Origin: Flavisolibacter tropicus
GTDB taxonomy: Bacteria; Bacteroidota; Bacteroidia; Chitinophagales; Chitinophagaceae
Direction of reading: 5' to 3'
Assembly (NCBI RefSeq): GCF_001644645.1
Contig: NZ_CP011390.1
Location: forward strand, 4,274,001-4,338,000
DNA: 64,000 nt
The notes below the pieces were generated by a model, which saw only the letters and a list, made by a program, of their open reading frames with translations, was not told the DNA's origin and ran no database searches. A program made the translations under genes and the position numbers. Of the stretch, positions 1-64,000 are shown in pieces. Within the stretch, counting starts at the first letter, position 1. Each line of letters begins with the position of its first letter.

Positions 1-52
1 CTGTAACCTGTAACTATATGGCTCTAATGGGTGATGCCGCCAATGGGTGCCG

Positions 53-991
53 TTAAGGTTTCCGGAAGTATTTTTTAATGATAATATCCTGGAAGGGATC
101 GGGGTTAGTTTCCGGTAATCCATGGCCAGCATTGGTAAAAAGGAATAAGTCTTTTTTGGGTGCAACTACTTTATTGAAATAATCTTTTGTAACGGAGGAA
201 TTGGTATTATAATCTTTTGCACCAGCAAAAAAATAGACAGGACAATTAATAGTTGGCAGGCTTTCAAAACGATTGATGTCGCTTGATCGGGACCAGACAT
301 CGAACCAGGTAACTGCCCATGCCTCCACAAAACTTTTTCTCAAGCTAAGACGCACTAGTTTTTGCCCGTCATGTTTAAACAGCCATTTCCGGTGATAATA
401 TAATTGCTCCGCATTTTCAAAAGGGATCTTCACCTGTGCCAATTCTTTGCGGGCTTTTTTACCCATAGTTTCCTTGAGCATAGCCAGCGAAATACTATCG
501 CTTCTGAATTGGTCAATCACCGGGCTAATGGCTATATAGGCATACAGCAACTCGGGGTATTTATCGGCTATATAAAAGCCTAATCCTGACCCCCAGGAAT
601 ACCCCGCCAGGTAAAGCTTTGGTTTTTGAAACTTGTGCAGTAAAGAATCTATGAGATCGTGTGTATCATTATAAAACAAGGGGAGTGTTAATGGCTGTGG
701 TGATTTATTGAGCTTGAGTGTTTCACCTGTTTCCCGCTGATCCCATTGAATCACTACAAAATACTGTTGCAGCTTACTGCTGATGCGATCGTTTTTTTGC
801 AACAGGGAACTACCCGGTCCCCCATGCAAAAAAAGAAGAATCGGTTTTGAATCATCTTTACCCTTTATCTTAATGTATTGCTTAATGCTGCCTATAGTAA
901 CGATCTGATTGGTATCAATAGGCTGTTGACTACGCGCCTGGATAGTAATAAAGGTTGCCAACAAAAAGAGTTTCAGATAGACAGTCGACAT
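53..991 (-). CDS. Secreted alpha/beta hydrolase, proline iminopeptidase-like
   Basis: The 312-residue protein starts with a hydrophobic signal segment (residues 5-20) and is probably exported. It shows HGGPG at residues 56-60, typical of the prolyl aminopeptidase branch of alpha/beta hydrolases. The nucleophile elbow is GYSWG with Ser132, and likely triad partners are Asp260 (GAKDY) and His290 (NAGHG). The family removes N-terminal residues such as proline from peptides, but the substrate cannot be told from sequence. It is a single gene, divergent from the lipoprotein gene at 1169. The family call is firm and the substrate is open. Confidence 0.85.
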   Translation of the reverse strand: MSTVYLKLFLLATFITIQARSQQPIDTNQIVTIGSIKQYIKIKGKDDSKPILLFLHGGPGSSLLQKNDRISSKLQQYFVVIQWDQRETGETLKLNKSPQPLTLPLFYNDTHDLIDSLLHKFQKPKLYLAGYSWGSGLGFYIADKYPELLYAYIAISPVIDQFRSDSISLAMLKETMGKKARKELAQVKIPFENAEQLYYHRKWLFKHDGQKLVRLSLRKSFVEAWAVTWFDVWSRSSDINRFESLPTINCPVYFFAGAKDYNTNSSVTKDYFNKVVAPKKDLFLFTNAGHGLPETNPDPFQDIIIKKYFRKP

Positions 992-1138
992 GAATCAACA
1001 ATTAAGTTAATGTAATTTACTAAACCAGAACAAATTTTTGATAAAGCGCTACAGGAATCAGCTTTAGAGATTAAGCACTTGTATATTGTACTTTTCATTA
1101 GCCTTATTGCATGGTATTGTTTTATGAAAGCCACTTAA

Positions 1139-1146
1139 TATATTTG
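1139..1146 (+). promoter_or_regulatory. Bacteroidota-type -7 promoter box
   Basis: The octamer TATATTTG fits the TAnnTTTG -7 consensus read by the Bacteroidota housekeeping sigma factor. It lies 22 bases before the ATG at 1169, giving a short 5' leader. No clear -33 TTG element was found at the usual distance. Confidence 0.45.
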
Positions 1147-1168
1147 TTTAACCATTCTAACTGCTCTT

Positions 1169-2104
1169 ATGAAACGCGCTTTTTCTGTTTTATTGCTTCT
1201 TATTTCTTGTACTGTTTTATTATCCAACTGTAAAAAAGATAAAGAGGATATTAATACTGATGAAGTACGGCTCCAAGCTGTTGAAACAAAGCAAAGTAAC
1301 GGAGACATACACAAGCTCTTTTTTGATTATGATGCCAACGGCCGAATAATTAAAATAAGATCAGGCAGAAATAATGAAACACCAACCACTAACTTTATTA
1401 TTACGTATTCAGGTAACGAGATATTGATACCCGTTACTGTCTCGGATGATGAATTAAATACCATAAAAGACACCATACGGCTATTGCTGAATGCTGACCA
1501 ACAAGTAATTAAAAGAATGTATCATGGTTTTCATGAGTTTAAGGCACCCACTTTCACCCCCCAACGTACTAACATCTACGATACCACCACATACTCATAT
1601 GATGCGGCTGGACTGGTAAAACAAGAGACTCACGGCGGCTTAGATACTTCATGGTATAATCCAGGTGTAGAAACAATTATGGTATCGCGGACAGCGGGAT
1701 TTACGAATTATTCTATAAAGGACGGTAATATCATAAGCACTAAAAAAGAAGTAACGTCTTCAGGTTACGCCAAACAAGGGGGAATTGTGAGTACGGGCAA
1801 AAGCAGCAACGAGACCACTCACGCATTTGAGTATGCAAAAGCCTATCCCAATAAAATAGATTTTAAGAATGCAGCTATTTTAAATGAGTTACAGCTGGTC
1901 TTTCCACCAATAAATAAGAATCTGCGTAATGTACCCGAAAAGATATTGGTTACTGATATAACGAAAAATGGTAATGGAAACATTACTTCATCAAATAGTT
2001 TTACCATTAATCAGGAATTGAGCTACAATAAGTATGGCTTCGTTAATATACGATTTGATCCAGCATCACCTACGTTGAAGACAACTTACGTTTATAACAA
2101 ATAA
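1169..2104 (+). CDS. Lipoprotein with YD-like repeats, function unknown
   Basis: The 311-residue protein has a lipoprotein signal with lipobox LLSNC (Cys21), followed by a charged KKDKED linker. Two stretches, FDYDANGRI near residue 51 and YSYDAAGLV near 144, resemble the short repeats of Bacteroidota cell-surface DUF4595/YD-type proteins. It probably sits in the outer membrane or faces the periplasm. It stands alone, with a TAnnTTTG box just upstream. The lipoprotein call is secure; the function is not known. Confidence 0.8.
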   Translation: MKRAFSVLLLLISCTVLLSNCKKDKEDINTDEVRLQAVETKQSNGDIHKLFFDYDANGRIIKIRSGRNNETPTTNFIITYSGNEILIPVTVSDDELNTIKDTIRLLLNADQQVIKRMYHGFHEFKAPTFTPQRTNIYDTTTYSYDAAGLVKQETHGGLDTSWYNPGVETIMVSRTAGFTNYSIKDGNIISTKKEVTSSGYAKQGGIVSTGKSSNETTHAFEYAKAYPNKIDFKNAAILNELQLVFPPINKNLRNVPEKILVTDITKNGNGNITSSNSFTINQELSYNKYGFVNIRFDPASPTLKTTYVYNK

Positions 2105-2260
2105 TCGGAGCACTGTTACAAGTAGGTGACAGCTTGTAGGTATAAACGCTCTGCCTTCGACAAGCGCAGGATACCAAGGGGCGATATGGATGGCGGACTG
2201 ATGCAGAACAAAAGAATGAAACCTGAAACAAGAAACGTGAAATTTCTTCCTACTATATCG

Positions 2261-3190
2261 TCAATGACTTGTCTTCTCTAACTCTATAGTACTATGATGG
2301 ATGTCGTGGTGTTCCAGTTCGTGTTTGATATTGGCAATCACATCTAGTTTTTGGTCGAATGATAATTGTTCATCAATAACAACATGGGCGGTCAGGGCGT
2401 TTTCAGTGGTACTTAATGACCATACATGCACATGTTGAACCTGTTTTACATAAGGCACGCTGGTAATGATCTTTTTAATGGCATCTAACTCTATACCCTC
2501 TGGCACGGCATCGATGGTCATTTTAAAGCTATCGCGTAATAAGCCCCAGGTACTTACAAGAATAACAATCATGATGACAATACCAATGGCGGGGTCAAGC
2601 CAATACAACTGGGTGTAAGAGATAACGACCCCTGCTATTACAACGCCCAGCGATACCAGCGCATCGGCTAACAAATGCAAATAAGCCGCTTTTGAATTGA
2701 GCTCATGCTTTTGTTTAAAGAAGAGAAACGCGGTTATACCATTGATTAAGATGCCAAGAGCTGCTACCCAGGCAATAACGCCTCCCGAAACCACTTCTGG
2801 GTGAAGCAGGCGGGTAAAGGATTCAAATCCTAAAACGCCAACGGCCACTAATAAGGTAACGGCGTTAGCAAGAGCTGCTAACACCGTTGTTTTTTTGAAG
2901 CCATAAGTGTATACAGCATTGGATGGTCTCTTCGCTATCCAGAAAGCTACAAGAGAAACAACTAGGCTAGCTACATCGCTTAAATTATGCCCGGCGTCCG
3001 TAAGCAAGGCCATAGAGTTATAAGCAATGCCGGCAATGGCCTCGGCCAGCACAAAAGCCAGGTTCAGGCCAATGCCTATCAAAAACACATTCTTATTCTC
3101 TTTGTTGATGGCTACGGCATGAGAATGACCATGAGCATGTTGATGCGAATGTTCGTTTGCTTCTTCTATTTGATGATTCCCCGTGCTCAT
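2261..3190 (-). CDS. Cation diffusion facilitator, zinc/cobalt efflux
   Basis: The 309-residue inner-membrane protein begins with a His-rich tract (residues 6-27), a likely metal-binding tail. It then has the six-helix CDF fold, with LTDAGHNLSD in TM2 and HLLADALVS in TM5 supplying the His/Asp residues of the transport site. The C-terminal third is the cytoplasmic dimer domain (PEGIEL..., HVHVWSL). CDF proteins of the CzcD/ZitB type expel Zn2+, Co2+ or Cd2+ against protons. It follows the TonB-dependent receptor on the same strand after 142 bp, which suggests a shared role in metal balance. The metal itself is not determined. Confidence 0.93.
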   Translation of the reverse strand: MSTGNHQIEEANEHSHQHAHGHSHAVAINKENKNVFLIGIGLNLAFVLAEAIAGIAYNSMALLTDAGHNLSDVASLVVSLVAFWIAKRPSNAVYTYGFKKTTVLAALANAVTLLVAVGVLGFESFTRLLHPEVVSGGVIAWVAALGILINGITAFLFFKQKHELNSKAAYLHLLADALVSLGVVIAGVVISYTQLYWLDPAIGIVIMIVILVSTWGLLRDSFKMTIDAVPEGIELDAIKKIITSVPYVKQVQHVHVWSLSTTENALTAHVVIDEQLSFDQKLDVIANIKHELEHHDIHHSTIELEKTSH

Positions 3191-3249
3191 AGCATTCTCT
3201 TTTTATTTACTAGGCATACGCTGTTCTGTATTTTAAGAAAGCCCCTTCG

Positions 3250-3270
3250 TTGCATCGCAATCTATTGCAA
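3250..3270. promoter_or_regulatory. Candidate operator upstream of the CDF gene
   Basis: This stretch holds a perfect short palindrome, GCAAT-ct-ATTGC, flanked by TTGCA and TGCAA. It lies about 60 bases before the CDF start codon. Position and symmetry fit a binding site for a metal-responsive repressor, but no regulator gene is nearby and the motif was not tested against other promoters. Confidence 0.3.
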
Positions 3271-3332
3271 TTGGTAAGCCATACTGTAAAGTTGGTAAGT
3301 TGGTTTTATAGCTTCAATTACTTCGTTCATCA

Positions 3333-5510
3333 TCAGAACTTTAGTTTAATACCTCCGTTGATTACAAATCCTTCTGTATGAGTCCAGATCTCGTCAAACG
3401 TTGGGCTCAGGTGAGAGCCGTTGACCACGTTCTTATACGTGCTTTGCCTTGTATCAGTAAAGTTTTCCAGGTTGATAAATAAGGAGAACCGACTAAAGAT
3501 CTTTTCTGCCATAAAACCAAACACTGAAAAGCCTGGTGTTCGTGTGCCATCACTCAAATACTGCCTTCCTGTAAAGTAGCCTTCCAGGCCTAATTTAATA
3601 ACATCCTCCTTCTCGTAAATCAAGGCTGTGTTTAGTTTGTCTTTGGGTACTAATGGCAGGAACTGGTTGCCATACAGGTATTTTGCTTTTGTATCGGTAA
3701 ATGTATAACCCAGGAAAAGCTTGAAGTTTTCTTTATAAATGAATTTGGCATTGGTCTCAAAACCGGCACTTCGTACAGGTTCAGTCCTATTGACAAACCG
3801 GTAATGGTCAGTAGCAACATCATCTAAAACCAACGGCTTGTCAATCCAGGTATAAAAGAACATATGGTTAAACGTAAAAGCAAGGTCCTCTCCAATAGGG
3901 GAGCGAAAGTTTATGTCAGCCGTACCGCCATAACTCTTTTCGGATTTTACATTATTTAATTGTTCAACGTTCTGGTATTGTATGGTTTCAGTTTCTTCTG
4001 TAAAGAGCGTGGGCGTTTTATAGCCCATACCGGCGCCAATTCTTGATGACCATTTCGAACTGTATTTTACTAATAACGAAACCCTTGGTAAGGCAAACAC
4101 TTCAGTATTGGTGTAAAGACTATTCCTATAATTGGCCACGTCCACTCTTAGCCCGCTCTCTAGTTTTATTCTGTCAGATGCATCCCAGGTGTGTTGGCCA
4201 TACAGTCCGCCGGTGGTTGCTGTATTGTCACGGTTGTTCTGGCTCTTATCTTTTTCGTTGAACAAATTGTAGCCAAACGTACCACCTAGAACTAGCGCGT
4301 GTTCGTTGGCATTGGTAATGAAAGAAACATCAGTGTACGAGTTGTACTCAACGCCGGCAAAGGTGTAGGCTGGGATGTTGATCTCTCTATCAAATACACT
4401 GAAGCTTTGTTTGGCTACCAAACGCTTGTTGTTACCAAGCTTCATATCCACTTCTGCAGTGCTGATGTTGCGCAATGTTTTATTCTTTTCAACATATTGA
4501 TGTGCGGCATCTGCACCGCTTTTGATGACCTGTATATCGCCACCGGTTCGTTGGCCCGATGTCAAACTGTTGCCAATGGTAATAGTGGATCTGGAACTGG
4601 GGTAGATGAAAAGTTTTGGATGAATGGTGAACTCTTTGGATTCGGGGACTTCTGTAAAATCATCCTTATCTACATCGTACGTATTAGACTTATTGTAAAG
4701 AGCCAGTACGGTATAGCCCAACTTCTTTCCACGTGCGGAAGCAAAGCCTCCCACATTGCTTTGGCCAATATTAGATTGGTTGAGTACAAAGCTGTACTCG
4801 GGTTTTGCTTTTGGTGTTTTGGAGATGAAGTTGACAACACCGGCTATGGCCCCACCGCCATAAAGAGGAGAAGCGGGACCCTTGATGATCTCCACCTGCG
4901 CTAGGTCAAGAGGAGGTATTTCCAATACACTGAGTCCGCTGGAAAAATTACCAAAATTGGCGAATCCATCTTTTAAGAGTTGGGTGTATCGGCCATCTAA
5001 ACCTTGAATGCGAATGCTGGCGTTGCCAGAAGTGGCAGATGTTTGTTGTACCCGTATGCCCGTACTTTCATTGAGTAACATGGCCACATTTCCTGGTCGC
5101 ATATTGCTCTTTTCATCAATTTCTTCCAGCTCAATAGTTTCAACGCGAGTAGGAACATTGGCAATCGTTCGACTGGTGCGGGTAGACTGCACCACCACTT
5201 CATCCATTTCGTGTGAGCTGCTTTCCAGTTCAATCTCCAAAGTATCCGAGCTATAAGGAATAGTGATCGTTTCTTCTTTTTCTTCATAACCTACTGCCGA
5301 AATAATCAATGTATAGCGGCCATTAGAGGGAAACGCAATGGACATTGTACCGGTGGTATCAGTTGTATAGCCTTTTGTTGTGCCTTTGAGCAATACGCTG
5401 GCAGTAAGTGAGGTTTTATTTTCAGAGCCTGTTATTTTAATAATAAGGTTTTGTTGTGCTTTGCTTATAATGCTGATGCTGGTAAATAATAATAGAATAA
5501 ATAGTCGCAT
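3333..5510 (-). CDS. TonB-dependent outer-membrane receptor, probably metal-linked
   Basis: The 725-residue receptor has a signal peptide (about residues 1-18), a carboxypeptidase-regulatory-like beta-sandwich domain (about 20-95), a plug domain (about 115-230, with IRIQGLDGRY and IEIIKGPASPLYGGGAIAGVVNF) and a C-terminal 22-strand barrel ending in a hydrophobic/aromatic GGIKLKF. Length is normal for this subfamily. It imports a ligand across the outer membrane using TonB energy. The upstream Cys-rich protein and downstream CDF exporter point to a metal or metal complex, though the ligand is inferred from neighbours only. Confidence 0.92.
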   Translation of the reverse strand: MRLFILLLFTSISIISKAQQNLIIKITGSENKTSLTASVLLKGTTKGYTTDTTGTMSIAFPSNGRYTLIISAVGYEEKEETITIPYSSDTLEIELESSSHEMDEVVVQSTRTSRTIANVPTRVETIELEEIDEKSNMRPGNVAMLLNESTGIRVQQTSATSGNASIRIQGLDGRYTQLLKDGFANFGNFSSGLSVLEIPPLDLAQVEIIKGPASPLYGGGAIAGVVNFISKTPKAKPEYSFVLNQSNIGQSNVGGFASARGKKLGYTVLALYNKSNTYDVDKDDFTEVPESKEFTIHPKLFIYPSSRSTITIGNSLTSGQRTGGDIQVIKSGADAAHQYVEKNKTLRNISTAEVDMKLGNNKRLVAKQSFSVFDREINIPAYTFAGVEYNSYTDVSFITNANEHALVLGGTFGYNLFNEKDKSQNNRDNTATTGGLYGQHTWDASDRIKLESGLRVDVANYRNSLYTNTEVFALPRVSLLVKYSSKWSSRIGAGMGYKTPTLFTEETETIQYQNVEQLNNVKSEKSYGGTADINFRSPIGEDLAFTFNHMFFYTWIDKPLVLDDVATDHYRFVNRTEPVRSAGFETNAKFIYKENFKLFLGYTFTDTKAKYLYGNQFLPLVPKDKLNTALIYEKEDVIKLGLEGYFTGRQYLSDGTRTPGFSVFGFMAEKIFSRFSLFINLENFTDTRQSTYKNVVNGSHLSPTFDEIWTHTEGFVINGGIKLKF

Positions 5511-5581
5511 GACCTGCTAAATATCTTTCGTGAATAAATTAAAATAAGGGTTTGCCCAGCAAACCAAAAATGGATCAGGGA

Positions 5582-5896
5582 TTAACAGGAGCGCGGAGGT
5601 TGCCAAAACGAAGAGAAGTAGCTGGGAAGTTGAAAGGTCACAGTACCTTGATGGTGAATGGTTAGTTCCTTATAGGGCTCGGCCAGCTGTATAGGTGTTG
5701 CCAATGCTACAAATCCGGGACAGGTAGTGCAAGCAAAAAAAGGCGAGCAAGCGCCCTCGTTTGTATGCTTCTCCCGGTTGGTAGTGGTGGCTTGCTGCTC
5801 TATACAACAGTCATCTACACTACAACAGGGTATAAATGTGCCTGCAGTAATAATGAGAAGTAGTATGATGGTCAGCCATTTGTTCATTCGCTGCAA
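5582..5896 (-). CDS. Small Cys-rich secreted protein, DUF6660-like
   Basis: The 104-residue protein has a signal peptide (residues 6-22) and then clusters of cysteines: CCSVDDCC near residue 24 and CSPFFACTTC near residue 51. It ends in a WQPPRSC tail. This layout resembles the DUF6660 proteins that precede TonB-dependent receptors in Bacteroidota, recalled from memory and not searched. It is on the same strand as the receptor gene, 71 bp upstream of it, so both are probably co-transcribed. Metal binding by the Cys pairs is a reasonable inference. Confidence 0.7.
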   Translation of the reverse strand: MQRMNKWLTIILLLIITAGTFIPCCSVDDCCIEQQATTTNREKHTNEGACSPFFACTTCPGFVALATPIQLAEPYKELTIHHQGTVTFQLPSYFSSFWQPPRSC

Positions 5897-5969
5897 AGGT
5901 AGAAAGGTCGACCAGCTCTAAAAAATCAATGTTTATAGCAAAGTTGCAGAGGGCAGATGATAAAGTACA

Positions 5970-6027
5970 GATGACAGAGGGCAGTTGACAGTGCTCTACT
6001 ATCACCTGTCAACCATCCTCTGTCATC
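5970..6027. repeat. Long imperfect inverted repeat
   Basis: The arms GATGACAGAGG and CCTCTGTCATC pair perfectly, and inside them TTGACAG pairs with CTGTCAA, leaving only small internal loops. A partial direct copy of the left arm (GCAGAGGGCAGATGA) lies just upstream at about 5946. No T-run follows, so a terminator is less likely than a dispersed repeat remnant. It sits between divergent genes. Confidence 0.6.
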
Positions 6028-6134
6028 AAATAAGCGAACTGAATATTTTAAACGGGTAATATTCTTATTTTACAGCTGTACGATCTTTATAAACTTTTTC
6101 TTAAGTAAACCATGAGTATTACCTGCTTGAATAA

Positions 6135-6821
6135 ATGAAACGCCCTATGCTGTATCCATTAAGCCGTAAAGCTATTTTCCAGGCCTCTTCCCTTGCCGAT
6201 ACCTTTGTCGCATATATGCAGCAAGGTTATGCGCAGGACCTGGACATGAACGAGCCACAGGAACGGTCATTATTGAAGAAATACTATGATCATCTCCAGC
6301 CGTTTCAGCCGCTTGATCCGCCGCTGGATAATGACATGATGGTACTGGCGTTTCCCGCAAGTAACCAGCAAGACTTTTTTGGTCAAATGCCAGTGGCTAT
6401 GGCGCAGTTGTTTAAGGCCCTTGGAACCAAGGAGCTGTACATTGTTGATTTTCTAAAGACGAGCCTGAATGAGTTTCCCTTTGAAACCTATGGTAAGCGC
6501 AATAAGCTTAAACAGCTTCTGGGATGGAATCTCCATTATGATGGCTTTCAATTATCTGCAGACGACTTAAGCGTTGTACTGCCTCTTTTTTATTTCTCTG
6601 GCATCTATGCGCGCCCCGTTATTGCTCTTGTCGCTGATGGTGAAGTACCGTTGGTACTAAGGCTTTGCAAGGATGGTAATTTTCATTGTAACTACCAGCA
6701 GTTACGCAAAGACCGTATTACTACAGCAGCCAGTGCAGCAGGCTTCCTGACTGGTGATGTTTATATTTGTTGGGAATACAGTGTACAAAGCCTGCCGCTT
6801 AAAGCGCCACAAGAATTTTGA
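6135..6821 (+). CDS. Hypothetical cytoplasmic protein
   Basis: The 228-residue protein has no signal peptide or membrane segment. I do not recognise the family. It has an N-terminal helical region (about 1-70), then alternating hydrophobic strands (MMVLAFPAS, ELYIVDFL, VVLPLFYFSG, VIALVADG) suggesting an alpha/beta fold. The ATG follows an AT-rich leader with no obvious Shine-Dalgarno site. It is 78 bp upstream of the beta-propeller lipoprotein on the same strand, and that gene has its own promoter box. Confidence 0.75.
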   Translation: MKRPMLYPLSRKAIFQASSLADTFVAYMQQGYAQDLDMNEPQERSLLKKYYDHLQPFQPLDPPLDNDMMVLAFPASNQQDFFGQMPVAMAQLFKALGTKELYIVDFLKTSLNEFPFETYGKRNKLKQLLGWNLHYDGFQLSADDLSVVLPLFYFSGIYARPVIALVADGEVPLVLRLCKDGNFHCNYQQLRKDRITTAASAAGFLTGDVYICWEYSVQSLPLKAPQEF

Positions 6822-6885
6822 AGCCAGGCAACTGTGGGCTGTTGTCTGGCGTCTATGGACTAACTTACTATCTCACTATAGACAT

Positions 6886-6893
6886 TATATTTG
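6886..6893 (+). promoter_or_regulatory. Bacteroidota-type -7 promoter box, possibly leaderless transcript
   Basis: TATATTTG matches TAnnTTTG exactly and ends six bases before the ATG at 6900. With the usual spacing, transcription would start at or next to the start codon, so the mRNA may be leaderless. A -33 element is not evident. Confidence 0.5.
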
Positions 6894-6899
6894 TTTTCT

Positions 6900-7922
6900 A
6901 TGAAATTAAAGACTACTGCGCGCTTGCTGTCCGTCTCTTTGATGGCCCTGCTATTAACTCAATCGGCCTGTACCCAATCGGCTGCCTGGAAAGGCAAACT
7001 GGTGCATGGCTTTTCGGGAAGTGTGAATGTGTTTGACTTTGCCACTAAAACGGATAAGGCTGTTTTTAAAGATGGCTCTCAACCCTATGTAGCCAAGGAC
7101 GGTGATATCTTTTTCCTGAGTGAGGCGTTTCCCAAAAGAAACGTCCTTATACGCAAGAGCACACCCACCTTTAGCCAGTTTAAAGATGTACTGGATATGT
7201 CCAGTGATAACCCCGAATATAAAGATGCGTTAGCCAACTATAGCGTGATCAATGGTACGGGCATTTCGGCGATCTTAAGCCGTATGCAAGATCCAAAGGT
7301 GTCGCCAGATGGTAAATATGTATCGGTTACCATTTTCGGTTATCGCGACCAGGCATTTAAAAACAACTGTGTAGCGGTGTTTGATCGTGCCTCTCAAAAG
7401 CTGGTTGCCAAGTTTGATAATAAGTACTATGGCAACTGGACACCCGATGGCCGCCTGGTGATGAGCGGTTCACACAAAACAGAAAGCACTGATGGTAGTC
7501 CCATTCACTCTAAAGAGCCGGGTATCTTTATCACTGATAATTCTTTGGGCAACGTAAAACGTATTGATCCTGAGCTGGACGATCCCGCTCCTTATCATGC
7601 TACGGTTAGCCCTGATGGTAAACGTGTAGCCTTTATCATGAACAACCACGTGTGGGCTATGAACATTGATGGCAGCAACCTGAAGCAACTGACTGATGTA
7701 GACCGCGATAATGTGGAAACCTATCCTGCGTGGTCGCCCGATGGAAAGTTTGTAGCCTGCTGGGCTTACAAAACCTTTGAGCGCTCCTACTATACCGCCA
7801 TTGCTATTGTATCTTCCAACACTGCCAAGCCAATAGCGCTTTCCGATAAAGCAGCCGTATGGCCTAAGGATACCCGTGGTTATCGTGTAAGCGGTGGAAA
7901 TGGGCAGTTTTCGTGGCGTTGA
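6900..7922 (+). CDS. Lipoprotein with PD40/TolB-like beta-propeller
   Basis: The 340-residue protein carries a signal peptide with lipobox LTQSAC, so it is probably a periplasm-facing lipoprotein. The body shows repeated propeller blades with the PDG signature: VSPDGKYVSV, WTPDGRLVMS, VSPDGKRVAF and WSPDGKFVAC, as in PD40/TolB-type repeats. Such propellers bind peptides or other proteins. The ATG at 6900 is preferred over the in-frame TTG at 6891, which lies inside the promoter box. Downstream is a convergent repeat region. Confidence 0.85.
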   Translation: MKLKTTARLLSVSLMALLLTQSACTQSAAWKGKLVHGFSGSVNVFDFATKTDKAVFKDGSQPYVAKDGDIFFLSEAFPKRNVLIRKSTPTFSQFKDVLDMSSDNPEYKDALANYSVINGTGISAILSRMQDPKVSPDGKYVSVTIFGYRDQAFKNNCVAVFDRASQKLVAKFDNKYYGNWTPDGRLVMSGSHKTESTDGSPIHSKEPGIFITDNSLGNVKRIDPELDDPAPYHATVSPDGKRVAFIMNNHVWAMNIDGSNLKQLTDVDRDNVETYPAWSPDGKFVACWAYKTFERSYYTAIAIVSSNTAKPIALSDKAAVWPKDTRGYRVSGGNGQFSWR

Positions 7923-7929
7923 GATAGTG

Positions 7930-8175
7930 GGTGGTGAGTGGGAGAAGCTGCACGCTGCACGCAGAGCGCGCCAAGGCGCGGAGAGAGAGGAACCACGAAG
8001 ACACAAAGGCACGAAGGGGCACAGAGAAAAGGAGGGAAGGAGAAGGAAGATTAGCTGATGAAGGAGAAGAATATTGAACAAGGAACAAGGAATGATGAAG
8101 GAAGAAGCGGAGTGAAATGTTCAATGCTCAATAAGCAGTGATTAATAATCAATAATTATTGAGTATTAAAGAGGA
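7930..8175. repeat. Composite intergenic repeat, copy 1
   Basis: Right after a stop codon come modules that recur elsewhere in the window. They are a GCTGCACGC element, a CGCAGAG/GCGCGGAGAG element, a CACAGAGAAAAGGAG element and a GAATATTGAACAAGGAACAA element. The GCACTCC hairpin at 8180 completes the unit. The gap between the convergent neighbours is entirely this repeat. No convincing gene is present; frames here give low-complexity peptides. Confidence 0.7.
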
Positions 8176-8179
8176 CTAT

Positions 8180-8220
8180 AAATAAAAAAGCACTCCTTTA
8201 GTAGGAGTGCTTTTTTATTT
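8180..8220. terminator. Bidirectional terminator hairpin, GCACTCC family
   Basis: A perfect 17-bp stem with core GCACTCC/GGAGTGC and a 7-base loop is flanked by A- and T-runs. It can end transcription from both the propeller gene on the plus strand and the repeat-protein gene on the minus strand. Confidence 0.85.
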
Positions 8221-8280
8221 AATGCTGTTGATCTTTTGTGCGTGGGCCTTCTCCTCTTTAGGGATTGGGGTGTGCAAGAT

Positions 8281-9252
8281 TTACTTAAAGATAATGGTGT
8301 TACCACCAGAACTTGGTATAACCATTTCGCCTACACCTTGAGTTCTAAAGCCTGCTCCAAATTGGGCGCCTGGTATGTTTCTGATATTATCCATCAACTG
8401 TGTTTGTGTTAAACCTGCCTGATTGAAGTTGATCAGGTTTAAGCCGCCGGCAGAAACAACATAACCACCATTTTCTTTTACGAAGTCAGCTACGATTTGT
8501 TGTAAGTTTAAACCACCAGCAGATACCACTCTGGCTATATCGGCATTGATAAGGTTCAAGCCTCCTGCGGCTACTACTTTTGCACCATTCGCATCCACAA
8601 TGTTTACAGCTCCTAAACCGTTTGGTGTAGCATAACCCACCAGGAAGTAGCCTAATCCACCAATGTCTTTATACTTCAAATTGATCTTGTTTTTAGACAA
8701 GTTGTTTTGAAACTCTTGGATCAGTTTTTTCAGTGAATTATAATCGCTCCATTTGCCGTTGCCGTAGTTGCTAATCACTAGTTCGCCAGCATTGGGGTCG
8801 CGTCTGTAAAGTTCTCTATAGATCTGGACGATCCAAGGGTCGCCTTTTAAAGTTGATTTAGCCGTTTGTGCAGGCGGGTTCTTGGCGTTGTTATAGTTTT
8901 TAATGTAAGTAACTAGCTCGTTATAGTTGTTCCAGGAGCCGTTATTGTAATTGCGGGTATTGCATTCCTGTGCACTTGGTGTGCGGCGGTACAATTCCTG
9001 GTAAGCTTTAACGATCCAAGGATCACAACTAGTTGTTGTTTTAGCGTTGTTGTAGTTTTTGATGTAGGTTTCCAATTCATTATAGTTGCTCCAAGAACCA
9101 TTGTTGTAGTTGCGGATATTACATTCGTCAGCAGAAGGCGTTCGATTATATAGCTGCTTATAAGCCTTAACGATCCAGGGGTCGCACTGTGCCTGCGCGT
9201 TAAAAAATGCGAATAGTGCACATAGTGATAGGAGAAGTAGTTTTTGTTTCAT
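8281..9252 (-). CDS. Secreted protein with triple DPW repeats and AGGLNL repeats
   Basis: The 323-residue protein has a clear signal peptide ending at NAQA (about residue 21). Residues 24-71, 77-124 and 138-184 are three copies of a 47-residue repeat with the pattern DPWIVxxYxxLYxRxPxAxE, then NYnNGxWsxYNeL. The third copy lacks the Cys pair found in the first two. The motif recalls DUF4214-like repeats. A second repeat, VVxAGGLNL, occurs three times at about 226, 242 and 265. The ATG at 9252 was chosen over an upstream frame because it begins the signal peptide. Role unknown; a surface or matrix protein is plausible. Confidence 0.85.
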   Translation of the reverse strand: MKQKLLLLSLCALFAFFNAQAQCDPWIVKAYKQLYNRTPSADECNIRNYNNGSWSNYNELETYIKNYNNAKTTTSCDPWIVKAYQELYRRTPSAQECNTRNYNNGSWNNYNELVTYIKNYNNAKNPPAQTAKSTLKGDPWIVQIYRELYRRDPNAGELVISNYGNGKWSDYNSLKKLIQEFQNNLSKNKINLKYKDIGGLGYFLVGYATPNGLGAVNIVDANGAKVVAAGGLNLINADIARVVSAGGLNLQQIVADFVKENGGYVVSAGGLNLINFNQAGLTQTQLMDNIRNIPGAQFGAGFRTQGVGEMVIPSSGGNTIIFK

Positions 9253-9359
9253 GAGTAAGTTTTGTACGTTTTTGATTAAGCCAAAAAGGAAGAGAACTCT
9301 AATATATAACATCTTACATGAATACGTAGAAAAGCTTAGTTTTTTTGTGTAGTCAAAAA

Positions 9360-9500
9360 ACTACTCATTCGCGCCCCGACCCTAAAGGGAGCGCTTCGCG
9401 CTGTTTATTTCACGCAGAGGCGCCGGGGCGCAGAGAAAAGGTTTCGCACAGCGGAAATGAGAAAAGGAGAATTAGCAGATTAGCTAATGAAAGAAGAATA
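9360..9500. repeat. Composite intergenic repeat, copy 2
   Basis: The stretch between two minus-strand genes contains CCCTAAAGGGAGCGC, CGCAGAGGCGCCGGGGCGCAG, then GAGAAAAGGTTTCGCACAG and GAGAAAAGGAG. The same modules occur near 12.9, 17.6 and 54.7 kb. The unit continues through the hairpin at 9504 to a GCGTATAGCGTATAGC direct repeat near 9608. No gene is supported here. Confidence 0.7.
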
Positions 9501-9503
9501 TCA

Positions 9504-9548
9504 ATAAATAGAAATGCACTCCTAAATGTAGAGTGCATTTCTATTTAT
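9504..9548. terminator. Hairpin of the GCACTCC family
   Basis: An 18-bp perfect stem with core GCACTC/GAGTGC has a 9-base loop. Its arms read AAATGCACTC and GAGTGCATTT, where other copies read AAAAGCACTC and GAGTGCTTTT. The paired change keeps the stem intact. It lies downstream of asnB on the minus strand. Confidence 0.8.
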
Positions 9549-9654
9549 AGCTCATTGTCTACTTCACGTTTCTTCCTCTGCGCCTCGGCGTGAACCCCGC
9601 TGCGTGCAGCGTATAGCGTATAGCGTATAGCTTGCAGCCTTCTCTCGCACAGCC

Positions 9655-11322
9655 CTAATACGCCTTCTCATGCACGCTCTTCACCGCGCGACCGGAAGGG
9701 TCATTCATTTTTTTGAACGCTTCATCCCATTCTAACGCAATAGCTGTACTACAAGCTACAGAAGGTTCTGATGGTACACATCGTGCGGCTTCATCACCGG
9801 GGAATAGTTCACTGAAAATAGTGCGGTAATAGTATTCCTCTTTACTTCGTGGCGTATTGATAGGGAAGCGGTAGGCTGCGTTTTGCAACTGTTCATCCGT
9901 TACTTGCTCGCTCGTGATCTTTTTCAACGTATCGATCCAGCTATAGCCTACACCATCAGAGAATTGCTCTTTCTGACGCCAGGCTACTTCAGCCGGCAGG
10001 TAATCCTCAAAAGCTTTACGCAATACCCATTTTTCAATCTTGCCGTTGCCACTCATCTTGTCTTTAGGGTTAATGCGCATAGCTACATCCATAAACTCTT
10101 TGTCTAAGAACGGTACACGACCTTCCACGCCCCAGGCGGCTAATGATTTGTTGGCACGCAGGCAATCGTACAAGTGCAGCTTGCCCAGTTTGCGTACCGT
10201 CTCTTCATGAAAGGCTTTCGGGTCTGGTGCTTTATGGAAGTACAGGTAGCCGCCAAACAATTCATCAGATCCTTCTCCAGTCAATACCATCTTCACGCCC
10301 ATAGATTTGATCACACGGGCTAATAAGTACATAGGAGTGGAGGCGCGAATGGTAGTAACATCGTAGGTCTCTATGTGATGGATCACATCGCGCAGGGCAT
10401 CCAATCCTTCTTGTATAGTAAAGTTCACCTCGTGATGTACAGTACCAATATGGTCAGCTACTTTGCGGGCAGCAACAAGATCGGGTGAGTCTTTCAATCC
10501 TACAGCAAACGAGTGCAGCTGTGGCCACCAGGCATCTTTCAGGTCTTCTGTTTCTACACGGCGTGCAGCATATTTTTTAGCAATGGCGGAAATGATGGAA
10601 GAATCTAGTCCGCCAGATAATAACACACCATACGGTACGTCGGACATCAGCTGTCTGTGTACAGCTTCTTCCAGCGCTTTCTTGAGTGCTATTATATCGG
10701 TAGTGTTGTCTTTTACTGCATCATATTCTGTCCACTCGCGCTTGTACCATTTCTTTAATTCCTGTCCTTCTTTGCTATAGAGATAGTGGCCGGGCAAAAA
10801 CTCTTGTATCTTTTTACACACGCCAACCAAGGCTTTCAATTCAGAGGCTACATAGAAAGAACCCCATTCATCCCAGCCCATGTAGAGAGGAATGATGCCC
10901 ATATGATCGCGGGCAATAAAGTAGGCGTCGTTCTCCTGATCGTATAGTGCAAAGGCAAAGATGCCGTTTAGGTCTTCTAAAAACTGTACACCTTTCTGGC
11001 GATAGAGCGCTAAGATCACTTCGCAGTCGGAGTGGGTTAAAAACTCGTATGGTTCCTGCAGGTTTTTCTCCAGATCGCGATGGTTATAGATCTCGCCATT
11101 AACAGCCAATGCCAGTTTGCCATCGCTGCTAAATAGGGGTTGCTTACCAGAAGTAGGATCTACAATGGCCAGGCGCTCGTGCACCAGGATCGATTTGTCG
11201 CACATAAATATGCCGGACCAATCGGGGCCGCGGTGACGTTGCTTGCGCGACATGTGCAGGGCCTGTGACCGCAGTTCTTCTGCCGGTTTCTTTAGATCAA
11301 ATACGCCTACAATTCCACACAT
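9655..11322 (-). CDS. asnB: Asparagine synthetase B, glutamine-hydrolysing
   Basis: The 555-residue enzyme makes asparagine from aspartate, glutamine and ATP in the cytoplasm. It begins MCGIVGVFD, with Cys2 as the amidotransferase nucleophile after Met removal. The class II glutaminase domain covers about residues 2-190 (HRGPDWSG, NGEIYNH). The synthetase domain follows, with the PP-loop SGGLDSS near residue 235 and GEGSDELFGGY near 345. Length equals that of E. coli AsnB. The gene is preceded by an Asn-rich leader and an attenuator, so its expression is probably tuned to charged tRNA-Asn. It is a single-gene unit. Confidence 0.97.
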   Translation of the reverse strand: MCGIVGVFDLKKPAEELRSQALHMSRKQRHRGPDWSGIFMCDKSILVHERLAIVDPTSGKQPLFSSDGKLALAVNGEIYNHRDLEKNLQEPYEFLTHSDCEVILALYRQKGVQFLEDLNGIFAFALYDQENDAYFIARDHMGIIPLYMGWDEWGSFYVASELKALVGVCKKIQEFLPGHYLYSKEGQELKKWYKREWTEYDAVKDNTTDIIALKKALEEAVHRQLMSDVPYGVLLSGGLDSSIISAIAKKYAARRVETEDLKDAWWPQLHSFAVGLKDSPDLVAARKVADHIGTVHHEVNFTIQEGLDALRDVIHHIETYDVTTIRASTPMYLLARVIKSMGVKMVLTGEGSDELFGGYLYFHKAPDPKAFHEETVRKLGKLHLYDCLRANKSLAAWGVEGRVPFLDKEFMDVAMRINPKDKMSGNGKIEKWVLRKAFEDYLPAEVAWRQKEQFSDGVGYSWIDTLKKITSEQVTDEQLQNAAYRFPINTPRSKEEYYYRTIFSELFPGDEAARCVPSEPSVACSTAIALEWDEAFKKMNDPSGRAVKSVHEKAY

Positions 11323-11347
11323 AGTTTTTAGTTGTTTTATACGTTAA

Positions 11348-11378
11348 ATAAAAAAGCCCCGCTTTGCTAAGCGGGGCT
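11348..11378 (-). terminator. Attenuator terminator in the asnB leader
   Basis: On the minus strand a perfect 10-bp stem, AGCCCCGCTT/AAGCGGGGCT with a four-base loop, is followed by TTTTTTATTT. This is a textbook intrinsic terminator. It lies upstream of asnB, about 25 bases before its ATG, so it can only work as an attenuator of asnB and not as the end of another gene. Confidence 0.9.
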
Positions 11379-11417
11379 GTATATACAAAAAGGTATTACC
11401 TCGCTTAGGTAAGCAGG
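11367..11417 (-). promoter_or_regulatory. Alternative antiterminator fold of the asnB attenuator
   Basis: Three segments compete on the minus strand. Segment 1 (CCTGCTT, 11411-11417) pairs with segment 2 (AAGCGAGG, 11399-11406) with one bulged G. Segment 2 with its 5' flank (CTAAGCGAGG, 11399-11408) also pairs with segment 3 (CCCCGCTTAG, 11367-11376), nine of ten bases. Segment 3 is the 5' arm of the terminator. A ribosome stalled on the Asn codons would cover segment 1 and free segment 2 to block the terminator. One finishing at the stop codon would cover segment 2 and let the terminator form. Confidence 0.8.
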
Positions 11418-11467
11418 GAATTATTATTGTTATTATTATTGATAATATGGCTGATTGTTCTGATCAC
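11405..11467 (-). CDS. Asparagine-rich leader peptide of asnB
   Basis: A 20-residue frame starting with GTG encodes MIRTISHII, then seven consecutive Asn (AAT AAT AAT AAC AAT AAT AAT), then SLLT and TAA. The run of codons for the very amino acid made by the downstream enzyme is the hallmark of a ribosome-stalling leader peptide. The stop codon overlaps the second pairing segment of the attenuator. No ATG is available in this frame, so GTG is the likely start. A near-match promoter box lies eight bases upstream. Confidence 0.8.
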   Translation of the reverse strand: MIRTISHIINNNNNNNSLLT

Positions 11468-11474
11468 TGTAAAA

Positions 11475-11482
11475 CGAATATA
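11475..11482 (-). promoter_or_regulatory. Possible -7 promoter box for the asnB leader
   Basis: On the minus strand TATATTCG matches TAnnTTTG at all but one position. It would start transcription within a few bases of the leader GTG, giving an almost leaderless leader-peptide mRNA. The mismatch and lack of a clear -33 box keep confidence low. Confidence 0.3.
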
Positions 11483-11539
11483 AAAAGAAATAGGAAGAAT
11501 GCTGTGTTTTTTGTTTAAAACAATGTTAAGTCATCTAAA

Positions 11540-11712
11540 ATCTAAATCCCAAATAAGAAAATCCAAATTCCAAGTCCCAAACTCCCGTTCCTCCTTCCCT
11601 TGTCAACCTATCAACTTGTTAACCTGTCAACCCTTCATCATTCTTCCTACCTTGTTCCTTGTTCAATATTCTTCTAAATCCTGCTAATCCATTCTAAAAT
11701 CCCACCAATCCG
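11540..11712. repeat. Intergenic repeat remnant
   Basis: The stretch contains the phrases CCTTGTTCCTTGTTCAATATTCTTCT and AATCCTGCTAATCCATTCT in order (each split here only as motif names: TTGTTCCTTGTTC, then ATCCTGCTAATCCA). Versions recur near 29.35 kb and 58.27 kb. It lies just behind the 3' end of the LURP-one-like gene. No gene is supported. Confidence 0.5.
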
Positions 11713-11717
11713 CGGTC

Positions 11718-12344
11718 CTACTTCCTCTCCTTCAACACCATATCAATCGTTATGGCCGTGGCTACAATGTTGACTTTGTTCTGATCTTCAGCATATTCGG
11801 AAATGATGCTTACATGATATTTGTCCGCAGTTGTAAATAATTCTTTAGCAATGCCTGCCCATTTTTTATTGATAAAGCCAATAGCATGACCATTAGTATC
11901 TGAAATGCCAAAGTTCCATGCCTTCCAGTCGCCATTGATCTCGGCGATCTGCCCGCCATCGGCATTTAAGATTTGAAAACGTGGTTTGAGCAGTTTGAAC
12001 TTTTGATTGATATATCCCGAGACATTGCCTTCGGCATCTAAGATGGTGATCTTAGACATCCAAAACGTCCAGCCACGTTTGATGGTTACCAATACGTCTT
12101 CGTTATTGTCTATGATCTCGAGTGTAAAGGGAAACATCGCCTTGTTTAAAAACAAGCGTAGGAATTTGTGCCAAGCCGATACATGCTGTACAATGCGCCC
12201 TACCTGGGTACCGTAATTATCATATACTTTATACTCGTTGTGAAACTTGAGAAAGCCTACTTTCTCATCAATGAAGTATTCATTGCTTTCAAAAAAAGCA
12301 GGAAAGAAGAGCGACTTAGGTTTTGATAACACCTCGGTTAACAT
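11718..12344 (-). CDS. LURP-one / phospholipid scramblase-like protein
   Basis: The 208-residue protein lacks a signal peptide. It consists of repeated beta-strand hairpins with DxxGxxxGxI-type turns: DAEGNVSGYINQ, NADGGQIAEING and DTNGHAIGFINK. This is the pattern of the Tubby-C-like/LURP-one fold shared by phospholipid scramblases and plant LURP1 proteins. Length fits. Bacterial members have no established biochemical role, though membrane association is usual. It lies 64 bp downstream of the response regulator stop on the same strand, so co-transcription is possible. Confidence 0.8.
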   Translation of the reverse strand: MLTEVLSKPKSLFFPAFFESNEYFIDEKVGFLKFHNEYKVYDNYGTQVGRIVQHVSAWHKFLRLFLNKAMFPFTLEIIDNNEDVLVTIKRGWTFWMSKITILDAEGNVSGYINQKFKLLKPRFQILNADGGQIAEINGDWKAWNFGISDTNGHAIGFINKKWAGIAKELFTTADKYHVSIISEYAEDQNKVNIVATAITIDMVLKERK

Positions 12345-12408
12345 AGGAGTGTCGGTTTTGCACTACAAAATAATGCAAAAAACGTTTACAAGGTATATGG
12401 CTCGAAGA

Positions 12409-12774
12409 TTATGCTGCAGCGGCAGAAACGGCTGTATTAACCTTGGTCAGCAACTCATTAAAATCGAAGGGCTTAGACAGGAAATCGTCGGCTATGTCTA
12501 AACGATTTTCAGCACAGTCGTCGCCGGACATGAGGATAATACGTATCTGGCTCCACTCCGGGCTAGCCTTGATCTTATGACAGAACTGGCGCCCATCTTC
12601 ATCACCCACACATACATCCAGGAGAAGAAGGGTTGGCTGGTGGATCTTGATCTTACGTTCGGCTTCTTCCAGCGTACGTGCCAGGAAGATCTCATAACCT
12701 TGGCCCTTAAGGATGATCTGGGTGATCAGCAGCAGGTCTTCGTTATCGTCTATGAGTAGGATCTTTGGATTCAT
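12409..12774 (-). CDS. Single-domain response regulator (CheY-like receiver)
   Basis: The 121-residue protein is one receiver domain. It starts MNPKILLIDDNEDLLL with the acidic pair Asp10-Asp11. The phospho-acceptor aspartate lies in LLLLDVCVGDEDG (about residue 54), and the conserved Lys is in DDFLSKPFDF (about 103). There is no output domain, so it signals through protein contacts. No histidine kinase lies nearby, so it is an orphan. The ATG at 12774 was chosen because the open frame upstream runs into the intergenic repeat. A short Ala-rich tail closes the protein. Confidence 0.92.
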   Translation of the reverse strand: MNPKILLIDDNEDLLLITQIILKGQGYEIFLARTLEEAERKIKIHQPTLLLLDVCVGDEDGRQFCHKIKASPEWSQIRIILMSGDDCAENRLDIADDFLSKPFDFNELLTKVNTAVSAAAA

Positions 12775-12891
12775 ATGCTGGGTTTTTAAGGTTCTGCCCC
12801 GCCTAGGGCAACAAGTGTTCCAAACTTGCGGCAGAGCTGGGTTTTTCTTTGCAACAAATGTGCATGGAATGCAGGCCACACCCCCCCCCGG

Positions 12892-13272
12892 CCCCTAAAG
12901 GGGAGCACCCATGCACAGGGCGCCCCCGCAAATAGCGCCTTTGGCGCAGCGTTTTGAACCACAGGGACACCGGGAACACAAAGGGACACAGAGAAAAAGT
13001 TTCGCACAGAGCAAAGGAGAACAGGAGAAGAATAACGAACAAGCAACAAGGAAGGAAGAATGATGAAGGAAAAGAAAATAATGAACAAGATTCAAGACGC
13101 AAGGTTCAAGTAAGAAAAAAGAATGGATAAAAGAAAAGCACTCCATCATCGGCGTGCTTTTCTTTTATAAAGTAAGATTGTGTTTTAGGAAACCCTTTCA
13201 CGTTTGACTTCTCACGTTTCACGATCACTGGCCCTCCCCTTTAGGGGCTGGGGGGTGTTGGCTCTTTCACGA
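12892..13272. repeat. Left arm of large inverted repeat (composite repeat, copy 3)
   Basis: About 380 bp match, in reverse complement and nearly base for base, the segment at 17330-17696. Landmarks in order are CCCCTAAAGGGGAGCACCC, GCGCAGCGTTTTGAACCACAG, GACACAGAGAAAAAGTTTCGC, the GCAC hairpin at 13127, TTTCACGTTTGACTTCTCACG and GGCCCTCCCCTTTAGGGG. Differences are a short indel and variable sequence next to the hairpin. It sits directly behind the 3' end of the AIM24-like gene. Peptides read from it are spurious. Confidence 0.85.
13127..13168. terminator. Hairpin of the GCACTCC family
   Basis: A 15-bp stem, ATAAAAGAAAAGCAC paired with its complement around a 12-base loop, lies inside the left arm of the large inverted repeat. 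On the minus strand it can terminate the AIM24-like gene. Confidence 0.75.
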
Positions 13273-13347
13273 CAGGCTGTTTTCTGCTTGCAGCGTGTAG
13301 CGTACAGCTTGCAGCTTCCCTCTCTTACCATTCACCACTCACCAAGC

Positions 13348-14151
13348 CTACCATCCATCGCCATCCAAAATATTGCCCAGGCCACCCAGCATGCCACCTT
13401 CTTCCTTGCGGCTATAGGTGCCATATTGCAATACGCGGGAGGCCAAACGGCTGATAGGCAGGGATTGGATCCATACTCTGCCAGGACCTCTTAAGGTCGC
13501 AAAGAACAAACCCTCACCACCAAAGAAGGTGTTTTTAATGCCGCCTACAAATTGGATGTCATAGTCACAGCTAGGGGTGAACGCTACTATACAGCCCGTA
13601 TCGATCTTCAGCAATTCACCAGGTTGTAATTCTTTTTCAATAATATGGCCACCGGCATGAACAAAGGCCATACCGTCGCCTTCCAGCTTTTGCATTATAA
13701 AGCCTTCGCCACCAAACAAACCGGTGCCTAGCTTGCGCTGAAATTCAATACCTACACTAACACCCTTGGCAGCTGCCAGGAATGCATCTTTCTGGCAGAT
13801 CATTTTGCCGCCCAGGCGCATCAGGTCCATCGCAATGATCTTTCCAGGATAAGGTGAAGCAAAGGATACGCGCTTCTTACCGTGCCCCACATTGGTAAAG
13901 GCGGTCATGAAAAGGCTTTCGCCGGTTAGTACGCGCTTGCCAGCCGACATTAGTTTGCCCAAAAATCCTCTTTGCTGAGCGGAGCCATCGCCAAAGATGG
14001 TTTCCATTTGTATGCCGTCATCCATCATCATAAAGGCCCCACTTTCAGCAATAGCGGTTTCCTGTGGGTCCAGTTCTATTTCTACGCACTGCATTTCTTC
14101 TCCATGGATCCGGTAGTCGATCTCATGTGTGCGGCGGGTATAATCGTTCAT
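13348..14151 (-). CDS. AIM24-like protein, TIGR00266 family
   Basis: The 267-residue cytoplasmic protein is a tandem of beta-rich repeats. Typical family segments are [20 protein letters not shown] near residue 20, GESLFMTAF near 80, [16 protein letters not shown] near 155, and [17 protein letters not shown] near 195. These match the AIM24/TIGR00266 family, whose bacterial role is unknown. The ATG at 14151 gives the conserved N-terminus; an upstream in-frame Met at 14238 adds a poorly conserved tail. It is divergent from the M16 peptidase, and both genes lie between the arms of the large inverted repeat. Confidence 0.85.
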
Positions 14152-14417
14152 TGTACTAAAGTTTTTTCTAAAGTAAGGAGATTCAATGAGAGTTGGGGGT
14201 GAGCAGTGGATAGTTGCTGGGTTTAACAATCTTTTCATAGCGTCTCTATAAAGAATTGGGCATTGTAAAATGCCAGATTTACAGCCAGGTATTCAACGGT
14301 TAACCAACAACGAGAACGCTTCTTTAATGGATGAAAGGTTTTAATCATGTGATAAATGGCAGAGCTGCACTCAGCCATTTGGCCTAAATTGTCGTCCTGA
14401 CTTAAAAAACTCTGTCA

Positions 14418-17276
14418 ATGATGATGAAACGTAAAGTACTGGTACTGGCAAGTGCTATGACGTTCCTTTCCGGAGCGGCAATGGCGCAAGCTAAACTGGT
14501 AGAGAAAGTAACCAAACAAGGATCAGAATTAGTGATCCCTTATGAGAAATATGTTCTGCCCAATGGGCTGACATTAATCATTCACGAAGACCATAGCGAC
14601 CCTGTGGTGCATGTGGATGTTACCTACCACGTAGGTTCTGCCCGTGAAGAGATCGGCAAATCCGGTTTTGCACACTTCTTTGAGCATATGCTTTTCCAGG
14701 GAAGTGATAACGTAGCCGATGAGCAACACTTTAAAACGGTTACGCAAGCGGGTGGTACATTGAACGGAAGTACTAACCGTGACCGTACTAACTATTACGA
14801 AACAGTACCTAGCAACCAGCTGGAGAAAATGCTGTGGCTGGAATCTGATCGTATGGGTTTCTTCCTGGATGCGGTAACTCAGAAGAAGTTTGAAGTACAA
14901 CGTTCTACCGTAAAGAATGAAAGAGGTCAAAACTATGACAACGTCCCTTATGGCTTGCGTTTCGAAACCATTAATAAAAACCTGTATCCTTATGGTCACC
15001 CATACTCATGGCAAACCATCGGATATGTAGAGGATCTGAACCGTGTAGATGTAAACGACCTGAAGAACTTCTTCCTACGTTGGTATGGTCCTAATAATGC
15101 CGCGCTTACTATTGGTGGTGATGTAAAACCTGCCGACGTAGTAAAGCTGGTAGAAAAATACTTTGGTTCTATTCCTGCGGGTCCTAAGGTAGAGCCTGTA
15201 AAAGTGCCTGCCGCAGTGCTTGAAGGGAATCGCTATGTATCTTACGTGGATAACTATGCGAAGCTACCAATGTTCGCTGTTGCTTATCCAACCGTTCCGG
15301 ACTTTCATAAAGACAAAGCGGCGCTAGCGGCCTTAGCTCAGATCATTGGTCAGGGTAGAAACTCTGTGTTGTTCCAACAGTTTACTAAGAAACAGCTGGC
15401 TTTACAAGCGCAGGCGTTCAGCTCTTTATCAGAGCTTTCAGGTGAGTTCCAGGTAGTATTACTGCCTTCTCCAGGTAAAACACTGGCTGATATGGAGAAG
15501 CTGTATTATGCAGCATTAGACTCTTTTGAAAAGCGTGGTGTAACAGATGAAGACATCATCAAGTTCAAAGGAGGGTATGAATCACAATTGATCAATGGCC
15601 TGCAAAGTGTAGCTGGTAAAGCTTCTCAGTTGGCCCAGTTCCAATACCTGACTGGCAACCCTAATCAGATTGGCGGCCAGTTAGCAGCATACACTTCTTT
15701 AACAAAAGAAGATGTAATGGCTGCTTATAACAAGTATATTAAAGGTAAAGGCGCTGTAGTATTAAGTATTGTACCAAAAGGCCAGGAGCAGATCATTGCT
15801 AAGGCTGATAACTATACTATTGATACCACGCATTATGTACGTCCAAACTATGGTTATACTGGATTGAAATATGTAAAAGGAAAGGACAATTTTGATCGCC
15901 GTAAAATGCCAGGTAATGGTCCTAATCCTGTGGTAACTGTACCTAAGTTCTGGAGAAAAGACCTGCCAAACGGTGCTCGTGTTATTGGTACGGAGAATAC
16001 CGAGATCCCTACCGTTACGTTATCGATTACGGTTCCTGGTGGTCATTTACTGCAGGCCAACAACTTGTCTAAAGCAGGTTTGGCTTCTTTCTTCGCCAAC
16101 ATGATGAACGAGGATACCAAGAACTATACGGCTGAACAAATTTCTGTAGAATTACAGAAATTGGGTAGCTCTGTAAATGTATCGAGCGGTACGGATGGTA
16201 TCACCTTCTCTGTACAAGCATTGAAGAAAAATATTGACCCGGTAATGGCTTTATTACAAGAGCGTTTGTTCAATCCGAAGTTTACGGAAGATGCTTTCAA
16301 TCGTATCAAGAAGCAACGCCTGGAGTCCTTTAAGCTAGCGAAGTCCCAACCTGCTGCTGTAGCCGATGCGGTATTTGCGAAATTGAACTACGGTCCAAAT
16401 CATATTCTGGGTATAGATGAAGATGGTACAGAAGAAACGATCAAGAACATGACCTTGAAGGATATTGAGAATTACTACAACAACTACATGACATCGCAAG
16501 ATGCTAAAGTGGTAATTGTTGGTGATATAAAAGAAGCTGAGATTCTACCAAAATTGGCATTCTTAAGCAAGCTTCCTAAAAAGAAGATCGAGTTACCAAA
16601 AGTGGATGCTACACCTGCTGTTAGCAAAACAACGGTGTATATGGTAGATGTACCAAAATCTGCACAATCTGAATTCCGTGTAGGTTATACAACACCTATG
16701 AAGTATGATCCTACAGGTGATTATTACAAAGCCCAGTTGGCTAACTATGCATTGGGTGGTAATTTCAACAGCCGCCTGAACCTGAACCTGCGTGAAGATA
16801 AAGGTTGGACATATGGCGCCAGCAGCTATTTCACTGCAGACAAATACTCTGGTACGTTTGAGTTCAGTTCTGGTATTCGCGCCGATGCTACAGACAGCGC
16901 ACTGTACGAGGTAATGAAAGATGTGAAGAACTATTTACAAAATGGTCCTTCGGATGATGAAGTAAGCTTCATGAAGAGTGCTATTGCACAAAGCGATGCA
17001 CGCAAATATGAAACTGGTTTCCAAAAAGCAGCTTTCATTGGTCGTATCCTGGATTACAACCTGCCTGCTAACTATATTGAGCAGCAAAGCAAGATCCTGA
17101 AGTCAATGACGAAAGAGCAGATAAAAGCTGTGTCTAACAAGTACATTCAACCGCAGAAGATGAACGTTCTTTTAGTAGGCGATAAAGCCAAGATCATGGA
17201 AGGCGTGAAGAAGCTGGGTTACGATGTAGTAGAGTTAGATGTAGATGGAAATAAGATCGATAAGAAAGTGTTCTAA
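14418..17276 (+). CDS. M16 zinc metallopeptidase, two-domain, exported
   Basis: The 952-residue protein has a signal peptide ending near AMAQA (residue 24). The N-terminal M16 half carries the inverted zinc motif HFFEH (about residues 86-90) in SGFAHFFEHMLFQGS, with a downstream Glu ligand near NERGQNYDNVPYG. The C-terminal half (from about residue 510, VPKFWRKDLPNGARVIG) repeats the fold without a zinc motif and carries the R/Y-type GGNFNSRLNLNLRE segment. Such fused pitrilysin-like enzymes degrade peptides in the periplasm. It is monocistronic. An alternate start two codons downstream is equally possible. Confidence 0.95.
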   Translation: MMMKRKVLVLASAMTFLSGAAMAQAKLVEKVTKQGSELVIPYEKYVLPNGLTLIIHEDHSDPVVHVDVTYHVGSAREEIGKSGFAHFFEHMLFQGSDNVADEQHFKTVTQAGGTLNGSTNRDRTNYYETVPSNQLEKMLWLESDRMGFFLDAVTQKKFEVQRSTVKNERGQNYDNVPYGLRFETINKNLYPYGHPYSWQTIGYVEDLNRVDVNDLKNFFLRWYGPNNAALTIGGDVKPADVVKLVEKYFGSIPAGPKVEPVKVPAAVLEGNRYVSYVDNYAKLPMFAVAYPTVPDFHKDKAALAALAQIIGQGRNSVLFQQFTKKQLALQAQAFSSLSELSGEFQVVLLPSPGKTLADMEKLYYAALDSFEKRGVTDEDIIKFKGGYESQLINGLQSVAGKASQLAQFQYLTGNPNQIGGQLAAYTSLTKEDVMAAYNKYIKGKGAVVLSIVPKGQEQIIAKADNYTIDTTHYVRPNYGYTGLKYVKGKDNFDRRKMPGNGPNPVVTVPKFWRKDLPNGARVIGTENTEIPTVTLSITVPGGHLLQANNLSKAGLASFFANMMNEDTKNYTAEQISVELQKLGSSVNVSSGTDGITFSVQALKKNIDPVMALLQERLFNPKFTEDAFNRIKKQRLESFKLAKSQPAAVADAVFAKLNYGPNHILGIDEDGTEETIKNMTLKDIENYYNNYMTSQDAKVVIVGDIKEAEILPKLAFLSKLPKKKIELPKVDATPAVSKTTVYMVDVPKSAQSEFRVGYTTPMKYDPTGDYYKAQLANYALGGNFNSRLNLNLREDKGWTYGASSYFTADKYSGTFEFSSGIRADATDSALYEVMKDVKNYLQNGPSDDEVSFMKSAIAQSDARKYETGFQKAAFIGRILDYNLPANYIEQQSKILKSMTKEQIKAVSNKYIQPQKMNVLLVGDKAKIMEGVKKLGYDVVELDVDGNKIDKKVF

Positions 17277-17329
17277 GACGTGAATGGTGAATGGTGAGTG
17301 GTGAGTATCGTGAAACGTCAAACGTGAGA

Positions 17330-17696
17330 CGTGAAAGGAGCCAAGCACGCCCCCGGCCCCTAAAGGGGAGGGCCAGTGATCGTGAAACGTGAGAAGTCAA
17401 ACGTGAAAAGGTTTCCTAAAACTCAATCTTACTTTATAAAAGAAAAGCACTCCGATAATGGAGTGCTTTTTCATTATTGATAATTGAGTATTGAGCGTTG
17501 AGCATTGACCATTCCCTCCCTTCTTCCTTCATCATTCCTTGTTGCTTGTTCGTTATTCTTCTCCTGTTCTCCTTTGCCCTGTGCGAAACTTTTTCTCTGT
17601 GTCCCTTTGTGTTCCCGGTGTCCCTGTGGTTCAAAACGCTGCGCCATCGGCGCTATTTGCGGGGGCGCCCTGTGCATGGGTGCTCCCCTTTAGGGT
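17330..17696. repeat. Right arm of large inverted repeat (composite repeat, copy 4)
   Basis: This is the reverse complement of the segment at 12892-13272, with the same modules in mirrored order and only scattered substitutions plus variation beside the hairpin. It begins about 50 bases behind the M16 peptidase stop codon. The two arms enclose 4.06 kb holding the AIM24-like gene and the M16 gene, transcribed away from each other and each toward one arm. Confidence 0.85.
17443..17470. terminator. Hairpin of the GCACTCC family
   Basis: An 11-bp perfect stem AAAAGCACTCC/GGAGTGCTTTT with a six-base loop is followed by a T-rich tail on the plus strand. It probably terminates the M16 peptidase transcript. 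Confidence 0.8.
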
Positions 17697-17791
17697 ATGG
17701 GGGCGTGATTAGAAAATGGGAAAAGCCACCTGAACCTAAAGTCTTTGGCCTTATTTGTGTGCCTTTATTGTTAAACTGTTCGATTTTGTTG

Positions 17792-17902
17792 ATGATGGGA
17801 TTTTTACTGATTGTGTTCTTTTTCGTTCTAATCTACTTCCTGGTATTTGCGGCCAAGAAAAGGGTAGAAGGTTCTGATTTGGGTGAGCATCATAGCGTGT
17901 AA
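17792..17902 (+). CDS. Possible 36-residue single-span membrane peptide
   Basis: After the right repeat arm there is a short ATG frame with a strongly hydrophobic stretch, GFLLIVFFFVLIYFLVFAA, followed by a positive KKR and a polar tail. It would be a one-pass membrane peptide with its C-terminus in the cytoplasm. No homologue or ribosome site is evident, so it may be a chance frame. Confidence 0.25.
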   Translation: MMGFLLIVFFFVLIYFLVFAAKKRVEGSDLGEHHSV

Positions 17903-17992
17903 GCCTAATGGTATAAATACCTGGCCACTAAAACAGTGTTATGTATTTAGTCAACCAGGTATTACTGTTTCAGAGGAACTATTCTGTTTATA

Positions 17993-18883
17993 CTAGGGTT
18001 TTATAAATGGACGAACAATTTCTAGTATCTGTTCTTTTGTCAATGGCTCATCAAAGGCTTCAGAAGCTTCAGTGGAAGCAATACTTTGCCCATTAATATT
18101 TGTGATCGTTACGTTGGCCTGTGTTACATTTTCTTCTCCATCATACGACTTCTGTATAGCAGCGTCTGCTGTTCCATTACCTGTAGTAATGCCACTTTGA
18201 TTTAACGTGATCCAAGGCTGTAGTGTACTGCCATTTGGAATTAAGTTTGGTGCTGGTATCATACGACGCATATGACGAAGTTTAGCTGCATGCCGTGCTT
18301 CTACAGAGTGAATGCGCAAGGCTGCTTCCAGCACATCGTTATTGCTCATTAGATTAGCAGATTGTCCTTTATAAGCGCGTACACCGGTGTCTTCAAAAGT
18401 TTGAGCTACAGCCAGTAGTACCTTATAATCGGTAAAGGCAGAAGCAAAAGGTCCCGTGCCGCTTCCCATGCCGCCTGTGAAGTCAAAGTTGGCCGCTGTA
18501 AAATTGACGGGCGTGCCACCCAAACTGGTAATGGCTGTTTTAAGAAACGCCACATGTGCCACTTCATGATCGCGGATCAGCGTCAATGCTGCTTTGTCAG
18601 AAGCTGACGCGGTAGCTGCGGCAGCTGATGTTACCGCTTGCTTATAGAATTCAGCTTCCAAGTGTTCCAGTGTCAAGGCAAAGTTTAATACATCCACAAT
18701 GGTAGACGAACTTTGGCCATAAGCTTTTTTAAACAAACTGCCCAATGCTGAGGGTATAGCTGTAGCTGCCAGTACTTTACCAACAAAAGCAAAGCGTTGC
18801 ATAGCGCTCCGGCGCGTATCTAACTTCTCGTAAACTTCTGGGTCTACCTTTTCTATTTCAGATATAATATTTTGAAAGTTCAT
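17993..18883 (-). CDS. Exported ferritin-like domain protein (Ferritin_2 type)
   Basis: The 296-residue protein has a Tat-like signal: TRRSAMQRFAFVGK at residues 24-37, then a hydrophobic stretch to about residue 54. The body shows the four-helix ferritin-like pattern, with VLNFALTLEHLEAEFYKQAV near 66, LIRDHEVAHVAFLKTAI near 102 and ALRIHSVEARHAAKLRHMRR near 188. The Glu and His residues in these helices fit a di-metal site. It follows the next ferritin-like gene by 11 bp, so the two form an operon. Metal binding is likely; the reaction is unknown. Confidence 0.85.
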   Translation of the reverse strand: MNFQNIISEIEKVDPEVYEKLDTRRSAMQRFAFVGKVLAATAIPSALGSLFKKAYGQSSSTIVDVLNFALTLEHLEAEFYKQAVTSAAAATASASDKAALTLIRDHEVAHVAFLKTAITSLGGTPVNFTAANFDFTGGMGSGTGPFASAFTDYKVLLAVAQTFEDTGVRAYKGQSANLMSNNDVLEAALRIHSVEARHAAKLRHMRRMIPAPNLIPNGSTLQPWITLNQSGITTGNGTADAAIQKSYDGEENVTQANVTITNINGQSIASTEASEAFDEPLTKEQILEIVRPFIKP

Positions 18884-18894
18884 TGTAGCAGGTT

Positions 18895-19614
18895 TTAATT
18901 TGTGGGAAGATTATTAGCATTCAGGCGCGTCTTTAGAAAAGCAGAAGCGATCTCTAACACTTGCTTTGGTGTGCGCACCAAGTCGAGGCCTTGGGAGTTA
19001 ACTGCCTCTGCATTGGCAAATGCCGTTCCTACGTCAGGTGAGATCAACTCGCGAATAACAGCCGCATGGCGCGCTTCTACCGAAACAATCTTTCCTGCCA
19101 CTAGCAGGTAAGTAGGATTGGTTAGCAGTTTGCCGGCACCGTTATACGCTGAAACACCCAGGTCTTCAAAAGCCTTTGCCGTTGCCAATACGCTGTCACG
19201 ACTACTAAAGTTGATGTTACTGAAGTTGACTTCCAGGTTTTGAATGGCATTACTGCCTAGGGCATTTTTAAAGAACTCACGGTGGGCAATTTCATGATCG
19301 CGGATATCTTTCAAATACTCCGTTTCCATCGCGGTAATCCCACTAAAAGGCGTTTCCATAACTTTTGTGTAAAAAGCAGCTTCCAATTGCTCTAACGCAT
19401 ATGCATAGTTTAAAACACCAGTGTCGCCACTGCCCAGGTTTACGGCATTGGGGTCGCTACCCATATCGTCGCCCAAATCGGCAGTGCACGAAGCACCTAC
19501 CAAGGCGGTTGCCACCGCTGTCCCACTAAATAATAAAAACTTACGACGATGAATTTTAGAGTCTTGCACAGGCGTATCCTGGCCGTTCTGTACCACAGCT
19601 GATCGCGGATCCAT
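18895..19614 (-). CDS. Ferritin-like lipoprotein (Ferritin_2 type)
   Basis: The 239-residue protein has KIHRRKFLLFSG at residues 21-32, then a hydrophobic segment ending in lipobox LVGASC (Cys43). This suggests a folded lipoprotein exported by a twin-arginine-like route. Ferritin-like helices carry YALEQLEAAFYTKVM, DIRDHEIAHREFFKNAL and GKIVSVEARHAAVIREL. It is a paralogue of the downstream gene, with the same helix motifs. Being first in the pair, it may define the operon promoter in the 290-bp gap upstream. Confidence 0.85.
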   Translation of the reverse strand: MDPRSAVVQNGQDTPVQDSKIHRRKFLLFSGTAVATALVGASCTADLGDDMGSDPNAVNLGSGDTGVLNYAYALEQLEAAFYTKVMETPFSGITAMETEYLKDIRDHEIAHREFFKNALGSNAIQNLEVNFSNINFSSRDSVLATAKAFEDLGVSAYNGAGKLLTNPTYLLVAGKIVSVEARHAAVIRELISPDVGTAFANAEAVNSQGLDLVRTPKQVLEIASAFLKTRLNANNLPTN

Positions 19615-19852
19615 AGTATTGATGTTTAAGGGTGAGAGAAACTTTAATCTACTACTTACGGGTTTTTCTAAATAATGGATTTAACAAGTAGAAAAAATAA
19701 GTAGACTGTTGATAATGCAATATTTGTTCTTCTTTTAAAAGATGCTATGTGTGTTCTTGTTTAAGGAATTAATTCGGTTATGCATACATGTTTTAAACAA
19801 AAGCAATCTACGGAGTAGCATCTGTGTAACAGCTGCCTCTTTTATCATAAGC

Positions 19853-19884
19853 AAAAAAAGCGGCCCCTCTTTTGTGGGGCCGCT
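19853..19884 (-). terminator. Intrinsic terminator of the efflux operon
   Basis: On the minus strand a nine-bp stem, AGCGGCCCC/GGGGCCGCT with an eight-base loop, is followed by seven T. It lies 23 bp behind the stop codon of the RND permease gene. Confidence 0.9.
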
Positions 19885-19906
19885 ACCGTTCTATAACTAT
19901 AACCGT

Positions 19907-22900
19907 TTATATCCAACTGCCTATAAAAGCTTCTCCTACATCGGAGCCTTTGTACTTGCGTCTGCGGCGTGCAACATTTCTTCTTTGACGAAGCATAGTG
20001 ACTACCATCAATGGTATAAATACCACTGTTAATGGAGGAATGCCTAGCATGGAAATCCACTTGCCACCATACATGTTGCGCATTGGGCGTTTTAAACGCT
20101 CTGCAATCAGGTACATAGAAGGTACGATCAGCAAGGTCATGAAGAAGGCGAAGGCCAGACCAAAGATGATCGTCCAGGAAAGCGGTTTCCAGAACGCTGC
20201 GTTATCACCTCCAAAGAAGATATGCGGATTCAGATCGGCAAACATGGTAATGAAGTTGATATTAAAACCAACAGCCAGTGGGATCAAACCTAGGATGGCG
20301 GCAAGGGCTGTTAACAATACCGGGATGATACGGGTTTTACCAGCCTGTATAACGGCTTCCCTTGTACGTATTCCACGGCTTCTCAACTCATCGGCAAACT
20401 CAATTACCAGGATACCATTCTTCACCACAATACCTGCCAGACCCACAATACCAATACCTGTCATTACAACAGAAACGGTCATGCCGGTCAAGGTAAAGCC
20501 TAGTAATACCCCGATCACGCTAAAGATAATTTCGGAGAGGATGATCACCGATTTACTTACAGAGTTAAACTGCAGTACCAAAATGAATAAGATCAACATA
20601 AGGGCTATCACAAGAGCCTTACCTAAGAAGGCGCCTGTTTCAGCCTGCTGCTCACTTTCACCCGTTTGCGTAATAGTAACATTGTCAGGCTTGCCCTTAA
20701 AGTCGGCAATGCGATCTGTTACCACAGGTGTTACAGAAGCAGGCGTATAGTCGCTCAATACATTGGAGCGGATGGAAATGGTACGTTTCTGATTTTTACG
20801 TTTTACACTTCCATAGGTGCTGGTGTAATCTACTTTTACCAAGGTAGAAATAGGAACACTTTTTACACGGCCACCGGTTGCCATATCCCTGAAGGAGATG
20901 TTCATATTCAACAGGTCGCTGATGCTCTTACGTTGCAGCAGATTATTCCGCAATTGGATCTTGTATTCATCTTCCCCTTCTTTGATCTTAGAAACCTCTC
21001 TGCCAAACAAGGCTGTGCGGATAGCCATCCCAACCTGTGCAGAAGAAACACCTTCAATCAAGGCGCGCTCACGGTCTACCGTAAGTGTAATTTCAGGATT
21101 GTTCAGGTCTACGTCCATCTTCAGCTCTTCAACACCTGGAATCTGTGCCGCATCCAGGTAGTTCTTTAATGCCACTGCTGTTTTGGTAAGGGCGTCAAAG
21201 TCTTCACTTGCTACTTCTATATTTATTGGCGGCTCTGTTGGAGGACCACCTTTTTCCTGGTCTACCGATAATTCCGCTCCTGGTATACCTTTCACCACGT
21301 TTCGGATTGAGTCGAGGTAAGGAGCAGAAGAAACGCCATCGCGCTTTTCAAAGTCTACAAAGGATACCTGTACGCGGCCTAGCTCGGGGCGCGTACTTCT
21401 ATCACCGCTCATAGGGTCAGAAGCACCTACGGCTACGTTACTGATCACACTTTCTACAATCGGGTTCTTTTTGCCTCCTTCCATACCCAAGGCCTTATAC
21501 ACGCGTTTCTCCAGGTCGCGGGTAATGGAGTCTGTATATTCTACATCCGTACCGGTCGGCAACTTCAGGTATACATATACATAGTTAGGGTCGCTCTTGG
21601 GGAAAAACTCCACGGCTACACGTCCGGTTTTAGTAGCCACACCAAAGGACATAAATGAGAAGATCAATAAGCCAAAGGTTCCTAAAAGTAACCACACAGG
21701 ACGCCAGCCATGCAAGGCCCAGCGCAGTGAGCGTTCATAGCGGTACATGATAGCCGGTAAAACGCGGTTTTGGAAGCGGTGAATGGTATCTTCCAGTACA
21801 TAGCGGTTGAGCAATATCATCAACAGCATAAACAAGGTTAGGTTCCCCAAAAAGCGGAAGCCTGCAACATCTAATAAAACACCGATTGCTGCAACGATCC
21901 AGAAAGTAGGTTTGCGGAAAATAGCATTCTTCGGTTGCGGGTTGCCGTGCGCATCGTGGGTCATGAAGTCAACCGCAAATACAGGGTTCATGATAAAGGC
22001 TACGATCAACGAGGCTGTCAAGGTAAAGATCAACATTGTAGGCAGGTAGATCATGAACTTACCAATGATGCCCGGCCAGAACAATAAGGGAAAGAAAGGT
22101 GCCAGCGTGGTTAATGTACCCGCCAGTACCGGTATCCATACTTCGCCCGCCGCTACCATAGCCGATTTGGCAGCTGATAATCGGCCGTTGGATTGTGTAT
22201 AGATCCGGTGAGTATTTTCAATTACCACAATGGCATCATCCACAATAATACCCAGACCAAAGAGCAGGGCAAATAGTACAATGAAGTTCAAGGTTACGTG
22301 TGTACCCACGATCAGGTCTGCTGCTGGTAAAAACAAGAAGGCTACGAACATACTAAGTGGTACTGATAGCGCCACAAAGAAGGCGTTGGTTACACCCATA
22401 AAGAACATCAGGATGATCAGTACCAGTACGAAACCGATAACAATGGAGTTAACCAGTTCATTGAAAGAGGTGCGAGTCTTAATACTCTGATCACCTGTGA
22501 TCACCACTTTAAGATCCTTAGGAAATTCAGTGGCTTTCATTTCATCCAGCACACGGTTCACATCGTCTGAGGTTTCGATAAGGTTCTCTCCGGCTCGTTT
22601 GATGATGTTGAGCGTAATTACATTCTTGCCATCTAAACGGGCATAGCTTTCTTTTTCCTTGACAGTATCTTTTACTTCTGCAATATCCTTTAAGTAAATA
22701 GGTGCACCATAGGTAGTGCGGATCACTACATTCTCTATGTCGTAGGCTGTTTTGAACTGGCCTTTTAACTGCAGGTTGCGCTTCATGTTGCCTACCTCCA
22801 GCTGACCACCAGAGATATCCATATTCTCGTACTGTACCGTGCGGGCAATATCATCGTAGGTAATGCCCGCAGCTTCCATGCGCAGCGGGTCTACATTGAT

Positions 22901-23497
22901 CTGGAATTCTCTTTCCGGCGCACCTACCAGGTCCACGCGGTTCAACTGTGGCAACTCCTCCAGTTTATCTTTCAGGTCATCGGCATACTTCTTCAAGCGC
23001 ACCATGTCGTAGTCGCCACTCACGTTTAGATACATAATCGGTTGCTCTGAGAAGCTCACCTCCATTACGGTAGGTTCTTGCGTAAGGTCTGTAGGCAGGT
23101 CGGTCTTTGCTTTATCTACCGCATCCTTCACTTTCTGCAAGGCTTCATCGGTTTTCACATCAGTGCTGAATTCTACCACTATGGCCGAGAAGTCCTGTAC
23201 CGATGTACTGGTAGTTTTATTGATCTTGGCACCTGTAATGCTCTTGATCTGTTTTTCAATGGGCTGGGTCACCAGGTTTTCCATATCCCTGGGCGAGTTT
23301 CCTACATATACGGTTTGCACGTAAATGGTAGGAATAACAATATCAGGAAACTGTTCTTTTGGTAGTGTAACAAACTGGAAGATACCTGCCAAACTCACAA
23401 ACAGGATGAGCAGGTAAATGGAGGTTTTGTTTTTGATACTCCAGCTTGTTGGTCCAAACTGCTTAAAGCGATCGGACATGTATTCTTTTACTGACAT
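19907..23497 (-). CDS. RND efflux permease, AcrB/HAE type
   Basis: The 1196-residue inner-membrane pump exports drugs or other amphiphiles using protons. It has TM1 near residue 28, a first periplasmic loop with PDIVIPTIYVQTVYVGNSP, and TM2-TM6 from about 345. TM4 contains GIIVDDAIVVIEN with the paired Asp residues of the proton relay. The second periplasmic loop spans about 625-930 and the final helices run to about 1175. It is longer than E. coli AcrB (1049), with extra membrane-proximal segments around 520-580 and a basic C-terminal tail. It is the last gene of the tetR-tolC-adaptor-RND unit. Confidence 0.95.
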   Translation of the reverse strand: MSVKEYMSDRFKQFGPTSWSIKNKTSIYLLILFVSLAGIFQFVTLPKEQFPDIVIPTIYVQTVYVGNSPRDMENLVTQPIEKQIKSITGAKINKTTSTSVQDFSAIVVEFSTDVKTDEALQKVKDAVDKAKTDLPTDLTQEPTVMEVSFSEQPIMYLNVSGDYDMVRLKKYADDLKDKLEELPQLNRVDLVGAPEREFQINVDPLRMEAAGITYDDIARTVQYENMDISGGQLEVGNMKRNLQLKGQFKTAYDIENVVIRTTYGAPIYLKDIAEVKDTVKEKESYARLDGKNVITLNIIKRAGENLIETSDDVNRVLDEMKATEFPKDLKVVITGDQSIKTRTSFNELVNSIVIGFVLVLIILMFFMGVTNAFFVALSVPLSMFVAFLFLPAADLIVGTHVTLNFIVLFALLFGLGIIVDDAIVVIENTHRIYTQSNGRLSAAKSAMVAAGEVWIPVLAGTLTTLAPFFPLLFWPGIIGKFMIYLPTMLIFTLTASLIVAFIMNPVFAVDFMTHDAHGNPQPKNAIFRKPTFWIVAAIGVLLDVAGFRFLGNLTLFMLLMILLNRYVLEDTIHRFQNRVLPAIMYRYERSLRWALHGWRPVWLLLGTFGLLIFSFMSFGVATKTGRVAVEFFPKSDPNYVYVYLKLPTGTDVEYTDSITRDLEKRVYKALGMEGGKKNPIVESVISNVAVGASDPMSGDRSTRPELGRVQVSFVDFEKRDGVSSAPYLDSIRNVVKGIPGAELSVDQEKGGPPTEPPINIEVASEDFDALTKTAVALKNYLDAAQIPGVEELKMDVDLNNPEITLTVDRERALIEGVSSAQVGMAIRTALFGREVSKIKEGEDEYKIQLRNNLLQRKSISDLLNMNISFRDMATGGRVKSVPISTLVKVDYTSTYGSVKRKNQKRTISIRSNVLSDYTPASVTPVVTDRIADFKGKPDNVTITQTGESEQQAETGAFLGKALVIALMLILFILVLQFNSVSKSVIILSEIIFSVIGVLLGFTLTGMTVSVVMTGIGIVGLAGIVVKNGILVIEFADELRSRGIRTREAVIQAGKTRIIPVLLTALAAILGLIPLAVGFNINFITMFADLNPHIFFGGDNAAFWKPLSWTIIFGLAFAFFMTLLIVPSMYLIAERLKRPMRNMYGGKWISMLGIPPLTVVFIPLMVVTMLRQRRNVARRRRKYKGSDVGEAFIGSWI

Positions 23498-23537
23498 AAA
23501 ATCTCTTTAATGGTTCGTTTCGTTCTTCTAATGAGGC

Positions 23538-24725
23538 TTATGATTTAGTAGTCAGGAGCTGACCTTCATAAAGGTTTTGGAAGCCATCGGTGATCAGCGT
23601 ATCGCCGTTTTGCAGGCCGCTTCTCACTTCCAGTCGCTCACCGTATAATTCACCTACAACAATCTTACGCTTGCGGGCTACCAGGTTGTTACCTTCTTTT
23701 GCGGCTACCATTACAAACTTGCCCTGGTCGTCATTCTGCAAGGTGCTAAGCGGAATGGTAATAGCATTCGTAGCAGCATAGTCCTGGATCTTTACAATGG
23801 CTACCTGGTTTGGATGAAAGTCAGGATCGGATGGGATAGGTGCTTCAATATAGAAAGAGCGCTTAGTGGGGTCGATGGTTTTACCAGCCACTTGCACTTT
23901 GGCATCGATGATACGATTGTTGGCATTGGGTAGCTGCACGTGGATAGTGCTGCCTACACCAATCTTACCGAGGTAGTTTTCTGGAACATCAGCCACTACT
24001 TTTAAACTACCGGTATTTACTATACGAATTTGAGGACCATTGGCTGTTGCACCGGTAAACAGTTCACCTACACGCACATTTACCTGGTCGGCTACGCCAG
24101 CAGTAGGAGCTACTACAGTCATAAGAGCAGCTTGCTTTTGCAGGATGCCTATCTGGCGCTGTAAGGTTTCAGCTTGCGTTTTAGCGCTCAGTACCTGCTG
24201 GTAGGTGCCTATTCCCTGGTCCCACAGGCTTTGGGTGCGGCGGTAGGTATCTTCTGCTGTAGCCAACTGCACACGCAGGGGTTCTATTTGCTGGCGGATC
24301 AATTGATCATCCAACTGCGCCAACAACTGACCTTTGCGTACATAATCGCCCTGCTTTACATACAAGGATTTTACCACGCCACCCTGGCCATTAGGAGGTG
24401 CTACATAAGAAATATTAGTTGCATCAATTCTTCCCTGCAGGTCTACAAAGTGGGTGAAACCACCGGTACTGATTGTTTCAAGAGCAACCAATTTAGGTTT
24501 ACCAGCTGCACTACTAGAGGTATCCAGTTTGGCAATCTCTTTTTCCAGCGCATCGATCTTCGTTGTCAGCTCGCGTTGCTCTTTTTTGAGTTTCTGCAGA
24601 TCGGCTTTTTTGTCGTTCAGTGCCGCGTTTTCGTCTTTATTAGAGCTACCACAAGAGGCTATTACAAAAGCCAGCAGCAGTAGTCCGTAAATATTGTATC
24701 TCATGAATATATTCTTTGTGTTCAT
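23538..24725 (-). CDS. Efflux periplasmic adaptor (membrane fusion) lipoprotein
   Basis: The 395-residue protein has a lipoprotein signal with lipobox FVIASC (Cys25). An unusual N-terminal coiled coil (about residues 36-70, KLKKEQRELTTKIDALEKEI) comes before the standard lipoyl domain. Then follow the hairpin (LRVQLATAEDTYRRTQSLWDQ), the second lipoyl half (VVAPTAGVADQVNVRVGEL) and the beta-barrel and membrane-proximal domains. It links the RND pump to the outer-membrane channel. The ATG at 24704 would also give a good signal peptide. Spacing to the RND gene is 40 bp. Confidence 0.93.
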   Translation of the reverse strand: MNTKNIFMRYNIYGLLLLAFVIASCGSSNKDENAALNDKKADLQKLKKEQRELTTKIDALEKEIAKLDTSSSAAGKPKLVALETISTGGFTHFVDLQGRIDATNISYVAPPNGQGGVVKSLYVKQGDYVRKGQLLAQLDDQLIRQQIEPLRVQLATAEDTYRRTQSLWDQGIGTYQQVLSAKTQAETLQRQIGILQKQAALMTVVAPTAGVADQVNVRVGELFTGATANGPQIRIVNTGSLKVVADVPENYLGKIGVGSTIHVQLPNANNRIIDAKVQVAGKTIDPTKRSFYIEAPIPSDPDFHPNQVAIVKIQDYAATNAITIPLSTLQNDDQGKFVMVAAKEGNNLVARKRKIVVGELYGERLEVRSGLQNGDTLITDGFQNLYEGQLLTTKS

Positions 24726-24734
24726 TGTTTTGGT

Positions 24735-26126
24735 TTATTGAAGTTTTCCTAATGATGATTGATACCCAATCTTGGCTACAGTAGCATTATAAAGGGCGTT
24801 GAAGTAGTTGTTTTGAGCTTGCTGGTAGTCAGCATCTGATTGCAATACTTCAAAGGAGCTACCTAAGCCTTGTTCAAATTTGAGCTTGGTAGTGCTGTAA
24901 ACTTTCAGTGCCAATTCCAGGTTACGTTCTTGTGTATCCAGGTTGTACAAGGCACTTTTCAGGCTTTCGCGACTAACGGTTTGTTGAAAATCAATGGCCT
25001 GCTTAACATTAGTGATATTATTGTCAAGTTTGCTCACTTTCAACTGCGCTTGCTGTGTTCTGTACCGGCGTTGAAAGCCATCGAAAATCGGTACTGAAAC
25101 ATTTAAGCCGATATAGGAACTGTTTAGGTAAACAGTACTACCGCTAAATACGAATCGTTGGCCTTGTCCGCTTAAGGAATAGTTACCTGTTAATGCCACA
25201 GTAGGTAATGCACCCATTTGATTACGCTTCACATCCAGTTGCTGCAACTCCTTTGTAGCCTGCAGTGTACGGATCTCTGCACGATCTTCATACTTAAAGT
25301 CAGCATCTAAAATGCCTTCTTTTATACTGGCAGATGTCAGTTCTTCTTTCAGTACCACAGTATCTTTCTGGGGTAGACCAAGCGCAAACTTCAATGCGGC
25401 ATAAGAGATGGTAACACCATTATCAACGAAGGTGCGTGTGCTTCTTAAGTTGTTTAATTGTACTTGTACACGATCCAGGTCAAGGCGCTCAGCAAAGCCG
25501 TTCTTGAACATAATAGAATCATCGTGATAGAGTTTTTCCAGCCGGCTAATGCTTTCATCAATAAAGTGCAATTGCTTTTGAGCTACTAGAATGGCATAAT
25601 ATCTTCTGTACGCCGAGTCTTTAATACGCTCTTTGGTTTGCTCTATAAAGGCGGTGGATAGGTTCAGCGCTGTTTTGCGGGCTTGCAGGCCTACAAATAC
25701 ATCGGGCTGAAACAGCAACTGCTGTACCGTAGCGCCTACTGCCGTATTCCAGGGCTGTTGAAAGCTTAGTTCCCGTAGTGTAGGTGGTGGCACCTCGGTT
25801 ATGGGGCCATTGCTTCCTTGCACACCTTCTTCTTTTAAGATGGAATACACAACGGTGGAGCTGGCATCCGGGAAAAGAAATTTAGGTAATTGTACATAGT
25901 ACTGTGCGCCGGCTACACCGTTTACCTGGGGTAGTGCACGCCCTAAGGTTTCCTTATTGAGTGCTTCCTGTATCTGGTAGTCCAGTTGTGCATTCTTTAA
26001 TTCAATTACGTTTTTGTAGGCTAGTTCTACGGCTTCTTTTACTGTTAGTTCATGTTTTTCCTGCCCCTGTGCTATAGCAGCTAGTAGCAGTAAACCCAAA
26101 CCAAACAGTCGTTTTAATCGTGTCAT
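24735..26126 (-). CDS. TolC-family outer-membrane efflux channel
   Basis: The 463-residue protein has a signal peptide ending at AIAQGQ and two TolC repeats of long helical hairpins. Recognisable segments are LTVKEAVELAYKNVIELKNA near residue 25, the Gln/Leu-rich coiled helices near 210 (RVQLNNLRSTRT), and LKFEQGLGSSFEVLQSDADY near 420. It forms the trimeric exit duct for the RND pump encoded downstream. Spacing is 5 bp from tetR and 9 bp to the adaptor gene, a tight operon. Confidence 0.94.
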   Translation of the reverse strand: MTRLKRLFGLGLLLLAAIAQGQEKHELTVKEAVELAYKNVIELKNAQLDYQIQEALNKETLGRALPQVNGVAGAQYYVQLPKFLFPDASSTVVYSILKEEGVQGSNGPITEVPPPTLRELSFQQPWNTAVGATVQQLLFQPDVFVGLQARKTALNLSTAFIEQTKERIKDSAYRRYYAILVAQKQLHFIDESISRLEKLYHDDSIMFKNGFAERLDLDRVQVQLNNLRSTRTFVDNGVTISYAALKFALGLPQKDTVVLKEELTSASIKEGILDADFKYEDRAEIRTLQATKELQQLDVKRNQMGALPTVALTGNYSLSGQGQRFVFSGSTVYLNSSYIGLNVSVPIFDGFQRRYRTQQAQLKVSKLDNNITNVKQAIDFQQTVSRESLKSALYNLDTQERNLELALKVYSTTKLKFEQGLGSSFEVLQSDADYQQAQNNYFNALYNATVAKIGYQSSLGKLQ

Positions 26127-26131
26127 CAGTT

Positions 26132-26746
26132 CTAGATTTTGGTTCGTTGACTTTTATATTTCTGAATAAGCTTCTGTCCTTTTGGGGTGGCTAGTCCATA
26201 AAGGAAGTGCTCTAATAGTTGCTCTTCTATGTGCACCAGGTGGGTGCGGTTGTTAGGAAAAACTTCTGGGTTGAAGGAAAGCATGATGTTGTGAATGCGA
26301 AAGCGGGCCAACACATCCATATCAATATCCTCGCGGTAAACACCTTCTGCTATTCCTCTTTCAAAGTTTTTCCAGATCATTTGGTACATGAAGCCATTCT
26401 TATACTCTTTGAATTTTCGGAAGGTATCGGGATGGTATTTTTCCATGTCGATGAGTACGGAGGGGTTCATATTGGCAAACATATCTCTTACCATTTCAAA
26501 GGCGGCGAGCACCTCGTGGATCGCATTTTCAGACGTATCCCTGCCCAGGCAGCACTGCGTTTTGTTTTGCTCCATCACACCGGTAAATACAGCGCTTACC
26601 AGCTCTTCTTTATCCGTGTAATAGTGGTACAGCGTTTTCTTAGACATGCCTACCTGCGCCGCTATATCATCCATAGAAACAGATCGGATACCATAACGGT
26701 TGAATAGCTCGTGTGCTTTTTCTAGTATGCGTTCTTTTGGTTCCAT
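26132..26746 (-). CDS. TetR-family transcriptional regulator of the efflux operon
   Basis: The 204-residue protein has an N-terminal helix-turn-helix (residues 5-50), with GIRSVSMDDIAAQVGMSKKTLYHYY as the signature region. The C-terminal ligand domain is all-helical and variable. As the first gene of the operon it most likely represses its own promoter and is released by a pump substrate. The 480-bp gap upstream should hold its operator, but I could not pick out a convincing palindrome. Confidence 0.92.
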   Translation of the reverse strand: MEPKERILEKAHELFNRYGIRSVSMDDIAAQVGMSKKTLYHYYTDKEELVSAVFTGVMEQNKTQCCLGRDTSENAIHEVLAAFEMVRDMFANMNPSVLIDMEKYHPDTFRKFKEYKNGFMYQMIWKNFERGIAEGVYREDIDMDVLARFRIHNIMLSFNPEVFPNNRTHLVHIEEQLLEHFLYGLATPKGQKLIQKYKSQRTKI

Positions 26747-27226
26747 AAAACGGGGCCAAAACTATGGAAACTTTTTACGTAACCAAAGTTTCCACTATTA
26801 AGTTTTTATAAACAGAACATTTTGTGGGATGAATGGCCACCTCTAAAAGGAGGCCTGGTTCAAGCAAACCCTATGGAACAGGAAAAAAAGAACACATGTT
26901 TTGGGCGGTTGCCCATAAAAGACAAGCGGAAGCCCATCAATCGTATACAGCTGCCGATAGTTTGGTTTGTTAACTAACAGGGACAAGATTGTGCGCTAAA
27001 ATATTTAGTAAAAATAGAAAAGAAATAGGCCCTTTGCAAGCCATTCATCCCTTTTTTAAGTTTGCAATTATAAAAAAGGGACATACATATGAATGCACCT
27101 ATTTAGAATGTCTAAGCGCAATGATAAATAAGCGCTCATTGAATGGAAGGTGTTCACATTTGTCGTCTCACTTTTCACGATTCCTGGGCCCTCCCTTTAG
27201 GGGATGGGGGCATGCATGCTAATACA
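26747..27226. other. Intergenic region upstream of the efflux operon
   Basis: This gap must contain the tetR promoter. It also holds a repeat fragment near 27165-27215 (CTCACTTTTCACGATTCCTGG, given as the CACTTTTCACGATTCC motif, then CCCTCCCTTTAGGGGATGGGGG), a piece of the composite family. A 34-residue ATG frame at 26873-26977 on the plus strand shows no known motif and is probably chance. I see no other feature. Confidence 0.5.
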
Positions 27227-28039
27227 CTATACCTCGTCTAGAAAATTTGCCATTGACTGGTACATGCCCTTGGGGTTGTCATAAAAGATAAAATGATCAC
27301 TGTCTGCAACCATATGGCAACTTAAATTCTCTCCTTTCAGTTGGGGTAGATAAGACAAGTGTTGGTTCTTCTCTCCAAAAAGGAAAAGCCTGGGAATCTC
27401 TAAAGCAAGGAATTGTTGAAGGAGTTTGCCGGTTGAGGAATAGGACACTGTTTGAAAGCTGTAATGATAGTAGGATTGTACATTCGTGTTCAACTCCAGG
27501 TTATTGGCAATAATATAATAACCCGCATTACCGTACTTTTTCATGTTCTTTATTGTTTCATCAAAAACAGTACTAGCAAAATGTTCATACGAATGCTGCA
27601 CTACTTTTGAGGAGAACATACAATCCTCTGGCATCAGGTTCCCTTCAATATTCACGTAGGCTTTTACGTGGTCCACGCCCGCCGATTGAAAATAAAGCAG
27701 GGTTATTAAGCCACCCATACTGGCACCCGTCAGAATAATATCTTTTAAGTCCAACTGCTTTATAAACGCATCTAAAAAGAAAGCAAGGTCATCAACACGT
27801 AGCGGTTCATCTGCATAATAAGTTGAATTGCCGGTGCCCGGGTTATCAAAGCCTATTAATTCATAGTCAGCCAGTAAATGGGTTTTGGTGGCTTCCCAAA
27901 AGTTTTCTTTTGCACCTCCTAATCCATGTACAAACAAAATGGTGCCTTTATGGCCAGGCCTTCTAAAATACTCTAACTGATAGGTTCTGTTACGAAGTTC
28001 AATGTCAATTAATTTGATCTGCGGTGATGGCATTGTCAT
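27227..28039 (-). CDS. Alpha/beta hydrolase
   Basis: The 270-residue cytoplasmic enzyme has the oxyanion motif LFVHGLGGAKENF near residue 34 and the nucleophile elbow GASMGG with Ser near residue 108. The late triad members are an Asp/Glu in LFLFGEKNQHLSYL near 220 and a His in ADSDHFIFYDNP near 250. It resembles the esterase/lactonase branch of the fold. The substrate cannot be inferred. It is divergent from nothing close, and lies downstream of the phosphoesterase gene on the same strand. Confidence 0.85.
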   Translation of the reverse strand: MTMPSPQIKLIDIELRNRTYQLEYFRRPGHKGTILFVHGLGGAKENFWEATKTHLLADYELIGFDNPGTGNSTYYADEPLRVDDLAFFLDAFIKQLDLKDIILTGASMGGLITLLYFQSAGVDHVKAYVNIEGNLMPEDCMFSSKVVQHSYEHFASTVFDETIKNMKKYGNAGYYIIANNLELNTNVQSYYHYSFQTVSYSSTGKLLQQFLALEIPRLFLFGEKNQHLSYLPQLKGENLSCHMVADSDHFIFYDNPKGMYQSMANFLDEV

Positions 28040-28285
28040 TTTTTACTTGTTTTGAATAACGCTATCCAGTGAGCGTTGTACCGTCGTATGCCAAAATTGC
28101 TATTTAATTCCGCATGATCATTCAAACCTGTCCTTCTGCTACTTAAAACAAGGCTACATCCCTGTTTCAAGATACGTTTGGTGTTAAGAGTGGGGTGGCT
28201 ATGCACCGGTGCCATCAGGATGCTAACAGTAAACACACGTGGTTGGTCTTTCATTTTTAAACAGCCACTTATATTTCAAATTAGA

Positions 28286-29002
28286 TTAAGAACTTACCTG
28301 CATCATTATTTCTGAGTGCACGTTTTCTTTATTAAAAAGTAGTACGCTATAGCCAAAGTTTTTCGTATCAATGGAGATATCTTGTGCCTCTTTAATGACT
28401 TGAAAAGAGGCGGCAGGAACAACAAATTGCCTTATATTTTTATATTCTCTATTATCTGCCATATGGTAATGGGCACAGAAAACCGTCACCTCATTAATAC
28501 AGTTTTCAAGTAAATGAATTACTTGTGCCCGGTTTTGTAGTGGATATAGTTTATCTACCGCCGTGTCAATGGTGAGTAGAGGATGATGTATGAAAATGAC
28601 AATTTTTTTACTGGTAAACAATTCCTTTTTGAACCAATCTAACTGTGCGTCACTAATCCTGTCTGAAGAAGAATCCAGGTATATATATATGAAAAAGTCA
28701 TCTTCTTCAGAATAATATAATTCGTTGGAGGTGTAAGGCAAATTGATTGGTAAATGTTTAATCACTGCATTAAATGAGTCATGGTTGCCTAAAATCACTT
28801 TTATTTTGAAATCCTTTAGCGTATCAAAGAACCATTTGTGGCTATCAGCTTCCCCAATATCGCCACCAAATATTATTTCATTAATCTGCTTACTCCTAAT
28901 GTCATTCAAAAGAAGTAACCAGTTTTTTCTCGGATCAACATTGTTTTGAAGTGGAAATTCTTCATCCAAATGAATATCTGATATAAAAGCAACCTTTTTC
29001 AT
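28286..29002 (-). CDS. Calcineurin-like metallophosphoesterase
   Basis: The 238-residue protein has the full set of metallophosphoesterase motifs: FISDIHLDEEF (residues 5-15), FGGDIGEAD near 45, LGNHDSF near 71, IFIHHPLL near 136 and FCAHYH near 175. These bind a two-metal centre that cleaves phosphoesters. There is no signal peptide, so it acts in the cytoplasm. The substrate (cyclic nucleotide, nucleotide or protein) is not evident. It may be co-transcribed with the hydrolase downstream, although 246 bp separate them. Confidence 0.88.
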   Translation of the reverse strand: MKKVAFISDIHLDEEFPLQNNVDPRKNWLLLLNDIRSKQINEIIFGGDIGEADSHKWFFDTLKDFKIKVILGNHDSFNAVIKHLPINLPYTSNELYYSEEDDFFIYIYLDSSSDRISDAQLDWFKKELFTSKKIVIFIHHPLLTIDTAVDKLYPLQNRAQVIHLLENCINEVTVFCAHYHMADNREYKNIRQFVVPAASFQVIKEAQDISIDTKNFGYSVLLFNKENVHSEIMMQVSS

Positions 29003-29097
29003 GCAGTAAAGCGAATTTGTTATTGAAGCTAGAAACTCAATACATTTTTAAAATAGAAAATGGTGCGAACTGGATGTTTAGCTACTTGAATCGAACT

Positions 29098-29196
29098 ATG
29101 AGCCTGTTTAAATTGGCACAGGAAACGTTACATAAAGGGCTGCCACGGTTAAAAGGGATTAAACCAGGCTACATTTACCGTGGCAGTACTAAATAA
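29098..29196 (+). other. Interleaved inverted repeats with a 32-codon frame
   Basis: Two inverted repeats overlap in the order left1-left2-right1-right2: AGCCTGTTTAA (29101) with TTAAACCAGGCT (29159), and CTGCCACGGT (29140) with ACCGTGGCAG (29177). This order would allow a pseudoknot-like RNA. The same bases form an ATG frame of 32 codons (MSLFKLAQETLHKGL..., ending GYIYRGSTK). Whether it is an RNA structure, a small gene or an old repeat is unclear. The rest of the 29003-29442 gap holds a repeat fragment near 29350 and nothing else I can support. Confidence 0.3.
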
Positions 29197-29442
29197 TCTC
29201 TTCAATGATAATGGCCAGGGGTATACGAAAAAGCAATTAGCAAGACGTTATTTAACTGATAGTTACATGGTAGTATACCGTTCCGTGCGGAGCGTAAAGG
29301 TTTATAAGTGTTTATCTGGGGCATTGCTTCCTGTTAACTATCAACAAAATCGTAATCCTTTTAATCCTGCTAATCCATCTGATCTGCGGTCCTTACCTTT
29401 GTTCTGAGGATCATTGAGCCCTTACCTAAATAAGCATTTCGC

Positions 29443-30054
29443 GTGAACAAACTCTTTCAATATTTCTTACAAGGACTTTTAGTACTAGCACCCATTGCCA
29501 TTACCGCCTATGCCATTTACTGGATCGTTTCCAGTATTGACAATCTTATACCCATCTTTACCTATGTGGATCAGAAGGGCAATATACAGGTACAGAACTA
29601 TGGCCTGGGCTTTTTGCTGGTGATAGGGTTGATCATTGTCATTGGCTACATGAGCTCCTTTTTTATCAAGCTGCGACTGTTTTCATTGTTTGAAACCTTG
29701 ATGGCTAAAACACCCGGAATCCGGTTTATCTATTCTACGGTAAAGGATTTTTTTGAAGCCTTTGCCGGTGAGAAAAAGAAGTTCAATAAACCTGTACTGG
29801 CCAATATTGATGACAACGATGTATGGCGTGTAGGGTTTATTACCCAGGACGAATTGAAAGATTTTGGTTTTTCTGAATATGTAGCTGTTTATATTCCGGC
29901 CTCGTATTCCATTGCGGGGAATGTGTATCTTTTACCCAGGAACCGGGTAAGAACGATCACCAACATCAATGCAACTGATGCGATGAAGTTTGCCATCAGT
30001 GGTGGTGTTACCGAAATGGATGATGATACCAAAACAGATACTGCTAAAATCTAG
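29443..30054 (+). CDS. DUF502 family membrane protein
   Basis: The 203-residue protein starts with GTG. It has two membrane spans, LQGLLVLAPIAITAYAIYWIV (described as residues 8-28) and GLGFLLVIGLIIVIGYMSSFF (about 52-72), then a soluble C-terminal domain with RNRVRTITNINATDAMKFAI and a GGVTEM motif. This is the typical DUF502 layout; the function of the family is unknown. Its 3' end overlaps the next gene by about 35 bases, implying coupled translation. A paralogue lies at 44990-45625. Confidence 0.85.
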   Translation: MNKLFQYFLQGLLVLAPIAITAYAIYWIVSSIDNLIPIFTYVDQKGNIQVQNYGLGFLLVIGLIIVIGYMSSFFIKLRLFSLFETLMAKTPGIRFIYSTVKDFFEAFAGEKKKFNKPVLANIDDNDVWRVGFITQDELKDFGFSEYVAVYIPASYSIAGNVYLLPRNRVRTITNINATDAMKFAISGGVTEMDDDTKTDTAKI

Positions 30055-31006
30055 TCTTACATTATTGCTGGCTATTAGTCAGCTGCCTTGTTTTTGCTGG
30101 GGCTTTTATGGTCATCAGAAGATCAACTACCAGGCGGTGTTTTTATTGCCACCGCAACTGCTATCGTTTTACAAGAAGCATATCCAGTTTATTAGTGAAC
30201 ATGCGGTAGACCCCGATAAGCGGCGTTATATGCTTACTGAAGAAGGACCAAGGCATTATATCGATATTGATCGCTACGGCGCTTATCCTTTTGATAGCTT
30301 GCCTCGCCGTTGGGATGATGCCATAATAAAATATACGGAAGATACCTTGCAGCAGCATGGCATTGTACCTTGGTGGATTCAGATAATGCAGGCCCGACTG
30401 ACCAATGCATTTAAAGAAAAGAATACCGCTAAGATACTGAAGCTCTCTGCCGATATTGGCCACTATATCGGTGATGCACATGTGCCCTTGCATGTATGTA
30501 GCAATCATAACGGGCAATATACTGGCCAGCGTGGTATTCATGGCTTTTGGGAAAGCCGCGTACCAGAACTGTTGGCTGATAAAGAGTGGGACTTCTTCAT
30601 TGGAAAGGCCACGTACATAAAAAGCACTAGCGACTTCATCTGGAAGCGCGTGCTGGAAAGCGCTGCTGCGGCAGATACTGTATTGTTGTATGAAAAGCAG
30701 CTAAGCCAAAGCGTTGAACCCGATCAAAAGTTTGCCTTTGAAAACCGCAATGGTAAAGTGGTGCGTCAATATTCAACCACCTATACTACTGCCTATGACC
30801 GCCAACTGAAAGGTATGGTAGAGCGCCGTATGCGCCAGTCTATTTATGCAGTAGCTTCCTTCTGGTATACTGCTTGGGTCAATGCCGGACAGCCAGACCT
30901 CTCTGGCCTTACAGGTGAAGCTTTTAGTGAAGCCGACCTTAAAGAGTTTGAAACTTTAAATGAGCGCTGGAAGAATAGTGATATAAAGGGTAGGGAGCAT
31001 GAGTAG
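30020..31006 (+). CDS. Secreted zinc-dependent phospholipase C / S1-P1 nuclease-like protein
   Basis: The protein of about 328 residues starts inside the end of the DUF502 gene in another frame, with ATG ATG at 30020-30025. A signal peptide (LLKSSLTLLLAISQLPCFCWG) ends so that the mature chain would begin near the Trp in CWGFYGHQKI. Trp and His near the mature N-terminus, PRHYIDIDRYG near residue 80, ADIGHYIGDAHVPLHV near 145 and GIHGFWESR near 175 are the zinc ligands of the PLC/S1-P1 fold. It may cut phospholipids or nucleic acids; sequence does not decide. Confidence 0.82.
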   Translation: MMIPKQILLKSSLTLLLAISQLPCFCWGFYGHQKINYQAVFLLPPQLLSFYKKHIQFISEHAVDPDKRRYMLTEEGPRHYIDIDRYGAYPFDSLPRRWDDAIIKYTEDTLQQHGIVPWWIQIMQARLTNAFKEKNTAKILKLSADIGHYIGDAHVPLHVCSNHNGQYTGQRGIHGFWESRVPELLADKEWDFFIGKATYIKSTSDFIWKRVLESAAAADTVLLYEKQLSQSVEPDQKFAFENRNGKVVRQYSTTYTTAYDRQLKGMVERRMRQSIYAVASFWYTAWVNAGQPDLSGLTGEAFSEADLKEFETLNERWKNSDIKGREHE

Positions 31007-31324
31007 TTTTATGTTATACGCAAGCATAACTAGACCTAATAATAAGCTAGCAATCTAATAAAATTGAGATCAGATGCTGAACTCGTTTTAGCATCTGCTG
31101 ACTGCATACAAAACCTGCCTGCCTTATGGAATGCTTATTACTTTCCTAATCCTATATAGTTCAACTACTCATCGTAATAAGATTACTGGTAAATATACGA
31201 GCGACACTTTTTAAAGCATTTAAGTTGAAGCAAATCATGCTATTGCGCTTTGTGAAAACATTTATATGTTTATCTTCATCATTAACCAAGCTAAATAACC
31301 CGCATTGCATTTAAACCTACTCTC
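31007..31324. other. Intergenic, no feature seen
   Basis: This AT-rich gap of about 320 bases precedes a plus-strand gene and should hold its promoter. I see no hairpin with a T-run, repeat or frame worth reporting. Confidence 0.5.
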
Positions 31325-31945
31325 ATGAATTTGAAACTACTGCTATCTGCAACCCTAAGCGTTTTCTTGTTTCTAAACGTTAATGGCCAAACAAAACAAG
31401 CCTACATATTAAAGGAAGATTTCAACAACAATACATTGGGTTGGACAGAAGAATTTACCAAAGCACACAGGACAGAAATAAAGGAAGGTAGCTTGTATAT
31501 AACCTCTCTTGATACATCTAAATACCAGTCCAGCAACGGACCTCAAAATGTATCTTTTCTGTGGAACCTGCCAAAGAGTTTTGAAATTACTTCCAGCTTT
31601 CAGGTGTTGGACAATAGCCTGCCTGCAACATTTGGTATTTTACTTTATAGTACCTCCTTAAACTACCGATTTGCCTATTCTGAAACTGCGGAAGGCCTGT
31701 TGTCTGAGTATGATTATAACCGTGAAGAAGAAGCTACCCTGTTTTCAAAGAATACGCATACTCCGGATATCGTAAGTCTTAAAACCATTCCATTTAAAAT
31801 TAAAGTCAATGATCGAAAGGCGCAATTCTATGTAAATAATGTATTGATTGGAGAAGAGGTGCTGAAGGCTAAATCATGGAGTGATATCCGGTTGTTTACT
31901 ACATCAGGGGCTGCTATTAAAGTTGATTACTTGTACATACAATAG
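31325..31945 (+). CDS. Secreted beta-sandwich protein, function unknown
   Basis: The 206-residue protein has a signal peptide ending at NVNGQ (about residue 21). The rest is beta-rich, beginning EDFNNNTLGWTEEF and ending IRLFTTSGAAIKVDYLYIQ. This beginning and end, with FKIKVNDRKAQFYVNNVLIG between, fits a concanavalin-like jelly roll such as those seen in LamG/DUF1080-type proteins. No catalytic residues can be named. It is followed after 23 bp by another small exported protein on the same strand. Confidence 0.7.
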   Translation: MNLKLLLSATLSVFLFLNVNGQTKQAYILKEDFNNNTLGWTEEFTKAHRTEIKEGSLYITSLDTSKYQSSNGPQNVSFLWNLPKSFEITSSFQVLDNSLPATFGILLYSTSLNYRFAYSETAEGLLSEYDYNREEEATLFSKNTHTPDIVSLKTIPFKIKVNDRKAQFYVNNVLIGEEVLKAKSWSDIRLFTTSGAAIKVDYLYIQ

Positions 31946-31968
31946 GTATTCGTTTAACATTGATTTCT

Positions 31969-32766
31969 ATGAAACATCTCACTATTGCGGTCGCCTTAGT
32001 GCTAACACTAGCAACCGTTTCCTGGCAATCGAGGAATAAACAGGTTCTGATGAAACCACAACCCTGTGATGCCATTATGGACTCTGTATCAATTTTAATA
32101 CAGGCAGGCGGTTTAGTGGTGGAGGCCTCGGAAGATACCACGGCTATGGGAAAGCGATACAGTGGCATTCTTTTTTGGCTGCAAGATCGACCTTTTACAG
32201 AATTGCAATGCTTGCTTACGAGTAACAACCCGCTACATCGTACGTATGGGTTTATTCTGTGCGGGCAGCGATACCCCGATAGTATTACTCGTCATCTTGA
32301 TCTATTGAAGGATACATCTCACATACTGTTGTATGTAAATAACAAGCTCATAGATCCAGAAGTTACGGTGGGCCAGATCATAGAGATGATGTATAAAAAA
32401 ATACTGCAGGATAAAGCCGACCAAGATAGGTTGCCGGAAGTGCAAAATAGGGTGAATGCGTTTATTTGCGAGTATGCTGCGCACCCCCCTTCGTTCAAAG
32501 TTCTCTCATTCGATAAATACTCATTTGGTGGTGTAGATAAAACCGAAATGTATTCCGTTAGGCTAACCTACTTGCTGAAGAATAATTCGGGTAGGTTGTT
32601 GCGTCAAACTAGCGAGTTTGTGTTAGACAGTAATCTTCGTATCAATGTCATAGAAAAAGATAGTACCAGTTATTTTAATTCTTATCCACCCATACTGGAC
32701 GTTTGGTTGAACATTTTTGGAAGAAAGTTAAGTGCCATGGATAGCGCACAGCTAAGACTGAAATAG
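31969..32766 (+). CDS. Exported protein of unknown function
   Basis: The 265-residue protein starts at ATG 31969 (an in-frame TTG lies three codons earlier). It has an N-terminal hydrophobic segment, HLTIAVALVLTLATVSW, acting as a signal peptide. The body is mixed alpha/beta, with LLTSNNPLHRTYGFILCGQRYPD near residue 88 and DILDVWLNIFGRKL-like end segments. I do not recognise the family. It probably shares a transcript with the upstream beta-sandwich gene. Confidence 0.7.
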   Translation: MKHLTIAVALVLTLATVSWQSRNKQVLMKPQPCDAIMDSVSILIQAGGLVVEASEDTTAMGKRYSGILFWLQDRPFTELQCLLTSNNPLHRTYGFILCGQRYPDSITRHLDLLKDTSHILLYVNNKLIDPEVTVGQIIEMMYKKILQDKADQDRLPEVQNRVNAFICEYAAHPPSFKVLSFDKYSFGGVDKTEMYSVRLTYLLKNNSGRLLRQTSEFVLDSNLRINVIEKDSTSYFNSYPPILDVWLNIFGRKLSAMDSAQLRLK

Positions 32767-32858
32767 TTCGCATAGTTCTTTCCTGCAATGTATCATCAGC
32801 CTAGTTTATTGTGCATCGCGAGGGACATGGCGGTGAAGGCATAGCTTTGACTAGCCCA

Positions 32859-33845
32859 TTATACAGTCGCCAACATCTCCATAGCCTCTTTCTCTTTCGC
32901 TGAAAGTGTTTTTAAAATAACAGAAGCTTGTTGTATGTACTGAAAGTCGTTTGTCTCACTCACCTGTTGAAACAAATGAGAAACATTGCTCCAAAGGCTG
33001 GCTATTTCTGCAAATGCTTCCCATCCGTTACGTAGCTTGTCTAGCTTAAGCAGCTCATAGCTTTCTTTTAAGAAATCACGGTAAAGATTTCTAAACAGGG
33101 CGCCGCCTGTACCCGCTTTTTCCATTAGAAGGGCTGTGGTATTAAAGTCGTTTTTAACATCTTTAGTGGTGTTAAACCACTTGATGATCTCTGTACTTGT
33201 TTTTAAGATTCCTTTGTATCCGATATTAGTGATGGGTGGATTAAGATAATCAGCAGCATTATTCCGAATAGCCGTTTTAATTGCCGATGCTAAGTGGAAG
33301 TCTTTGCCTGTTTTGTGTAACGTATAACACAAGTTCTTGGAAGACATAGGTCCCTTTTCTGCTCTTGCCAATGCTAGGCTTTTTAAAGAGGTTTTAACCG
33401 TGCTGCCTTGCTGTATGGTATCTACTAAATAAGCGTCCGTATCATCATAGCCATAAATGGCTACATAGTGCCCGGCAAAATGAATAGGGCGCTCGAAATA
33501 TTCAAGGTGAAAACAATCGAGTTTTAAACCTACTGCCTTCCCTTCGTTGATCAGTTGTTTTACACCATCCCACGCTTTCTGCGGTGAAGCTGTTTCTTTT
33601 AGTAGTAGTTCAAGATTTAGATTTTCAGCCAGGCGTTGTGTTAATACATCAGGTTTTACTCGCCCACCTATAAAGGGAAAATCCATTGTCTTCATATTCC
33701 AGAATATATAGCCAAGGCCTTCACCCAGGCCAAATAACATCGGTTCTGAAAGTTCAATTCCCAGTTGGTTCAACAACGTTCCTGTGGCAGTTGTTTCGCA
33801 ATGTTGTCCCTTGAATGGTTTTATATTTTCAATGATGTAAGGCAT
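32859..33845 (-). CDS. BtrH N-terminal domain / DUF4872 protein
   Basis: The 328-residue protein begins with a cysteine-protease-like fold related to BtrH: GQHCETTATGTLL with Cys near residue 16, and HFAGHYVAIYGYDD with His near residue 127. The second half (SSKNLCYTLHK... onward) matches DUF4872, the usual partner domain. BtrH transfers an acyl group from a carrier protein during butirosin synthesis. There is no aminoglycoside or other biosynthetic cluster here, so the substrate is unknown and it may act as a general acyltransferase or peptidase. Confidence 0.8.
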   Translation of the reverse strand: MPYIIENIKPFKGQHCETTATGTLLNQLGIELSEPMLFGLGEGLGYIFWNMKTMDFPFIGGRVKPDVLTQRLAENLNLELLLKETASPQKAWDGVKQLINEGKAVGLKLDCFHLEYFERPIHFAGHYVAIYGYDDTDAYLVDTIQQGSTVKTSLKSLALARAEKGPMSSKNLCYTLHKTGKDFHLASAIKTAIRNNAADYLNPPITNIGYKGILKTSTEIIKWFNTTKDVKNDFNTTALLMEKAGTGGALFRNLYRDFLKESYELLKLDKLRNGWEAFAEIASLWSNVSHLFQQVSETNDFQYIQQASVILKTLSAKEKEAMEMLATV

Positions 33846-34286
33846 TCTATAAAATTAAGGTGGTCTGTTAATAATCTTATTACTGCGTTACTCCTTAAAT
33901 AGGTAATGACTATCAGTATGGGATTTCTTTATATCATTTTGTGTTAACAGAAGAGAGTGGGATAGGGTAAAATAAGAACACTGTTTTTCATTCTGTTTGT
34001 ACCTCTTTTCTAATTAAAACATACATAGTAATCATATGAAGAATGATGTTAAACCGTATTGTACTTTGTCATTCCTGCACACCTTTCATCCTTATTTGTA
34101 TTTATAAGAAGATACATGGATACTACTTTCAGCTACTTGTACCAATTTAAGTTAGTCAGTACATCTATCAGATGGCAGTTAGTAATTGGCAGTTAACAGT
34201 TGATAGTAGGCAATAAGGCGCTGTTCTCTGCCAACTGTCCACTAGGTAGGTCCTCTTTTATTTAAAACATTATTAGTGTCTATTTT
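33846..34286. other. Intergenic region with a GGCAGTTAACAG-type repeat
   Basis: Near 34173-34240 lie AGATGGCAGTTAGTAATTGGC and CTCTGCCAACTGTCC, which are partly complementary. They resemble the inverted repeat at 5970-6027 in wording (GGCAGTTGACAG). The remainder is AT-rich, probably the promoter region for the divergent genes on both sides. No gene is supported. Confidence 0.4.
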
Positions 34287-35042
34287 ATGAAATTCTATTT
34301 TTTGGTTATTGCTTTCACGCTTTCAGCAAGCACAGTACAAGCACAAAAGAAAGAAGACACACTTAGCTACAGCAGCTGGAAGAAATATAGTGATAAAGTT
34401 CAGTCCGGAACAAATAAATACCTGCAGTATTTTACAGACTCATTGGGACAAGTGTTACGCATCAATACATTCAAAACCCGAACGGTAAAACAAGATCCTG
34501 CTAATGCCAATATTCTTTGGGTAATACAGCGATATAATAAGGCTAAAGGAAATGAGATAGAAACCGATACTGCTTTTATTAATAAGGTAGATTTTAGTCC
34601 TTTGGCCTATCATACCGATATTCAGTCTGCAGGTTATAAAGAAGTCGTGCAGTTTACACAGGATAGCATCTATACAAGTGTTTTCTATAAGGACAGCACA
34701 AAACATGTTTCGTATCCATCAAGCCCTGATTATTTTATAGCTACTACTATGGAAGATATGATGGGAATGTTGCCGCTTAAGATAGGCTATACTGTTGTAG
34801 TAAAGAATGTAAATCCAGGTGTGCGACACAATACAACTAATTATAAAGTAAGTGTAGTACGGAAAGAAAAGATTCAGCTATCAGATCATTCAACTAGAGA
34901 AGCCTATTTAGTAGAAGCAGGTTTTCCTGCCTTCAAAAGTTATTCGCAATATTGGTTTTCAGTAGACAAACAATTAATGCTAAAGCATAGTTTTAAAATG
35001 AGAGATGGTAGCTTTTTTATTGAAGAACGCTTAATGCCCTAA
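34287..35042 (+). CDS. Secreted protein, function unknown
   Basis: The 251-residue protein has a signal peptide ending at TVQAQ (about residue 20). The chain is beta-rich, with FSPLAYHTDIQSAGYKEVV near 108, MMGMLPLKIGYTVVVKNVNPG near 155 and YLVEAGFPAFKSYSQYWFSV near 210. The pattern of an early 'DFSPLAYHTD' strand and a later 'VDKQLMLKHSF' strand recalls DUF3108-like outer-membrane-associated proteins, but only weakly. It is monocistronic. Confidence 0.65.
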   Translation: MKFYFLVIAFTLSASTVQAQKKEDTLSYSSWKKYSDKVQSGTNKYLQYFTDSLGQVLRINTFKTRTVKQDPANANILWVIQRYNKAKGNEIETDTAFINKVDFSPLAYHTDIQSAGYKEVVQFTQDSIYTSVFYKDSTKHVSYPSSPDYFIATTMEDMMGMLPLKIGYTVVVKNVNPGVRHNTTNYKVSVVRKEKIQLSDHSTREAYLVEAGFPAFKSYSQYWFSVDKQLMLKHSFKMRDGSFFIEERLMP

Positions 35043-35344
35043 TTGGTTTCATAGCGTAAAAGACCTTTTGCTTTCATACTGCCTCTTGCCGACGTGTATG
35101 CCTTGTTATACCGTCAGGTGATTGTATGCTCAAACGGTTACTACTAAATCCCTTCTTTCTATAAGCGCCACTTTAAAACAATTGACCTATATACCCTGGA
35201 AAATAATATATAGCAAATCACTCTATATTTTTCTTGCCTCTTGTCACTCCAATACACATCCCATCACGATGGCTTCTTTTAAAAGAGCGCTAGTTGCCTT
35301 TGAAGCCTACCTTCACATACTATACACCTTCTCCGGTATCAAAT
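35043..35344. other. Intergenic, no feature seen
   Basis: This 300-base gap precedes the beta-lactamase-like gene. An open frame covers part of it in phase with that gene but has no coding character. No hairpin with a T-run was seen. Confidence 0.45.
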
Positions 35345-36202
35345 ATGATTAAAACTTCATTTTATCTGGCAATCGTTACCCTGTTCACTTTTTGTCAGGC
35401 TAAAGGCAGGATCAATACCAGCAACACGCTTACGCTTACAGACTCTCTATCTGTGCGAACAGACTTTCAACACTATTTTACAAATTGCAAGGTTGAAGGA
35501 AGCGTTATTGTTTACGACAATCAACGGAAAATATGGCTAGCCAGTGATGCCGCTGCTGTACGATCAGCCACATTGCCTGCGTCTACATTTAAAATTGCTA
35601 ACCTGTTGATTGCTTTGGAAACGGGTGTGATTAAAGATGAAAACGAAATAGTAAAATGGCCCGGTAAAACCGATACTGTAAAGTATGGGTACCGACCCGA
35701 TATTTATCACGATATGTCGGTAAAGGAAGCCTTTGAAGTGTCGGCTGGTTGGGTGTATGTAGAGCTGGCTAAACGAATAGGCAAGGAGAATTATAAAAAA
35801 TACCTGGCTGCTTATCAGTACGGCAATCAAACACTTACCCAACCCGATGCGGACTTCTGGAACTTTGGAGCCTTTGGCATTTCCCCATTAAATCAGATTA
35901 ACTTTCTACGAGCGTTATATGAAGGCAGGCTTCCGGCATCTAAGCGCAATATGGATATTGTAAAAAGGGTAATGATAGTTGAACAAGACAATGGTTATAC
36001 AATAAGTGCAAAAACAGGCTGGACAAGAGACAATGATATGAACACAGGTTGGTGGGTAGGCTATGTAGAGAGCCCGAAAGGAGTGTACTTCTTTGCTACA
36101 CGTTTGTTGCAGGATCGTAAGTTTAATCAATCCAATTTTGGTTCCTGCCGAAAGGAAATTACAAAAGCGGTTTTAAGAGCCCTGGATATTTTACCAAGGT
36201 AA
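35345..36202 (+). CDS. Class D beta-lactamase-like protein
   Basis: The 285-residue protein has a signal segment with a possible lipobox near Cys17 (LFTFC). The serine-enzyme motifs are Ser80-Thr-Phe-Lys83, Tyr159-Gly-Asn161 and Lys223-Thr-Gly225. The second motif, usually SxV in class D enzymes, reads Ser133-Ala-Gly135. The conserved WxxG-like FWNFGAFGIS region is present. The core fits the class D/BlaR sensor fold. It could be a beta-lactamase or a penicillin-recognising paralogue with altered activity. The ATG at 35345 starts the signal peptide. Confidence 0.85.
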   Translation: MIKTSFYLAIVTLFTFCQAKGRINTSNTLTLTDSLSVRTDFQHYFTNCKVEGSVIVYDNQRKIWLASDAAAVRSATLPASTFKIANLLIALETGVIKDENEIVKWPGKTDTVKYGYRPDIYHDMSVKEAFEVSAGWVYVELAKRIGKENYKKYLAAYQYGNQTLTQPDADFWNFGAFGISPLNQINFLRALYEGRLPASKRNMDIVKRVMIVEQDNGYTISAKTGWTRDNDMNTGWWVGYVESPKGVYFFATRLLQDRKFNQSNFGSCRKEITKAVLRALDILPR

Positions 36203-36399
36203 TGTACTTAGCTTTTTAGGACGAGTTGTCTACTAAAAGAAAAGAGCAGATTTTTATTCACATTTCCTCAGTTTTAAAGATTACTTTTTTTAGGTTATTC
36301 ATTAGTGATGGGTAGTTAACACTTCATTTTATGTTTGTTGTTAGTTATGTAAAAAATAAATATATTTAAGTGCCCATTAAGCGGCCAACGCCCGTACAC

Positions 36400-36726
36400 A
36401 TGACTACCACTACTAACTTGCAAGAAGAAATTGCGAAGCAAATCAATATTGGTTTCTCTAAAGAAGAAATTGAGCAAAACCTTCTATCTAAGGGCTATAC
36501 CTCCACTGAGATCAACGAAGCACTATCCAAAATCGATTTTTCCAATGCTATAGCAGAAAGCAATGGCGGTAAAGTAAGTGGTACCAGCATTGCTTTTGGT
36601 ATTGTATTCATAGTGGGAGCGCTCGTGCGCTTCGCCCGTTTTCTAAATGGCGGTAGTGTGTTGGCAGGCCTCGGTGTACTAACGGCTGGTGGCATGGCCA
36701 TTTATTATTTTACCAAGCGGTCCTAA
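36400..36726 (+). CDS. Small membrane protein with N-terminal UBA/CUE-like helix
   Basis: The 108-residue protein has a soluble N-terminal part of three short helices (about residues 6-45, FSKEEIEQNLLSKGYTSTEI), similar to the UBA/CUE-like bundle seen in some bacterial membrane proteins. Then two membrane spans follow, GTSIAFGIVFIVGALVRFA and SVLAGLGVLTAGGMAIYYF. I do not recognise a named family. It is followed by a terminator hairpin at 36808. Confidence 0.65.
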   Translation: MTTTTNLQEEIAKQINIGFSKEEIEQNLLSKGYTSTEINEALSKIDFSNAIAESNGGKVSGTSIAFGIVFIVGALVRFARFLNGGSVLAGLGVLTAGGMAIYYFTKRS

Positions 36727-36807
36727 CAAAAGGATGCATGGATGTAAATCCATTTCCTGTAAAATCGCTTTTACAACATCAGGCTTTTTTCAGTTCAGTG
36801 CATACGC

Positions 36808-36837
36808 AACCGCAGCCACCTGGCTGCGGTTTGTTTT
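36808..36837 (+). terminator. Intrinsic terminator
   Basis: The stem AACCGCAGCC/GGCTGCGGTT with a four-base loop is followed by TGTTTT. It lies about 80 bp behind the small membrane protein gene on the plus strand. Confidence 0.8.
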
Positions 36838-37103
36838 AGTTATGAAAAGCATGTTTGTGTTACTACTAACGAATATCTATATACGTGGTTAGTGACTCCT
36901 TTAGCATTATGGCATTTTCTTATTTATTCCATCTCAGTTTGTTTGCTGGCTATATTTCTATTCGGCTCTGTTTATTCCCTTTTTATTTTAGGATTGATGG
37001 ATGTTCAATGAAGAGAGGAGTAGTATAGGAGGATGGTAGGAGGAGTAGTGAATGTGGAAGGCAGGTAGAGGGCTTTATCTGTGCAGTTGGTACGGACTTA
37101 CCT

Positions 37104-37147
37104 ACAGAAGAGGTACAGAAGAGGTACAAGAGAGGTACAGAAGAGGT
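37104..37147 (+). repeat. Four 11-bp tandem repeats
   Basis: Three exact copies and one two-mismatch copy of ACAGAAGAGGT stand head to tail, followed by ACAGG. Downstream, at 37156-37185, is CACCCCCAGCCCCTAAAGGGG, part of the composite repeat family. The rest of the 36838-37431 gap contains no supported gene. Confidence 0.85.
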
Positions 37148-37431
37148 ACAGGCTAGGCACACCCCCAGCCCCTAAAGGGGAGCACCCGCGCACAAGAAGA
37201 CTCCCGCAGCTGACGCCGATTGACCACGGAGCATTTATGATATTAGCAGTGGCCTACATGTGTATAAATAAAGGGGGTGAAAGGTTTTGATGGGGGCCTT
37301 TAGTTGGGTAGATTTGCTAAGATAATTAGCAATTAAGGCTCAAGGGACAAGATCCAGGAAGCAGGTGGAGGCCTGGATTTTAAACCTTGGACTTTACACT
37401 TTTAACGCTCCACCTTTACCCTGTACTCTTT

Positions 37432-38055
37432 ATGGCAAAACAAGTAGGCCCCGTCTTCATTACCGGCACCATCGATGGCATCATCTTTTATAAGTTAGGA
37501 GATACGTATTACCTGCGCAGCAAAGGCGATTATAAAAGTGCTAAGAGGATGCGCAAGGATCCCGGCCTCCAGCGCACGATGGCCAATGCCGAGCGGTTTG
37601 GGGTGGCTGCCAAAATGGTGAAGCGCGTGTACTACCGCCAGCTTCCAGGGACCGTGCGCAAACCCGGGTTGTTTGCCAGGTTAACAGGCATGGTCAATAA
37701 GTGGTTGTACCAGGGCAAGACCAAGGAAGAAGCACAGGAACTTCTGCTGGCGCATTGCCAGAAATTAGCTGCCAAGCCAACGACAATAGAGGCTACGCCT
37801 TCTGTACGTACAACTGCACCTGTGTTGCCTCCACTGTTTACTTCAGCGCCTGCTACCACAGAAAAGAAAAAGGAGATAACAAGAACAACTCCTCGTGTTA
37901 AGCAGGCCCGCTATCTTTCAAAATGGAAGGTCAAGCGCAATGGTCGGTTACATATACCAACGCCTGATAGTAATGTTGTTCAGTCCGGCCCTGAGTTTGT
38001 CGATGGGCTGAATCCTCCTGTGACTGGTCATCACAGGAAAAGAATGAACGTTTAA
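37432..38055 (+). CDS. Hypothetical basic cytoplasmic protein
   Basis: The 207-residue protein begins MAKQVGPVFITGTIDGIIFY and continues with YYLRSKGDYKSAKRMRKDPG, a start I associate with a Bacteroidota-specific hypothetical family. It is rich in Lys and Arg, with a Thr/Pro-rich linker near 125-150 and a basic tail. No signal peptide or membrane span is present. Its charge suggests nucleic-acid or surface contact, but no function can be assigned. The ATG at 37432 was preferred over an upstream in-frame start without conserved character. Confidence 0.7.
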   Translation: MAKQVGPVFITGTIDGIIFYKLGDTYYLRSKGDYKSAKRMRKDPGLQRTMANAERFGVAAKMVKRVYYRQLPGTVRKPGLFARLTGMVNKWLYQGKTKEEAQELLLAHCQKLAAKPTTIEATPSVRTTAPVLPPLFTSAPATTEKKKEITRTTPRVKQARYLSKWKVKRNGRLHIPTPDSNVVQSGPEFVDGLNPPVTGHHRKRMNV

Positions 38056-38078
38056 TAGAAAGCAGGTAATCCCACTAA

Positions 38079-38648
38079 TCAATGCAGTTTGCGGTTCTTT
38101 TCATAAAATGCAGCGCATTTCCCTGCATAGTTAAAGTAGGTTTCATCATTAAACGTATCCAGGTAAATCTTGCCCAGCACCATCTTGGTTTTAATGGTAG
38201 GGATTTTTACCAGTTGCTCTTTTTTAGCATCGAAGTAATTCCAATTGCCAATGTAATCGTTGGTGAGCAGGTTTATGCTCGACTCGCCACTGCCATCATT
38301 CATAGCATTACCAAACTCATAACGACTCATGCCAATGAGCTGCATCTTCTTTGTTTTTACATCGTAGCGAAACTGGTTGCTATAGCCTGCCCGCATCCAA
38401 TTGTTATAAAACTCAAAGCCGTTCTTAGTGGCTCGAACACCAGCATTTTCATTTAAAACATCAATATCCTTGCTTTGGATCTTTTTGAATTGTTGGGTGG
38501 ATAGCCGACATACTATTCGTGAAGCTTCCCGGTCTACGTACACCGTATCGTTTATCCTATCATTATCAAGGTCTTCTACTAATTGGTCTTGACCAAAGAC
38601 AAGAGCGTAATGGAATAGAGTCAGTATGAGGATGATGCTTTTTCTCAT
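38079..38648 (-). CDS. Secreted protein, function unknown
   Basis: The 189-residue protein starts at ATG 38648 (a TTG two codons earlier is less likely). Its signal peptide ends at ALVFGQ (about residue 20). The mature part opens with QLVEDLDNDRINDTVYVDRE, an EF-like/FG-GAP-style acidic start, and then alternates beta strands. Similar VxDLDNDGxxDTV openings are common in Bacteroidota periplasmic proteins. It is convergent with the basic hypothetical gene upstream. Confidence 0.7.
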   Translation of the reverse strand: MRKSIILILTLFHYALVFGQDQLVEDLDNDRINDTVYVDREASRIVCRLSTQQFKKIQSKDIDVLNENAGVRATKNGFEFYNNWMRAGYSNQFRYDVKTKKMQLIGMSRYEFGNAMNDGSGESSINLLTNDYIGNWNYFDAKKEQLVKIPTIKTKMVLGKIYLDTFNDETYFNYAGKCAAFYEKNRKLH

Positions 38649-38857
38649 TGCCAACGTTTTGATACCACTAAAATAGGAGTGCTGTTTGGCTATGGAAAGA
38701 AAGGCTGTATGAATTGTTATAAGCGTTACGTAAAACAGGTTAGATGAAAAGCCAGGTGGGATGGTTGGTATCGTAAAAAAGATGTCTCAGCTATGGTGCT
38801 GGGGCAAGCGTGGTGATTAGTTTCGCGATTATAATGGACATCAAAAATTATTTCCAG

Positions 38858-39451
38858 TTACAGTTGTATTTCCCTTAAGATATCTTCTGTTTGCCCTAGT
38901 ATTCTGTTGTAGTTTTTTAAAACCCAGCGTGAGTAAAAGGATAAGAAGATATAAGCTAGCGGTAGCGAAATGATCCAGAAGTATTTACTGTCAGTAATGG
39001 ATGTACTAAAAAACGCTGATATCAGGATCAATGTTACCACAAGCAGTAAATGACAGAGTAAGAAGTTTACCCGCTGCCATTTGTAAAACTTCAACTTGTT
39101 AACCATGAAATCGGTAAGCGTTTCTTTATAGGTTTTATTGGTATCGCCAATGATAGCAAACTGTTGAATGCTCTTAAAACTGATCAGGGAAATAGACAGT
39201 ATCAGCAATATGGATAAAGCACCTACACTCTTGAAAAAAGGAGTAGCTAACTTGTCAAAGTTAACGCCAATAAAAACGGCCCCCGCCAGGCATATAACGA
39301 TGCCGATCATTTCAGGATAGGTAACACGTTTCAGTTTCGATTTAAATTTAGCCTGTGTCATTTGATCAATTAGTTGTGTGTTTAAAAGGTTTTGGTCTTT
39401 TAGTTGGTTGCTCATGGCATCCCAATTTTGTTTTATGCTGTCTAGTTCCAT
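38858..39451 (-). CDS. Membrane protein paired with ECF sigma factor
   Basis: The 197-residue protein has a soluble helical N-terminus (MELDSIKQNWDAMSNQLKDQ, ahead of VTYPEMIGI) and four membrane spans near residues 48-68, 72-92, 131-151 and 155-175. It starts two bases behind the sigma-factor stop, so translation is coupled. This arrangement is typical of a membrane-bound partner or anti-sigma factor, yet no zinc-binding HxxxCxxC motif is visible. Its regulatory role is inferred from position. Confidence 0.75.
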   Translation of the reverse strand: MELDSIKQNWDAMSNQLKDQNLLNTQLIDQMTQAKFKSKLKRVTYPEMIGIVICLAGAVFIGVNFDKLATPFFKSVGALSILLILSISLISFKSIQQFAIIGDTNKTYKETLTDFMVNKLKFYKWQRVNFLLCHLLLVVTLILISAFFSTSITDSKYFWIISLPLAYIFLSFYSRWVLKNYNRILGQTEDILREIQL

Positions 39452-39453
39452 AA

Positions 39454-39945
39454 TTAGTTTGTTTTAGAGGCCTGGTTTTTTAGTTTTTCTTTTATTCTCG
39501 ACAATCGGGTGCCAACATTGCTTGTGGAGATTCCTATGATCTGGGCAATCTCTTCGTAGCTCTTGTCTTCTAAGTAAAGCATAACAATACCTTTGTCTAG
39601 CAGGTTCAACTTGTTCAATTGCGCTCTTAACCATTGCCATTTCTCTTCTAGTTCGTCGGTGTTCTTGTCCTGTAAATGCAATAGGGGTTCATCTAAGGGT
39701 ACTGTCTGTACTTTTCGTTTCGCTACTTTCAAATGATAGATAGCCACATTCATAGCTACTCTATACATCCAGGTGCTGATGCTTGCCATTTGATCAAATG
39801 TGTCAAATGATCGCCAAAGCTGATAGATGATTTCCTGCACCAGGTCGTTTTTGTCTTCAATGGTATTGGTATATATAGAAGCGACCTTATAAATCAAACC
39901 TTCATTATTCTTGATAGCCGTAATAAACCCTTCTTTTTTGTCCAC
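39454..39945 (-). CDS. ECF-type RNA polymerase sigma factor
   Basis: The 163-residue protein starts with GTG. Region 2 contains DLVQEIIYQLWRSFDTF (residues about 34-50) and STWMYRVAMNVAIYHLK; region 4 contains LLDKGIVMLYLEDKSYEEIA and IGISTSNVGTRLSRIKEKLK. These are the promoter-melting and -35-binding helices of extracytoplasmic-function sigma factors. It would direct transcription of a small regulon in response to its membrane partner encoded two bases downstream. Confidence 0.92.
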   Translation of the reverse strand: MDKKEGFITAIKNNEGLIYKVASIYTNTIEDKNDLVQEIIYQLWRSFDTFDQMASISTWMYRVAMNVAIYHLKVAKRKVQTVPLDEPLLHLQDKNTDELEEKWQWLRAQLNKLNLLDKGIVMLYLEDKSYEEIAQIIGISTSNVGTRLSRIKEKLKNQASKTN

Positions 39946-40090
39946 TTGATATTGGCCTGTTTTGTTTTCTGTACTGTATTAGTGTATTGCTGTTAGAAAA
40001 AATCACACGAAGGAAGAAAAAAAAGTTTCAATACCTGCTTTGGAGGGCGAGTGGTGAGTAATGAGCGGCGATTGAAGATAGCCGCCGTTT

Positions 40091-40133
40091 CCCTCCCCAT
40101 GCACATAAGCTATGCGAGGAGACACGGCGGGGA
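40091..40133 (+). repeat. Direct repeat, copy A
   Basis: A 43-base element beginning CCCTCCCCATGCACATAAG matches 39 of 43 bases of the copy at 40948. Both include GAGGAGACACG near the 3' end and a possible small hairpin around CATAAG...TATG. Copy A lies upstream of the zinc-ribbon gene. Frames read from it are spurious. Confidence 0.8.
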
Positions 40134-40261
40134 CAGAATACGATAGCCAACTTTTTGTTGTGTATGCCATGTAAATAGATTTTGAGTGTCGCGAGTTTTA
40201 TAACCCTAAAAGGGGATAATACCAATAGTAAGGTTTCCCTATCTTGTTGGAAAGATACCCT

Positions 40262-40600
40262 ATGTTTATTATCTATGGCTGGCGCAAAAAGATGGTAGGC
40301 GCTTTTGATGCTTTCTTATATAAGTGTCCCTATTGTGAGCAAACCAATACAACCACCATTGCTGTTTACTCTAAATACTACCATATTTTTTGGCTGCCCC
40401 TATTTCCCTACGCTAAAGAAGCGCATGCGGGCTGCTCTTCCTGTAATGCAGCAAGAGATGATAATAAGTTTGGTCCTGAACTAACTAAGCAAGCAAAGGA
40501 AATACAGAAAGAAGTAAAGCATCCTGTTTATTTGTATTTATTGACCATCCTATTTTGTTTAGTGGTGGCTGCAGTGACTGTTGCTTCAATACTGCGTTAA
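40262..40600 (+). CDS. Small zinc-ribbon membrane protein
   Basis: The 112-residue protein begins MFIIYGWRKKMVGAFDAFLY. A zinc-ribbon is formed by CPYC (near residue 22) and CSSC (near residue 60), with YHIFWLPLFPYAK between. A single membrane span, YLYLLTILFCLVVAAVTVASI, ends the chain. This is a common small zinc-ribbon/TM protein of unknown role in Bacteroidota. An upstream in-frame TTG exists but the ATG gives the conserved start. Confidence 0.75.
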   Translation: MFIIYGWRKKMVGAFDAFLYKCPYCEQTNTTTIAVYSKYYHIFWLPLFPYAKEAHAGCSSCNAARDDNKFGPELTKQAKEIQKEVKHPVYLYLLTILFCLVVAAVTVASILR

Positions 40601-40635
40601 GTAGAATAAGGCTGTAGCTAAAACCATTTAAGTAA

Positions 40636-40920
40636 ATGAGTAATTATAATCTTGAACAAGAAGATGGTTCTGAGTCGTCGGATGTAGGTATCAGTCATTT
40701 GCGTCCGACTCCACTTTATGGTGTTTTTGTTTGCGCCATCATTATTATAATCGTGGCTGTGATTCTAATAATCAAAAATGAGGTTGCTAGCGGGTACTTG
40801 CGTACAAATAAGGTTGGCACTATAACAGGTCCAATTGCATTCATCTTAGGAATACTTTTGGGAGTGTTTCCATTGTATTATTTAGTTAAGATGCGACGGA
40901 GGCATTCAAAGCGCGTCTAA
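40636..40920 (+). CDS. Small two-span membrane protein
   Basis: The 94-residue protein has a polar, acidic N-terminus (EQEDGSESSDV), a membrane span GVFVCAIIIIIVAVILIIK, a short exposed loop, a second span ITGPIAFILGILLGVFPLYYL and a basic tail MRRRHSKRV. It follows the zinc-ribbon gene by 35 bp on the same strand and they likely form a unit. The family is not recognised. Direct repeats flank the two genes. Confidence 0.6.
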   Translation: MSNYNLEQEDGSESSDVGISHLRPTPLYGVFVCAIIIIIVAVILIIKNEVASGYLRTNKVGTITGPIAFILGILLGVFPLYYLVKMRRRHSKRV

Positions 40921-40947
40921 AATTTCCGTACTGTTATGTTCCTTTGT

Positions 40948-40990
40948 CCCTCCCCAAGCGCATAAGGTATGCGAGGAGACACGACGGGGA
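40948..40990 (+). repeat. Direct repeat, copy B
   Basis: This 43-base element matches the copy at 40091 at 39 positions in the same orientation. It contains a perfect CGCATA-agg-TATGCG hairpin. It follows the stop codon of the two-span membrane gene and precedes the secreted protein gene at 41022. Confidence 0.8.
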
Positions 40991-41021
40991 AGAAGAAAGT
41001 ATTCTATTTTTGATAACAACA

Positions 41022-41549
41022 ATGAAACAACTACTAACGCTTTGCTTACTAAGCTTGCTTTCTTTCGGTGGCTATGCGCAATCAAAGCCCTCCAAGAAAC
41101 AGACTTTAGACTATTTGGATAAGACACTAAAAATGTCTGTTGGTTATGTAACGTATAAAAATGAAAAAGGTACTAAGTATCGTATAGAGGGCGCCTCTTT
41201 TTATCCTGCAGAAGTTAAATATGAATTTAATTTTTATGCAAGTAGTACCGATCAAAACTATTTGAAGTATGAACAATACTCAAATATTCATTGGGAAGAC
41301 TTGGAGGAGGTAAAGATCGAAAGGAACTCTAAAACAATGGATAAAGAGCTTACGCGAATATATATTCGATTCGCCACCAAAATTCGCTATGATGCCCAGG
41401 GGGGCGGTGATGCTATTGAAATGGACGATGATATGCATTATCCTACGAGCTTTACTTTGTATATTCTTAAAACAAAGGCCGAAAGTGTGAAAAAGGCTTT
41501 GGAACGCTTAAGAGAGCGCGCTAAAGAAGAGAACAAAGATCCATCCTAA
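41022..41549 (+). CDS. Secreted protein, function unknown
   Basis: The 175-residue protein has a signal peptide ending at GGYAQS (about residue 19). The mature chain has LDYLDKTLKMSVGYVTYKNE near its start, then beta strands and a charged helical tail KAESVKKALERLRERAKEEN. The pattern of a single-domain periplasmic protein is clear, the function is not. The ATG at 41022 starts the signal peptide; an upstream frame runs through the direct repeat and is not used. Confidence 0.7.
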   Translation: MKQLLTLCLLSLLSFGGYAQSKPSKKQTLDYLDKTLKMSVGYVTYKNEKGTKYRIEGASFYPAEVKYEFNFYASSTDQNYLKYEQYSNIHWEDLEEVKIERNSKTMDKELTRIYIRFATKIRYDAQGGGDAIEMDDDMHYPTSFTLYILKTKAESVKKALERLRERAKEENKDPS

Positions 41550-41610
41550 TGTCTTTATCACCTTAATAGATGTATGAAATCTTTTGCGGGCCTAAGCCTC
41601 TTAGGGTCTG

Positions 41611-41656
41611 AGCGGGGTCTTTACTGCCAAGCCCGGTAGTGTGGGGAGGCCCCGCT
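41611..41656. terminator. Bidirectional terminator hairpin
   Basis: The outer stem AGCGGGG/CCCCGCT encloses an inner stem ACTGCC/GGTAGT with one G-T pair. A smaller hairpin, CCTAAG-cct-CTTAGG, lies just upstream. The convergent genes on each side could both use it, though T-runs are weak. Confidence 0.6.
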
Positions 41657-41691
41657 TGTGCTTTGATAATTGTTTACCAGAGACGTAGTAA

Positions 41692-42267
41692 TTATTGTGC
41701 TAACCCAATTTGTTTCATAAATGCCTGGTTGTCCCAGAACAAATATTCTTCAATCATCTTCCCATCTTTCCAGTGACCAACGGTACACATGCTAAGTTTG
41801 AATTTCTTTCCAGTTGGAGGAATGGTTTTACCATTGCCTGCTGGCATCGGCTTAGAAAAAGTACCTTCCATTTCTCCTATGACACAGGTCCAATCACCAG
41901 AGCCAAATTTAACAGGGTGTGATTTGATCTTTGTGTCAGGGGCAAAAGCAAACATCGGCGTAAGCATGTCTATATGCTGCGGATTTAGTCCCGTAGTAGT
42001 AGTGCCGTCGGGATAGTAGACTTTAATGTTAGCGTCATGACTGATGGCAAAGCTGTCCCATTTCTGATTGCTGTAAAATTGAAAATCAAGACTATCAAAT
42101 CGTCTTAATCGCTCTTCAGTCAGCTGGTCGTTATTCATCATACTCTGGTCATTGGATTTTTTTACCTCATCTGTGTTAGATGGAGATTGTTGATTGTTGC
42201 TACACCTGGTAAATAACAAGCCTATAACGATGGCTGGTAGCAGGAATGCAAGTTTCCTCTTTTTCAT
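41692..42267 (-). CDS. SnoaL-like lipoprotein (NTF2 fold)
   Basis: The 191-residue protein has a lipoprotein signal with lipobox LLFTRC (Cys22) and a polar Ser/Asn/Gln linker. The body fits the NTF2-like/SnoaL polyketide-cyclase-like fold: LDFQFYSNQKWDSFAISHDANIKVYYPDG near residue 60, GEMEGTFSKPMPAGNGKTIPP near 132, and VGHWKDGKMIEEYLFWDNQAFMKQIG at the end. Such domains are often annotated ester cyclase. The substrate and role are unknown. It lies alone on the minus strand. Confidence 0.82.
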   Translation of the reverse strand: MKKRKLAFLLPAIVIGLLFTRCSNNQQSPSNTDEVKKSNDQSMMNNDQLTEERLRRFDSLDFQFYSNQKWDSFAISHDANIKVYYPDGTTTTGLNPQHIDMLTPMFAFAPDTKIKSHPVKFGSGDWTCVIGEMEGTFSKPMPAGNGKTIPPTGKKFKLSMCTVGHWKDGKMIEEYLFWDNQAFMKQIGLAQ

Positions 42268-42677
42268 GTTGGTTAATTTTTATTACTAGAAGATCTGGCA
42301 CAAAACTTAGACCGCAACTATTTGTTGTGAATGAATTGTAGGCCTTTTTCAATAGGATTGAAGGGAACATCTTGTTAGGTTGCCGAAAGCATTTTATACA
42401 AACGTTCAGTGAAATAAAGAACCGTTAGTCAACAACCAACATGAATGAAAGGCAACATGCATCAACCTCATCAACCCTAATAATAATTTAGAAGAAGAGG
42501 TTGCATTCGGTGTTTTAATAGCGTAATTTGTGTGTACCAAGTACCAATTCATATCCTACATATCTATCCTTAGATTGCTGTAACAAATACCTGTAAAAAA
42601 TTATTCCTCTACTCTGAAGTACTACATTGTTTTATAACAGTCTCTCATTAATTCTCTAAATAAATTGGAGGTCTATT
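42268..42677. other. Intergenic, divergent promoter region
   Basis: This 410-base AT-rich gap separates divergent genes and must hold both promoters. Just before the plus-strand gene lies TTGGAGG at 42665-42671, an unusually good Shine-Dalgarno site for this phylum. No repeat or hairpin was noticed. Confidence 0.5.
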
Positions 42678-43220
42678 ATGAACAACAGAGCTACTATTGC
42701 CCTTGTCTTTTATTTTATATTCGTTATCCTTGGCTGCAGCAAAGACAACTCTGGGCCCTCAGCGATAACACAAAGCAAACAGGAATCTTTACTGAGGGCT
42801 ACAGGCGCTATACAGATAGAGGGGATCGGGCGTTATGCAGACGTTGGCCAATGTACTGATGAAACAGGTTACACCTTTGTCATCAGCATGACAGGCGATC
42901 TTGAGGGTTGTCTCTACACATATGTCGACGACTTTGCCTGTTCACCAAGTGGCACTTATCGTGAGTATGGCCGGGAACACTTTGTGGGTACATACAAGGG
43001 ACAATCGGGTACATTCTGGACGGCATACAGTTTTGAAGGTAAGTACGAGGGATGTCCTCTAAACGGTGAACCATTAGGCGCTGAGATTTTTGGGCGTTGT
43101 CAACATCCCATTGTGAAAGGAAGTGGCACGGGTGTTTTCGAAGGTGTCAGTGGGCGACTGGCCTTTAGAGATAATGTGGAATTATTAATCTTCCCTTTTA
43201 CAGGTCACCTACGTTACTAA
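42678..43220 (+). CDS. Lipoprotein, function unknown
   Basis: The 180-residue protein has a lipoprotein signal with lipobox VILGCS (Cys20). The body is beta-rich and Gly-rich, with SGTYREYGREHFVGTYKGQSG near residue 100 and GSGTGVFEGVSGRLAFRDN near 160. The late GTGxFExxxGRL motif resembles barrel proteins of the allene-oxide-cyclase type, a weak resemblance. An A/G-rich Shine-Dalgarno site, GGAGG, lies seven bases upstream of ATG, which suggests strong translation. Confidence 0.7.
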   Translation: MNNRATIALVFYFIFVILGCSKDNSGPSAITQSKQESLLRATGAIQIEGIGRYADVGQCTDETGYTFVISMTGDLEGCLYTYVDDFACSPSGTYREYGREHFVGTYKGQSGTFWTAYSFEGKYEGCPLNGEPLGAEIFGRCQHPIVKGSGTGVFEGVSGRLAFRDNVELLIFPFTGHLRY

Positions 43221-43531
43221 GATTTATTTGAGACAGCGTCACCGTAGTAAACTAAAGAAAGTACTGACACTATTTGTTCCGTTGGATCTACCACCAGTGC
43301 GTAACGCTTATTGTCTGTATGAATGGTAAGAATTGCCGCAAGAGCTAATGCTCAGCTGTTGCTAATCTAAGTTTAATCTATCTGCTTAAATGCATAGTAA
43401 GTGGGCCTAAGCTTCCTGGCTTAGGCCTTTTAGCATTATAGGTGTCATCAAAATAAATAGTGTCACCTCTTCTTGCATTTTCCACTCCTTCTTTATAGCT
43501 TTTTAAGAATATTCACCAATCGAGACCAGTA
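43221..43531. other. Intergenic with terminator hairpin
   Basis: The gap between two plus-strand genes contains the hairpin listed at 43404-43431. Otherwise it is AT-rich with no recognisable repeat or frame. Confidence 0.5.
43404..43431 (+). terminator. Intrinsic terminator
   Basis: A nine-bp stem, GGCCTAAGC/GCTTAGGCC, with a six-base loop is followed by TTTTAG. It lies 180 bp behind the lipoprotein gene on the plus strand. Confidence 0.7.
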
Positions 43532-44434
43532 ATGCTTAGTTATTACTTTGAAGAAATTACGCATTGCGAAATGTGTGGGCAAAGCACGCATAACCATAAG
43601 GTTTTAGGCCAACGACTTAATCAATCCCAAGGGCTTAATCCAAGAACAAAATCCGGCATTAGTGTATCGGTTAAAAAATGCAGTAATTGCGAACTCATCT
43701 ATTCCAGTCCGCAACCCATACCATTCAGTATACAGGATCACTACGGAACACCGCCAGAAGAATACTGGAAACCTTCGTATTTTAATTGGTCACCAGAATA
43801 TTTTGCTTATGAGATAAGTGTATTAAAAAAGTTGTTGCCTTTTAAAGAAGGCATGACGGCGCTGGATATTGGAGCTGGTCTTGGCAAGTCTATGATCTCC
43901 TTAGAAAAGGCCGGCTACGATGTTTATGGTTTTGAACCATCGAAACCTTTCCATGAACGCGCCATCGAAAAGATGGGCAGGAATCCAGATCGGTTGAAAC
44001 TAGGAATGATCGAAGAAGTGGACTATCCCGAAGGCTTTTTTGATTTTATAACCTTTGGTGCTGTTTTGGAGCATTTATACCATCCTGCACAGAGTTTGGA
44101 AAAAGCATTTAAGTGGCTGAAGCCCGGAGGCATTATACAAGTAGAAGTACCTTCATCAAAACACCTTATTGCAAAACTGATAAATACTTATTTCAAACTT
44201 ATAGGAACAATCTTTGTAACAAATATTAGCCCCATGCACCCGCCGTTTCATTTATACGAGTTTGGGTTAAAGTCCTTCCAGGAGCTAAGCAAGCGGTTAA
44301 AATTTTCGATTGTAAAAAGGGAATATTTAGTGTGTAGTATATCTCCCGTCCCTAAACTATTGCATCCCATCTTTCGAACAATCATGGAAAGAACAAATAC
44401 CGGAATGCAATTGGTGGTTTGGCTAACAAAATAA
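43532..44434 (+). CDS. Class I SAM-dependent methyltransferase
   Basis: The 300-residue protein has a zinc-ribbon-like N-terminus with CEMCG (residues 11-15) and CSNCE (near 50), as in Methyltransf_23-type proteins. The SAM-binding core begins with ALDIGAGLGKSMISLEKAGYDVYGFEPS near residue 115, followed by FDFITFGAVLEHLYHP near 172. The C-terminus has a hydrophobic patch (LIGTIFVTNISPMHPP). Such enzymes methylate sugars, lipids or small metabolites; the substrate is open. It stands alone on the plus strand. Confidence 0.88.
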   Translation: MLSYYFEEITHCEMCGQSTHNHKVLGQRLNQSQGLNPRTKSGISVSVKKCSNCELIYSSPQPIPFSIQDHYGTPPEEYWKPSYFNWSPEYFAYEISVLKKLLPFKEGMTALDIGAGLGKSMISLEKAGYDVYGFEPSKPFHERAIEKMGRNPDRLKLGMIEEVDYPEGFFDFITFGAVLEHLYHPAQSLEKAFKWLKPGGIIQVEVPSSKHLIAKLINTYFKLIGTIFVTNISPMHPPFHLYEFGLKSFQELSKRLKFSIVKREYLVCSISPVPKLLHPIFRTIMERTNTGMQLVVWLTK

Positions 44435-44468
44435 TAGTTTAGATACGCATTGTTTGGGGCAGGCGAAT

Positions 44469-44804
44469 TTAAACAGCTACATACACCCAGGCTTCTTTGC
44501 CTGATAGCAGCGTTACTTTTACGCGTTTATAGTCTTCCGTTTCATAAAGATCTGCCTTGTGCAGCTCATCTGTAGTAATGGTATAAACAGTGCCTTCAAT
44601 AGCCATTGCACGATCGCTTGATGGGACAGCAATAAGGTGGTAAGGTTGTTCGCTTTTTTCAAGTACCGAGGCGTCCTTAATTTCAATAGTAGAAAGCGCA
44701 TAGCCTTTTAGTGTATCTGGCATACCTCTTAAAGGGCGGCCGAACAATTCTTGTTGCACTTTACCTTTTTGTAGTGTTCCATATGAGAAGAGCAACTCTT
44801 GCAT
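44469..44804 (-). CDS. Gamma-glutamylcyclotransferase (AIG2-like)
   Basis: The 111-residue protein has the signature LFSYGTLQKGKVQQELFGRP (residues 4-23), with a Tyr-Gly-Thr-Leu substrate loop. The catalytic Glu is probably in the AIEGTVYTI strand near residue 76. It has the small barrel length of this family, which releases 5-oxoproline from gamma-glutamyl peptides or amines. It is convergent with the methyltransferase gene. The family call is strong, the physiological substrate unknown. Confidence 0.88.
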   Translation of the reverse strand: MQELLFSYGTLQKGKVQQELFGRPLRGMPDTLKGYALSTIEIKDASVLEKSEQPYHLIAVPSSDRAMAIEGTVYTITTDELHKADLYETEDYKRVKVTLLSGKEAWVYVAV

Positions 44805-44989
44805 GTTTTTAGTTCTGTTTGTAGAAAGTTAGGTAATTATAACTTTTGTTGGTCTCAGAATACTATGCCTGCTACCTAATGGTTTAGAAGGTATATGCGT
44901 TAGCTAGGCTGTCTCTCTTTGAAGTATAGCGAGTGCGCTTCTGCGCCTACCATTATTGTACTCTAACGGCTCTGACTAGTATAGTTTCC

Positions 44990-45625
44990 TTAAACAGAAA
45001 TATTGGAATAGCCATGAAGCGAAATTGATAATCCTTTGCCCATTTTCGTCAGGTAAGCATTGAGCGCCTTTGAATCGATTTCCAACTTCTTGTAGTTGGC
45101 TGAAGTAGTTACTACTACCTGGCCGGTAGTAAACGTGGGTGCTGCGGGAATAAATATGGTAGCATTGCCTTCATCATCTGTGTCAATTAAATACGCTGGT
45201 CTCCAATGTTCCTCCGTATGTACCAGGCAGGTTTCAAAAACTTCTTCAGCTGGGGCCGTGCCAATTTTTACTTCTGTTTCTTTTCTAAGGTCAAGATAGC
45301 CAGGAATAAAGCTAGCCAGTTTTGCATCTAGCCAATCGCTCATCCTTCTGAATACAGACATTCTAACCAGGAAGCCGGCTATTACGCAAAATAGGAGAAG
45401 CAGGATAAGCGCCATGATGGCATCACCAGCGGGACCAAATATAGTGTTAACACGAAGCAGGCGTGCTACTTGACCTCCCATAGTTAAGAGCTTGTCCCAA
45501 AACTTGCCAATGACAACAATGCTGATCAGTACAGGCATTAGAAAAATAAAACCTGTAACAATGTGATGGCGGAAAATTCTATATCTTCTTTTTAGGAAAA
45601 TCATATATGCTCGTTTCATAAGCAT
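44990..45625 (-). CDS. DUF502 family membrane protein, second copy
   Basis: The 211-residue protein starts at ATG 45625, with 45619 also possible. It has two membrane spans, IVTGFIFLMPVLISIVVIGKF and AIMALILLLLFCVIAGFLVRM, followed by a soluble domain with YLIDTDDEGNATIFIPAAPTF. It is a distant paralogue of the DUF502 protein at 29443, with a longer N-terminal basic region (KRRYRIFRHH). The role is unknown. It stands alone on the minus strand. Confidence 0.75.
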   Translation of the reverse strand: MLMKRAYMIFLKRRYRIFRHHIVTGFIFLMPVLISIVVIGKFWDKLLTMGGQVARLLRVNTIFGPAGDAIMALILLLLFCVIAGFLVRMSVFRRMSDWLDAKLASFIPGYLDLRKETEVKIGTAPAEEVFETCLVHTEEHWRPAYLIDTDDEGNATIFIPAAPTFTTGQVVVTTSANYKKLEIDSKALNAYLTKMGKGLSISLHGYSNISV

Positions 45626-45817
45626 TATTTTTATCTCCAACTCAAAATTACATATTCTCCTAGCCAAATCCACGCAGCAGCATGTTCTGGCCAACCTAAG
45701 CTTGCACTAGTTTTTAAATAACAGTACAGCTTACTATACCGTTAACTGGGAGGGGTGTAGCAAGATGTGCGTATTGGTAATCTAAATTTTGTTTAGCAGA
45801 AAGTGGTGTGAATAGCA

Positions 45818-46099
45818 TTACAGGTTTTCTTCCACATATTCATCTAGAGCTTCAAATACTTTTAGTAATAAGCCTGGTTTGGTTATGCCGCCTTCTTGTA
45901 GTAAGAATTCCGGTATTGCATGATTTCCTTGTTTGCGAAGGGTGGGTCGGTTAGAAGTAATCATTAGCCGGCGAGGGCCTGCCTGCAATTCAAAGTATTC
46001 AGATTGTTCATCCTCTTGGTAGTTTACCAAGAAACGGTATTGCAATTTGCCGTGGTCCAATTCAATCCAGAACTGTAAATGAGCATTGTTCGGATTCAT
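45818..46099 (-). CDS. Small hypothetical protein
   Basis: The 93-residue protein begins MNPNNAHLQFWIELDHGKLQ and has no signal peptide or membrane span. It looks like one small alpha/beta domain, ending in a helix, PGLLLKVFEALDEYVEENL. The family is not recognised. Coding character is good: hydrophobic-polar alternation and a proper ATG. Confidence 0.65.
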   Translation of the reverse strand: MNPNNAHLQFWIELDHGKLQYRFLVNYQEDEQSEYFELQAGPRRLMITSNRPTLRKQGNHAIPEFLLQEGGITKPGLLLKVFEALDEYVEENL

Positions 46100-46275
46100 C
46101 AGGTTTAGGTTATGGTTTGCCGTTAATTAAAGGATGGCAAATCTAAGAAACGCTATTGATGTAGAATAATCATTACAGGAAATATTAAGCTGTAGTGTGA
46201 AAATGACAAGGCAAAATGGTGGTCTGGCTTAACAATACCGCTAAATAGTGGCCCTTGGCATAAGGCATGAAAAGC

Positions 46276-46297
46276 GCCCTGCATGGAAATGCAGGGC
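46276..46297 (-). terminator. Hairpin, possible terminator
   Basis: An eight-bp stem, GCCCTGCA/TGCAGGGC with a six-base loop, is followed on the minus strand by GCTTTTC. It could end the frameshifted gene at 46462. The rest of the 46100-46461 gap shows nothing else. Confidence 0.6.
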
Positions 46298-46461
46298 TTG
46301 TTACAACTAGAACTATGTATATATCAAAAGGAGAGACAAAATGAAGCAGGGGTAGGGTTGTTAATTATAAAGGTGTACGTTCTGCAAAGGAAAATTCGCT
46401 TTTACTTTTTTTAGTCATCAGTAATTACGGTAAAGCCGGGTGACCCGGTTTTATCTGAGCC

Positions 46462-46865
46462 TTACATCATCAACTCGTTGTTTGCCAGTATTTTTAAATT
46501 GGCGGGGTCGTCATCAATGGTAATAGGGTAAGTGCTTCTAATGGTAAAGTTGGGAGCATTCATGTTGTCTTGGAAAAAAGTATTGTGTTTACCGATAGGT
46601 CGGGAATTGGCATAATTAGCTATTCCATCAAGGTCGGTTTCAATAGGCGCTACACCCTTAAAATGTTTATTAATAGTAATACCCCCACTTGCCACCTGCC
46701 TATTATTTTAACAGCTTGACCCTTGGGCATAACATACGCTGAATGAGCAGCGTTATCCAGTGGGGTGTTTTTATCCTTATGGCGGGCCAGTAAAAGCAGG
46801 GGCGTAGCCATGGATAGCGTTAGCAGCGGTAGCTTCGGCTTCATGAAAAGGGTGTTATTCGTCAT
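46462..46865 (-). pseudogene. Frameshifted secreted protein gene
   Basis: Two overlapping frames look like one broken gene. The first (46865 to 46650) starts MTNNTLFMKPKLPLLTL, a signal-like start, and runs through PKGQAVKIIGRW. The second (from about 46707 to 46462) continues QVASGGITINKHFKGVAPIE in a shifted frame and ends KILANNELMM. A single indel near 46690-46710 would join them into about 130 residues. Identity is unknown. It could instead be two small unrelated frames, or a sequencing error. Confidence 0.45.
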
Positions 46866-47322
46866 CTAAATTAGAAAGACTAATGAAGGGAGGTATGGGA
46901 AGTTTTCAACAGGCCTATGCGTTTCGAATAGGGATTACTGTTAGTATTTGGAGCTGTTAATTGAGGGTACACCAAAAAAATAAGGCTAAGGTAGAAACCT
47001 CAGCCCGCTTAAAATCCAATATCCTATGAAAAACCATATATACCTCTACAATAAGAGTGCCATGGTTTTAAAGGGCCATTTAAAGCGGGAAATGCTTCTT
47101 AGGAGCTATATGATATATATCTTTTTGTACTTTCTTTTCCACAGATTAAACCTTTTCCACAAAAAAGGGTCAATAGCATATGCCTGTAATACCGCCCTAT
47201 TACGGGCATTAGTTAAACCGTTTGACTCCACACAAGCAATACCATCACCTTCTACTTAATGGCGGTTGTGTAACCTAGTGCTATACCCCCCATGAAGATT
47301 ACCTGCTCTTCCACCTGAAGGA
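46866..47322. other. Intergenic, no feature seen
   Basis: This 460-base stretch lies between two decayed genes. A 77-codon plus-strand frame at 47026 is Lys/Tyr-rich at first, then loses coding character, and I do not count it as a gene. No hairpin with a T-run was seen. Confidence 0.4.
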
Positions 47323-47595
47323 TTAATTCGTATAAATGATTATGTCCGCCGCTACGATCCTGTACCCATATGAAACGGCATTCTGGATATCGGTACCCTG
47401 GTATCGTACGTGGAAACTATTGCCATCGATCCTCTTTATCTTGAAAGGATCTACATTTTTGCTGAACCCGTTCCCTATATCTGTAAGTTTTGGATCGGGC
47501 TGGATATTTATCCAGCCCTTACTATGATGGTGGCAGTTGAAGTATGGATCCCTTGTTTTTGAGGCCAACCAGCGTATTTGCAGGTAGATGCCTGT
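47323..47595 (-). pseudogene. Gene remnant lacking a start codon
   Basis: The open frame reads TGIYLQIRWLASKTRDPYFN, continues with CHHHSKGWINIQPDPK and ends YRIVAADIIIYTN. It looks like the C-terminal part of a beta-rich protein. No ATG or GTG lies in frame before a stop codon at 47596; a TTG at 47568 is the only possible start. It neighbours the frameshifted gene at 46462, so this patch may be decaying. Confidence 0.4.
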
Positions 47596-47654
47596 TTACG
47601 GTACCTACTATTTGATTAACTTATAGCTGCATTAATGACCTCCAAACTACGGTT

Positions 47655-48143
47655 ATGGAAATGGCAAGAAGCATTCTATTGTGTGCTCTCCTTTTTATAA
47701 TTACCCGATGCGCCTCTATTGTTAGTAGTACTAGCTGGCCATTTGCCATAGATACGCACCCCGAGGGCGCAGAAGTACGCATTACTAACAGGCGTGGTGA
47801 AGAAATATTCAGAAGCAAAACACCAACGGTGGTACGCCTGAAGTCGGGTGCTGGTTTTTTTATCAAAGAGTCGTACGTGGTTACCTTATCAATGAACGGC
47901 TATGACACCAAAAAGATCAATGTGGAATGCAAGCTGAATGGCTGGTATTTTGGTAATGCATTCATTGGAGGATTGATTGGCTTTCTGATTGTAGACCCGG
48001 CTACTGGTGCTATGTACCGACTTGCAAGCACCGGTATTACAGAAAACATGACGAAACAGTACAGCACGGGTGTTACACTGAATATCCTGGATAAGAATAA
48101 TGTGCCGAAAGATTGGGAACGGAACCTGGAAAAAATCAATTGA
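47655..48143 (+). CDS. Lipoprotein with PEGA-like domain
   Basis: The 162-residue protein has a short lipoprotein signal with lipobox IITRCA (Cys18). It contains a PEGA-like strand pattern, IDTHPEGAEVRITNRRGEEI, near residue 33. Then comes LNGWYFGNAFIGGLIGFLIV followed by DPATGAMYRL near 95-125, a hydrophobic Gly-rich segment seen in this family of cell-envelope lipoproteins. The function is unknown. It is a single gene. Confidence 0.8.
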   Translation: MEMARSILLCALLFIITRCASIVSSTSWPFAIDTHPEGAEVRITNRRGEEIFRSKTPTVVRLKSGAGFFIKESYVVTLSMNGYDTKKINVECKLNGWYFGNAFIGGLIGFLIVDPATGAMYRLASTGITENMTKQYSTGVTLNILDKNNVPKDWERNLEKIN

Positions 48144-48496
48144 ATAGGCCTTTACCACCTATTAGCTATTTCTACTAAGAAGGTTTAACGTGACTGCTTG
48201 CTTATTAAATGGAATTTACCGAGTTTACTTGCCCGTTCTCTTTTGTAAAATGGGATGATTTGTTTGCAATACGCCCCTCCGCGATTGAGGATAGTTATTA
48301 TGCAATGTGCTTTCTTTCGTCACTGCTTTATCTGGGGTTATGCTCTTTATAGCGTTGTTGGGGGGTGTATTAATTTAAAGTTCAAGTTCATGCTTTATCA
48401 TTTCCTTGAAAACATGAAAGCTGCTAAATAAAAAGTGCCATTCTCTATTCAATCTGAACAAAGAACGGCGCTGGTTTTAAAAAGGATATTTTCTGA
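48144..48496. other. Intergenic, no feature seen
   Basis: This convergent gap is AT-rich. Near 48436 the sequence AGTGCCATTCTC and its loose complement AACGGCGCT could make a weak hairpin. No gene, repeat or clear terminator is seen. Confidence 0.4.
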
Positions 48497-49918
48497 TTAT
48501 TTCAGCTTCTGTAAAACTTCAGCTAGCTGTTTTTCCAATTGTTCTATGCGTTTGTTTTGATTGTCAATAATGCTTTGTTGTTCTTGTACGGCTTTCACTA
48601 AGGGAACCACAAATGTGGCATACTCCAATGTATAGTGGCTTTTGTCATTCTCAGGCTTATGAACACCGCTGAAGTTGTAACCTACTTTTTTGGCAGCTTC
48701 TTCTACTTGCTGGGCACTGAAGCCGCTGTATAAAACGCCTTCCTTAGCTGCAATGCTTTTAACATTAATGGCATCGCTGTTTATGGAGTCAGCTTTGTTA
48801 CCATACAATAGACGGTTTAACTTTTTTACGTCCGTGTTATAGGTAATCGGCTGCAGGGCCAGAATAAAATCTAACCCATGTGTTTGTGGTTGGATATTCT
48901 TTTTATAGCGGATATCACTAAGATTGGACCATGCGGCATAACCCCCAATTGAGGTAACGGACGTATTTCCAATTCGCACTTGATTACTTGCGTCAACTCT
49001 AGCCCCTTTTCCAATGGCAGTGGTATTATTTAAACCTGAATTGCTGGAACTTGGGCCGGCATCACTGCCTATAGCTGTATTATTACTGCCGGATGTATTC
49101 CAATATAAGGCATCACTGCCTATAGCTGTATTATCACCTGCAGTAGTTCTAAATAATGCGTTACTTCCGATAGCTGTATTTCTACTGCCAGAAGTATTTG
49201 ACGAAATAGCACTTTCTCCAATTGCGGTATTATTGTTTCCCATGTTGTTATATCTCAGCGCCCATCCACCTATAGCAGTGTTATACCCTCCAAAGGTATT
49301 ATCTTTTAATGCTAGGCCGCCAACAGCTGTATTGCCATATCCTTTACTGTTCTGAAGAGCGTTAAAACCAATAGCTGTCAAATAACTTTGTGGGTTATTT
49401 GAAGATGCTGCCTGGTGGCCAATAGCAGTAACTGCAGATCCCGTATTCCCAAGACCTGCCTGATAGCCAATAGCTGTAACATACGACCCCGAATTTCCAA
49501 GCCCTGACTCGTAGCCTAGTAAGAGTGGTGAGGTAATAGAATATGAAATCTGACCAGCCGGGCTATTATTAACCTTGAATTGTAAATCAACTCCATTGAT
49601 CGTTCCTATAAAATCGGAATTGCCTGCATTGTTCCCATTCAAACCCCAGCCGCCAGCGCCACCTAACTGCTTCCATGTAGTACCATCCCAAAAATAAAAG
49701 CCCTGAGTTCCGCTAGTTTGATATACCAACAGACCAATTGCCTTAGAGGGTATGTTGTTGCGTTCCGTTTCCGTCATACGCGGTATCAGCAATCCTTTTG
49801 TCTTTGAAGAAATATCCAGCTGCGCACTGGCATCGGGCGTTAGTGTACCAATACCGATCTGGGCAGACGTTTTTTGAAGTACAACAAATAGCGATAAAGC
49901 TGTAAAAATCTTTTTCAT
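48497..49918 (-). CDS. Tail-fibre-like surface protein with S74 chaperone domain
   Basis: The 473-residue protein has a signal peptide ending at KTSAQ, then a conserved GIGTLTPDASAQLDISSKTKG start. About ten left-handed TAIGxxAL/NTAIG repeats (about residues 140-335) form a trimeric adhesin-like head. The intramolecular chaperone of Peptidase_S74 follows, with SDIRYKKNIQ (Ser and Lys of the self-cleavage dyad) near 355. A C-terminal coiled coil, QSIIDNQNKRIEQLEKQLAE, ends the chain. It lies 28 bp behind the T9SS-sorted gene. It probably assembles as a trimer outside the cell. The ATG at 49918 was chosen for the signal peptide. Confidence 0.9.
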   Translation of the reverse strand: MKKIFTALSLFVVLQKTSAQIGIGTLTPDASAQLDISSKTKGLLIPRMTETERNNIPSKAIGLLVYQTSGTQGFYFWDGTTWKQLGGAGGWGLNGNNAGNSDFIGTINGVDLQFKVNNSPAGQISYSITSPLLLGYESGLGNSGSYVTAIGYQAGLGNTGSAVTAIGHQAASSNNPQSYLTAIGFNALQNSKGYGNTAVGGLALKDNTFGGYNTAIGGWALRYNNMGNNNTAIGESAISSNTSGSRNTAIGSNALFRTTAGDNTAIGSDALYWNTSGSNNTAIGSDAGPSSSNSGLNNTTAIGKGARVDASNQVRIGNTSVTSIGGYAAWSNLSDIRYKKNIQPQTHGLDFILALQPITYNTDVKKLNRLLYGNKADSINSDAINVKSIAAKEGVLYSGFSAQQVEEAAKKVGYNFSGVHKPENDKSHYTLEYATFVVPLVKAVQEQQSIIDNQNKRIEQLEKQLAEVLQKLK

Positions 49919-49946
49919 AATAGGTTTCAATTCAGATATGGATACT

Positions 49947-50954
49947 TTATTTTTTAAGGATTGGGTAAGTTGCGGTTTCGCCATTTTCAAACTGCAGCTG
50001 TACATGATAGCTACCTGCCGGTAGTTTGGATAGATCTAACTGGTGCGACAGGCTATGTGCCACCTGCTCGCTTTTTATCAAACTGCCGCGGGCGTCATAT
50101 ACTTTTACCTGTGTAAGTGGCAGCTGCACGGATTGTATACGTACCGCACTTACCACAGGGTTCGGATAGAGTGTTGCTTGTACAGCACCTGGCAGCGCCG
50201 TAATTGAAACCACTTTGGAGTAATTATACTGGTCATTACGGTCAACCTGCTTGATCCGGTAATAGGCTTTGGCTGCAGTTGTTGTTGCATCTACCTGGCT
50301 ATATGAATGCTCCCCTTTTACATTGTAGGCCGTTACGGGCTGGCCTACCTGCTGCCAGCGCAGTCCATCATCACTCTTTTCTACCAGGAAGTAAGCTGTG
50401 TTTTCTTCATCATGGGTTTGCCAGGTAATCTGTGCACCCGAAGCCTGGCGGTAAGCCGTTACTGCGCCCCACTGTAAGGGTAGGGGTATCAGGAAATGCG
50501 CCAGCGTTAGTTCATTAAGATTGAGCCCGCTGATAGCAGCTGTAGTTACCTGGTTAGCCGCAGCGTTTCGTATTACATTATTGGGAATAGGCATCCAGTT
50601 TGTGCCATTGTAAACGTTCAGCGTTAGAGCGTTTTCGGGTATGCCATTCAGTTCTCCATCTTCGTAAAAGATGGTGATCTCTCCACTAAAGGGAGCTGTG
50701 GTTGCTCCCAATTGAAAAACCCGGCTGATATAGGGGTTCTGAGCAGGGTGGAAAATGGTGGTGGTCCTAACTACATTGTTGGTGCCGGTTATAACAAACG
50801 CTGAAGAAGGCTTTAATCCCAGTTGATCAATAGCCACTTCATTGCTTGGTGATATATACAAAGAAGTGCCCGAGGAAATATAAAGGCCCGCTTGACTATA
50901 ACTGTTTACATGGATCAGCGTCAGGCAACAGCAACTCAAAAGATATTTTATCAC
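49947..50954 (-). CDS. T9SS type A sorting-domain protein
   Basis: The 335-residue protein starts with GTG and has a signal peptide ending near SYSQ (residue 21). The C-terminal 80 residues form the type IX secretion sorting domain: LYPNPVVSAVRI, VKVYDARGSLIKSE, LDLSKLPAGSYHVQLQFENG and a basic KK end. The middle part has a fibronectin-like segment (ITWQTHDEENTAYFLVEKSD). It is secreted through T9SS and probably stays on the surface. It comes first in a two-gene unit with the tail-fibre-like protein. Confidence 0.9.
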   Translation of the reverse strand: MIKYLLSCCCLTLIHVNSYSQAGLYISSGTSLYISPSNEVAIDQLGLKPSSAFVITGTNNVVRTTTIFHPAQNPYISRVFQLGATTAPFSGEITIFYEDGELNGIPENALTLNVYNGTNWMPIPNNVIRNAAANQVTTAAISGLNLNELTLAHFLIPLPLQWGAVTAYRQASGAQITWQTHDEENTAYFLVEKSDDGLRWQQVGQPVTAYNVKGEHSYSQVDATTTAAKAYYRIKQVDRNDQYNYSKVVSITALPGAVQATLYPNPVVSAVRIQSVQLPLTQVKVYDARGSLIKSEQVAHSLSHQLDLSKLPAGSYHVQLQFENGETATYPILKK

Positions 50955-51343
50955 AGTAACTGGATTTACTTTACAACAACTTCAATAAGGCTAATGGCTT
51001 ATATTAATGGGTCAACACTTTTTTATTCGTATTGCATAAATGCAATGCTTATCTACTCATAAATGGTTAAGTGCTATGATCTTTGTTAGGTGCTGAATAG
51101 TACAGAGGCAGATACGCTTCTAAAGTGAAGAGCAAAACTATTTTACAGAGGATACTTTCTTCTTAGTAGTACTACTGAAGTATATAAATAGGTTTTAGAT
51201 AAGCGTATCTATAACAGCCATATAACTTTAATCAAATGAAAGCCTGCTTCCGATTGTTGATACTCTTTTTAGTATAAAATTGTACCTGCTAATACGTGCC
51301 CATGTCTCACTTTCAATTGGCATAAGGGTATTTATAGTCTGTT
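50955..51343. other. Intergenic, no feature seen
   Basis: This 390-base AT-rich gap lies upstream of the T9SS gene on the minus strand. It should carry its promoter. I see no frame, hairpin or repeat. Confidence 0.45.
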
Positions 51344-51652
51344 TTATTTTCTAAGGGAAAGCTGCCTGGCTTTTAGCGCTTCCTTGAGTTTAGGAAGTGA
51401 GCCAGGGGCCATGCCATTCAGTTGTAAGAGTTCTGCCTCACTATATTGCGTCAGCTGTTCTAAAGCTGTAATGCCCTTGTTTTCTAAAGCTCTTCTGGCA
51501 GGAGCGGCCAATTGGGCAAGAAATCCTTCTTTGGTTTTGCGTTCTTGCTCACAAAGGGGATAAGTAGGGCAGTCGCTACTTTTATAAAACTGGTGTCCGT
51601 TTGTGCATGTTTTTAAACCTTGTTCATAACCCGTATAAAGATAGTATGCCGC
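51344..51652 (-). pseudogene. Zinc-ribbon / helix-hairpin-helix protein gene without a start codon
   Basis: The open frame reads GLKTCTNGHQFYKSSDCPTY, then PLCEQERKTKEGFLAQLAAP and ARRALENKGITALEQLTQYS, ending LKARQLSLRK. The C-terminal part is a helix-hairpin-helix of the RNA polymerase alpha-CTD-like type (ENKGITALEQL, LNGMAPGSLPKLKEAL). The zinc-ribbon has DCPTYPLCE where the family, as I recall it, has CPTCPxC, so one Cys is lost. No ATG, GTG or TTG exists in frame before the stop at 51653. It is either decayed or uses an unusual start. Confidence 0.6.
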
Positions 51653-51710
51653 TTAACGCAGTAGTGGCAATTCTCTTTACTTCTTCGTAACTTATATGAA
51701 AACAAGAAGT

Positions 51711-52160
51711 ATGAAAAAGATCCTTTTTAGTCTTGTAGTAGTTATTCTTTGTTTTTCCGCTTTTACAACCACTGCACAGACTTCCGCATCCAAGATCAAC
51801 TATGCTAATCAAAACTTGAAATCCGCTCTTGCAGGTGCCTGGCAATCAACTGATGGTACTGAGTTTGCCATGATGAATGAAGATGGCTTTTTTTCTTCGA
51901 TAAGCAAGGACTCGACAGGCATGTGGGCGTCTACGTATGCTGGTACGTACACCGTTGACAATGCCAACACGCTCACCTTTAAAGTCATGTACTCCTCTCA
52001 TCCGGATCATGTAGGTGCACTGCATACGGTGGAGTATGAGGTGAAGGGCGATAACCTAACCATCAAGTGGTTTAAGAAACTGGTAGACGCCAAAGAAGGT
52101 GATATTACTGCTCGAATGCCTAAAGGGCAGCAAACAATGTATATGCGGGCTAAGAAGTAA
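51711..52160 (+). CDS. Secreted lipocalin-like protein
   Basis: The 149-residue protein has a signal peptide ending at TTAQ (about residue 22). The mature part contains ALAGAWQSTDGTEFAMMNED, then YAGTYTVDNANTLTFKVMYS and YEVKGDNLTIKWFKKL. The order GxWxxxxG, then a T-rich strand, then KGDxLTIxW, fits a small lipocalin-like beta barrel common in Bacteroidota. The ligand is unknown. ATG 51711 was preferred over 51696 for a better signal peptide. Confidence 0.7.
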   Translation: MKKILFSLVVVILCFSAFTTTAQTSASKINYANQNLKSALAGAWQSTDGTEFAMMNEDGFFSSISKDSTGMWASTYAGTYTVDNANTLTFKVMYSSHPDHVGALHTVEYEVKGDNLTIKWFKKLVDAKEGDITARMPKGQQTMYMRAKK

Positions 52161-52182
52161 AGCAACTTCTTAGTGCTGATAA

Positions 52183-52584
52183 TTATGCTTTTTTAGCAGG
52201 TACTGGGTTATTGTAAAATATGTAGCCGAATAGTATGGCAAATAAGGTATAAACGCCAGTCAATAGTTGAATGGTGATAGGAAGGCTAGTATTATTAAAT
52301 ACCAGTTTGATCAAGGCCAGTCCACCTACCAAAAAATGGGTCAGGTTGGCAATGCTAATGGGACGGTTATAAATGCCACCAATAACACTGTCTTTGGCCA
52401 TCCAGTTGAGTGTGGCAAAAGCAAAATACAGGGCGCCTAATACCTGAAAGGTTAGCTGGTTGGTTTTTGAAACGCTGGACTCTATATAGCCCGCTATTTC
52501 GGCTGGGAAGAAAGTGAGGGTAAGTCCTATAGCGGCAAGTATAATGGCACTAGCGGTCATCACCAGCTTGGTATTGATTCTCAT
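52183..52584 (-). CDS. Four-span hypothetical membrane protein
   Basis: The 133-residue protein has four membrane spans near residues 8-28, 45-65, 78-98 and 105-125, with short loops (SSVSKTN, NRPISIANL). The start at ATG 52584 begins MRINTKLVMTASAIILAAIG; longer upstream frames lack coding character. No family is recognised. It is convergent with the lipocalin-like gene. Confidence 0.65.
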   Translation of the reverse strand: MRINTKLVMTASAIILAAIGLTLTFFPAEIAGYIESSVSKTNQLTFQVLGALYFAFATLNWMAKDSVIGGIYNRPISIANLTHFLVGGLALIKLVFNNTSLPITIQLLTGVYTLFAILFGYIFYNNPVPAKKA

Positions 52585-52864
52585 AGCACGTAGTTGATTG
52601 GTTACAAAGATAGGGGTAACCGTGAGGTGGTTCCAGAAGTATCTCCTCTGTATGTCGGCTGCACATGCCGTGTCCCAATGCACGCTGGATCGGCATTGGA
52701 GTGACTGCGGGACAGCAGCGGTTGCAAAGATCGGGAGCGACTCATCCATTGTAATACTGCGTGTGATTGAGTAGTTTCATATTTCTTCAACCTTGTTTCG
52801 GAAACAACAACTGCTGCTCTCTTGAAATACTTCAACTAGATTATTTCTTTAAAAAATATTTATT

Positions 52865-53035
52865 ATGAAAACCTTGCATTGTGCTGATGCTGGTTTTGAC
52901 TGTAAGGCCGTTATTCATGCGGATACAGAAGAAGAAGTGTTAACTCAAGCTACTGAACATGCACGTGAAGTGCATGGGGTAGAAGTAACGCCTGAAATGG
53001 CCGAACAATTGAGAACGCTGATTAAGGAAGAGTGA
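52865..53035 (+). CDS. Small DUF1059 protein
   Basis: The 56-residue protein reads MKTLHCADAGFDCKAVIHAD, then TEEEVLTQATEHAREVHGVE and VTPEMAEQLRTLIKEE. The CADxGxDC start, the ADTEEE turn and the EHAxxVHG helix are the marks of DUF1059, a small cytoplasmic family of unknown function that often appears with stress genes. It is a single gene on the plus strand. The AT-rich leader gives no clear ribosome site. Confidence 0.85.
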   Translation: MKTLHCADAGFDCKAVIHADTEEEVLTQATEHAREVHGVEVTPEMAEQLRTLIKEE

Positions 53036-53083
53036 AACTCGTGTGATCTCCTGTTTATAAGAATTCGATTTTGTAGTCTTCTG

Positions 53084-53464
53084 CTACACATTCAAATGTA
53101 TTGTCTTTGAAAAAAATAGGTAGTGGCTTAGTTTGTCGCTGTTAGGTTGGCTAATTAGTGTTTCGTATTTGATTGGAAAGTCTGCACTCCAATCATTATT
53201 TAATTTATAAAACTTACCCCAAGGCAGCTCTTCGTTTGTGTATCGGTACTTATTCATAAAATAGCCTTCATCATTCATTGTGTTGAAGGAATATTTATGA
53301 CAATTAAAGAACGTGAGTCTGGCTTTATCACCTTCTTGAAAGTTATTGAACTGAAAGCTGTTTAAATAAAACTCAATGATTACAGAATATTGGTCAACTA
53401 AAAGAAATACTTGAGGGTCATTGGGTTCTGCGTTCCAATCTTTATTAAGCTGAGTGTAAGTCAT
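53084..53464 (-). CDS. Hypothetical protein
   Basis: The 126-residue protein begins MTYTQLNKDWNAEPNDPQVF and is rich in aromatic and Asn residues (FYLNSFQFNNF, KYRYTNEELPWGKFYKLNNDW). There is no signal peptide. The sequence looks like a small beta-rich immunity-protein-like or hypothetical domain, but no family can be named. It is divergent from serC, with the start codons 114 bp apart. Confidence 0.6.
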   Translation of the reverse strand: MTYTQLNKDWNAEPNDPQVFLLVDQYSVIIEFYLNSFQFNNFQEGDKARLTFFNCHKYSFNTMNDEGYFMNKYRYTNEELPWGKFYKLNNDWSADFPIKYETLISQPNSDKLSHYLFFSKTIHLNV

Positions 53465-53578
53465 AAAATGCCTCTTACTAAGGTAGGTGTTATGTCTGAG
53501 TGTTATCCATCACTCTGTTTCCCACTTATTTTCAACACCTGCCAAAGGGAATATCCCAGACAATCGGATATTTGTACT

Positions 53579-54685
53579 ATGAACACAAACAACGCTACCG
53601 CCTCCAAGCTGGTTTACAACTTCAACTCTGGTCCTTCTGTATTACCCAAAGAAGTATTTGCAGCGGCCAGTCAGGCTGTTTTGGACTTTAATGGAACAGG
53701 TCTTTCCATCCTAGAGATCGGACACCGCACTCCAGTTTTCCAGGCCGTGCTGGATGAAGCCGTTACCTTATTAAAAGACTTGATGGCATTGGATAGCGAT
53801 CATGAAGTGTTGTTTCTGCACGGGGGGGCCTCCACACAGTTCTTCCAGGTACCAATGAATCTACTGGATGAAAAAGCAAAGGCTGCCTATACTGATACAG
53901 GTGTATTTGCCAATAAGGCACTGAAAGAGGCAAAGCTGTTTGGTACTGTAGATGTAGTGTGTAGTTCTAAAGAAGCCAATTATACGTACCTGCCCAAAGC
54001 GTTTTCGGTAGATCCGCAGTCATCCTACATCCACATTACTTCCAACAATACCATTTATGGTACGCAGTGGCAAGATATGTCGGTGTTGTATGAGAAAGGC
54101 GTGCCTCTGGTAGCCGATATGAGTTCCGACATCTTGAGTCGTCAGTTGGATTTTAACCGTTTTGACCTCATCTATGCAGGTGCGCAGAAGAATATTGGGG
54201 CAGCCGGTGTGAACTTGGTGGTTGTAAATAAAAATAGCTTAGGTAAAGTGAGTCGTGTATTGCCTACTATGATGGACTATCGCCATCACATAGAAGCAGG
54301 CTCTATGCTTAATACACCACCGGTGTTTGCCATTTATGTATGTATGCTTACCCTTCGTTGGTTAAAGAATATGGGTGGTATTGCGGCCATTGAAGTGGAG
54401 AATAATAAAAAGGCAGCATTGATGTATGAAACCATTGATGCCCTGCCCCTATATAAAGGCACTGTAGTTAAAGAAGACCGCAGTAGGATGAACGCCTGTT
54501 TTGTCATTGAAGACAAGCAAGTGGAAGAGGAGTTCCTCGCACTTTGCAAAGCAGAAGGTATGGTAGGCGTGAAAGGACACCGCAGCGTAGGTGGCTTCCG
54601 TGTATCCATGTACAACGCCATGCCATACGAAGGTGTTGCGGCCTTAGCCGATCTGATGAAGTATTTTGCTAATAAAAAAGGGTAA
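53579..54685 (+). CDS. serC: Phosphoserine aminotransferase
   Basis: The 368-residue PLP enzyme converts 3-phosphohydroxypyruvate to phosphoserine in serine synthesis. It starts with MNTNNATASKLVYNFNSGPS, carries ILEIGHRTPVF near residue 44, PLVADMSSDILSR with the PLP-binding Asp180, and GAQKNIGAAG with the catalytic Lys204. Length is typical. The ATG at 53579 agrees with the family start; an upstream open frame overlaps the hypothetical gene on the other strand. The usual partner serA is not next to it here, although DUF1015, another frequent neighbour, follows 1.1 kb later. Confidence 0.96.
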   Translation: MNTNNATASKLVYNFNSGPSVLPKEVFAAASQAVLDFNGTGLSILEIGHRTPVFQAVLDEAVTLLKDLMALDSDHEVLFLHGGASTQFFQVPMNLLDEKAKAAYTDTGVFANKALKEAKLFGTVDVVCSSKEANYTYLPKAFSVDPQSSYIHITSNNTIYGTQWQDMSVLYEKGVPLVADMSSDILSRQLDFNRFDLIYAGAQKNIGAAGVNLVVVNKNSLGKVSRVLPTMMDYRHHIEAGSMLNTPPVFAIYVCMLTLRWLKNMGGIAAIEVENNKKAALMYETIDALPLYKGTVVKEDRSRMNACFVIEDKQVEEEFLALCKAEGMVGVKGHRSVGGFRVSMYNAMPYEGVAALADLMKYFANKKG

Positions 54686-54689
54686 CTAA

Positions 54690-54845
54690 CTTAAAGCTGC
54701 AAGCTGCACGCAGAGTGCGCTTCGCGCAGTTTTGTTTCTCGCAGAGGCGCTGGGGACGCGGAGAAAAGGTTTCGCACAGAGGAAAGGAGAAAAGGAGAAG
54801 GGTTTCACGCAAAGGCGTGAAGTTTCAAAGACGCTAAGAAGTGAT
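54690..54845. repeat. Composite intergenic repeat, copy 5
   Basis: Right behind serC come AAAGCTGCAAGCTGCACGC, GCAGAGGCGCTGGGGACGCGG and GAGAAAAGGTTTCGCACAGAG, the same modules seen at 9.4 and 12.9 kb. After the hairpin at 54848, a mirrored part near 54920-54980 repeats CTCTGCGCCTCTGCG and GCTTGCAGCGTGCAGC. The whole convergent gap of 297 bp is this repeat. Confidence 0.75.
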
Positions 54846-54847
54846 TT

Positions 54848-54899
54848 ACTATAAATAGAAAAGCACTCCACATTTAAGGAGTGCTTTTCTATTTATAGT
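54848..54899. terminator. Bidirectional terminator, longest GCACTCC-family hairpin
   Basis: A perfect 22-bp stem begins ACTATAAATAGAAAAGCAC and closes with its exact complement around an 8-base loop. It can end serC on the plus strand and the lipoprotein gene on the minus strand. Confidence 0.85.
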
Positions 54900-54982
54900 G
54901 CTTTTTATTCTTTGCGTTTTCTTCTCCGCGTCTCTGCGCCTCTGCGAGAAAACAGCTGCTTGCAGCGTGCAGCGCTTCTCTT

Positions 54983-55663
54983 CTAGCTTCTATACGGCAG
55001 CTTGCGCGCAATCCAGTTGCTGTAGTATTCTACAAGGTCGTCGGTACCCTTAGGAAGGTCAGAACCACCTTGGCGAAAGGTTTTCCAAAGTAACTTACCG
55101 TCTTTAGCATTGTACAGGGAACTATTCAGGTTAATATCGGCAGCATTCATGCCCAGGGGTGAGCCCAGTGTGCCGGACTTGCTAACAACATTTAATAGGA
55201 TCTGACCGGCCTTTAAGCCATAGGCCACACCATCGCTAAAGTTCTTGTCCTTTTCCAGCGTGGTCATTAATACAGCATCCACACCCAGTAGCTTGGCAAC
55301 CTCCTCAGGTCGTTTGGTATAGAGCTCGTCAAGTGTAAGCCCCGATTCGGTTAGTAATGCATTGGTACGTTGTGAGCCCTGAAAAGAGATCATTGGGCCT
55401 TTTCGGTTTTTGCTGGTTTGGCGTAGGCTATAGCTCAATAATGATTCCTGGAAGGCATAGGCCCATTTCTCATTAGCGGCTTTGATGTCTTCAACGGTCT
55501 CTTTCTTACCTACATGGCCGGTTTGGGTAATGTGGAAGGGGAGAATGGCTACCGTGTGGTGTGTGGCGGCCTGGTTGGCAAAGTCGGACGACTTATACAC
55601 GTTTCGGTTGGTGCCACAAGAAAACAATGCAATAGAAAAGATAATAAGTAAAGATGTTCTCAT
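54983..55663 (-). CDS. Periplasmic lipoprotein, function unknown
   Basis: The 226-residue protein has a lipoprotein signal with lipobox ALFSCG (Cys16). The fold appears to be alpha/beta: HTVAILPFHITQTGHVGKKE near 36, LLGVDAVLMTTLEKDKNFSD near 125, and SSLYNAKDGKLLWKTFRQGG near 185. Early VAILPF and late DAKDGKLLWK segments are typical of TolB-N/curli CsgG-like and GNA1162-type lipoproteins that form or support envelope complexes. It stands alone between serC and DUF1015. Confidence 0.75.
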   Translation of the reverse strand: MRTSLLIIFSIALFSCGTNRNVYKSSDFANQAATHHTVAILPFHITQTGHVGKKETVEDIKAANEKWAYAFQESLLSYSLRQTSKNRKGPMISFQGSQRTNALLTESGLTLDELYTKRPEEVAKLLGVDAVLMTTLEKDKNFSDGVAYGLKAGQILLNVVSKSGTLGSPLGMNAADINLNSSLYNAKDGKLLWKTFRQGGSDLPKGTDDLVEYYSNWIARKLPYRS

Positions 55664-55764
55664 AAAGTTCGTTTTGATTAATACAACAAAACAAATAGCT
55701 ACCCTTATGACTTTCTGTTAAGAACTCTGGAATTAAGAATTCATTAGCAAAAGGTCATAGTCCT

Positions 55765-55772
55765 TACTTTTG
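55765..55772 (+). promoter_or_regulatory. Bacteroidota-type -7 promoter box, possibly leaderless transcript
   Basis: TACTTTTG fits TAnnTTTG exactly and ends three bases before the ATG at 55776. Normal spacing would start transcription at or even inside the first codon, so a leaderless message is likely if the box is real. Confidence 0.4.
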
Positions 55773-55775
55773 CGT

Positions 55776-56996
55776 ATGGCTAGTATAAAACCCTTTAGAG
55801 CGCTGCGTCCTCATGTGGAGAATGCAGAACAGGTGGCTTCCCGTCCCTATGATGTATTGAACTCAGAAGAGGCCCGCAAAGAAGCGGCCCATAACCTGCT
55901 GTCGTTTCTGCACGTTACCAAGGCGGAAATAGACCTGCCGGCCGATGTTGATATTCATACCGAGCAGGTATACCAGAAAGCAAAAGCCAACCTGGATGCG
56001 TTTAGAGAGCGAAATATCTTGTTTCAGGACGAAAAACCTTGTTACTACATCTACGAGCTGGCTTGGAAAGGTCGCACGCAAACCGGCTTAGTGTGCGTGT
56101 CGTCGGTAGCTGATTATTTCAATGATGTCATCAAGAAGCACGAGTTTACCCGCCCTGAGAAAGAAAAGGATCGCATAGACCATATGTTCACCACGCGTGC
56201 ACAAACTGGTAATGTCTTCCTGGCTTGCAAAGCCATCAAGGAACTGAACGACGTATTTGAACATTGGAAAAAACACCACGATGCCGTTTATTATTTTACA
56301 GCACCAGATGGTGTAACCCATAGCGTGTGGGTAGTAGATGCCACTGCAACCATTGATGTGATTACCGAATTGTTTAAAGATAAAATACCTTTTACCTATA
56401 TAGCGGATGGCCATCACCGTGCGGCTTCTGCTGCCAAAATAAGCCAGCAGCTACCAGACAGTGAAGATGCCAAGTACTTCCTGACCACTATCTTCCCGGC
56501 CGACCAACTGGCTATTCTGGATTACAACCGAGTGGTAAAAGACCTGAACGGCTTGAATGAAGAAACCTTCTTGCAACAGTTGGAACAGGAATTCACTATT
56601 GAGAAATCGAACGAGCCCGTAAAACCTACCTTCTTTCACCAGTTTGGCATGTTCCTGAACGGGCAGTGGTATAAGCTGACAGCCAAGGAAGGAACCTTTA
56701 AGAAAGATCCCATTGGCGTGCTGGATGTAACCATACTGCAGGAAAATATTTTGGAAAAATTCCTAGGTGTAGGCGACCCGCGTGTAGACAAGCGTATTGA
56801 CTTTGTAGGCGGTATCAGGGGATTGAGCGAACTGGAAAAGCGCGTAAATAGCGGCGACATGCAACTGGCATTCAGTTTGTATCCAGTGAGCATCCAACAG
56901 CTTTTTGATATTGCAGATAGCGGAAATGTGATGCCTCCCAAGAGCACCTGGTTTGAGCCAAAGCTCCGCGATGGTCTATTGACCCATTTAATTTAA
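55776..56996 (+). CDS. DUF1015 family protein
   Basis: The 406-residue cytoplasmic protein begins MASIKPFRALRPHVENAEQV and then VASRPYDVLNSEEARKEA. It has HEFTRPEKEKDRIDHM near residue 125 and YIADGHHRAASAAKISQQ near 207. These are hallmarks of DUF1015. The DGHHR turn resembles the phosphate-binding motif of the ParB/sulfiredoxin fold, which includes free-serine kinases. With serC 1.1 kb away, a role in serine metabolism is possible but inferred. The in-frame TTG at 55770 is inside the promoter box and was not used. Confidence 0.9.
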   Translation: MASIKPFRALRPHVENAEQVASRPYDVLNSEEARKEAAHNLLSFLHVTKAEIDLPADVDIHTEQVYQKAKANLDAFRERNILFQDEKPCYYIYELAWKGRTQTGLVCVSSVADYFNDVIKKHEFTRPEKEKDRIDHMFTTRAQTGNVFLACKAIKELNDVFEHWKKHHDAVYYFTAPDGVTHSVWVVDATATIDVITELFKDKIPFTYIADGHHRAASAAKISQQLPDSEDAKYFLTTIFPADQLAILDYNRVVKDLNGLNEETFLQQLEQEFTIEKSNEPVKPTFFHQFGMFLNGQWYKLTAKEGTFKKDPIGVLDVTILQENILEKFLGVGDPRVDKRIDFVGGIRGLSELEKRVNSGDMQLAFSLYPVSIQQLFDIADSGNVMPPKSTWFEPKLRDGLLTHLI

Positions 56997-57023
56997 AACG
57001 GATAAAGTATTGTTATTTTGCGG

Positions 57024-57058
57024 GGAGACGTGACAGGCGTCTCCTTTTCTTTTTATTT
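57024..57058 (+). terminator. Intrinsic terminator
   Basis: A seven-bp stem GGAGACG/CGTCTCC with a seven-base loop is followed by TTTTCTTTTTATTTT. It ends the DUF1015 transcript on the plus strand. Confidence 0.85.
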
Positions 57059-57122
57059 TGGCTGCGTTAAGCAGGCATCGAAAGTGAAAATGGAGAAAGC
57101 CTAATAGAACAAACGAAACTGG

Positions 57123-58124
57123 ATGAAAAAACTTTTCTTTTTACTGGCAGTGGCAGCTGCCTTACAAGTTGAAGCTCAGGAGCAAACCGCACAGGAAACC
57201 GCGCGCACCTTTATGCGCTCCGGCGATTTTGATAATGCCATATTGGTACTTAACCGGGCCTTACAGAGTGAGCCTAAAAACCTGGAGCTCCAAAAAGAGC
57301 TGATCATGGCCTACTACTACAAGCGCGACTATGTAAAGGCTTTGGAAGGCGTAAAGGTTATAATGGAATACGATTCCCTGGATGTGGTAAGCTACCAGAT
57401 AGCCGGTAATGTATACAAAGCGCTGGAAGAAGTAAAGCTGGCCGACAAGATGTACAAAAAAGCCTTGAAGCAATACCCTAAGAGCGGTGCTTTATACAGC
57501 GAGTATGGTGAGTTGCTGACGGCCACTCAAAACAAAGACGCTATCAAGTACTGGGAGAAAGGCATACAGGAAGATCCTTCATTTGCCGGTAACTACTACA
57601 ATGCCGCCCTGTATTATTCGAATGCGGGAGATAAAGTATGGCCCCTGGTATACGGCGAGATCTTTGTGAACATGGAAAGCCTGACAGAGCGGGCTACCGC
57701 TATGAAAGGCTTATTATTGGAAAATTATAAGAAGCTTTTTGCTAATTCGGAAATAGTAAAGGAAGGCGACAAGCTAAAGAATGATTTTTCCAAAGCGTTT
57801 TTACAGACCATGGATAAACAATCGCCGATGGCCAACCATGGTATTACTACCGAAACGCTGACCATGATCCGTACACGCTTCATATTGGAATGGTATAAAA
57901 CCTATGGCACCAAATTTCCATTCCGCCTGTTTGATTACCAGCAGCAGTTGATCAGAGAGGGGATGTTTGAAGCTTACAATCAGTGGCTGTTTGGTACCGT
58001 AGAAAACCTGCCAGCCTATGAAAACTGGACCAAAACGCATAGCGAAGCCTATAATAAATTTACCTCCTTTCAAAAAGGCCGCATATTTAAAATGCCTGCC
58101 GGACAATATTACCAAAGTCTTTAA
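57123..58124 (+). CDS. Secreted TPR-repeat protein
   Basis: The 333-residue protein has a signal peptide ending at QVEAQ (about residue 19). Tetratricopeptide-like helices follow: ARTFMRSGDFDNAILVLNRA near 27, LIMAYYYKRDYVKALEGVKV near 60, YQIAGNVYKALEEVKLADKM near 92 and YSEYGELLTATQNKDAIKYW near 125. The C-terminal half lacks TPRs and is helical. Such proteins scaffold envelope complexes. It follows DUF1015 after a terminator, so it is probably a separate unit. Confidence 0.82.
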   Translation: MKKLFFLLAVAAALQVEAQEQTAQETARTFMRSGDFDNAILVLNRALQSEPKNLELQKELIMAYYYKRDYVKALEGVKVIMEYDSLDVVSYQIAGNVYKALEEVKLADKMYKKALKQYPKSGALYSEYGELLTATQNKDAIKYWEKGIQEDPSFAGNYYNAALYYSNAGDKVWPLVYGEIFVNMESLTERATAMKGLLLENYKKLFANSEIVKEGDKLKNDFSKAFLQTMDKQSPMANHGITTETLTMIRTRFILEWYKTYGTKFPFRLFDYQQQLIREGMFEAYNQWLFGTVENLPAYENWTKTHSEAYNKFTSFQKGRIFKMPAGQYYQSL

Positions 58125-58137
58125 GCAATAATATTCA

Positions 58138-58160
58138 GAAGCCCCGTTAGGGGCTTTTTT
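58138..58160 (+). terminator. Intrinsic terminator
   Basis: A six-bp stem AGCCCC/GGGGCT with a four-base loop and six T follows the TPR gene by about 15 bp. Confidence 0.85.
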
Positions 58161-58179
58161 ATTGGTCTGAACCGGGATT

Positions 58180-58340
58180 TGGGTAGATTAAGGGATTAGG
58201 AAGCGAAAAGCAATGATTATTCATCATTGAGCATTAAACATTCCCTTCCTTCTACCTTCATCATTCCTTGTTCCTTGTTCAATATTCTTCTCCTTTTCTC
58301 CTTTCCTCTGTGCGAAACACTGCTCTCTCATAATATTTTC
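58180..58340. repeat. Composite intergenic repeat, partial copy 6
   Basis: Behind the TPR gene lie CATTGAGCATTAAACATTCC, ATCATTCCTTGTTCCTTG, TTCAATATTCTTCTCC and TTTCCTCTGTGCGAAAC. These equal the reverse complement of modules at 8.1, 13.0 and 54.8 kb. The GCACTCC hairpin is missing from this copy. No gene is supported. Confidence 0.65.
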
Positions 58341-58392
58341 ATATCTATGCTGAATAAGCTAAATTGTAGTGCTGAAGCAAAACGACTTGCAT

Positions 58393-60174
58393 ATGACTAA
58401 ACCGCACCGGTTGTTTGATTGCCTCGATAAGTTATTGAAAGAAATGCCCAATAATCCATTGTTGGTTGCCAAAGAAGGCGGACAGTGGAAGCCTTATACC
58501 ACCAGCGAGGTGGCTGATACTGTAGAGAAGCTATGTGCTGGCTTAATATCCTTAGGCGTTAGCTGCCACGATATGTCGGTAGAGAAAAGAGATAAGATCG
58601 CTATTCTTTCCAAGAACCGGCCGGAATGGGTTATGTTGGACCTGGCGGTACAAAAAATAGGAGCCATATTGGTACCTGTTTATCCAACTATACATATTAA
58701 CGACCTGGAGTTTGTGCTGAATGATGCAGAAGTAAAGTATGTGTTTGTGAATGACGAAGAGCTGTTTCATAAAGTAGAAGTGGTACGACCTAAAGTAGGC
58801 AGTCTAAAAGGTATTTACAGCTTTGAGCAGGTGGCAGGGTGTCAACATTGGAAAACGCTATTAACAGCGGGGCGTCAAGATCATTTCCAGCAAATCGAAA
58901 TTTATGCAGAGAAAATTTACACGGAAGACCTGTTTACTATTATTTATACATCTGGAACTACAGGAACACCTAAAGGTGTGATGCTCTCGCATCATAATAT
59001 TCTTTCCAATGTGATGGCGAGCTTACCGTGTTTTCCGGTAGGCGATCTGAAAAAAGCATTGAGCTTTTTGCCGCTGAACCACATCTTTGAGCGGATGGTT
59101 ACTTACATCTACCTGTTTTGTGGAACAACCATTTATTATGCAGAGAGCTTGGATACTATTGGTGAAAACCTGAAAGAGGTAAAACCAAATTTGTTCACTA
59201 CCGTGCCGCGCCTGCTGGAAAAAGTATATGACAAGATCATGCAGAAAGGTGCTGAACTAACAGGCACTAAACGTAAGTTATTTTTCTGGGCACATGACTT
59301 AGCAGAACGTTTTGAAATCAATAAGAATCAAGGTCTATGGTATAACATCCAGTTACGCTTGGCCAACAAACTAATATTCAGTAAATGGCGCGAAGCGCTG
59401 GGTGGCAATTTGTGTAGCATTGTTACGGGTGGTGCTGCCTGCCAGGTGCGTCTCATACGCATTTTTACAGCGGCACGCATTCCTATAATGGAAGGGTATG
59501 GATTAACCGAAACCTCTCCGGTGATTGCTGTGAACCGCTTTGAAGAATCGGGTCGTATGTTCGGAACCGTTGGTCCCCTACTTAATAATGTAGAAGTAAA
59601 GATTGCAGAGGATGGCGAGATCTTATGCAAGGGGCCAAACGTGATGATGGGTTATTATAAACGAGATGATCTTACTGTTGAGGCCATAAAAGATGGCTGG
59701 TATTATACTGGCGATATTGGTACCATGGTCGATGGCCGATTTTTGAAGATCACCGACCGAAAAAAGGAATTGTTTAAAACCAGTGGTGGCAAATACGTAG
59801 CTCCCTTACCGATAGAAAACAAATTAAAAGAGTCGCCCTTTATTGAACAAGTGATGGTGGTAGGACCCGAGCGGAAGTTTGTTGGAGCTCTTATTATTCC
59901 GGCCTTCCCTAATCTGCGCGACTGGTGTCGTCAGCAAGGTATTAAAGACGGCAGCAATGAAGAGTTGATTCGTCAGCCTAAAGTGCAGGAGTTTTATAAA
60001 GAGTTAACGGAGAGCTTTAATAAATTCTTCAACCAGGTAGAACAAGTAAAACGATTTGAGTTATTACCGAATGATTGGACTGTAGAAACAGGAGAAATGA
60101 CGCCTAAGCTTTCCTTAAAACGGAAAGTGGTCATGGAGAAATATAAGGATGCCATTAATCGCATCTACGCTTAG
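58393..60174 (+). CDS. Long-chain acyl-CoA ligase (AMP-forming)
   Basis: The 593-residue enzyme activates fatty acids with ATP and CoA. ANL-superfamily motifs are in order: the P-loop YTSGTTGTPKGVMLSHHN near residue 195, EGYGLTETSPVI near 373, the GWYYTGDIG segment near 436 and DRKKELFKTSGGKYVAP near 458, whose Lys closes the active site. It has the typical length of FadD-like long-chain ligases with an N-terminal helical extension. The ATG at 58393 was preferred over an in-frame GTG 24 bases upstream. It is a single gene with a strong terminator. Confidence 0.94.
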   Translation: MTKPHRLFDCLDKLLKEMPNNPLLVAKEGGQWKPYTTSEVADTVEKLCAGLISLGVSCHDMSVEKRDKIAILSKNRPEWVMLDLAVQKIGAILVPVYPTIHINDLEFVLNDAEVKYVFVNDEELFHKVEVVRPKVGSLKGIYSFEQVAGCQHWKTLLTAGRQDHFQQIEIYAEKIYTEDLFTIIYTSGTTGTPKGVMLSHHNILSNVMASLPCFPVGDLKKALSFLPLNHIFERMVTYIYLFCGTTIYYAESLDTIGENLKEVKPNLFTTVPRLLEKVYDKIMQKGAELTGTKRKLFFWAHDLAERFEINKNQGLWYNIQLRLANKLIFSKWREALGGNLCSIVTGGAACQVRLIRIFTAARIPIMEGYGLTETSPVIAVNRFEESGRMFGTVGPLLNNVEVKIAEDGEILCKGPNVMMGYYKRDDLTVEAIKDGWYYTGDIGTMVDGRFLKITDRKKELFKTSGGKYVAPLPIENKLKESPFIEQVMVVGPERKFVGALIIPAFPNLRDWCRQQGIKDGSNEELIRQPKVQEFYKELTESFNKFFNQVEQVKRFELLPNDWTVETGEMTPKLSLKRKVVMEKYKDAINRIYA

Positions 60175-60210
60175 AAAAAAAGCTCTGCACCAGCAGAGCT
60201 TTTTTTCTTT
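60175..60210. terminator. Bidirectional intrinsic terminator
   Basis: An eight-bp stem AGCTCTGC/GCAGAGCT with a four-base loop has A-runs before and T-runs after it. It serves the acyl-CoA ligase gene and the small hydrophilic gene on the opposite strand. Confidence 0.9.
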
Positions 60211-60215
60211 TTATG

Positions 60216-60425
60216 TTAAGGTAAATCTCTTGTACGGTCAGGCGTGTCTGTTTCATTATCTGGTGTTTCTTTTACCTGGGGAGGCTCACTATTGGGATGG
60301 GGGTTATGACTAACACCTTCTGTATTCAGGTTATCACTATATTCCTCCTGATGCTTAAGCATTGTATCTACTTCAGTTGGTTTTGGATATGACTCTGGAC
60401 GGTCGTTTTTTTTATCGGTATTCAT
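60216..60425 (-). CDS. Small hydrophilic protein 1
   Basis: The 69-residue protein is almost free of large hydrophobic residues and rich in Asp, Glu, Pro, Asn and Thr: MNTDKKNDRPESYPKPTEVD, later SHNPHPNSEPPQVKETPDNE. It is predicted to be disordered. No signal peptide is present. It is the first of four similar small genes in a row on the minus strand. The family is not recognised; a stress or hydrophilin-like role is a guess from composition. Confidence 0.65.
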   Translation of the reverse strand: MNTDKKNDRPESYPKPTEVDTMLKHQEEYSDNLNTEGVSHNPHPNSEPPQVKETPDNETDTPDRTRDLP

Positions 60426-60455
60426 ACTAATTGATTTTAAAGTTTATGAATGAGA

Positions 60456-60494
60456 AAAACAAGACGCCCTGTTTCATGCAGGGCGTCTTGTTTT
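60456..60494. terminator. Bidirectional intrinsic terminator
   Basis: A long stem, AAAACAAGACGCCCTG with its complement around a small loop, has A-runs and T-runs on both sides. It separates two of the small hydrophilic genes, so each is probably its own transcript. Confidence 0.88.
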
Positions 60495-60538
60495 CATTGA
60501 TGATTCAATGGCTTTGTTTTATACCAAAAATCAAGGTA

Positions 60539-60829
60539 TTACATACCACCTTCTCCGCGAGTGCTGCTCTTGTCACTGCTGCTCTGATCACCACGACCAG
60601 ACTGGCCACCGCTTTGAGAAGAACCGCCACGTCCTGCATCACCACTGCTTAGTTGATCGCCAGAGCTGATGTTGCTGCTAGTGCTTTGGCTTTGACCACC
60701 CAAGCTTTCATTACTACGCTGAGAGCTGCTTTGTGAGCCCGTTCCAGACTGTGATCCTGATGTGTTTGATTGGTTACCAGTGTTCTGGTTTTGATCTTGC
60801 ATACCTTGGTTTCTTTGTTCTTCTGCCAT
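60539..60829 (-). CDS. Small hydrophilic protein 2, Gln/Ser/Gly-rich
   Basis: The 96-residue protein starts MAEEQRNQGMQDQNQNTGNQ and then runs through SGSQSGTGSQSSSQRSNESL to GGQSGRGDQSSSDKSSTRGE. Over half of the residues are Ser, Gly, Gln or Asn, and there is no signal peptide, so it should be disordered and soluble. A proper ATG and neighbours of like composition speak for a real gene. The function is unknown. Confidence 0.65.
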   Translation of the reverse strand: MAEEQRNQGMQDQNQNTGNQSNTSGSQSGTGSQSSSQRSNESLGGQSQSTSSNISSGDQLSSGDAGRGGSSQSGGQSGRGDQSSSDKSSTRGEGGM

Positions 60830-60995
60830 AACTGTAATTTTTAAAGGTTAAGAAATGTTTTAAGAGTTGCGTTTACTTGTATAAACATTATGCCTAATTG
60901 TTTTATGCCATTGTTTTTCTTAATGAAGAGAAGAGTAGCTTAAAAGCGTACTGGTTATTGGGGAACTTCATCAACAACCCAAATGTGGCATAAAT

Positions 60996-61043
60996 GCAAA
61001 ATCCTTACAAGCACAGCGATACCGCCTGCTGTAAGGATTTTGC
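60996..61043. terminator. Intrinsic terminator-like hairpin
   Basis: The 13-bp perfect stem GCAAAATCCTTAC/GTAAGGATTTTGC encloses a 22-base loop that can pair further. It lies directly behind small hydrophilic gene 3. Confidence 0.75.
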
Positions 61044-61060
61044 GTGTCTATGGTGTTAAC

Positions 61061-61330
61061 CTATCCTTCTGAAACCTGGCCGTCGTAATCGCTGCCGGTG
61101 ACACTACGTTTGGTAGTGATACCTGAACCTTTGTTGGCTCTTGTAGTATTACCTGTAGCATGGCGAAGTGCATTGGAGCCCATATCAGTAGTGCCACCTC
61201 TGTTCGCTGAGGCATTCTGGTGGTCGCTATTACTACTGGTTAGATCACTATCGGGCATGATCCGACGATTTTTCTTGTTTTCGTTTCCTTGATTTCTATC
61301 TCTGTTTTGACCTTTTACATTCTCTGCCAT
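61061..61330 (-). CDS. Small hydrophilic protein 3
   Basis: The 89-residue protein starts at ATG 61330 with MAENVKGQNRDRNQGNENKK, then basic NRR, then SDLTSSNSDHQNASANRGGT and a Thr/Gly/Lys-rich tail. It is highly polar and probably disordered. The N-terminus (MAE plus Asn/Arg/Gln-rich tract) resembles that of small hydrophilic protein 2. The function is unknown. Confidence 0.6.
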   Translation of the reverse strand: MAENVKGQNRDRNQGNENKKNRRIMPDSDLTSSNSDHQNASANRGGTTDMGSNALRHATGNTTRANKGSGITTKRSVTGSDYDGQVSEG

Positions 61331-61378
61331 AACACACAATTTTTAAGATTAAAAATTCATACTACCACGTAACTATTA

Positions 61379-61603
61379 TCATGAGCGATCTCTTTCAGAA
61401 TCCTGCTCAGGACTATAGTAGTCTGCGCCATAATCATAACTTCTGCCGCTACTTACATTCTTGTCGCGCAAATTTTGAACAGGTTGCTGGTTGGCTGTAT
61501 TCAGACTTTCATTGTTCACTTGTTCCTGGTTCATGTCCTTATTGTTTTGGTCTCTTTCAGGGCCTTGTTGTTGTGGGCCCTTGTTTTGTTGATTGTTTTG
61601 CAT
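61379..61603 (-). CDS. Small hydrophilic protein 4, Gln/Asn-rich
   Basis: The 74-residue protein starts at ATG 61603 with MQNNQQNKGPQQQGPERDQN, continues NKDMNQEQVNNESLNTANQQ and ends SYDYGADYYSPEQDSERDRS. About half of the residues are Gln, Asn, Asp or Glu; it is predicted to be disordered. The Tyr-rich end differs from its neighbours. The function is unknown. Confidence 0.6.
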   Translation of the reverse strand: MQNNQQNKGPQQQGPERDQNNKDMNQEQVNNESLNTANQQPVQNLRDKNVSSGRSYDYGADYYSPEQDSERDRS

Positions 61604-61746
61604 ATACAACATTTTATAACTGTAAAGACTCGAAAAACGTGCCGCAACGGCGAAGCCATGTGTATTCTTGTCCGTTTTAATAAAGTGGTTTTGTTGTTGA
61701 AGCTTTACTGCATTCTCTATAAATTGGTGGAATATTTAGTCAACTG

Positions 61747-62862
61747 ATGAGAGGTCTGTTTGTTCTAATTACTTTCTGTTTGTTTTCTCTGTCCCTAAGT
61801 GCCCAGATCGAGTATCCTATATTTAAGGACACTGCTACCTTTCAGGCTGAGGATAGTGGAAAGCTCAGCCTGCAAATCGATAATTTCAATTACCTGCGCA
61901 ATTATGAATACTTTGGCGATATACCGCTGGGCTATACACTGATCGGGTATCAATTCATGCCGCAGTTGAAGTACCAGCTCAATAAATACTTCCAACTAAA
62001 AGGGGGGATCTTTTTACGGCGAGAATTTGGGCATAAAGGATTTTACCAGTTTGCTCCTGTGTTAACTGCCAAGTATCAGAAAAAAGGATTTTCACTGTTA
62101 ATAGGTACACTGGAAGGTGCGTTGAACCATCGTTTTATTGAGCCTATTTATGATGTAGAAAATGTTATTACCCATCGCTTGGAACAGGGGGTACAGGTAC
62201 TATTAAATAAAAAGCATTTGTGGTTGGACTGGTATGTGGATTGGAAAAAAGCCATTGAGCAGAACTCACCTTACCGCGAAGAGCTTACTTTGGCAGCTAG
62301 CAGTCGTGTTAAACTCATCAATACCAGTAAGCTTGCAGTAGAGTTGCCTTTACAGTTCATGATGGCACATAAAGGAGGGCAAATAGATGCATCGGGTTTG
62401 CCGCTGGAATCATTAATTAATTCAGCTGTAGGAGCGTCAGTTACAGTGCCAACAAATGGCCCTTTTCTAAAGGCCGTACGTACAGAGCACTATATGGCTT
62501 TTTATAGAGATATTTCAGGCGCCAAGAAGCAATTATATGCTAACGGAAAAGGGTGGTACTCTTCGCTATTGTTTAAAACCAAATGGGTTGATATCGATGC
62601 GCGTTATTGGAAGGGAAATCAGTTTTATGGACCTAACGGTGGCGCTCTGTTTAGTTCTATTTCACAAAAGATAGCGGGCTATGGCGAAGAAAACCGGGAG
62701 TTGCTTTTTTTAAGTTTGATCTATGACCGGCAGTTGTTTCCCAACCTGAATGTAGATGTTCGGTTTGAGCCCTATTATGATGTTCGAAACAAGCTGACGG
62801 AATACTCGTATTCTCTTTTCTTGCGTTTTAATAAAGACTTTTTTCTAAAGCGTATCAAATAA
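61747..62862 (+). CDS. Outer-membrane beta-barrel protein, function unknown
   Basis: The 371-residue protein has a signal peptide ending at SLSAQ (about residue 20). The chain alternates hydrophobic and polar residues in amphipathic strands, such as YQLNKYFQLKGGIFLRREFG, FSLLIGTLEGALNHRF and YSLFLRFNKDFFLKRIK. It ends near an aromatic residue, as outer-membrane barrels often do. It is probably a porin-like barrel. No ligand can be named. A terminator follows. Confidence 0.8.
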   Translation: MRGLFVLITFCLFSLSLSAQIEYPIFKDTATFQAEDSGKLSLQIDNFNYLRNYEYFGDIPLGYTLIGYQFMPQLKYQLNKYFQLKGGIFLRREFGHKGFYQFAPVLTAKYQKKGFSLLIGTLEGALNHRFIEPIYDVENVITHRLEQGVQVLLNKKHLWLDWYVDWKKAIEQNSPYREELTLAASSRVKLINTSKLAVELPLQFMMAHKGGQIDASGLPLESLINSAVGASVTVPTNGPFLKAVRTEHYMAFYRDISGAKKQLYANGKGWYSSLLFKTKWVDIDARYWKGNQFYGPNGGALFSSISQKIAGYGEENRELLFLSLIYDRQLFPNLNVDVRFEPYYDVRNKLTEYSYSLFLRFNKDFFLKRIK

Positions 62863-62873
62863 TAAGCACAAGT

Positions 62874-62911
62874 AAAGACGGCCTGTTGCAGTGATGGAAC
62901 AGGCCGTCTTT
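62874..62911. terminator. Bidirectional intrinsic terminator
   Basis: A 14-bp perfect stem, AAAGACGGCCTGTT/AACAGGCCGTCTTT, with a 10-base loop lies between the convergent barrel and OsmC genes. Confidence 0.88.
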
Positions 62912-62915
62912 AAGT

Positions 62916-63329
62916 TTATTGCGTTAATTGGGCTTCTGAAGTAATCGTAGCCTTCAGAAGTTTAGAGATAGGACAGTTTTCTTCAGCGTTCTTTACACAC
63001 TCCTGCCATTTGGCTTCATCAATATTAGGCACACGTCCTTTTACGGTCAAATGCGATTTGGTAACTGTGCCATTTTCAAAGGTTATTTCACACTTTGTTT
63101 CTAAGTTGTCGGCAGTAAAACCGGCTTCATTTAAAACAAAGCTTAGCTTCATTGTAAAACATCCGGCGTGAGCCGCTGCTACCAGTTCCTCAGGGTTAGT
63201 GCCTTTGCCTTCTGCAAAACGAGAGTTGAAAGAATATTGTGTTTGCTCTAAAACACCACTTTGGGTAGTTAAATGTCCATTGCCTTCTTTTCCAGAGCCA
63301 TTCCAAACGGCTGTTGCATTACGAAGCAT
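62916..63329 (-). CDS. osmC: OsmC-family peroxidase
   Basis: The 137-residue protein is a thiol-dependent peroxidase that detoxifies organic hydroperoxides. It has ATAVWNGSGKEGNGHLTTQS at the start and NPEELVAAAHAGCFTMKLSF near residue 45, with the first catalytic Cys in AHAGC. The second Cys is in AEENCPISKLLKA near 120. Length and spacing equal E. coli OsmC. It stands alone, convergent with the barrel gene. Confidence 0.92.
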   Translation of the reverse strand: MLRNATAVWNGSGKEGNGHLTTQSGVLEQTQYSFNSRFAEGKGTNPEELVAAAHAGCFTMKLSFVLNEAGFTADNLETKCEITFENGTVTKSHLTVKGRVPNIDEAKWQECVKNAEENCPISKLLKATITSEAQLTQ

Positions 63330-63770
63330 ACTATATAATTTTTGAGTTAAGGAGCTTAAAGTTAAGCGGTTTATACATCAATTAAAAAGAGTAGTACCGT
63401 ATTGTCGATTTAAGGCTGTTAAATAAATAGAAGAATTTATTTCTGGAGATAATAATATGCCGGCTGTCTTGAAGAAAGAGGCTAACGCTATTGGCAATTG
63501 GTAACAATTTCTTTATTGTCTGGTAACATTGGCGTAAGATAGAATTGAGTGTTTTGTATCTACAAAGAAATAGGTATGCAAGCCATAAAAAGACACTTGG
63601 CCTTTTATCGTGGTAAGATCACCATCTTGCCCATTTCATCTGTTACATTTCGATTGTGGTTTAGCCTGGGTATTTTTTTTACTGCATTTATTGCACTTAT
63701 TCATTTCTTCAAACAGGTATTTAGTCATTGTGCCTTTTAACAAAGAGTTTGGTAGTAAACAATTTGTGGT
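63330..63770. other. Intergenic with a possible small membrane peptide
   Basis: An ATG frame at 63576-63740 would encode 54 residues with one strong membrane span (RLWFSLGIFFTAFIALIHFF). It could be a small membrane protein linked to the gene that follows, but there is no family evidence. The rest of the gap should contain the promoters of the divergent neighbours. Confidence 0.3.
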
Positions 63771-64000
63771 ATGATTGATAAGTTGTCTGTGTCGCAGATT
63801 GATTATTCTCAAGAGCAGGAAAACAAACTGCTGCTTAATGGTCAGTCATTCAAAATGGTAACACGTGGCTTTTTTACCAAGCATCAATGCTTGATAAATG
63901 CCGACAATAAAATTTGGTTAACCATTAAGAAAAAGAGCAGCAAAGATTTTCTTTTGGTATTTAGTAGTGGTGCTAAATATCAATTGGAAGTTTTGACGTA
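63771..64000 (+). CDS. Hypothetical protein, 3' end outside the window
   Basis: The frame begins at ATG 63771 with MIDKLSVSQIDYSQEQENKL, continues LLNGQSFKMVTRGFFTKHQC and stays open for 76 codons to the window end. It shows strand-like alternation (NKIWLTIKKKSSKDFLLVFS), no signal peptide and no membrane span so far. The family is not recognised. Its length is unknown because the window cuts it. Confidence 0.6.
   Translation, partial: MIDKLSVSQIDYSQEQENKLLLNGQSFKMVTRGFFTKHQCLINADNKIWLTIKKKSSKDFLLVFSSGAKYQLEVLT

Follow-up and report, generated by a model that had tools for sequence, protein, structure and literature searches.

The question raised by this locus is whether a short frame rich in asparagine codons, standing just ahead of the asparagine synthetase gene asnB, lets ribosomes set the transcription of that gene according to the supply of charged tRNA-Asn. 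The DNA analyzed is a stretch of 64 kb from Flavisolibacter tropicus, called the window here. An initial annotation had read the element as an Asn-codon attenuator of asnB, and our analysis supports this prediction, puts it in numbers and widens it to asnA. We give a probability of about 0.92 to the reading that the element is a ribosome-mediated transcription attenuator, which senses charged tRNA-Asn and controls asnB.

The gene asnB (9655..11322, minus strand, with its ATG at 11322) encodes a glutamine-hydrolysing asparagine synthetase B of 555 aa with the Pfam domains Asn_synthase and GATase_7; its NF006949 score (947.3 bits, cut-off 499) identifies the product as a true asparagine synthetase B. 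Upstream, on the same strand, we found the annotated frame of 20 codons (VIRTISHIINNNNNNNSLLT*, 11467-11405) with a GTG start, a TAA stop and seven consecutive Asn codons (11420..11440), which are the proposed sensor. Asn thus accounts for 7/20 codons, and such a cluster of codons for the amino acid made by the downstream product is characteristic of leader-peptide attenuators. As had been noted, the stop codon (11407-11405) lies within segment 2 (CTAAGCGAGG, 11408-11399), the antiterminator strand, and segment 2 is complementary at nine of ten positions to segment 3 (CCCCGCTTAG, 11367-11376), the duplex having -14.8 kcal/mol. Segment 3 is also the 5' arm of an intrinsic terminator hairpin (segments 3 and 4, 11355..11378, -18.6 kcal/mol), detected by a terminator scan together with its T-run (11346..11354). 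The hairpin is placed between leader and asnB, as in leader-peptide attenuators; its perfect 10-bp stem agrees with the annotation, while the distance from stem end to ATG is 32 nt, and not the 25 or so bases given before. Segment 1 (CCCTGCTT, 11411..11418) forms a weak hairpin with segment 2 (about -5.1 kcal/mol) and is also able to pair with the 3' arm of the terminator, this 1:4 pairing being present in the minimum-energy fold. Segments 1-2 (11418-11399) and the terminator core (11376-11357) are identical at 16/20 positions, a value reached by 0/20,000 mononucleotide shuffles of the 41-nt spacer, which suggests that the attenuator originated by duplication of one hairpin.

A putative -7 promoter box of the Bacteroidota TAnnTTTG type, with one mismatch, was detected upstream of the leader (TATATTCG, 11475..11482). 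Counterpart boxes exist in two other genomes of the genus (G011 and G008), so that in all three same-genus leaders the box stands 4-7 nt upstream of the start codon. The -7 box is given as spanning -12 to -5 in Flavobacterium psychrophilum (PMC9723704); with this span, transcription would start at about 11470, 3 nt upstream of the leader start codon, and the predicted 5' UTRs would measure 3 nt in the window, 0 in G011 and 2 in G008. Such lengths would fall in a rare class for Bacteroidota by the figures that PMC9723704 (leaderless mRNAs, 5.5%) and PMC7366714 (5' UTR under 10 nt, about 3.7%) provide. Further upstream of the asnB promoter there is a gene for a scramblase-like protein (11718-12344, minus strand; PF03803, E 1e-23). 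Elsewhere in the window, two terminator-like hairpins (at about 17.3-17.5 kb and 54.7-55.0 kb) have a common stem, AGCACTCC/GGAGTGCT, which is possibly a recurrent terminator or repeat.

In the proposed mechanism, transcription would begin just upstream of the leader frame. When asparagine is plentiful, a ribosome would pass the Asn codons and reach the stop codon, covering segment 2, and the terminator (3:4) would then form ahead of asnB. When asparagine is short, the ribosome would stall on the Asn run with its front edge just short of segment 2; the free segment 2 would pair with segment 3 as the antiterminator, and RNA polymerase would continue into asnB.

A chance origin of these parts had been judged unlikely, and our tests agree. 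The 64-kb window contains a single instance of the pattern of seven Asn codons and its dinucleotide shuffles contain none (0/100), the segment 2/3 complementarity is equalled by 1/500 dinucleotide shuffles of the spacer, and the fold of the leader RNA (z = -3.4) is as good in 1/200 shuffles. A loose scan of both window strands returned this leader as the sole Asn-rich short frame with a downstream terminator; the other 19 amino acids combined gave 29 hits, one of which (Ile) is the asnB leader frame itself. The complementarity is unexceptional in G011 and in three Bacteroidales leaders (L181, L182 and L183), where 53-95 of 500 shuffles matched it.

The layout recurs in relatives. The same-genus set comprised 18 genomes, with AsnB in 8 and readable upstream DNA in 7. 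An Asn leader with terminator precedes asnB in three of these seven, namely the window, G011 (VLNNNVNNNNNNIHYR) and G008 (MTSINQNNNNQNRLH), and the other four are without an Asn leader. Between the window and G008 the stop codon changes from TAA to TGA, turning an A-U pair into G-C, and the partner base in the terminator has changed with it, a compensatory exchange read by eye. No AsnA was found in this set of 18, which includes incomplete genomes. Three same-genus loci without an Asn leader, L007 (G016), L008 (G010) and L009 (G012), show a strong hairpin instead (GATGCTTGTCCC..GGGCAAGCAT, with an energy of about -16 to -19 kcal/mol and a T-rich tract after it). This hairpin begins 8-9 nt past a TATATT[TC]G box and may be a remnant or another type of control.

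Beyond the genus, an Asn leader with terminator precedes ten Bacteroidales asnB genes. Named genomes gave at least 574 relatives, and within the best 80 of these, leaders were found in L035 (the same as G008), L036, L037 and L041; L076, also in this set, has only 7 nt of upstream DNA. Across the whole analysis, L012 and L178, with contigs that end early, and G974, whose contig also ends early, were left out. The family of the L041 genome has AsnB in 9/16 genomes, with the leader in seven, absent from one and incomplete upstream DNA in one. A covariance model (R1) made from these seven leaders was run on 393 Bacteroidales genomes and gave hits in 28: two were training genomes, three had new asnB leaders (L181-L183), one an asnA leader (L202) and two had His leaders, while the hits in the other 20 were not recognisable as leaders. 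The His-rich leaders (MTNITLHHGHHHS in L185 and MIYTTTHHHHSPDE in L196, both Bacteroidales and both with terminators) precede genes whose first 100 codons match Pfam HisG, a positive check of the R1 search. In an even sample of Bacteroidales, AsnB is present in 68/295 genomes and the leader in 3/67 examined. Upstream scans reached 350-400 nt from the start of most asnA and asnB genes, so that leaders at a greater distance would escape them; they found the leader in 0/18 other Chitinophagales asnB and in 0/29 asnB loci read in the rest of the phylum sample (12 of 42 AsnB genomes not read upstream).

Similar leaders stand before asnA, which encodes an asparagine synthetase non-homologous to the asnB product. 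In L202 (Bacteroidales) the leader MALFNNNNINLNNNCNDRLLQRGGYY, or a version with two earlier codons, precedes an AsnA gene (TIGR00669, 403 bits, cut-off 292.8). AsnA is present in 13/296 genomes of the phylum sample and 3/98 of the relatives sample; two of these 16 upstream regions (G126 and G220) have Asn leaders, and the 14 outside the G126/G220 family have none. Within that family, 33/125 genomes contain AsnA, and an Asn leader with terminator was found in 26 of the 33, the seven without one being L288-L294. Four asnA starts in the analysis (L213, L215, L220 and L221) were placed by a fixed offset. The total is 40 Asn-rich leaders with terminator, 13 before asnB, in this genus and some Bacteroidales, and 27 before asnA, 26 of them from one family and one from Bacteroidales.

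According to the initial annotation, related asnB genes without Asn runs would refute an attenuator. Such genes make up four of the seven in the genus and most of the asnB examined elsewhere. Where the leader is present it goes with asparagine synthetase genes, and on this ground we read these absences as sporadic presence and not as refutation; leader presence in asnB genes is sporadic. An alignment of upstream regions had also been expected to display conserved Asn runs and covarying stems. The Asn runs do recur in relatives, but covariation is thin because the pairing columns are nearly invariant within groups. At most one compensatory cell was obtained, a number reached by 63-65 of 500 shuffles, and there was none for the 2:3 pairing in the asnB group nor for the asnA terminator; with so little variation inside groups, covariation was dropped as proof of pairing.

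Leaders of different groups have a common layout and a weak resemblance in sequence. R1 retrieves the window at E = 0.04, L202 at E = 2e-4 and the asnA-family leaders at E 0.01 to over 1, often by the 3' half only, so these scores point to no more than a weak likeness between groups. In a FastTree phylogeny of 162 distinct AsnB proteins (L181 left out), many tips without leader lie between the clades of the genus leaders and those of the Bacteroidales leaders, and the inner nodes have weak support. Within the limits of that support, a single ancestral leader inherited by all asnB genes is disfavoured by the distance between these clades, and independent gain looks likelier than repeated loss. 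A fuller scenario is possible, though we hold it somewhat doubtful: Asn-sensing attenuators would have arisen several times in Bacteroidota on two non-homologous synthetases, and the genus leader would be translated from an mRNA with little or no 5' UTR, the first ribosome loading at the 5' end in tight timing with RNA polymerase. In L166 a divergent gene for an Lrp/AsnC-family regulator (976-1446, minus strand; PF01037, profile run on L166) lies directly upstream of asnB, and a similar divergent sequence was seen by eye in L165 and L167-L169 (Chitinophagales). Other lineages may thus control asnB by a protein.

The distance between sensor and antiterminator is consistent with a ribosome acting as the switch. 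The core antiterminator pairing starts 5-18 nt past the last Asn codon (median 12), within 8-18 nt in 39/40 leaders, although relatedness sorts these into about five groups and they do not count as 40 separate observations. The first paired base falls within 8-18 nt in 35/40 leaders, compared with 21% of mononucleotide-shuffled spacers, in a count where the choice of the last Asn was limited by hand for eight named leaders. This spacing is close to the stretch that a ribosome occupies beyond its codon, for which PMC4833913 gives approximately 12 nt.

Folds with ribosome masking were computed for nine leaders. With a stalled ribosome and transcription stopped where segment 3 ends, the probability of the antiterminator is 0.97 in the window and 0.69-0.98 in the others; with the ribosome masking the stop codon, that of the terminator is 0.94-1.00. 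In this computation, for which a fold comparison had been suggested with the annotation, the antiterminator strand is free when the ribosome stands at the sensor codons and covered when it stands at the stop. The comparison also gave results of the opposite kind. If transcription stops after segment 3, 5/9 leaders form the antiterminator even with no ribosome present (0.80-0.97), and once the RNA is complete, a stalled ribosome does not keep the terminator from winning in G011 (mostly), L182, L298 and L202, nor in the window and G008 when the stall is at the last Asn codons. The folds alone are therefore no proof of a switch, and timing must decide. The geometry had been equated with that of the trp and his attenuators, including a 1:2 hairpin. 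The spacing and the stall and stop folds behave in this way, and the hairpin exists, but the equality fails for the no-translation state of the window because the 1:2 pairing is weak: without a ribosome the completed window RNA prefers 2:3 (0.91), whereas the completed RNAs of the eight other leaders form the terminator (0.90-1.00). Termination without translation is thus unsupported in the window.

The Asn run could be viewed as an (AAT)n microsatellite that arose by chance in a leader without translation, beside an ordinary terminator. The repeat is AT-rich and the leader is absent from most asnB genes examined, yet AAC, CAG, TAT and other triplets interrupt the repeat in relatives and one frame still stays Asn-rich, which holds partly by construction as the frame was picked by its Asn content. 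The exchange of amino acids in the search also speaks against chance. A short amino-acid-rich frame with terminator was found in 239 distinct asnA and asnB upstream regions 36 times for Asn, 3 for Arg, 2 each for Ile and Pro and 0-1 for all the rest; identical regions had been removed, but many are close relatives and some were found via the leader (such as L181, L202 and the L041 family), so that the set is enriched for leader-bearing relatives and the contrast among amino acids counts, not 36/239 as a frequency. The scan misses the true leaders L036, L211, L303 and L310, and 530 kb of flanking sequence, scanned for Asn in the same way, gave one weak hit. The amino-acid swap and the control flanks led us to reject the microsatellite, which we consider scarcely credible.

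Antitermination might instead depend on specific nascent-peptide arrest, or on a small-molecule or protein ligand, and not on Asn codons being decoded slowly. The likeness in sequence among the leaders of one family fits this; between groups, however, the peptides share little except Asn richness. Moreover, the frame of the asnA-family leaders continues beyond the antiterminator strand, and its tail past the Asn run is in frame 1 in 15 and in frame 0 in 9 of the 24 placed, whereas the RNA motif GGAAGGC persists (the offsets of L314 and L315, where the terminator arm was picked, were not used). A varying tail frame with a constant GGAAGGC fits codons that matter in the Asn run and RNA that matters after it, an argument limited by the choice of the asnA leaders by their Asn frame. 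We rate arrest or a ligand as very unlikely. The hairpin might also be no more than a terminator, or a 5' stabiliser, that belongs to the upstream region, with a separate asnB promoter after it; the strong hairpins without Asn leader in L007-L009 would speak for this. The interval between terminator and ATG has only 32 nt, though, and no promoter was found there, a TAnnTTTG box being absent at up to one mismatch; in the three leader-bearing genus members the box sits upstream of the leader. This makes a promoter after the hairpin extremely improbable, and attenuation by a ribosome on the Asn codons is the reading that we prefer.

In a covariance-model search, no Rfam family reached its gathering score for the window or for 21 related loci. 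All 28 hits at a loose threshold were under that score, so a known family was rejected; the best was anti-hemB (E 3.8e-05, 29 of 49.5 bits), and the Phe, Thr and Trp leader models reached 15-18 bits where their cut-offs require 41-55. Searches of open-access PMC papers, judged by title or start of abstract, found none on an Asn-codon attenuator of either synthetase gene. A comparative attenuator study by Lopatovskaya and others (2010), cited in PMC4833913, may describe one. If the prediction is true, asparagine is one more amino acid that leader-peptide attenuation senses, and the mechanism would be demonstrated in Bacteroidota, with mRNAs without Shine-Dalgarno sequences, as PMC9723704 states for flavobacteria. 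Similar layouts before the unrelated asnA and asnB, with weak likeness and a near-constant ribosome-sized distance, make a natural test set for gain, loss and timing. An Asn-responsive genetic part may also be possible.

Ribosome-mediated attenuators are known for the his, trp, leu, thr, phe and ilv operons. The window element resembles them in its frame with codons for the product amino acid, its three competing pairings, its terminator before the gene and a spacing set by the ribosome, and differs in sensing, as predicted, Asn, in its layout directly before asnB or asnA and in the weak 1:2 hairpin of the window. Asn T-boxes of Firmicutes stand before asnA and asnS, and AsnC controls asnA in E. 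coli. In both systems asparagine synthesis follows the Asn supply, as proposed for the window element, but the T-box reads tRNA directly without a ribosome and AsnC is a protein regulator. Within the Bacteroidetes, a Bacteroid-trp RNA (RF01692) is listed in PMC2864571, and PMC9723704 describes hints of attenuation by leader peptides ahead of amino-acid operons in Flavobacterium psychrophilum; unlike the window element, the examples given in those passages do not concern Asn, asnA or asnB. The two Bacteroidales his leaders come from the same phylum and, like the asnB element, combine a codon-rich leader with a terminator, the codons being those of His instead of Asn.
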